Source of the DNA: Asterionellopsis glacialis
Taxonomy: Eukaryota > Bacillariophyta > Plagiogrammaphyceae > Rhaphoneidales > Asterionellopsidaceae
DNA: 29,187 nt
Direction of reading: 5' to 3'
NCBI GenBank assembly: GCA_014885115.2
Contig: WKLE02000270.1
Coordinates: 4,564 to 33,750, forward strand
Shown here: positions 1-29,187 of the stretch, one piece after another
Layout of the letters: the number at the start of each line of letters is the position of its first letter
Position numbering within the stretch: the first letter of the stretch is position 1
Notes under the pieces: generated by a model
Told to the model about the DNA's origin: nothing
What the model saw: the letters and a program-made list of their open reading frames with translations, nothing else
Database searches by the model: none
Program-made: the position numbers and the translations under genes

Positions 1-239
1 CAGTACAAATTGGATTTGTCATCTGAAAACAACCAAAGCTCATACTTCACTCAACATAATACTAAACTTAAATGTAAAAATAGTAGTGATGATGTTAGTG
101 ATTACTTTTAGCCTATCACATACACTGACTCAACCCTTTTCCTGATTGTAGAACAATTGTACAATATGTTGCGTAGTCAGCATAAAGCCAAAATATTGCA
201 CTACTGAAGTAGTAGGCAAGATTATAAACTGGGATGGCA
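1..239. other. AT-rich non-coding flank of a decayed retrotransposon
   Basis: This stretch has no open frame of useful length and no motif I recognise. It directly precedes the protease-like part of the Ty3/gypsy remnant. It may be degraded gag or leader sequence, but no gag motif such as a CCHC knuckle is visible. Confidence 0.4.
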
Positions 240-2420
240 AGCTTGTTCCTATATACAGATCCTACTTGACACTGGTACTAAAGCAACAATCATCTTAATG
301 AATTTTGTTGAATGGGGGAAGGCCAGTACGTATAAAAACCCTAAACCTATGCAGTGGTTCACCATGGGTGGTACTAGGCAGAAGGCCAGGATAAAATTTA
401 CACTCCTGAAGTTCACTGACAAAAAAACCATCATCTGGTCTTGCCACGTAGATGAAAGAACTAACCAAGCAGATGCCCAATACGACATGATTGTTGGAAC
501 CAACCTCATGCAGGTAATGGGCCTGGATATTAATTTTAGTACAAAAAAAATCTTGTTTGAAGGTTAAGCATTTTAGAAAATAACCACAACAGTGCATGGG
601 CAGCTCCCACATTTGTCATACCAAAGAAAATGGGTGATGTATGTACCGTAACCAATTTTTGTAAACTCAACAAGGTAATTAAGAGGAACCATTTCTGTTA
701 CCAAAAAAGCTGACCTACTACAAAAACTTGATGGATTTCAATATGCAACAGTGATTGATCTAAGTATGGGTAACTATCACATTCCATTAGATGAGAAATC
801 ACAGGAACTGTGTACTACAATTCTACCATGTGGCAAATACAGGTCAAATGCCTACCCATGGGTATCACAAATAGGCCTGATATTTTTCAGAAAATCATGA
901 ACAATGTCTTAGGTGACTTAGAATTTGCATGGGCATAAATAGACAATATTTTGATCATGTCTAGTGCCAAGTAAAAAGACCATGTAGCCAAAGTTGATGA
1001 TGTACTCCACCAGCACCAGGCCAAAGCTGATTTCATTGTTAATGCCAACAAATCACATTTTGCCATGTCTCAAACATAGTATCTCGGTTACTGGATAACT
1101 TGCAAAGGTATCCAACCACAATCTAAGAAAGTGGAAGCATACAACATTTAGAGCCTCCTGACTAAATGCCAATTAAGGAAATTCTTAGGTATGGTTAACT
1201 ACTATCGCGATATGTGGCAAAGATGAAGTCATATCCTTTCCCCACTAATGGCTATGGTATCAAACAAGGCCAAGTTTGTATGGGACAACTCATGTCAAAG
1301 AACCTTTGAAAAGATAAAAGAAGCCATAAGTAGAGAAATGCTATTAGCATTTCCTGACTTTCAGAAAGAATTCCATATATATATATTGACACAAGCAACT
1401 ACCAACATGATAACTGCACCTAGTTGGTAGTACCAACTAGGTGCAGTTATAGAAGCAACCATACAAGAGCACTTTACTTGGCTCAGACTAAAAACACACA
1501 TACAGAACTTCTGCAAGACATATAAACAATGTCAGCTGTGTAAAAAGCAATGTAAGAAATATGGACACTTACCTCCTAAAGAGGCTGAAATCCTGAAATG
1601 GGAATGAGTCCATAGAGACCAAATTGGAAAATAAAATATGAAGTCTGATTCAGGCACGCATATGCTACAATGTCTTACTATGATAGATTCTGCCACAGGC
1701 TGGTTCAAAATCAAAGCAGTTAGAGACAAAACAGCTGACACTGTAATACAAGTATTCCACTCTGCCTGGTTATGCCAGTATCTACACCCAAGGTATGTAG
1801 GATGTGACAACAGCTCAGAGTTTAAAGATAAACTTTGGACTTAGTAAAAAGCCAACTACTACTTATAATCCCCAATCAAAAGGTATCATTGAATGGGTAC
1901 ACCAAGTGATAGGTAACTCCCTACCTGTGCTTGATATAAGTGAATCCACCAATCCACCTACTTTAGGAGATGATGAACTGCGGGAAAACATGCTTAGTTC
2001 CGTAGCATGGGTTATGTACAGTACATATCATACTATGTTAGAAGCTACACCAGGACAACTAGTATTTGGACATGACATGCTACTACCAATTACATTTAGA
2101 GCTAATTGGGCACATATCCATAATAAGAAACAAACCCTAATTAATCAAAATAACCAAGAAAAAGAAAACTGTAAACAGCAACAACAAATATATTCCTGCT
2201 AGAGAAGCCAGAAAAGATAGCTAAGTTCAACAAACCTTGTACCGGTCCTCATGAAGTTATTCAAGTATTTACAAATGGTACTGTATGCATCTGTAGAGGT
2301 ATCATAGAGGAGATGGTTAACATTCACCTGCACACAGGACAGTTTGGGAAGCAAACAAAGTACACTCACTGTAGGACACTCTTGAGGATGGTTGTTGTGT
2401 GGACATGCAGATGGACTCCA
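240..2420 (+). pseudogene. Degenerate Ty3/gypsy-type pol (protease, RT, RNase H remnant, integrase)
   Basis: The pieces occur in the order PR-RT-RH-IN, which is the Ty3/gypsy order rather than the copia order. A retropepsin-like segment carries LLDTG at 262-276 followed by the family-typical DYDMIVG-like stretch near 480-500. The RT part has recognisable words: YHIPLD near 775-790, the fingers/palm region, and LGYW and KFLGMVNYYR near 1080-1210. Its catalytic YxDD box reads stop-I-D-N at 936-947. RNase H is reduced to its first strands around 1370-1455, where a palindrome interrupts it. The integrase has a CxxC knuckle near 1530-1550, then D (ATTGATAG-like region near 1683), D (GCDNSSEF near 1802) and E (KGIIEW near 1880). 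A frameshift lies near 1840. A post-integrase segment reading GPHEVIQVFTNGTV-like follows at 2240-2290. Stops and frameshifts are many, so it is dead. No LTR pair or gag was identified. Confidence 0.85.
1410..1450. repeat. 41-bp perfect palindrome (20-nt arms, 1-nt spacer) inside RNase H remnant
   Basis: The arm at 1410-1429 is the exact reverse complement of 1431-1450, with G1430 between them. The right arm encodes the conserved RNase H words YQLGAVI in the sense frame. The left arm is therefore the inverted extra copy. Confidence 0.95.
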
Positions 2421-2982
2421 ATTTACCTTTTACTTAAATTTCCTGAAGCTTTACTTCTTACTGAATTGCCAGATCTTCTCTGGATTAAACTAGTCTTATA
2501 ATTTACATCACCAAATAAAAGTCTTCTTTTCTTTTGTGTGTTGTTTGTCTGATTGTTGTGTTGTGCTACCATCAACACTAGCAGCATAGGACAGGGTGAT
2601 CCCATTACCAACTTGAATGATGGATTAAAGTCATGGTATCATCCCAACAAACCAGCACCATCCTCAAAGACCTCAAAACAAAAAATATGTCCTCTTACTG
2701 GCCTCAGCAGCAACAGCTACTAGTATTCAAGCCAAACAGCTCACCATAGTAGTGATTATTTGAATTACCATACTAGTAATATGAAAGATGACAGGGATTA
2801 TGATACAGATGATGAAGACAGGTTGGATCAAGCTGTTCCAGTAACAGCACCACCAACTGGTACAAGTATTGTAGAGATAGACAACAATAGCAATGATCAA
2901 GAACAACAAGAAGACAAATAAGAAGTAGTAGGGAACAAATAATTTTGATAATACTAGTATATATTACTTATAAACCTATAGT
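2421..2982 (+). other. Non-coding tail of the retroelement region
   Basis: The sequence is AT-rich with scattered short frames. A stretch at about 2780-2920 reads as an acidic, Asn/Gln-rich peptide ending in a stop (TDDEDRLDQAVP...NNSNDQEQQEDK). It has no start codon in a credible context and no recognisable domain. It could be the degraded C-terminal end of the element's polyprotein or host-derived sequence. Confidence 0.35.
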
Positions 2983-3080
2983 GAATTAATATTTATTTAC
3001 AATTATCACCTTGATGGTTAAAACACTTTATGAATTTATATTTACTTGCAATAATAATCTTGCTTGTTAAAACACTTTAC
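2983..3080. repeat. Tandem duplication, two 49-bp units
   Basis: Units 2983-3031 and 3032-3080 align without gaps and match at 40 of 49 positions. Both end in TTAAAACACTTTA. The level of divergence indicates an old duplication. It lies between the two transposon remnants. Confidence 0.8.
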
Positions 3081-3430
3081 GACATCTGTTCTTGTGAAAT
3101 TGTTCATAATTTCACAGGAAGCATACATCAAACCTTCACCTCTGTATAGTTGCATGTCAAGAGGTAAGGCCTTCAATCTTCTAACAAGAATTCACCAGAG
3201 AAATTCTATGAGATTAAGCTCTGGGGATCTTGTTGGAAAGGGCACAACAAAAAGATAAAATGGTAACCCATTGAATGGGCTTTTGTAGTACCATAAATAT
3301 TCTTGCATGATGTTTGCACAACCACCCTAGTGTAATTGGGCATTGTCAAGAACTAAAAAGTCCCCTCTATGCAGCCAACCAACTCCAACAGCATTTAATA
3401 TAATAACAAAAAATGATGCAGAGTTGGTGT

Positions 3431-3457
3431 TCTCCTTTCCTATAATAGGAAAGGAGA
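3431..3457. repeat. 27-bp perfect palindrome (13-nt arms, 1-nt spacer)
   Basis: TCTCCTTTCCTAT at 3431-3443 is followed by A3444 and then its exact reverse complement at 3445-3457. It lies inside the transposase pseudogene. Its geometry of a one-base spacer is the same as the 1410-1450 palindrome. Confidence 0.95.
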
Positions 3458-3968
3458 TAGGCCAGGGTCTACAGTACATAGACCCATGGCACAATAAGTG
3501 TTTCAGAAGTTGGATGGCACTGGTTGGCCATCTGATTGCCATGTAAAAGGGTCAGGCCTTGCCTCTCATGACCACAGCTCACTTCCTTTAATGCTTTTTT
3601 TGGTCTCCAAACTTAAGCTTGGAAGTAGGCAGGTCCTCTACATATTTAAGATATTCTTAATAGGTTTTGATATTTTTGGTCAATATTTATCTACCAGTAT
3701 CATTGGAACCTTCCTTAGACTAGCTTTGTACTCACCAAGGTGTCTGAAGAATCTGGTTATGAATAAAATTGAAACAAGTTTTCCTGTTCTTTGCTGAAGG
3801 CCTACTACATAACCAAGGTTTGATCTACTTGAATCTTCTTGCTAAAGTTGCAAGAGAACTTGTTGGTCTACATGCAACAAGCATTGTACTTGAACACCTC
3901 TTGCATGGCTCAACTTGAATAACCTTCTTTTCTTGATAGTTTCAACAGGTACTATGTAACCTTTTTTC

Positions 3969-3970
3969 NN
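3969..3970. other. Two undetermined bases (NN)
   Basis: The sequence contains two N characters after a C plus T6 run, in the N-terminal part of the transposase remnant. This marks an unresolved base call or a minimal assembly gap. Reading frames across this point should not be trusted. Confidence 0.99.
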
Positions 3971-4140
3971 GGGTGGAAGAAAGGTTATAGTAAATTTCTT
4001 GACATTCTATCTTCTTTTCTGTTGAATACTCCTTACCCCTATGATACCAACCACCATGAGAGTTCCTCTCTCTCTCAATGTTTTGTTCCATTGCAAATTG
4101 TTGTTCAATAGACCCCATTCTGATGTTGTCATGGGCATTG

Positions 4141-5040
4141 GCAGATTCTCAATTTTTTGAGAAGAATGATGTGTGAAATCTTCTTGTCTGGTACTGTAGA
4201 ACTCAGTAGAGATTCTATAGTGCTTGCATGGTAGATTGTTGTATATACCACCCCTTTTTTAGAAAATACAACAAGAAACAAAATATTGTGTGACTCAATG
4301 GAAAAAAAAATCCAAGGGATTTTCCATCCCTCCCAAAAGTATTTACCAGTTACTTTCAATGGATAATACATGTCTGTAAATGAATAGAACAAAAGACTAT
4401 TCACATTACAGTACATCAACATTGAAGTTTTATGGAACAAGTCTCTGGTTGGTTGCCAAAAAATGGTGGATGATGAGGGGATTCATCATTGACAGCATGG
4501 TTTCATATACAAAACACCACCACCATGATGATAAAGCAACCCACTCACCAACACAATGATGTATGACAAAGTATGTATCATGTTTTCTTATCTGAAAGAT
4601 GATTATTTTCTAAGCATATGTAATGGGGTCGTGGGGGTGGGTTAGTCATTCCTGTTGATTGTTGGGTTTCATTCAAGTGTTGTTTTGCATCATAATCATT
4701 GGTGTTGTTTTGGATTTTATGATTGATTGAATAGTACTGTATTCCTTATTGCTGCCATATCATTATCAAAAATTAATCACAAAAGGAGTCTACCATGATT
4801 TTATATGCGTAAAAAACAAGAATCACCAGAGAGTCCTACAATCATCGTAGTGTATACCACTCTCATTGACAACTCTAACAAGAAAAAAACTGTGCATAGA
4901 GTCACCACTACTATCATCAAACCAAAAGTACAATAATAAAAACCACATATCACAAAAGGTACTCTCAGTAAAAGTGAATCATAGCAGCAAGAAAACCTAT
5001 CAACTTTTGAAAAACGATTAGGCGATTTCACTTACTCTAT
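4141..5040. other. AT-rich intergenic sequence, probable transposon debris
   Basis: No gene is supported here. Two short minus-strand frames (4129-4440 and 4801-5031) have no recognisable domains. They share a short look-alike stretch: GTATATACCAC near 4249 and GTGTATACCAC near 4839, each followed by AACAAGAAA. This suggests two diverged copies of one repeat. Composition shifts to a more mixed, gene-like character at about 5040. Confidence 0.4.
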
Positions 5041-5431
5041 CTGGAAGCAGGAGCTTACAGACAAACAAGAAGGGGGTGCGCCCCGCAATGCCGAGCCTAA
5101 ATGCCCGGAAAGCCAGCAGCGCAGTCATCCCCTACAAAATCCAGACCGTGCCCGCTCGAGTCATCCACGAAAAATGACTCGATACGAGCACAGACATTGT
5201 CCCAATAAAGACATTATTCCTAAATGGTCGACAGGTACGTGAACTAGGACCGAAGCACCGCATCAAACACTCACATCTGCCAACACTCTGAACTCGCACT
5301 AACTAACTGTTGTTGTTATCACACTGACTGTCTCTCGTCGTCCAAATCAGGGTCTCAACACAACAAAAAGTCGTGTATTGATTATACTTGCTACACTGCA
5401 TTTCTACCCATAGTTTGAAAATCCATCCACC
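5041..5431 (+). promoter_or_regulatory. Probable promoter and 5' UTR of the 5432 methyltransferase gene
   Basis: This block separates the transposon island from the first credible host gene and is locally more GC-rich (GGGGGTGCGCCCCGC near 5072). It contains no open frame worth reporting. No TATA box or other defined element can be placed with confidence. The assignment rests only on position. Confidence 0.35.
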
Positions 5432-6907
5432 ATGTCTACCTCATCGTATCGTTATAGATCACGATATTCTCAAGACGAAGCGTCCTCTTATTCCTCTCAA
5501 AATAATAGTGCTGAGGATGATAACATTGTCAATGAAATACTAGGATTCAAATTATTGTCGAACAACAATTGGTGTTGGAATGGGACATGCATCCTATTGA
5601 AATGGACGTGTTCGACGAAACGTCGATTGATGATATCAACAGGTGCTTTCATTATTTTGAGTGTACTCTTGCGTCATGCTGGATCCATATTTCAATTTGC
5701 GGATTTACATTCCACACACATGTCATCCATTCAAAGTTATGGGTACGTCACGGAACCTAAATGGAAATGGCAAGGACGACAACAATTTTTGGAATCTGTC
5801 CGATCGTTACAAGCACCATCGAAATCATCGTCATTGTCAAAATCATCGACCTCCTCCAAATCATGGATGTCATTTTCCATATTTCGAAAGAATAACAATA
5901 ACAACGGACAAGGTACAACCATGAATGATTGGTTACCACAAACACCATTAGATATACCACGTTGGTATGAAACCCATTGGAAAGTTGATTTTACGTGTCC
6001 CACCAAGGAACGTATTGTAGGCTCTGTCATTGAAAACGATGCATCGGAAGTTGGTAAATGGTATGTCTGTAATCCGAATCATATTCAAGCAATTAGTGAA
6101 CATAAACGAAATGCATTGAAAAAGAAGAAACATCAAAAGGGATGTTTAATTTATACATCTGTACGTCCGAATGGATTAGTATTTGAAAAGGCGTTATTAG
6201 ATCGATTGCAACAACATTCTAGGAAACACCATGGTCAACAAGACACGTTACCTTGTGATATTCATGTCTTTGATCCAACTGCACCTCAAGAAATTGTATA
6301 CAATCATACAAACACATCCTTTATTCATATTCACCCATGGGGATTTGGTGGTGATTCTAGTCATTCGAATGATCAGAGCGACAATAAGAGAAATAATATG
6401 AGAGGATTATTTGGAATTGGTGGCGGTAACAAAAAAGACGAAACACAACAGCAGCAGCAGCAACAACAACAGGATCCTGCTAAATTAACAATTACATCAG
6501 AATCAGGTGAACCAGTACCATCCAATAATATTCAATTGAAAACATTTACAGAAACAGTCGATCTATTGGGACACAATACGAACGGACAAACTACCATTGA
6601 CTTGTTAGTTTTGGATTGTGCTGGATGTGAATGGCAAACCTACCAAGATTGGATCAATCCTAAAAATGTCGATATATCGGAGATTTTACTACATGTTCAT
6701 GGTGCACCACCTGACATGGTGAATGATATGTTTACTCAATTACAAAAACAACATTATGTCACCTATCACAAACAGGCCAGTATCTACAATGGTTTGGTGG
6801 GACAATCGCAATTTTATTCCTTTTTGAAATTGAAAAAAGATTTCTTCATGACATCATCATCTGTGGATGCCGTACAAAAAGGTTTACGACAACTATTTAA
6901 GCAATAA
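5432..6907 (+). CDS. METTL24-like (Methyltransf_22/FkbM-type) membrane-anchored methyltransferase-like protein
   Basis: This is an intronless 491-residue protein. A polar N-terminus precedes one hydrophobic segment at about residues 66-82, which suggests a type II Golgi/ER membrane protein with a luminal domain. The luminal part shows the block order of the METTL24-like family: C-P-T at about 190, GKWYVCNP at 208-215, the CLIYTSVRPNGLVFEKAL block (the family's CxVYSFGxxxxxSFE), CDIHVFDPT at 275-283, and DLLVLDCAGCEW at 390-401. The last corresponds to the FkbM-like D-x-x-G-x-E-W strand. Low-complexity inserts interrupt the fold, including a Ser/Lys-rich stretch at about 130-155 and a poly-Gln run at about 338-348 encoded by mixed CAG/CAA codons. 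The substrate is unknown; glycan or other small-molecule O-methylation is an inference from the FkbM family. The start ATG has upstream ACC (CACCATG). It is convergent with GPI8. Confidence 0.8.
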   Translation: MSTSSYRYRSRYSQDEASSYSSQNNSAEDDNIVNEILGFKLLSNNNWCWNGTCILLKWTCSTKRRLMISTGAFIILSVLLRHAGSIFQFADLHSTHMSSIQSYGYVTEPKWKWQGRQQFLESVRSLQAPSKSSSLSKSSTSSKSWMSFSIFRKNNNNNGQGTTMNDWLPQTPLDIPRWYETHWKVDFTCPTKERIVGSVIENDASEVGKWYVCNPNHIQAISEHKRNALKKKKHQKGCLIYTSVRPNGLVFEKALLDRLQQHSRKHHGQQDTLPCDIHVFDPTAPQEIVYNHTNTSFIHIHPWGFGGDSSHSNDQSDNKRNNMRGLFGIGGGNKKDETQQQQQQQQQDPAKLTITSESGEPVPSNNIQLKTFTETVDLLGHNTNGQTTIDLLVLDCAGCEWQTYQDWINPKNVDISEILLHVHGAPPDMVNDMFTQLQKQHYVTYHKQASIYNGLVGQSQFYSFLKLKKDFFMTSSSVDAVQKGLRQLFKQ

Positions 6908-7312
6908 CAAGGGATACATAGAACACTATTATTTAATACAGCACTATTTTAGAGATTACATAATTCCAAAATCGATTCTGTGCAATCTCTTTTTTAAGCT
7001 TGTATGAAATGTCTAGAGACAACCTATGCAGAGCTAGAATTCAATAACATAAATTTAAAGAAGAAGCTACTGAAGACACCCCTATCGCAATATAAAATAC
7101 CATTTCCAATGATTCCTAAGGAAGAGGTTTTCAGTGGAGGGATTGCGACAGTCTCTCTTATATGGTGACAGGTATTGAAAAAAAAGAGGGTCAGTCGCTG
7201 TTGAATTGAAAAAAAAAGAAATACACTCTTTCTGCTCATTCTTTTTGGTAGAATTGTTATCAAGGTCTCCACTAGCAGCAAGTTGTGGGAGGGAGGGTCT
7301 ATATATTATACA

Positions 7313-7345
<33 letters not shown>

Positions 7346-7362
7346 ATTATTAATATTATCAT
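6908..7362. other. Convergent 3' intergenic region between methyltransferase and GPI8 genes
   Basis: About 455 nt lie between two stop codons that face each other, so this should hold both 3' UTRs. It is AT-rich and includes the TTG microsatellite. Short frames here have poly-Asn or poly-Leu content that comes from the microsatellite, so they are not genes. Confidence 0.6.
7314..7352. repeat. (TTG)10 microsatellite followed by (TTA)3
   Basis: Ten perfect TTG units run at 7314-7343, followed by TTATTATTA to 7352. On the GPI8 coding strand this is (CAA)n, starting 11 nt beyond its stop codon, so it lies in the probable 3' UTR. Confidence 0.97.
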
Positions 7363-8664
7363 TTAGAATAATTTGGATGAAATTAGGACTGCACTTATAA
7401 ACGCTACCATACATGTGAGAAATCGAACATCTGTAGGTTCCATACCTCTATGATTACTATAATCGTCACCAGAATTATCTTTACTACTTTGTGGATTGGT
7501 AGTTTTGTTAGATATTAGCGACTCCTGGTCATTGTCATTGTTTGTTTCCATCGTGTTTTTTTGGTCTTCACCGACGATACTACCGCTACCAATATTATCA
7601 CCATAATAGTACCCTTCCATTTTGGTCAAGAGTTCTGTATCTTTGTCGTACTTGTATTTGCCTACGGTTGGTTTCTTCAAAGCAATATTACCGATAAAGT
7701 CAGATAGTGGTACAGTCGACATGGGTCTTGTACAATTCACTTCACGTTTCCCAATGGTAGATCGTGACCCTGCAAAATGTGGATTGACCAATATACTTTC
7801 GGCATTTGACTGTTCCAAAGAGGGGTTGATACCAATCGCCTGCATGGACATGAAGGTGTAGTGTTCAATAACACTAATTCCCAAATAATGGTCTGAATGG
7901 TGAGCATAGGAGTTTTGATCCCGCAAGGAGGATCCAATGGCATAAATGTTGGGTGATACAATATCATCCATCAAGGTAAAGGCTTGACATGTATCGGCTA
8001 TAAATAATATTTCGTTATACTTTTTTTGCTCATGCATGGTTTGAAACATGGTGGATATTTCGTGCGATGTAATTTCTTCGACATCTTGAAATTTAAAAAA
8101 TTGATCACCTCCATGTCCTGTCCAATAAATGAATATATTGGAATGTTCATCGGTCTGTAAGACAGGACTGTTGTTATGCGTATCGCTAATGCCGTGCATG
8201 ACTTTGAGTAAATTGGATACCGTGACATCGTCACCACGATAGTCAATTTGAGTGTTTTGGGAAAATAAGGATTCCCGTGTTCCGTAATTTAAATACATTC
8301 CATTTTTGGCTGGATTTCGTGGATTTGTGACATATTCATCGGCAATCATTAAAATAATGTTGGAGTCTGGTATGCCACGTTTCCGACATTCTTCATAGAC
8401 CATGAGTGCATTATTGGCATGGCGGTAGTTAAACCAATAGCGTGATGAGGATACAATGACAGCATGATTGGATGTATGTGTTCCAGGTTGTAGTAACTGT
8501 TGTCGTCGTGAGGATGATGCTCTTGATACAGCTGCAGATACTTGTAGTATTAGAGTATTGGGATGTAGAACACAAACTAGGACAAGAATTATCAATATTG
8601 ACATTCTTGGTATCTTATTAGGTCGTCGAAGGAGCATCATCGTGGGGACTGGTTGTGGTACCAT
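7363..8664 (-). CDS. GPI8: GPI-anchor transamidase catalytic subunit (GPI8/PIG-K), family C13 cysteine protease
   Basis: This 433-residue protein should cleave C-terminal GPI signal peptides and transfer the protein to the preformed GPI anchor, in the ER lumen, within the GPI8/GAA1/PIG-T/PIG-S/PIG-U complex. An N-terminal hydrophobic segment at about 21-44 serves as signal peptide. The catalytic domain begins with NHAVIVSSSRYWFNYRHANNAL, typical of PIG-K. The active-site His is H184 in YWTGHGG and the nucleophile is C226 in ADTCQAF. The spacing of 42 residues between them matches the family. IYAIGSSLRDQNSYAHHSD, also a PIG-K hallmark, follows. A hydrophobic C-terminus at about 413-433 is the expected membrane anchor. 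A Ser/Asn/Asp-rich linker at about 340-405 precedes it. It is intronless, convergent with the methyltransferase gene, and divergent from the SET fusion gene. Confidence 0.96.
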   Translation of the reverse strand: MVPQPVPTMMLLRRPNKIPRMSILIILVLVCVLHPNTLILQVSAAVSRASSSRRQQLLQPGTHTSNHAVIVSSSRYWFNYRHANNALMVYEECRKRGIPDSNIILMIADEYVTNPRNPAKNGMYLNYGTRESLFSQNTQIDYRGDDVTVSNLLKVMHGISDTHNNSPVLQTDEHSNIFIYWTGHGGDQFFKFQDVEEITSHEISTMFQTMHEQKKYNEILFIADTCQAFTLMDDIVSPNIYAIGSSLRDQNSYAHHSDHYLGISVIEHYTFMSMQAIGINPSLEQSNAESILVNPHFAGSRSTIGKREVNCTRPMSTVPLSDFIGNIALKKPTVGKYKYDKDTELLTKMEGYYYGDNIGSGSIVGEDQKNTMETNNDNDQESLISNKTTNPQSSKDNSGDDYSNHRGMEPTDVRFLTCMVAFISAVLISSKLF

Positions 8665-9495
8665 TGTCTCTTTTTTTCGTGTCTTGTTGGCGAAATAATG
8701 TTGTGTGTGACAGAAGATGTCCTATCCTTTCAGACTCACCAAGGGGAGAGTTTTTGGTGTTGACACAGACATGGAAACAATGTCTCCCATTCAAATTATA
8801 CACGAAAACTAAATGAAAACTGGAATAAGCCAACCGAATGATAATTATCAATCGGAAGGACAACTGACGGACCGGATGACTTCAAGTAAAAATGGTTGGC
8901 ACAGAACAGAGAGAGCATGATAGATGTCGAAAAAAATAATTATGTTATGGAATTCAGCACAGGTATTCTACACATCCATGAATTGCAGTATGAAGAGCCC
9001 GTAGAATCTACTGGTTGACTTTTAAAAAAAGAAGCGTGTAAATAATAATAATATGTGTGTGAGTGTTTTTTTCAAAACATCAACTAAACTAGATTTGACC
9101 GTAGGATAGATACCAGTGATAATGTGAATAAGACTTTCCTTGTAGTGTTCACTACTGACTCTCTCTCCCCTCTGTAAAAAAAAGTTAAATTTTTGTATAA
9201 TTTGGTCCTCTACTCTCTACTCTCGAGAGAGTAGCTGAGCACTTAGTGAGCACCCCCGTTCTATCTTCATGGTAACATATCAATCGTAAAAACGCATTGT
9301 TTGGGCTCCATTGTTACAACAAAGCCCCCAACCTTGTCCTCTATCTCCGCTATCACTTTTGATTAGAACCCATCTTGCATTGTTGGTAAGATTTACTAGA
9401 CAGTATTGGTGCAGTGTTTGAGTTTTGGAGCATTGTAAACTCTAAAGATTTCAGTTGATTTTAAAAAAGAGGGAAAAAGAAAAGAAAAGCACAAG
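8665..9495. promoter_or_regulatory. Divergent promoter region between GPI8 (-) and the SET/cyclin/CDK-like gene (+)
   Basis: About 830 nt separate two start codons that point away from each other, so both promoters and 5' UTRs must lie here. No open frame is credible. A palindrome and a direct repeat at 9217-9253 stand out. The final 60 nt before the 9496 ATG are A/G-rich (AAAAAAGAGGGAAAAAGAAAAG). Confidence 0.6.
9217..9253. repeat. CTACTCTC-GA-GAGAGTAG palindrome next to a TGAGCAC direct repeat
   Basis: Perfect 8-nt arms lie at 9217-9224 and 9227-9234 around GA. They are followed at once by TGAGCAC at 9236-9242 and again at 9247-9253. The position, about 245-280 nt upstream of the SET fusion ATG, would suit a regulatory site, but no factor is known to me. 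Confidence 0.6.
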
Positions 9496-12400
9496 ATGAA
9501 TAATGAAGATCGACATCATCCAATGGACCCTCGTGCAGCACCTAGAGATCCTCGTCGTAATTTAAATGCCTTTGGACAACACCAGCAGCAACAACCGTCT
9601 CCTCCTCCACCGCATCAGCAGCAGCATCAGCCATATCAGCATAAAAATCAACCAGATCACTATCAACGACAACAACCACCACCTCGTCCTTCTGTAGGTC
9701 CACCACCTCCAACCTTTCCCTCGCATCATGTACCTCCACCAGATTTAAGTGTACCACCGCCTGATTTAAATTTACCATTACCACCTCCACCACAACCGAT
9801 TCAACACCAACCGCAAAGACAACCACCGATGGATCCACGGTTACGTGCCATGAATGGAAATGGAAATGCTAATGTCCTCCCATCCCCACCTCGAGTTCCA
9901 CCCCCTTCCGCAGTCCCACCTCCATCACAGTATCAGGTACAATCACCGCCTCTATCACTTGTACCACCACCATCATCATTACATCAACAACAACAACAAC
10001 AGATTCCACCAAAACCGGTTGTACCAGCAGTTCCTGAAACTACATCGGCAGTATCACTTCTTCAGGAACAAAATATCACACCATCTTCTGACACAGCAGT
10101 ATCATCAACGCAACAACAGGCACCACAATCTATCAATAATAATCATTATAATAATAACAACAATACTAAAAAAGATGCATCTGCATCTGCTATTGAAAAG
10201 GCAATGGGTGCATTTGAACAGATAGATGAAGTCGAATGGGCACACAACGATGGCAAACAGAATAATAATTTATCGGGTGAATTATCGACACGTCCCAAAT
10301 ATGTCCGTTCGGATCCATGTGGATGCATGCCAGTATTGACCTATGATGAAGAGGGGTACAGTACAGGTACACCGTGTTGTACGGACATGTCCTGTGTTTT
10401 ATTTGCCTGTATGGAAGAATGTAATTCCGACTGTACCGCCGGTGAATACTGCCAAAACAAACGTATTGCCAAGAAGGAATGGAAATCACTAGAGGTCTTT
10501 GATGCAGGGTTAAAGGGACGTGGGTTGCGTGTCTTGGAAGATGTCAAGGCAGGTGACTTCATTACAGAATATGTAGGACGAGCCATTAAAAAACGATATT
10601 TGGACACCTTGTTTCGACGCTATAAAAATGAACAAATGTTGTACATTATGGCCTTGGACTCTAATACGTATTTGGATGCACGTAAAAAGGGGAGCGTGGC
10701 ACGGTTCATTAATCATTCCTGTGATCCGAATTGTGTCGTGGAGCGATGGAAGGTCAAGGGTATATTGCGGGCCTGTATTATGGCACGACGTGATATCAAG
10801 GCCGGTGATGAATTAAGTTTTGATTACAAATGGGATCGGAAACGTGGACGCGCCCCTACCAAATGCCATTGTGAAAGTCCTACATGTCGGGGTACGCTGG
10901 AGGTAGCCCGGTCCATGGAAGAAGAAGAATTAGAAAAACGATTGGTGGGACATTGGAAAAAACCATTCAATCCCAAGGCGGGACGTGAAATTGTCAATCG
11001 GTCCATTAAAATTTTATCCATCCAACATCATGAATACTTCCCCGCAGACGTGTGTCGGTATGATGATTTGACAGGACAACACTTGGTGATATATCGACAT
11101 GATATGGAAGAAAGTTGGGAAGATTTAAGCAAGGAAGATTGGATGCTGTTAGATGAAGAAGCGGAACAATTTGTTATTGCCAAAAAAAGTAATAAACCAG
11201 CAGCTTCGGCACTGTCCTCTTCCTTGGCATCCTCTTCAACCTCATCTTTGATGCCATCGGCACTCGTGGGGAATGCCGCGACGCAGGGGAACAGCACCAC
11301 ACATTCTTACTTGCAACAAGCACGAGAACTTAAAAATTATTTTTACGTCGTGACACCCATCAAGGAAGGTTTAACACAACAACAATTTTTAGATAAAGTC
11401 CGTAGAAGGTTTGAAGTGACTATCAATCTAGAGCAATATACAGAAGAATCAAAGGACGATACTCCCGAAGCAATCGAGCTAAATGATACTCTACAAAAAG
11501 CAAAGGATGGCCGTGCATGGAAATATACCATTGTAGGGTACAACTTCCCCAAGGCCTTCGAACTCTTACAAAAGGCTGTGGGCTATCATCAAACCAAATT
11601 AGAACCAACCACTGAAAAGACAACAGATGATAATACACCCGCAAACAATGGCGAAGAAGTCATTATTCCACGATGTATTGTCGATGAAGTTAAACGACGT
11701 TTACCACATCTCATTCGTTCTGGCAATGTGGCTGTGACGTTTGTACCATCGGAAAGCAAAAGTAAACAGTTTGCTAAATTGAGATTAGAATCAGAGTTGG
11801 TTTCAGACTTGATGATTGCCAAGGAAACACTGTGGAAGGTATTGAAAAGTTTGTGTACAGAAGCAAATGCACCCTTGGCATCTCAAACTTCTCCTGGTGG
11901 TAGTGGTGGTGCTGCAATACCTAAGGATTTATGTTTATATGGTGGACAATTATCACATGAAGAATTCAACTTGCTCTACAATAATAAATGTTTGTCATCT
12001 TCTTCTCTGGCAGGAGATGCAGTCATTCCTGACCGGTTAAGCCAAAACTGTAACGAGAACTTAAACGATTCCCCATTCTTTTCTGCCTTTGAAAGTACAC
12101 AGCGTTGTACTGTTTGGGTTCAGGCACAAGCTGATAATGGTCGTATCAATCACAACAATATGTTAATTAGTGATGCACCTAATGCACCACGCAAGGTCTT
12201 TTTTGGTTGTGATGATCCCAAGGATATTCCTAAACTTTGGGGATTTATTACGACAAGAGCACAAGAACTTATGAATGGTGTCAAGTACCTACATTTGGGA
12301 GCTGACAAGGTTTACCAACAAATCATGATGCAAAGTCCGGTTAATTTCTTTGATCATGTAAAAGAGATTACAGGCGCATCTGTAACTGTTGATTCCATGA

Positions 12401-15400
12401 CTGGTAACCATTTACGTATTGCCGTTTCAGCTGATAGCAATGGTAATGACAACAACGGTGCAGCTTTAGCAGAGGAATTACTCCGATTGCAGATTGAACT
12501 TTATCGCGATATGTCAATTCGTCAACAGCCTTGGATCTTTGGACGAGATTGGTCATTAACATGTGGTTTGAGCAGCTATAGCAGTGGTAATGCTGCTACT
12601 TCCGTATCAACGACTGAGTCGTCGTCGGCAGACACATCACCACGACCATCATTATCATCCTCACTTCTTTCTTCTTCGGCTGGAACTAGTAGAAATACCT
12701 CCACCAATTTGTTTGATGCTCGGTCTGTTGCAAATGCATGTATGGATATTGCTGAAATTACATCCAGTATAGAATCTGATTCAAGCGTAGCAGCTCATGC
12801 AACCATTATTATGTATAGATTCCTTGACACAGTATCTCCCAGAACACAATTGAAATTACGAGAAGTGCTCTTAGCATGTGTCTTCCTTGCTAGTAAGGCA
12901 CAGAAAGTCGTACGATGGAAACGTCTTGAAGCTGTATTGGAGGCAGCCTATAAGACATTTTATCCTGGATCACGATTTGATAAAGATGGCGAAGAAGCTA
13001 GAATATGGGAAAAGAAAGTTCTGACCGCTGAAACTGAGATATTGCTTACGTTAGATTATGATGTATTTTGGAAAGGTTCTGAATGGATCGTTTCTGCAGC
13101 TACCAATGCAGGCCGTGTATCAGAATCTGACGTTAAAAGAGCACTTGAATTTGCCTTTGCTGGACCTGTCCTTGGAGCGGGAAAAACACTCTGGCTTAAA
13201 TACGGGCCGGAATACGTATTTGCGGCTGCTGCTGGATTTTTATCGGTGAATATTGACTTTTTGTTTTCAGCACTCTCCTTGATTCCACTCAAAGTTTCAC
13301 AAGCAGCCGAACTAATTGCAAATTCTATCAAGACAAACTCTTCTTTTAGTAAGAGACAACACTCATATTCGATGCCATCACATTATCAGGAGTTCTTCAA
13401 TGGAGGAGAGAATACCTTGTCGAATAAAGCCGTGCATATCAAGGATATTTGTATGGAAAAAATGCGAGAATTCCTCATCAAGTCGTCAACTTCAGATCGT
13501 GAATCTTCTCCAAATTATTTGAATTCTGAAATTGCGCAAAGGTTCAAGATCACAGCTGCCCGTGATAGAAATCGACGAGTATTTCGTAACGTCCCAGGTG
13601 ATGTTTTAGAAGATGCTGTGATGCCAATTATAGATGGAGTAAGTGCTGAAAGTAAGTGTAGCATTTTTACTGCCAAAAGCTCAACAGCTGGTGCTGTTGA
13701 TCTTACTGAGTCTGGGGATATAACACTTGATGGCAACTGGAGAGCTATTGCCATTGCTGAGAACCTCCTTCAAGATGCAACCGGTGGAAGATTACCCAAT
13801 CCAGTTGGAATTCTGAATAAAGATGATGCAACTTCAAGGATTCCTTCGAAGGGAAAGCCCGGGCGTCTCCAAATGGGTGTCATATCAACCACTGAAGGAT
13901 GGGATGATACAATTCAATCTTCGCTCTCAACGACACCTGCATCCGGCAGTGGAAAGACCGGTGGAAAGTCATGTGTTGCTGGGAGAATACCTGAGTCACA
14001 AATTCAACGTATTGGGCTTCGTTGGTGGATTCCTCCTCGGTACGGACAAAGTCCAAGTGGTTCTATTTGTGACATACCTGGAACCAGTCAAGCCGTTTCT
14101 GAAGAGAATGGGACCTTGATTGTACTGGCAAATCTTGCTAAGGGTTTTCTTGGAGAAAAAGCAGCTACTGCGTCTTTCCCGATTTTGACTTCAACGGCAA
14201 CAGGTCAATTGGGTACGGTGGCAGGTAGAATCAAAGATCGGAATGTTGCAGTTTCCTTGCAACGTTGGCCATCTCAGAAGGTTGCAGCACGTGAACAAAC
14301 GAAGGCAGGCAGCAGAAAGGGTGACAAGTCTGGTATGGATATTGGTTTTTCACCTGCGGCACTTCAAGAACTGCAACTTTTAATGCAGATGCATTCTTTG
14401 ATTCCCTCTCCTCAGGGGCACCCGAATTTTATGCTCCCTGTGGCCGTGGCACTGCCATCTGAAACTAATAACATTGAAGTTGATTCTGATGATGCTGGAG
14501 ATAAGATAGGCGAGACAGGTAATTCGGATGATGATATGTTTTCCCTTTTTCGTACAAGCGAAGAAAATGAGAGAGCAGCTGAGAAGGAAAAGAGGAGAAA
14601 AGACATGTTATCTGGTCCACATCTGGTATTTGAGCCAACACCATTTGTCATGCACAGATTTACAACCCGTTCCAAAAGAATCAAACGAAGCGGTGATGAA
14701 CATGCCATGAGTCCCGCTATTATTGATGCTTGGTTTCATGATTTGCTGTCGGCTTTGGTGCACTGTCACGCGTCTAATGTAGTCCTACGGACGTTGCAAC
14801 CAGACCAGATCATCATTGATCATTGTGGCGTCGCAAAGCTCAGTGGACTGTACAGAGCCACAGTGCTTCCACCTGGAGAAAGGGGATACATTGATCCGCT
14901 GAAAAATGCTAGCTCCAAAAAGGGAGAAGAAGATGTATCTAGCAATCCATATGCTGCGCCTGAGGTGTTACTTGGCTCAACCAAACACACTAAGGAAACC
15001 GATATCTGGGCTCTCGGGTGTCTGATGGCCCATCTTCTTCTCCAAAAACCACTGTTTGTAGGTAAGGATCGAACAACACTTCTATTGTCTATGTTTAAGA
15101 TAGTCGGTACACCGTCAGAGAAAAATTACCCTGATGCTCTAAAGTTCCCCAAGTATCGCGAGCACCGTAAAAAGTACAAGCGAGGTGTTGAGAAGGCGTT
15201 CCAGTATTTGATGAAAGATGATGCACAGAATCATTCTGGTGCGCTTAGCCTATTGGCTCGTATGCTTCATCTTGACCCCAAAAAGCGCATAACAGCTGCT
15301 GAGGCGTTGAGCCATGAATACATGGCAGGGTATATTGAGAAATCTAATGATGAATCATTCCGTAAGCAGTATGTAAGGGAATGGACACAACTGAAATCAA

Positions 15401-15579
15401 AGTTAACAAGGTCTGATAAAATGGAAGAAGATGAAGCTAAAGAACAGAAAAAGAGCCTGAAGCGAAAAGCTAACTTTCTGGCGGCCGCATCAACAATGGA
15501 AAACGATGAGGATGACTTGTACGACATGGACGACTTGTTGGGAGGAAATTCGGGGAAGAAAATGAAAGAAATCGTGTAA
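9496..15579 (+). CDS. SET2-like H3K36-type methyltransferase fused to Tudor-like, KH-like, cyclin and CDK-like pseudokinase domains
   Basis: One uninterrupted frame encodes 2,027 residues. Residues 1-235 are Pro/Gln-rich. AWS cysteines span about 275-322. SET spans about 330-448, with intact NHSC at 406-409 and a cofactor-side FDYKW at 442-446. The post-SET CxCxxxxC is at 457-464. A Tudor-like segment lies at about 500-555 (FPADVCRYDDLTGQHLVIY). KH-like segments lie at about 616-695, 721-787 and 936-1003. A two-box cyclin fold spans about 1076-1280, with K1134 and E1179 in the positions that contact a CDK. A CDK-like fold spans about 1536-1945: VAVS at 1584-1587 replaces VAxK, LRT at 1764-1766 replaces HRD, and DFG is reduced to S-G-L, while AAPE (1820-1823) and DIWALG (1836-1841) are kept. 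The C-terminus is acidic then basic, probably nuclear. Methylation of H3K36 is inferred from AWS/SET similarity. The kinase half is predicted inactive. No SRI domain is visible. Confidence 0.93.
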   Translation: MNNEDRHHPMDPRAAPRDPRRNLNAFGQHQQQQPSPPPPHQQQHQPYQHKNQPDHYQRQQPPPRPSVGPPPPTFPSHHVPPPDLSVPPPDLNLPLPPPPQPIQHQPQRQPPMDPRLRAMNGNGNANVLPSPPRVPPPSAVPPPSQYQVQSPPLSLVPPPSSLHQQQQQQIPPKPVVPAVPETTSAVSLLQEQNITPSSDTAVSSTQQQAPQSINNNHYNNNNNTKKDASASAIEKAMGAFEQIDEVEWAHNDGKQNNNLSGELSTRPKYVRSDPCGCMPVLTYDEEGYSTGTPCCTDMSCVLFACMEECNSDCTAGEYCQNKRIAKKEWKSLEVFDAGLKGRGLRVLEDVKAGDFITEYVGRAIKKRYLDTLFRRYKNEQMLYIMALDSNTYLDARKKGSVARFINHSCDPNCVVERWKVKGILRACIMARRDIKAGDELSFDYKWDRKRGRAPTKCHCESPTCRGTLEVARSMEEEELEKRLVGHWKKPFNPKAGREIVNRSIKILSIQHHEYFPADVCRYDDLTGQHLVIYRHDMEESWEDLSKEDWMLLDEEAEQFVIAKKSNKPAASALSSSLASSSTSSLMPSALVGNAATQGNSTTHSYLQQARELKNYFYVVTPIKEGLTQQQFLDKVRRRFEVTINLEQYTEESKDDTPEAIELNDTLQKAKDGRAWKYTIVGYNFPKAFELLQKAVGYHQTKLEPTTEKTTDDNTPANNGEEVIIPRCIVDEVKRRLPHLIRSGNVAVTFVPSESKSKQFAKLRLESELVSDLMIAKETLWKVLKSLCTEANAPLASQTSPGGSGGAAIPKDLCLYGGQLSHEEFNLLYNNKCLSSSSLAGDAVIPDRLSQNCNENLNDSPFFSAFESTQRCTVWVQAQADNGRINHNNMLISDAPNAPRKVFFGCDDPKDIPKLWGFITTRAQELMNGVKYLHLGADKVYQQIMMQSPVNFFDHVKEITGASVTVDSMTGNHLRIAVSADSNGNDNNGAALAEELLRLQIELYRDMSIRQQPWIFGRDWSLTCGLSSYSSGNAATSVSTTESSSADTSPRPSLSSSLLSSSAGTSRNTSTNLFDARSVANACMDIAEITSSIESDSSVAAHATIIMYRFLDTVSPRTQLKLREVLLACVFLASKAQKVVRWKRLEAVLEAAYKTFYPGSRFDKDGEEARIWEKKVLTAETEILLTLDYDVFWKGSEWIVSAATNAGRVSESDVKRALEFAFAGPVLGAGKTLWLKYGPEYVFAAAAGFLSVNIDFLFSALSLIPLKVSQAAELIANSIKTNSSFSKRQHSYSMPSHYQEFFNGGENTLSNKAVHIKDICMEKMREFLIKSSTSDRESSPNYLNSEIAQRFKITAARDRNRRVFRNVPGDVLEDAVMPIIDGVSAESKCSIFTAKSSTAGAVDLTESGDITLDGNWRAIAIAENLLQDATGGRLPNPVGILNKDDATSRIPSKGKPGRLQMGVISTTEGWDDTIQSSLSTTPASGSGKTGGKSCVAGRIPESQIQRIGLRWWIPPRYGQSPSGSICDIPGTSQAVSEENGTLIVLANLAKGFLGEKAATASFPILTSTATGQLGTVAGRIKDRNVAVSLQRWPSQKVAAREQTKAGSRKGDKSGMDIGFSPAALQELQLLMQMHSLIPSPQGHPNFMLPVAVALPSETNNIEVDSDDAGDKIGETGNSDDDMFSLFRTSEENERAAEKEKRRKDMLSGPHLVFEPTPFVMHRFTTRSKRIKRSGDEHAMSPAIIDAWFHDLLSALVHCHASNVVLRTLQPDQIIIDHCGVAKLSGLYRATVLPPGERGYIDPLKNASSKKGEEDVSSNPYAAPEVLLGSTKHTKETDIWALGCLMAHLLLQKPLFVGKDRTTLLLSMFKIVGTPSEKNYPDALKFPKYREHRKKYKRGVEKAFQYLMKDDAQNHSGALSLLARMLHLDPKKRITAAEALSHEYMAGYIEKSNDESFRKQYVREWTQLKSKLTRSDKMEEDEAKEQKKSLKRKANFLAAASTMENDEDDLYDMDDLLGGNSGKKMKEIV

Positions 15580-15872
15580 CAATTTTCAATTTAACAATTC
15601 CTCCCATACACTAGTCTAACTATATTTTGCTACTCATAGTGTACTTTCGTGTCGCATTTGCTGATTTATTATAAGCAGTAAATAATGTCCATTAAGAAAC
15701 ATCGTATTTAGTAGTCACATGATCCTTTGCAAGCGTATTTTTGTCTATTTCCCAGTTGAAAGTGAAATATAGAAGAGGGAAAGATTTGGGGTTATTTAAT
15801 TTTGATGTAACATGTCATTTCATGTTCATATAAAATACCTTAGTCTATTTGGTAGCATCAATGATAGCAGGA
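15580..15872. other. Convergent 3' intergenic region
   Basis: 293 nt separate the stop of the SET fusion gene from the stop of the acidic protein gene on the other strand. The sequence is AT-rich, with no repeat or frame of note. It should carry both 3' UTRs. Confidence 0.6.
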
Positions 15873-16661
15873 TCACTCTGTTCGAATCTTTTTACTTCGG
15901 GGTTCGTCCTCATCTTCAGATTCAAACTCATCTGAGTCATTTGGGTCTTCTGAGTCTTCCACAACGACATCATCATCGTCGTCACTGTCAGGATCTGGTT
16001 CAAAATCAAACGCATCATTTTCGTCATCTTTTATTTCTGGCCCCAATAGAGCAGCTGTGCCCAATTCTTCTTCACTATCTTGATCATCCTCTTCTTCGAT
16101 GTCATCGTCATCCTCGTCCCCATCACCATCGTCTTCTCCGCCATCGTTCTCGTCCGCATCGTTGTCGGCATCTTCTTCTCTGTCCTCATCCCCCTCATCG
16201 TTTTCACCCCCCTCCTCATCATCTTCCCCATCCTCCTCCTCCTCATCATCATCACCCACCTCGTTATCACCCTCTCCTTCATTATCATCATCATTATCAT
16301 CCCCTTCGTTTTCGTCTTTGTTAAATATTACAAAAGCAACAATATGTTAGCAATGTATTCAGTCATATCTTTTCTTTTTAAAAGGCTAAAATGAATTCTC
16401 ACCTCCGTCTTCATCGTCGTCGTCATCTTCCCCATCGCCATCCTCGTCTGCAGGATCTTCTTCGGCACCATCTTCACCATCACCTTCCTCATCATCATCA
16501 ACATCTTCTTGATCGTCTTCTTCTTCTGTATCCTCGTCTCCTAATTCAATTTCGGCTTCTTCTTCATCGTCGTCGTCGTCGTCGTCTTCCTCCTCCTCCT
16601 CCTCCTCGCCTACGGCATCATCATTTTCATCTGCATCAACTTCCTCGTATTCTTGTGACAT
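15873..16661 (-). CDS. Highly acidic Asp/Glu-rich protein, two exons
   Basis: Exon 1 is 16661-16403 and exon 2 is 16315-15873. The 87-nt intron (16402-16316) starts GTGAG and ends AACAAAG. Joining leaves one base (G) from exon 1 and AC from exon 2, so the frame continues as Asp, and the product is 233 residues. Both exons have the same unusual composition: long runs of Asp and Glu with Gly, Asn and few other residues. This supports the splice, because reading through the intron gives a stop after ENSF. A short less acidic patch (GTAALLGPEIKDDENDAFDFEPDPD) lies at about residues 155-180, and the tail is basic (RSKKIRTE), which could be a nuclear signal. Proteins of this kind are often histone- or ribosome-binding chaperone tails, but no family is recognisable. 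It is convergent with the SET fusion gene. Confidence 0.72.
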
Positions 16662-16979
16662 TCTTTAATTAGTATCTGTTCCATGAAAAAAGCATGCAAT
16701 TTTGTGTGAGAGTAGTGCTTACTGATCAATCATATTTTTGAAATGAGTATTGTGAGAGTACAAGATTTCGAAAACTTCAACTTTCGCCGACTGGTGGCTG
16801 TCCTGTACTTGAGTAGGTACGATTATCTCAGGCCTTATTTAAAAAAAAAAAGACATCTACCTCCACGCACGCGATATTTAACAGATTTACAGAAAAGGAA
16901 GAAGATATTTAAATATTTGAAACTTCTCCCCGACCGTTCCGAAACCTGAAAAATACCGAAACTTGGGTGTGGTCCTGTT

Positions 16980-17275
16980 ACTGTACCTGGTAATAAAGTA
17001 CATTTACCTCTAAGGTACAGCAAAGAAAATAAAAATGGAACAAGTACCGGTACCTGGTACTGCTACGGTACATCACGAAGTGCGCGAATTTGCTGGTAGA
17101 GAACCTGATCAACATGATTCTTCACGAGGTTTCACGTAGGATCCTTTACTGAATCTAAAGCACTAGAGAGATCCTTGACGTGGCAAGACTCGCTTGTGCC
17201 GAAAAATTCTCTTGACAGAACGGTTCGCGTAGACCTAGAGCCGTGTCTCGGAAAAATGTACCGGTACCGCAGAGA
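16980..17275. repeat. GTACC/GGTAC palindromic motif cluster A
   Basis: Repeated short motifs of the form GTACCGGTAC, GTACCTGGTAC and TACGGTAC occur between about 16980 and 17075, with another GTACCGGTACC near 17257-17267. They are not a regular tandem array. They look like dispersed palindromic words. Confidence 0.7.
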
Positions 17276-18097
17276 GTGGGGAAAAAAAATTCTCGTAGAA
17301 ATATGTACCAGAACTTTGTACAATCACTTGCCGATAAGAAAAATCCGAAGTGCTAACAACTGCATGATTTCTCTGGAATAACACCATCCCATGCTGCCTG
17401 CCGATCGCCTTTTTTACGAAAATGAGATGTCCAAGGCTTTGTTCAAAACAATTCTATAACGCACTAACACATAAAACATCATCTATATTTGAAATGTCAA
17501 ACAGTGGGAGAAAATTCTTTCAAATGAACCACTTTGACCATTTTCATGATGCACGACAACGATGCACAAAGTCTCACTTCGACAAACCACAAAATGAAGA
17601 TAAAATGTAGAAAATCTTCCTCTTTTTCCAGAAAATAGTCCCACTGTAGCTTTTGCCATGTCCAGCACTTACCGTTAGTGCTTATTGGAAGGGAATGCAA
17701 TTTTCCAACAAAAATGTTGTTCTTCTGTCAGCGAGATGTCGAAAAGTGAGGTTGAGTGAGAGAAGCAAAAAAGTGATTTGTACACTTTTGGGTCAAGACT
17801 TTTCAAGCAGGCGGGTGCATGCAGTCAATCGCAGTGGTTGTGTGGTTTGGTGATTCCCTTGAATGATCCAGTTTAAAATTAGGAATACGTAGAAATAGTA
17901 CCAATCTCAACGGGGGAGCACCAGCCATCTTTCTGTTCAGACCGAACCACGGGTCTTTCGTAGTGCACTTGTATGTGCTTCATTCATTTCCCAGATCGTC
18001 ATAGCGTCATTCGTTCTTATGAAAGAATATGGTTGTGCTAAGTGATTACTTATATTAGGACAGTTTCTGATATATAGTCTCGCTCGTACTATAGATG

Positions 18098-18322
18098 TAT
18101 GGTACCAGGTATGGATTAATCTATGTACCTCGTACCGACTGGTAAAGAACCTGGGTATGATATGCGTTTTCAGAACTCTGTACCAGGTACATACAATAGC
18201 AATATAGGACGTACCTGGTACCAGGTACGATACTCTACGTGATAGTGTACGTACCAGGTAGGTCCTCCTTTGCAGTACCTGTTGGTACAAGTATCCTGTA
18301 CATGGTACCTGTACCTGTAGGA
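18098..18322. repeat. GTACC/GGTAC palindromic motif cluster B (densest)
   Basis: At least ten copies of TACCAGGTAC, GTACCTGGTAC or GGTACCTGTACC-like words fall within about 225 nt. Examples are near 18110, 18180, 18211-18228, 18251-18260 and 18296-18318. Both orientations are present because the core is self-complementary. Confidence 0.8.
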
Positions 18323-18730
18323 CCTGTCAGGATTCATTTCTAACGCCCGAATGTGGTAAAAGTACCTTGGATGACACGGAACGGTAAATGCCGTCTACTC
18401 GTAGGTCCTAGAACTAGTCATACCGTCTGTCCCTGTATGTACGTTACAGGTAGTTAGTTCCTTGGAAAGCTGCTGCTGTTGGAAGCAAAATCAACTTGAG
18501 CAACTGTGTCTGTTTGTGTAGATTTCAACGTGAAAATCATAAAAGAAAAGACACACATTTTGCCCAGTTTTCCTTACTCAGCGTATCGGCAGTCCAGTAC
18601 CAGGTACTTACGTATGTCCTACATAATATAGTCCTACGTGTATACCTTGTAATTGCACCTTCATCCACCTGTGCTGTACTCGAAATTTTTTTTTTTTACA
18701 TGCGCGATTTTTTGCACAAAAAAAACTCGG

Positions 18731-18804
18731 ATTTAAAAAAAAAAACACTGATTAACGAATGGCCAAATCCCGATTCGTTAATCAGTTTTTTTTAAAATTT
18801 TTTT
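18731..18804. repeat. A/T-flanked hairpin with 14-bp perfect stem
   Basis: ACTGATTAACGAAT at 18747-18760 pairs perfectly with 18773-18786 across a 12-nt loop (GGCCAAATCCCG). The stem extends outward through an A tract on the left and a T tract on the right, interrupted by one unpaired C. The flanks ATTTA and TAAAAT also match. It could be a foldback/MITE relic or a structured RNA. There is no evidence of transcription. Confidence 0.85.
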
Positions 18805-20879
18805 TTTGGGGGCTGTCACTCGTTCTAATTTTCATCTCAGATTCACCATTGGTTCGACCGCCTGTCTACACGATGATACTGCGAGACACCAAAAACCTAC
18901 ACCAGATGACATGGCAATCAACAATCAACAACATAGAAAGATACAAACACAACAATAAATCAAATGGTAACGGAGGGAAGAGGAGGAGTAGTTGGTGTTG
19001 TGGGACAGAGTACGTCATTCTGTTTGACGTCCACTATTTGTCATTTGTCATAAATCATTGACAATAAATGACACATATGGACAACACAAAAGACAGACCT
19101 TCATGGGTGCGCCAAAAAGTTAAAGCAGTAAACGGGTGGAATGGGGTTTTACCCTAACCTTACTGTATATGGAACACCAAAAGAGACCATTGAAAAAAAC
19201 TTTGATAAAAAATCATTCTTAATGCCTCATTTCCAGCTGCTGTTTTTTCATGCATTGCACCCAAAAAATACAAAAAAAACCACCAAATTTTGACATTAAG
19301 AATGCCTCTAACTAGGTCCTACCGGTAACTAACTCTGTTCTAAACCCTATTGGGTTACAAGTTATAAGCTTATGACATTCATGTTTGTTTCTCTCCTCTT
19401 CCATTTTGCGCTCCTAGAAGCCCATGTAATTCATGTTTGTGTAACGTTTTTAAAAGAATTTGGTTCAGTTGCTATTTTCTCAAGTGACACATACCTGCAC
19501 TATGCTGACAACAATATTGAAAAGGAAGTAAACTTGTTAGGAGTGAATAAATTATGAGCTAATTTAACTAGATATAAAAAAAAACCAACAATCCACCAGT
19601 CAGACTCTGACACCTAATTTTGTGCTGAGTTCTATGGGAAATATTCTTAGAGTTTGCATCTGGTGGGGTTTGGTTCTTCTATGTAGACCAAACTCCTCAA
19701 GGTGGCCAATTAGCACCCATCAGATCACCTGTTTGGTGTTATGACTGGAGGTGTACTGCCATGGAGTGACAGTATGTGTCACTGCATCTAATGTCATTAC
19801 ATCACAACTGGAGTCACACTGATGCAGAGTGTCAGCACATGTGCTCTGTCCATGACACCATCATGTCATGTTCAGTCTGCACTATGGTTGATTGACATCA
19901 CATACCATGTGAGTCGTGTCTTAGTACATAACTTACCTACTGCACAAACTTTGCTATTTTAGTAGTTCTTGCCTGTTTTCCTTTGGTTTTGATTAGTGAT
20001 TTCTTCATATGGCTGCATTTGTAATTCCTCTTTTCTACCAGGTATGACTACTTTAGGACTACCAGAGTTGTCCTGTGTGTTTCAAGATATTTATCATTTA
20101 TCCAGAGATACTCCTTCATGTCCATCTGGCATATGACCTGGTACCCTAACTATTTTTTGCAGACAACAGAGAGTGAGAGTACTAGTAGAGTACATAACTT
20201 TAAAAAAATAGCATGCAACCTTGCAAAGTCATGGACTTGCTTCTTACCCTTGAGAATTTTGGTTTGATGGGGTGGTACAAGGTGCAAGGAAACAAATAAT
20301 TTTACATCTAGTAGTGGAGCTATAGCAAATTTTTATGGGTCTTACATGAATAAATAATAAAGAACAATGATAAAACATTTCTTATTACTATAATGAGTTC
20401 TATCAATTTGATGATTTCATAGGAGATTGAAGTGAAGAAAATTAAGTAATAGTCTGGTCACAATGCTGATTATTAAATCACTTGTTCACCCTTGGTTGGA
20501 CAGGATGAAAACTAGGTGTACTGCCCATGCTGATGCTATGATTTTATCTAAATGGTAAGTCTTCATACATTCATATATGGTCAAGATCATGGTATGTCTT
20601 GTTGTCACATTCTTATGGTCAAGATTAAAAACATTAGCAAAACTTGGTTACAAGCAAGACCAAAAGAAAAGATTCAATATTGCTACAGTCACAATATAGA
20701 TAATTCTATCAGTGCCCATAACTACAATAGTTGACTTTTCCTCTCTGGTCTATTTGTTAATGAGTTAGTCATGAGAACAAATACTATTATCAATAATTTG
20801 ATGTTAAGATGCAACTTTTGCAACTTGTAATTTTTGACTACAGTCACTGCTAGTATCAACTGATACTTGTGTTTGCAGC

Positions 20880-21104
20880 TTAAACAAACTCGTTTGGTAG
20901 TGATATCATATTCTTCTTGACAATAAAAGTTTCTGGTGCTGCTGGTGAGAGTAGTCTCTTAACACATGTGGTGATGATAATTTTACTACACACTTGTAAA
21001 TCACCAGCATGTAAAATTATTGAAGTCAAAGATTTAATTTCATCATGTGCAGCAAGATAGTATGCAGCTGTAATGAAGTCTATAAAACTTCTACTGTTGC
21101 TCCT
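20880..21104 (-). pseudogene. Protein-like 74-codon reading frame, probable fragment of a decayed gene or element
   Basis: Between two stops this frame reads with balanced composition, for example SFIDFITAAYYLAAHD and then CVKRLLSPAAPETFIVKKN, ending LPNEFV-stop. Its amino-acid mix looks like a real folded protein rather than random AT-rich translation. It has no good start codon and no domain I can name. The frames beyond it are full of stops. It is most likely a fossil fragment. Confidence 0.3.
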
Positions 21105-21148
21105 TTACTACAAATCTCTCTATATATTTATAAAATAAAGTTTTATGT

Positions 21149-21192
21149 ATTTGTTCTGCTGAGTGAAGATATTTGTTCTGCTAGGTAAAGAT
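21149..21192. repeat. 22-bp tandem duplication
   Basis: ATTTGTTCTGCT plus GAGTGAAGAT at 21149-21170 is repeated at 21171-21192 with small changes (AGGTAAAGAT). Confidence 0.85.
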
Positions 21193-21560
21193 ATTGGAAA
21201 TATGCATCAATTGTCATTGTTGTATTGTGTGAAGAAGATTGAATAAATTCAAGTCATTATGACATCCAATGTATAAGTTTTAGAACTATTTTTGACAACT
21301 TTAAAGTTGTGACTCCCATGAAGAAGTTGTCACTATCATTGACAACCTCCACATGTTGCTTGATGGGATTGATTGGTGAGGACTGATTTATAAAGGTTTG
21401 GGCTAGATTTTGAACTACAGTGTATGAATAGTTCGCAAGACATCGAAGATTGGGGGAAGAATGGATGAAGCGGTGGATCACTTGTTGATGATAATATCAG
21501 GACTAGTGATCCTAGTGTCTGTGTGTAGCATGTGTGAGTTGAGGATAATGCCGACACAAA

Positions 21561-22039
21561 TAATAATGTTTTTTGGTGTACGAGTACTGTATTGTGATTT
21601 GTGATACCTTTGTAGTCCTACCTAAGAGGTACATGGTACCTGAGGTACTGTAACTGGTAAAGTGGTAGAAATTCTTTGAGAACATTAGATCTTCATTGAG
21701 GGGTTATATAATTTGACTACTATTATACAATAAGTACTTTTGAAGGATATATTGCAAATTTTGGAAAACAATTTCTCGTTCCAACACGCAGAAAATGTAT
21801 TGAAAAAAGGAAAAAAGATTGCTGAGCGAGGGCTTATTTGTGCAACTTACTATTGTGTTCACGATAAGCAGGACTAGAGGACTCCGAAAGCCTGGAACCC
21901 CTCGGGAAACTCATCAAACCACAGGGTGGTTGGCACAACTAACTAGTCGAAATTGACACTGTTTTTACTGCTATTGTTTCGGTTTGAATATCGATACTTA
22001 TTTGTTTTTGGTTCTTCAAAGCATCGAGCCTGATCCGTG
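21561..22039 (+). promoter_or_regulatory. Probable promoter and 5' UTR of the LRR gene
   Basis: This non-coding stretch lies directly upstream of the LRR start codon. It contains a small GTACC cluster (about 21628-21656, GGTACATGGTACCTGAGGTAC). The assignment rests on position. No defined core-promoter element can be placed. Confidence 0.4.
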
Positions 22040-24952
22040 ATGTCGAGTACGTTTGACAAAGAGACGTCTTATTATGAGAGAAAGAAAGCTCGACAAGAGG
22101 CTATGAAACAGTTGGATGATGTTAAAACTCCTGATGGAGAAGATGCTGTTTCGCTTGTATCTGCAGGAACTGGTGGAGGTTCGACAGGTGGTAGTGGTGA
22201 TAGCGCGGGCAGGAGGGCCTCCACAGAAAAATCAACTGGAAACAAAACAGCCATCAGTAAGGCTAGACAATTCTTGTGGGACGAAGATGAGGTTGTTCAG
22301 GAGGATCTCAACGCATCGACATCATCTTTTGAAGACAAGTTAAGGTCATTCGCCAACAATGTGATAGCTTCAGACGAAATACCTCCGAACAGCGGGAGGG
22401 TACGTGCCATGATGAGCCGGATTCCTAGTCTTCGTCCTACCAAGGCGGGGGTTGATGATGAATGGTCTCATCAACGTACCAACTTAGCTCCACAAAGTCA
22501 AACAGATATTTCTGACGCGGATGTGCGGCAAGGTGAAGAAATGCTGTCTGATGTTCGTTTGACTTCTCGTGGAAAACGCAGTACTACTTTCATTGGCTAT
22601 GAAGCTGATGGACATACTAACCCTTTCCTCAATATGTGGCACAACATATTGGACTGGTTTTACTACATGGAAGAATACATCGTCGCTGCAACTGCAGGAT
22701 GCTGTTCTGTACGTAATCGTAGAAAATGGCTTGCGTTCCTTTCTTCCGCTCTGGCTTTTGGCCTCTTGATTTATGGTATTACTCAACTTGCGAAGAATGA
22801 TGGAAGTAGCGATGGAAGTACATCAGCAGTCGCAGCAAGAGCACCACCACCTACTGCTCCCAAAGCCACCTCTAACCCGACAATATCTCCTACAAAAGCT
22901 CCTACGAAAACCGAAGCAGAGCCTACAGCTTCACCCCCAACTGCTGCTGAGGACGAAGAAGATGAGGACGAAGATGATGAAGTAGAAATAGCAGAAACTG
23001 AAGGAGGTGAACCCGTCGCAACCACTATCGAATTTGACTTTGAAATCATCAACGAAGCTCGCTTTGAAGCTATCCACGGTACAATTGCAGAATCTGGTTT
23101 TACTGATGTTAAAATCCTCCAGAACCCTAGTACGCCGCAGTTCAAGGCACTGCGATGGTTATCAGACTTTGATACTGGTCAGATTGATGTTCGCTCGGGT
23201 GCATTGTTACAACGGTATGCCTTAGCAGTTCTTTTTTTTACGACCTATAAGGATGCCGAATCGCACAATATCGATAAATTCGTGGAAGATGCCGATGATT
23301 TGGACGATGATGATGAAGACATCATGTGGGATTACCATGATAACTGGATGTCCGAAAGGGGTATATGTATGTGGTGGGGTGTGTACTGTCCCGCTCGTGT
23401 CCATGAAGGAGTGTTAACAGATTACTACGATGAAAATGCAGATATTATCAAACTGAACCTTACACTAAATAATGTTCGTGGTACTATCCCTCGTGAAATT
23501 ATGGCTCTGGAGAATTTAGAAACGCTTGATCTGAGTATGAACCACCTCTCAGGCACCATTCCTCCTGAAATTGGAGAATTGGTTGAACTTGGTGAGTACC
23601 AAACAAATATTGATTGGTCCATTTAAGGTTTGTGTCCCGAATTATGATGACAAAGGTCTCATATATTTTCAAAACTCTGCTCTTTTTGTTTTGTCATAGA
23701 GTACCTGTACCTTAACTGGAATAAGTTAATAGGTACACTCCCCGAAGAAATTGGTAACTTGGAGTATGTTCGTGATATGCACTTTGGTGGTAATTTTATT
23801 CGGGGAACAATTCCAGACTCAATTCTGGAACTTCGAGAGCTTCGTGCACTTGGATTAAATGAAAACTACTTCAATGGCGCCCTGCCCAACCTTAGCCACT
23901 TGGTCCATCTAATGATTCTTTATCTGGACGATAACCAATTCACTGGAGAAATTCCACCCAGCTATGGTGAAGTTACTACACTAATGGATTTGCGACTCAG
24001 CAAGAATTTCATCCGTGGAAAAATCCCAACTGAAATAGGTCGTTTGAGTCGTCTCGAGCTCCTTTTCCTTGACGATAACACCCTCTCTGGAACTTTGCCC
24101 AACATTTTTGACAACTTGGTCCGTTTGAGGCAGCTTGAGCTCTTCAAAAATCAATTTACTGGCCCTCTGCCACCAAGTATCAGTAATCTGGTTGACCTTC
24201 GAATTCTCTATTTGGACACTAACAAATTTACCGGTGCTGTTCCCGAAGATTGGGCTAATCTCCGGGATCTTAGTAAGTGACAATGGCTTCTTAAGTCACT
24301 TTATTTTGCATTTCATTTCACTGTGCTCACTTTGCTTATTGCATATCAACTTCACAGATGAGTTTTATCTTTACGACACCAATGTAACGGGCCCTTTCCC
24401 TGAGGCTCTTTTGAGTATGAAGGCCTTGCGTGAGTCCACACAATGCATAAAACCCGAACTTTGCAGGTATTGTTATATATTTTTAAAAATGGTTGTCTAA
24501 TGTTGCTCTGCTGTATTCTCTTTTAACTGTTAGGTGATCTTCGCATCCAAAACAACGAAATGACTGGAAGTTTGCCAGAGGAACTCTCCGAATTGTATGA
24601 ATTAGGTACGTGTCTTCACTGATACTATGGATTGGCTTATTATTTTGTATGGTGAGTTGTGGCACTCTCAAAGCTTACTCTCGTATACTCTTTACATCTA
24701 CCCATCTCGCTATGGATTTATTCAGAACATATATATATTGAAGGAAATTATTTCAATGGCACGATTCCTAACTCATTAGGTGAATTAATTCATCTATTGG
24801 AATTCCAGTTCCACGACAATGACTTTACGGGGAAGGTTTCTGAAGATGTTTGCGACTTGAAGGAAGACTTCCGTGCGATGTGGTTCACTGCGGATTGTGA
24901 TTCTGTGTTTGGCAGTATTGAGTGCAAATGCTGTGATGAATGCTATTCTTAG
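22040..24952 (+). CDS. Membrane-anchored leucine-rich-repeat protein (diatom LRR receptor-like), five exons
   Basis: Exons are 22040-23591, 23700-24272, 24358-24429, 24534-24605 and 24726-24952, and the product is 831 residues. All introns are GT..AG and phase 1. ATG 22040 is chosen; the codon before it is GTG. The N-terminal 229 residues are polar and probably cytosolic. One membrane segment begins at W230 (WLAFLSSALAFGLLIYGI) and ends near 252. A Pro/Thr/Ser stalk (SNPTISPTKAPTKTEAEPT) and an acidic run follow. A cysteine-containing LRR cap (ICMWWGVYC) follows QRYALAVLFF at about 390. Fourteen plant-type 24-residue LRRs with LxxLxLxxNxFxGxIP run from about residue 470 to 800. The C-terminus is Cys-rich (ECKCCDECYS). 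No kinase or other catalytic domain is present, so the role is probably ligand or surface binding. The N-in topology is inferred. Confidence 0.9.
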
Positions 24953-25917
24953 AGACGTATGTTAGAAAATTTGGGGGAATGATTCTAGTGAGATTGAAAA
25001 CATGCTCTACATCAAATCTCAACTAAAGGATATAGCTCGAGTGAATTGTACTGTTTGATTTATAATTCCATAGTTAAAAAATATTGTGCTGTTTTTTATA
25101 CAGTGAATAAGGAGGATTTATTTTTTCGTTTATCTAAGCTTCCCATCGGTAGAATCATTTCTTTTATAGAACTTTATCAGGTGGTACATGACATTTGTGA
25201 TTAAAAAACGAGATTCTTGTTTAAAAATTCAATATACTGTATGTACCCTCACATTGCAACGACGGTTCGGTGGGACTTGTGATCAAAATAGATCACGAAT
25301 CACAAACTTGAAAATTCAAATTATTGTGGTCCTGAAAAAAGGCATACGTACTCCTATTTAAGATACTTCCAAAAGAGTGTTAAGTGAAGGAGCTTGTTGG
25401 AGGGAGTCAAAAGTGTCTTGGAACTCTGTATTTGTCATTTGTACGTGTCAGACTTGGTTGAATATCTAATCGGTTTAAGATTGTGTAATGTGAAGTACAA
25501 GACTGAGCTTATAAATAATATCTGACGTACAGGCGTATTTTCAATCCACAAATTTCACGGGCTTAGTCATTACTGAAAACAAGGACGTAGGACCTACCTG
25601 TAATGAAAATACGAGTCGCAGGGTAATACAAGTCTACCGAGTTTTTTAGACAAAAGTCTTTTATCTTGGCTATCTCGCGACGCATGCGGACACTCTCGAA
25701 CTCTATTGACGAGACGTGTTTCGACTTGTTCGAGATAATGTGTTGGAATCTCTCAACTCTCCACTCTCTACAAAGAGATCCCGTCTCTCTCTAGACGACT
25801 ACAAAGCTTGGATGCAAAGCCTCATGCCACCAACCATACTGACACCGCCGTCGCATACCTACCCCTGAGACTTGCCACCAACAAAATCATTCGTTACAAT
25901 ATAGAAAAAGATTGGAA
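24953..25917. other. Intergenic region between LRR and CCCH genes
   Basis: About 960 nt without a credible gene. The left half is AT-rich 3' sequence. The right 200 nt before 25918 are richer in CTCTC and CTAGA words and should hold the promoter of the zinc-finger gene. Nothing else stands out. Confidence 0.5.
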
Positions 25918-27183
25918 ATGTATAGTTATGGTTCATCTGCACGTGGTGCTACAGGAAAACGTGGCCATGGTGGTCGGAATTATCGTCCGCCTCCAGAGCG
26001 ACGTGATCCAACAACGACACCACCACCTCTTAGAGAATGCTCGTGTCTTTTGGAATTAAATTTGATAGAATATAGTCGTAAATGTGGTCAGGTGCAGCAA
26101 GACGGTAGTCATGACAACAGTAACGGTACTGCTACCAACACCACTTCCAGGCAACAGCAACATCAGCAAGGACGGCAACATCTATGCTTTGGTGGACGAC
26201 ATGGTATGGAATATTGTCAAAAGGAATTACGTCGTCATAGAGTACATTTAATCATACCAGGAAAGAACCAAGCTGGTCCTTTATCAATTGTAGCAAAGAC
26301 ACATCATGATGCTATACCTGCAGCAGAATGGCTACTTCGGCAATTAAATCTTTCGTTGAATACTATTACAAATGACAACAGTAGCAGAAACAACAACAGT
26401 GATATTGGTACCACTTCTGGTAATGTAGCAAATACGCCGGAAGTAGCCACCACCAGGCAGAATCAAGAGGTGACGGAAGAAAGTAATAATAATGATGATG
26501 ATGAATCTGTAACTGGTCGAATTATACTGAATGTAAAGCATCACAGTGTGGAGGAAAATACAATTCATGGAATATTTATTCGTCGACCAACAACAACGGC
26601 AGGGTTTGCTAATACTGTAACACCCTTAGTACCCTGTTGGTTTTTCCGGAGTATAACCAGAACTTCTAGTGTACAAGATTGGTGTATACTTTCATGTGCC
26701 TTAATACAATATAAATACAAACATCATACACGTAGCAGCCTACCGCAGGACAATGGGAGGAGGGGAAGAAGACATGGGATATGCTTTGAATATCAACGTA
26801 CTGGCCAATGCCGTCGAGGCAATCAATGTCGATTCCTTCATGAGGCCACAATTAATGAAGGTGATACCAATGACAATGAAGACGATTTCAATTTAAATCT
26901 TTCCTCTACTACTAACGAGACTGGTATACCAGAAAATAATGCAACACAAGCAACAACTGCTGTCGCTGAAAGTGGTACTGATTTAGAAAAAATAGAAGAG
27001 TCTCTCGCAGTACTGCATACATGTATTGATAATTTACAATTTCGATTAGGAAGAAGTACTGTCGGTAAACTGGACATTTTCATGGACTCACAAGGTCAAA
27101 CAGCATTTGCTTCTGGTACATTTGAGTGTTTAAATATTCTTTCTCAAGAAATCAAAAGTACTGTACATAACTCTTCTGAGTAA
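25918..27183 (+). CDS. Probable RNA-binding protein with KH-like segment and CCCH zinc finger
   Basis: This is an intronless 421-residue protein. I use ATG 25918 because the codon two positions upstream that opens the frame is TTG. The N-terminus is Gly/Arg/Pro-rich (GATGKRGHGGRNYRPPPERR), RGG-like. A KH-like segment at about residues 90-145 contains FGGRHGMEYCQKEL followed by a beta strand and LSIVAKTHHDAIPAAEWLLRQL, matching the G-x-x-G then V-x-G-x-x-x-x-V-x-x-A pattern only loosely. Asn/Thr/Ser-rich linkers follow. A single CCCH finger C289-x8-C298-x5-C304-x3-H308 (CFEYQRTGQCRRGNQC) has the classic RNA-binding spacing. A C-terminal helical stretch of about 60 residues has no match I recognise. 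The role is inferred as mRNA binding in nucleus or cytoplasm. No partner gene is evident nearby. Confidence 0.75.
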   Translation: MYSYGSSARGATGKRGHGGRNYRPPPERRDPTTTPPPLRECSCLLELNLIEYSRKCGQVQQDGSHDNSNGTATNTTSRQQQHQQGRQHLCFGGRHGMEYCQKELRRHRVHLIIPGKNQAGPLSIVAKTHHDAIPAAEWLLRQLNLSLNTITNDNSSRNNNSDIGTTSGNVANTPEVATTRQNQEVTEESNNNDDDESVTGRIILNVKHHSVEENTIHGIFIRRPTTTAGFANTVTPLVPCWFFRSITRTSSVQDWCILSCALIQYKYKHHTRSSLPQDNGRRGRRHGICFEYQRTGQCRRGNQCRFLHEATINEGDTNDNEDDFNLNLSSTTNETGIPENNATQATTAVAESGTDLEKIEESLAVLHTCIDNLQFRLGRSTVGKLDIFMDSQGQTAFASGTFECLNILSQEIKSTVHNSSE

Positions 27184-27603
27184 GCGTGCGGTATCAAATA
27201 TTACATTATACAGCTACAACTTAAAACACTACTTATCATTCCGCTACCAGTGTATGCATTGTACATATGATTCCCATATGACATTGAAAATAGATAATGT
27301 GCATACTTATTCTTGTAACCATACAGTCTACAGGAGCAGATAACATTTTTCCTGAATCGCGCGTAATGCCCTATCCTACAGATGTTGGCCTGTCGATAGT
27401 GTGGGTTTGTACTTTAGTGAGCGTCCTTTGGAGTCTTAAGAAAGTCCGTGGATTGTCGTTGACTTGGTGTTCCAAAAAATGTCACGAATCGTCCAATGAC
27501 TTCGAACCAGGATTCAAATGTTTAAGAAATAATCCTCTAACATGAAGACTAATCATATATCCATATTGCCGCGATTTTGTTTCCTTTGCTATTCGTGAAG
27601 GCT
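27184..27603. other. Convergent 3' intergenic region
   Basis: 420 nt separate two facing stop codons. A small plus-strand frame at 27297-27545 has no domain and overlaps probable 3' UTRs. I see no gene here. Confidence 0.5.
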
Positions 27604-28806
27604 TCAATTCCGCTTGTTCCTTCTTACCATTCTCCCCACGAAACGTATTGGAAGAGTGATAAACAGCATATTTGCATTCAAATTCCACATAGCGTGTGCT
27701 CCAATTGCTGCTAAAAGTCCCTTTTCTTCAAAGGTGGGGGAGAAAATAGTAAGGGATACATATGCTGCAACGAAGCACTGTATGAGTGCGGAGGTAACAA
27801 GCTGTATAACGGCAAGCTCATTGCTTGGGTTAATATTGAATCCCTGCAGGAAAGGTCCAACGTAATTTGAAGCGTGACTAACAGCAAACAATATTGAAGA
27901 TATCAGCACCCAAGGAGTATGGCCTAAGATTTCTGAATTTTTCTTATTTTCTGTTTGATTTGCGATACTTTTGTTGTCTTTCACAACATTGTCGACATCA
28001 CCTTTTTTGTCCTGTACATTAATTGTCCAAAGTCTTTTTATCCCAGAAAGAAAGAAGCTCCGATATATTGTTTCCTCTAAAATTGGAGCTAGAAGAATCG
28101 CACCAAAGTACAAAAGTAGTGGACTTTCTGATGCCCAGTCTAAAATTGTGCGTGATCCGAAATCCACGTTTGTAACCAGCCGAACCACAGATCCGATTAG
28201 TGTTTGCACTGCAGTCATGTATGTTTTTGAACACGCCACCAAAATCATTTTGATCGGTGACTCTGGCAGCTGTAAAAAGAGGTAAATGAAAGGAACTGGT
28301 ACTAATAATGCCAGTAATACCAATAAAGCAATAGGAAAGAAAAAGAGCCCGCTTACAATATTTGAAGTCATATGGGATAATGCAATCAGGATATTGACCA
28401 GCTGAGTGAGCACTTGTCGCCCAAAGTACGGTGATATTATGTATGAGAAAGCTGTGAACATCATAATGACACCGACTCGACCGAGGGCGAAGCGAAAAGC
28501 TCCTTTCAGGAGTTTTGGGAAAGCTGAATGAACTCTTAAACCCTCAGTCTGTAAGGAAGTAATAGATTGCTTTGAAAAGATTCTCTTAATCCCGTTTTTC
28601 ATACCAAATCCTTCACAATTCGAGTCTTTAGAGGCATATTTTTGCAGTTCATCTACAAAAGTTAAAAGTTGTGGAGAGTTGATGTTTCGCGTATGAATGC
28701 GCTTTTTTGTGACTATTCGACTGCACGGGACAACAAAAGCATTCGAGACCGCCAATAGAGTAACTGCATATGTCCAATGGCAAACCTGTCTTGAAAACCT
28801 CGCCAT
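27604..28806 (-). CDS. CPBP (CAAX protease and bacteriocin-processing) family intramembrane protease, probably plastid-targeted
   Basis: This intronless 400-residue protein carries all three CPBP motifs: EETIYR at 244-249 (E244, E245, R249), FxxxH at 307-311 (FAVSH) and HxxxN at 371-375 (HAMWN). These are the glutamate, histidine and asparagine residues of the glutamate-type intramembrane peptidase family that includes Rce1. Several hydrophobic segments lie between about residues 90 and 390. The N-terminus has a hydrophobic signal peptide and then S21-N-A-F24-V-V-P. This fits the ASAFAP-type cleavage site of diatom bipartite plastid presequences, followed by a basic, Ser/Thr-containing transit-like stretch (CSRIVTKKRIHTRN). 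Plastid CPBP proteins in plants occur in chloroplast membranes, so a thylakoid or envelope location is inferred. It is convergent with the CCCH gene. Confidence 0.88.
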   Translation of the reverse strand: MARFSRQVCHWTYAVTLLAVSNAFVVPCSRIVTKKRIHTRNINSPQLLTFVDELQKYASKDSNCEGFGMKNGIKRIFSKQSITSLQTEGLRVHSAFPKLLKGAFRFALGRVGVIMMFTAFSYIISPYFGRQVLTQLVNILIALSHMTSNIVSGLFFFPIALLVLLALLVPVPFIYLFLQLPESPIKMILVACSKTYMTAVQTLIGSVVRLVTNVDFGSRTILDWASESPLLLYFGAILLAPILEETIYRSFFLSGIKRLWTINVQDKKGDVDNVVKDNKSIANQTENKKNSEILGHTPWVLISSILFAVSHASNYVGPFLQGFNINPSNELAVIQLVTSALIQCFVAAYVSLTIFSPTFEEKGLLAAIGAHAMWNLNANMLFITLPIRFVGRMVRRNKRN

Positions 28807-29187
28807 ATCTCATGGCGCCATTCTTGTTCGAATTGTTATCTGACTGACAACGGAGAGCATCAACTCAGGGTTCCAAGAAGTAAAAGATGGAAGACGATTG
28901 TGGCATCGCAGGGTGTGTCGGGCGTTTGATATCCCTTGGATTCCGTTCATCAGTAATCAATGTTAATCTTTACTGGTACATTAGGGAATCCTCTCTCTAG
29001 AGAGAAATTCTAGAGGTCCAGACTCTAGAGAGCTCAACTCCTGTAGGTCCAACGAGGACTACGTACAGGTACCCCTGGGGTTCCTCTAGTCCTGTACCTG
29101 GTAAGCTGTACCCAGGAGTCCCAGCACGACTTTCTTGACGGTCCTCCTATGTTTTTTGGAAATTAGCCTGCCGGCGCGCCAAACTTG
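28807..29187. promoter_or_regulatory. Upstream region of the CPBP gene with CTCTAGAG and GTACC palindromes
   Basis: This region should include the promoter of the minus-strand CPBP gene. A 14-bp perfect palindrome TCTCTCTAGAGAGA lies at 28992-29005, a second CTCTAGAG core at 29023-29030, and GTACC/GGTAC words at about 29064-29112. No open frame is supported up to the window edge. Confidence 0.4.

Follow-up and report, generated by a model that had tools for sequence, protein, structure and literature searches.

In yeast and animals, contact between the SRI domain and the phospho-CTD couples H3K36 methylation to transcription; to our knowledge, how the two are tied outside animals and fungi is an open question. 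Among described proteins, PITG_14137 of Phytophthora infestans begins with a histone-lysine methyltransferase, to which a CDK-like kinase with inactivating substitutions is joined, and the accessible part of the source gives orthologues in P. ramorum and P. sojae, with none found in other species (PMC3019232). The same part covers CDK-cyclin fusions of Phytophthora and ciliates, in which the HRD aspartate is replaced by asparagine and which were not found in two diatoms, as well as pseudokinases that act as regulatory partners elsewhere, e.g., in HER3-HER2 (PMC3019232). For diatoms, the available portion of a second source describes SETD2 homologues (Phaeodactylum Phatr3_EG02211 and MMETSP relatives) with additional conserved motifs IV–VII, and places H3K36me3 in a diatom chiefly at promoters and genic regions (PMC10421102). 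The words "cyclin" and "kinase" have no occurrence in the main text of that paper, and motifs IV–VII are not so identified.

Here, we analyze a window of 29,187 nucleotides from the diatom Asterionellopsis glacialis (contig WKLE02000270.1), in which one gene encodes, in this order, an AWS-SET-postSET core, a Tudor domain, probable KH-like modules, a cyclin fold, a further probable KH-like module, and a CDK fold (Table 1). An initial annotation, made from the sequence alone, had proposed a one-frame fusion of a SET2-like methyltransferase, a cyclin, and a CDK-like fold; all three folds were recovered from the 2027 codons, with SET, Cyclin_N, and kinase matched in an HMM domain search of the protein. 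The Tudor domain was absent from the domain list of that annotation, which also overlooked the probable KH-like modules. Conservation was assessed in an alignment of 121 proteins, 25 of which, chosen for diversity, were scanned with Pfam. The Pro/Gln-rich N-terminal stretch is presumably disordered, with a mean conservation of 0.03–0.16 per 20-residue block, and in the acidic C-terminal peptide D2006, L2008, and Y2009 are kept in at least 90% of the 25 members.

Table 1. Features of the fusion gene (positions numbered within the window, residues within the encoded protein).
Feature	Residues	Positions	Strand	Basis
Fusion gene		9496..15579	+	single open frame, 2027 aa
Pro/Gln-rich N-terminal stretch	1-240	9496..10215	+	poor conservation
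AWS-like cysteine region	270-330	10303..10485	+	Pfam E 0.024, below cut-off; invariant Cys
SET domain	341-445	10516..10830	+	NHSC and FDY motifs intact
Post-SET cysteines, CxC...CRG	455-470	10858..10905	+	invariant Cys; Set2 alignment
Tudor domain	496-556	10981..11163	+	profile match 7de9_A
About four alpha/beta modules, KH-like element order	615-1010	11338..12525	+	AlphaFold2 model
Cyclin fold	about 1075-1331	12718..13488	+	Cyclin_N; cyclin T2; helical model
Additional alpha/beta module, KH-like, linking cyclin and kinase	1345-1430	13528..13785	+	model element order only
CDK-type pseudokinase (predicted)	1458-1947	13867..15336	+	Pfam, profile, model, structure comparison
Beta-3 site S1587-L1588-Q1589 replacing ATP-binding lysine	1587-1589	14254..14262	+	121-protein alignment
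LRTLQPDQ replacing HRDLKPEN, catalytic loop		14785..14808	+	121-protein alignment
AKLSGLYRA replacing DFG segment		14833..14859	+	121-protein alignment
Acidic C-terminal peptide DDLYDMDDLL, conserved		15502..15540	+	25-member alignment

SET and kinase domains occur together in 119 of 120 homologues among the matches listed, and three homologues (P0064, P0071, and P0106) are MMETSP transcripts marked complete. Two distant proteins have the same domain order. Among the matches listed from a third protein search, the only new fusions were P0205 and P0204, the latter a near relation of P0146, and no protein named as oomycete was present among the protein-search matches listed. For some relatives the listing shows no kinase; one of these is P0124 of Skeletonema marinoi, a protein of 1341 aa encoded on a contig of 852 kb, for which a gene-model error is possible.

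The methyltransferase core of SET2/ASH1/NSD type is present as annotated, with its catalytic NHSC and tyrosine: N406, H407, C409, and Y444 are kept in all 120 members having the column, one of the 121 being gapped. Pfam AWS was matched in 6 of the 25 scanned members, the fusion protein itself staying below the cut-off (E 0.024); cysteines 275, 277, 295, 300, 309, and 319 of this region are invariant in the 25 members, as are the post-SET residues C457, C459, and C464, and the Set2 alignment extends through residue 468. The aligned SET region is ~35% identical to SETD2. Structure comparison scores of 23.9 for NSD3, 22.8 for ASH1L, 22.4 for Set2 (9wms), and 21.8 for SETD2 slightly favor NSD/ASH1 over SETD2; the rows of this comparison were taken up by the SET domain and the kinase. 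In a SET tree of 39 rows picked by hand, the fusion lies outside the SRI-SETD2 clade and near other fusions and Trebouxia P0149, with the deep forks unsettled; the NSD and ASH1 rows also failed to group together. The SET half is predicted to be an H3K36-family lysine methyltransferase. The fusion resembles Set2/SETD2 in its AWS-SET-postSET core with intact NHSC and FDY motifs, and differs in that no SRI domain was detected and Tudor, KH-like modules, cyclin, and pseudokinase stand instead. The lack of a visible SRI domain in the initial annotation was borne out by the Pfam scan, in which none of the 25 members matched SRI at E ≤ 0.1, while the same scan recovered the domain in all three proteins for which an SRI annotation already existed. 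A genome-wide SRI search likewise returned no match, but its control gave no signal either.

Between SET and cyclin, a Tudor profile of ten pieces (8 of 12 plus P0139 and P0140) matched 7de9_A at E 6e-12, and Pfam PTM_DIR17_Tudor was found in 3 of these 10 pieces (best E 0.00057), the A. glacialis piece giving none. AlphaFold2 alignments each comprised 69 of the 120 homologues and the A. glacialis piece; from SET to cyclin, 5 of 6 pieces were used with the A. glacialis sequence. As judged from the model, the modules that follow the Tudor domain are probably KH-like. For the last of these modules, 2 of 8 pieces gave a weak match to KH-I_KHDC4-BBP (E 0.15), and a KH profile (8 of 12 pieces) retrieved no KH structure from the PDB, giving chance matches to designed proteins. 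The pTM of the SET-plus-middle model was low (0.46).

The evidence supports a cyclin fold, here a divergent one. Pfam Cyclin_N was above the cut-off in the A. glacialis protein (E 5e-6) and found at E ≤ 0.1 in 19 of the 25 members, being missed in 6; a profile of 12 of 12 pieces gave cyclin T2 as its only PDB match at E ≤ 0.1 (E 0.0046); and the region is all-helical in the AlphaFold2 model. Cyclin, linker, and kinase were modeled as a single compact, confident unit (pTM 0.89).

Pfam, a profile (7 of 12 pieces), the model, and a structure comparison with CDK12 among the tied best all agree with the annotated CDK fold; the N-lobe profile gave one chance match only in the PDB. By its residues, the kinase domain is a conserved pseudokinase. 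None of the 121 aligned proteins has a lysine at 1587 or 1589, an aspartate at the HRD position, or an aspartate anywhere in 1780–1786, the DFG stretch. Since the ATP lysine, HRD Asp, and DFG Asp are all missing, phosphorylation of the polymerase tail is not to be expected. The alpha-C Glu1625, the Pro-Glu of APE (P1822, E1823), and D1836 are kept in 121 of 121, as are S1587, W1591, and P1592, with pairwise identity as low as 34%, and K1595 is lysine in 119 of 121; because Glu1625, the Pro-Glu pair, and D1836 are invariant, the fold and the cyclin-facing helix appear to be under constraint despite lost catalysis. Of 18 further relatives, 9 have a catalytic loop that could be read, and none of these 9 has the HRD Asp; residue 1589, compared in 10, is Lys in P0205, Arg in P0133, and Gln in the other 8. 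P0205 and P0140, both outside the 121, have a lysine at or near the beta-3 site; P0205 lacks the HRD Asp and DFG. Ser1587 as sole counterpart of the lysine was discarded, as alignment with the CDK12-type kinase of the genome points to Gln1589 as possibly the residue that truly corresponds.

That kinase is encoded separately and intact in the same genome (E 2.9e-76), keeping the catalytic Lys, HRD Asp, and DFG Asp (as DWG) in a similar alignment, and a separate cyclin K-type cyclin is also present (E 1.2e-25). Given both genes, we reject the idea that the fusion replaces the CDK12-cyclin K pair of the cell. Unlike the CDK12/CDK9-cyclin K/T pairs (Ctk1 complex), the fusion has no catalytic residues and forms one chain with the cyclin first.

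The architecture is already described in part: in the parts of the sources available, a SET domain fused to an inactive CDK was reported from Phytophthora in 2010 (PMC3019232), and motifs IV–VII from diatoms (PMC10421102). PITG_14137, matched by description only, shares the SET-then-kinase order and the inactivation; cyclin, Tudor, and KH parts go unmentioned in the accessible portion of its description (PMC3019232), whereas the A. glacialis fusion has all of these, the last as probable KH-like modules. The Phytophthora and ciliate CDK-cyclin fusions, as far as the same portion describes them, likewise combine a CDK fold and a cyclin in one chain with a probably dead kinase, but place the kinase first and the cyclin second, carry no SET domain, and have lost other residues. 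P0223 resembles a fusion of this Phytophthora/ciliate type. From the AWS-SET-postSET core and the shared motifs IV–VII described in PMC10421102, and by description only, we infer that the diatom SETD2 homologues belong to the same family as the A. glacialis fusion.

As the kinase has lost its catalytic residues, the CDK-cyclin pair is probably a built-in docking or control module. We favor, with somewhat more confidence than doubt, an H3K36-family methyltransferase (AWS-SET-postSET plus Tudor) whose inert cyclin-pseudokinase half serves as a dock in place of SRI. The SET domain would methylate H3K36 and the Tudor domain would read chromatin, while the cyclin would pack on the pseudokinase alpha-C helix as in a genuine CDK-cyclin pair; the inert pair, acting through protein-protein docking, would bring the enzyme to the elongating polymerase machinery in the role of SRI, and the KH-like modules might perhaps contact nascent RNA. 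Alternatively, the cyclin-pseudokinase half could serve mainly as an on/off switch for the SET domain in the same chain, e.g., through binding of a peptide, of ATP, or of a partner kinase, and not as a dock for the enzyme. The persistence of SET and kinase in one chain, the compact C-terminal model, and the regulatory pseudokinases reported elsewhere in the available part of PMC3019232 are compatible with such control in cis, the low pTM of the SET-plus-middle model speaks against it, and we consider it rather unlikely.

The initial annotation had instead envisaged an active CTD kinase and cyclin covalently coupled to Set2. The CDK fold, for which CDK12 shares the best score with other structures, and cyclin T2 as the only cyclin match would suit this proposal, and a relocated lysine is possible given the Lys of P0205 and P0140, the Arg of P0133, and the near-invariant K1595; yet all three catalytic residues are absent from 121 of 121 proteins, P0205 itself is no exception at HRD and DFG, the readable further relatives have no HRD Asp, and the genome holds an intact CDK12-type kinase of its own. 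We reject the proposal on these grounds, and its residual probability is very small. The loss of all three residues could mark a relic, in which the decayed remains of an ancient CDK-cyclin fusion persist without function, but the seven positions invariant across such divergent proteins make this improbable. Finally, the few relatives listed without a kinase could hint at a chimeric assembly or at a pair of genes mistaken for a single one, but nothing of the kind was found at the A. glacialis locus itself; because both domains co-occur in nearly all listed homologues, some known from transcripts and three of these complete, an assembly error is excluded, and we give such an artefact practically no credence.

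More tentatively than for the docking role itself, it is possible that in diatoms, probably since an early stramenopile ancestor, a dummy copy of P-TEFb/CDK12-cyclin, carried by the very methyltransferase of transcribed genes, holds the former seat of the CTD kinase on the elongation complex. With a dummy kinase so seated, the pseudokinase dock, and not SRI-phospho-CTD contact, might therefore couple transcription and H3K36 methylation, a step we advance with the same reserve. A conserved cyclin and pseudo-CDK in one chain would in any case offer a concrete candidate for an alternative coupling of H3K36 methylation without SRI, and would represent an uncommon case of a cyclin and its kinase partner jointly converted to a non-catalytic module within a chromatin enzyme.

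The initial annotation had joined a Set2-like methyltransferase, a cyclin and a CDK in one gene, and this architecture is borne out: the fusion is a real, conserved and unusual protein. Its frame, located in contig C118 of a genome of 40.3 Mb and 1503 contigs, encodes 2027 amino acids with no internal stop, within a stop-free run of 2046 codons; when the window was shuffled 100 times, no such run exceeded 203 codons. Pfam matches in the product, P0001, exceed their cut-offs for SET, for Cyclin_N and for Pkinase, the last over its later part; AWS is matched below its cut-off. The SET motifs are intact, and sequence comparison places Set2/SETD2, ASH1L and NSD closest among PDB sequences. The C-terminal region of the fusion carries a conserved acidic peptide, DDLYDMDDLL, a possible docking motif.

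Coordinates of features in the window and of related loci elsewhere in the same genome (G000)
Feature	Position	Strand	Remark
Methyltransf_22 domain protein	5432-6907	+	
Peptidase C13 (legumain/GPI-transamidase family) gene	7363-8664	-	immediately upstream of fusion
Fusion gene (P0001)	9496-15579	+	
Acidic C-terminal peptide of fusion	15502-15540	+	
Leucine-rich repeats, two adjoining frames	22040-24280	+	perhaps one intron-containing gene or a broken copy
CCCH zinc-finger protein	25918-27183	+	
Rce1-like CAAX endopeptidase	27604-28806	-	
Intact CDK12-type kinase, L058/L054	C50:10716-11936		proline-rich tail
Second AWS-SET-like protein, L004	C121:46354-46680		355-aa open frame; long branch

A protein search (E≤0.001) returned at least 246 proteins; among the 120 listed, precomputed annotation assigns both SET and kinase domains to 119, the sole exception being P0104, a kinase alone. 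Named relatives come from Seminavis, Nitzschia, Cylindrotheca, Bacillariaceae, Cyclotella and, by taxid, Thalassionema nitzschioides, all of which we take to be diatoms, and such relatives point to a diatom origin for the window as well. P0064, P0071 and P0106 come from MMETSP transcripts annotated as complete. Among relatives listed in the wider search described below, P0122 and P0131 are flagged as partial, and P0124, a Skeletonema marinoi protein of 1341 aa, stops close to the cyclin. One diatom-like fusion, P0101, carries the label Alexandrium tamarense, a dinoflagellate, possibly through mislabelling, contamination or transfer. Across the alignment of P0001 with the 120 listed relatives, identity to P0001 is 39-54%, and the lowest pairwise value is 34%. 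When 25 aligned proteins chosen for diversity were scanned with Pfam at E≤0.1, all matched SET and Pkinase, 19 Cyclin_N, six AWS and two a Tudor family. None of the 25 matched SRI, the domain by which Set2 binds the polymerase (PMC10421102, section 2.1), at this threshold, and the same tool matched three of three control proteins chosen for existing SRI annotation, in agreement with the initial annotation, which saw no SRI domain.

A wider search with SET-to-cyclin pieces as query uncovered more distant fusions. P0139 and P0140 contain SET, AWS, Cyclin_N and Pkinase in the same order, with a Tudor stretch seen by alignment and weak matches to Cyclin_N (E 0.099 and 0.00028, respectively) and Pkinase (E 0.0052 and 0.0016). 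P0146 comprises AWS, SET and Pkinase with no cyclin match at E≤0.1; P0204, from a later search and 75% identical to it, does match Cyclin_N, though weakly (E 0.0049). HRD and DFG are absent from all four. P0146 and P0204 also bear RS-rich C-terminal tails, which are common in splicing and CDK11/12-type proteins. In a tree of SET sequences from 39 rows selected by hand, eight diatom-labelled fusions, including P0137, which is truncated before the kinase, form one clade (100/100), and the four distant fusions fall with a Trebouxia protein in the next (95/89). The fusions lie outside the Set2 clade holding SRI-bearing rows (95/93); the deep forks stay open, and neither NSD nor ASH1 rows group together.

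This architecture was in part anticipated in 2010, as far as the account in PMC3019232 describes it: Phytophthora infestans PITG_14137 joins an N-terminal histone-lysine methyltransferase to an inactive CDK-like kinase, its description mentions no cyclin, and its authors then found orthologues in two other Phytophthora and in no other species. The same account describes four CDK-then-cyclin fusions with HRD Asp replaced by Asn, which P0223, a CDK-then-cyclin fusion with HRN (MHRNLKPKN), resembles. AWS-SET-PS is reported as common to diatom SETD2 homologues, with additional motifs IV-VII in those of polar centric diatoms and of some raphid pennates (PMC10421102); the main text of that paper contains neither 'cyclin' nor 'kinase', and that of PMC13076208 neither SET2 nor SETD2.

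Judged by its residues, the fusion kinase is a predicted pseudokinase. None of the 121 aligned proteins has the beta-3 Lys in either register (residue 1587 is Ser in all; residue 1589 is Gln in 98, His in 19 and other in four), the HRD Asp (replaced by Thr in 51, Ser in 35, Asn in 23 and something else in 12) or an Asp in the DFG stretch, which profile alignment shows to be two residues shorter than in CDKs. Nor was the HRD Asp present in the nine further relatives, of 18 examined, with a readable catalytic loop. Since alpha-C Glu1625, Pro1822-Glu1823 of APE and Asp1836 are kept in 121 of 121 while the catalytic residues are absent, the fold is under constraint, unlike catalysis. Evidence pointing the other way comes from Lys at residue 1595 (119 of 121) and from basic residues at the 1589 site in P0205 (Lys), P0133 (Arg) and, by eye, P0140 (Lys); P0205 and P0133 nevertheless lack the HRD Asp and DFG, and we consider activity highly improbable. 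The proposed covalent relay from kinase to methyltransferase is thus unsupported.

The same genome is predicted to retain a normal kinase-cyclin pair in addition to the fusion. The helix pattern GF-P-x-T-x-x-R-E has one match in it, in a kinase reading GFPITAIRE, HRDLKASN and ADWG; its top PDB matches are CDK12 (E 2.9e-76), CDK13 and CDK9, and aligned with eight fusion kinases it retains the Lys together with the Asp of HRD and that of D-W-G. Among 19 cyclin matches, the fusion included, L020 is closest to cyclin K (E 1.2e-25), then to L and T; SET matches number 49, L004 among them.

CDKs pair with cyclins via the alpha-C helix. In the fusion, the inert cyclin-CDK pair may have been turned into a dock or an allosteric arm of the methyltransferase. 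Action as an allosteric arm in cis seems rather unlikely; we lean towards the inert pair serving as a dock of the methyltransferase.
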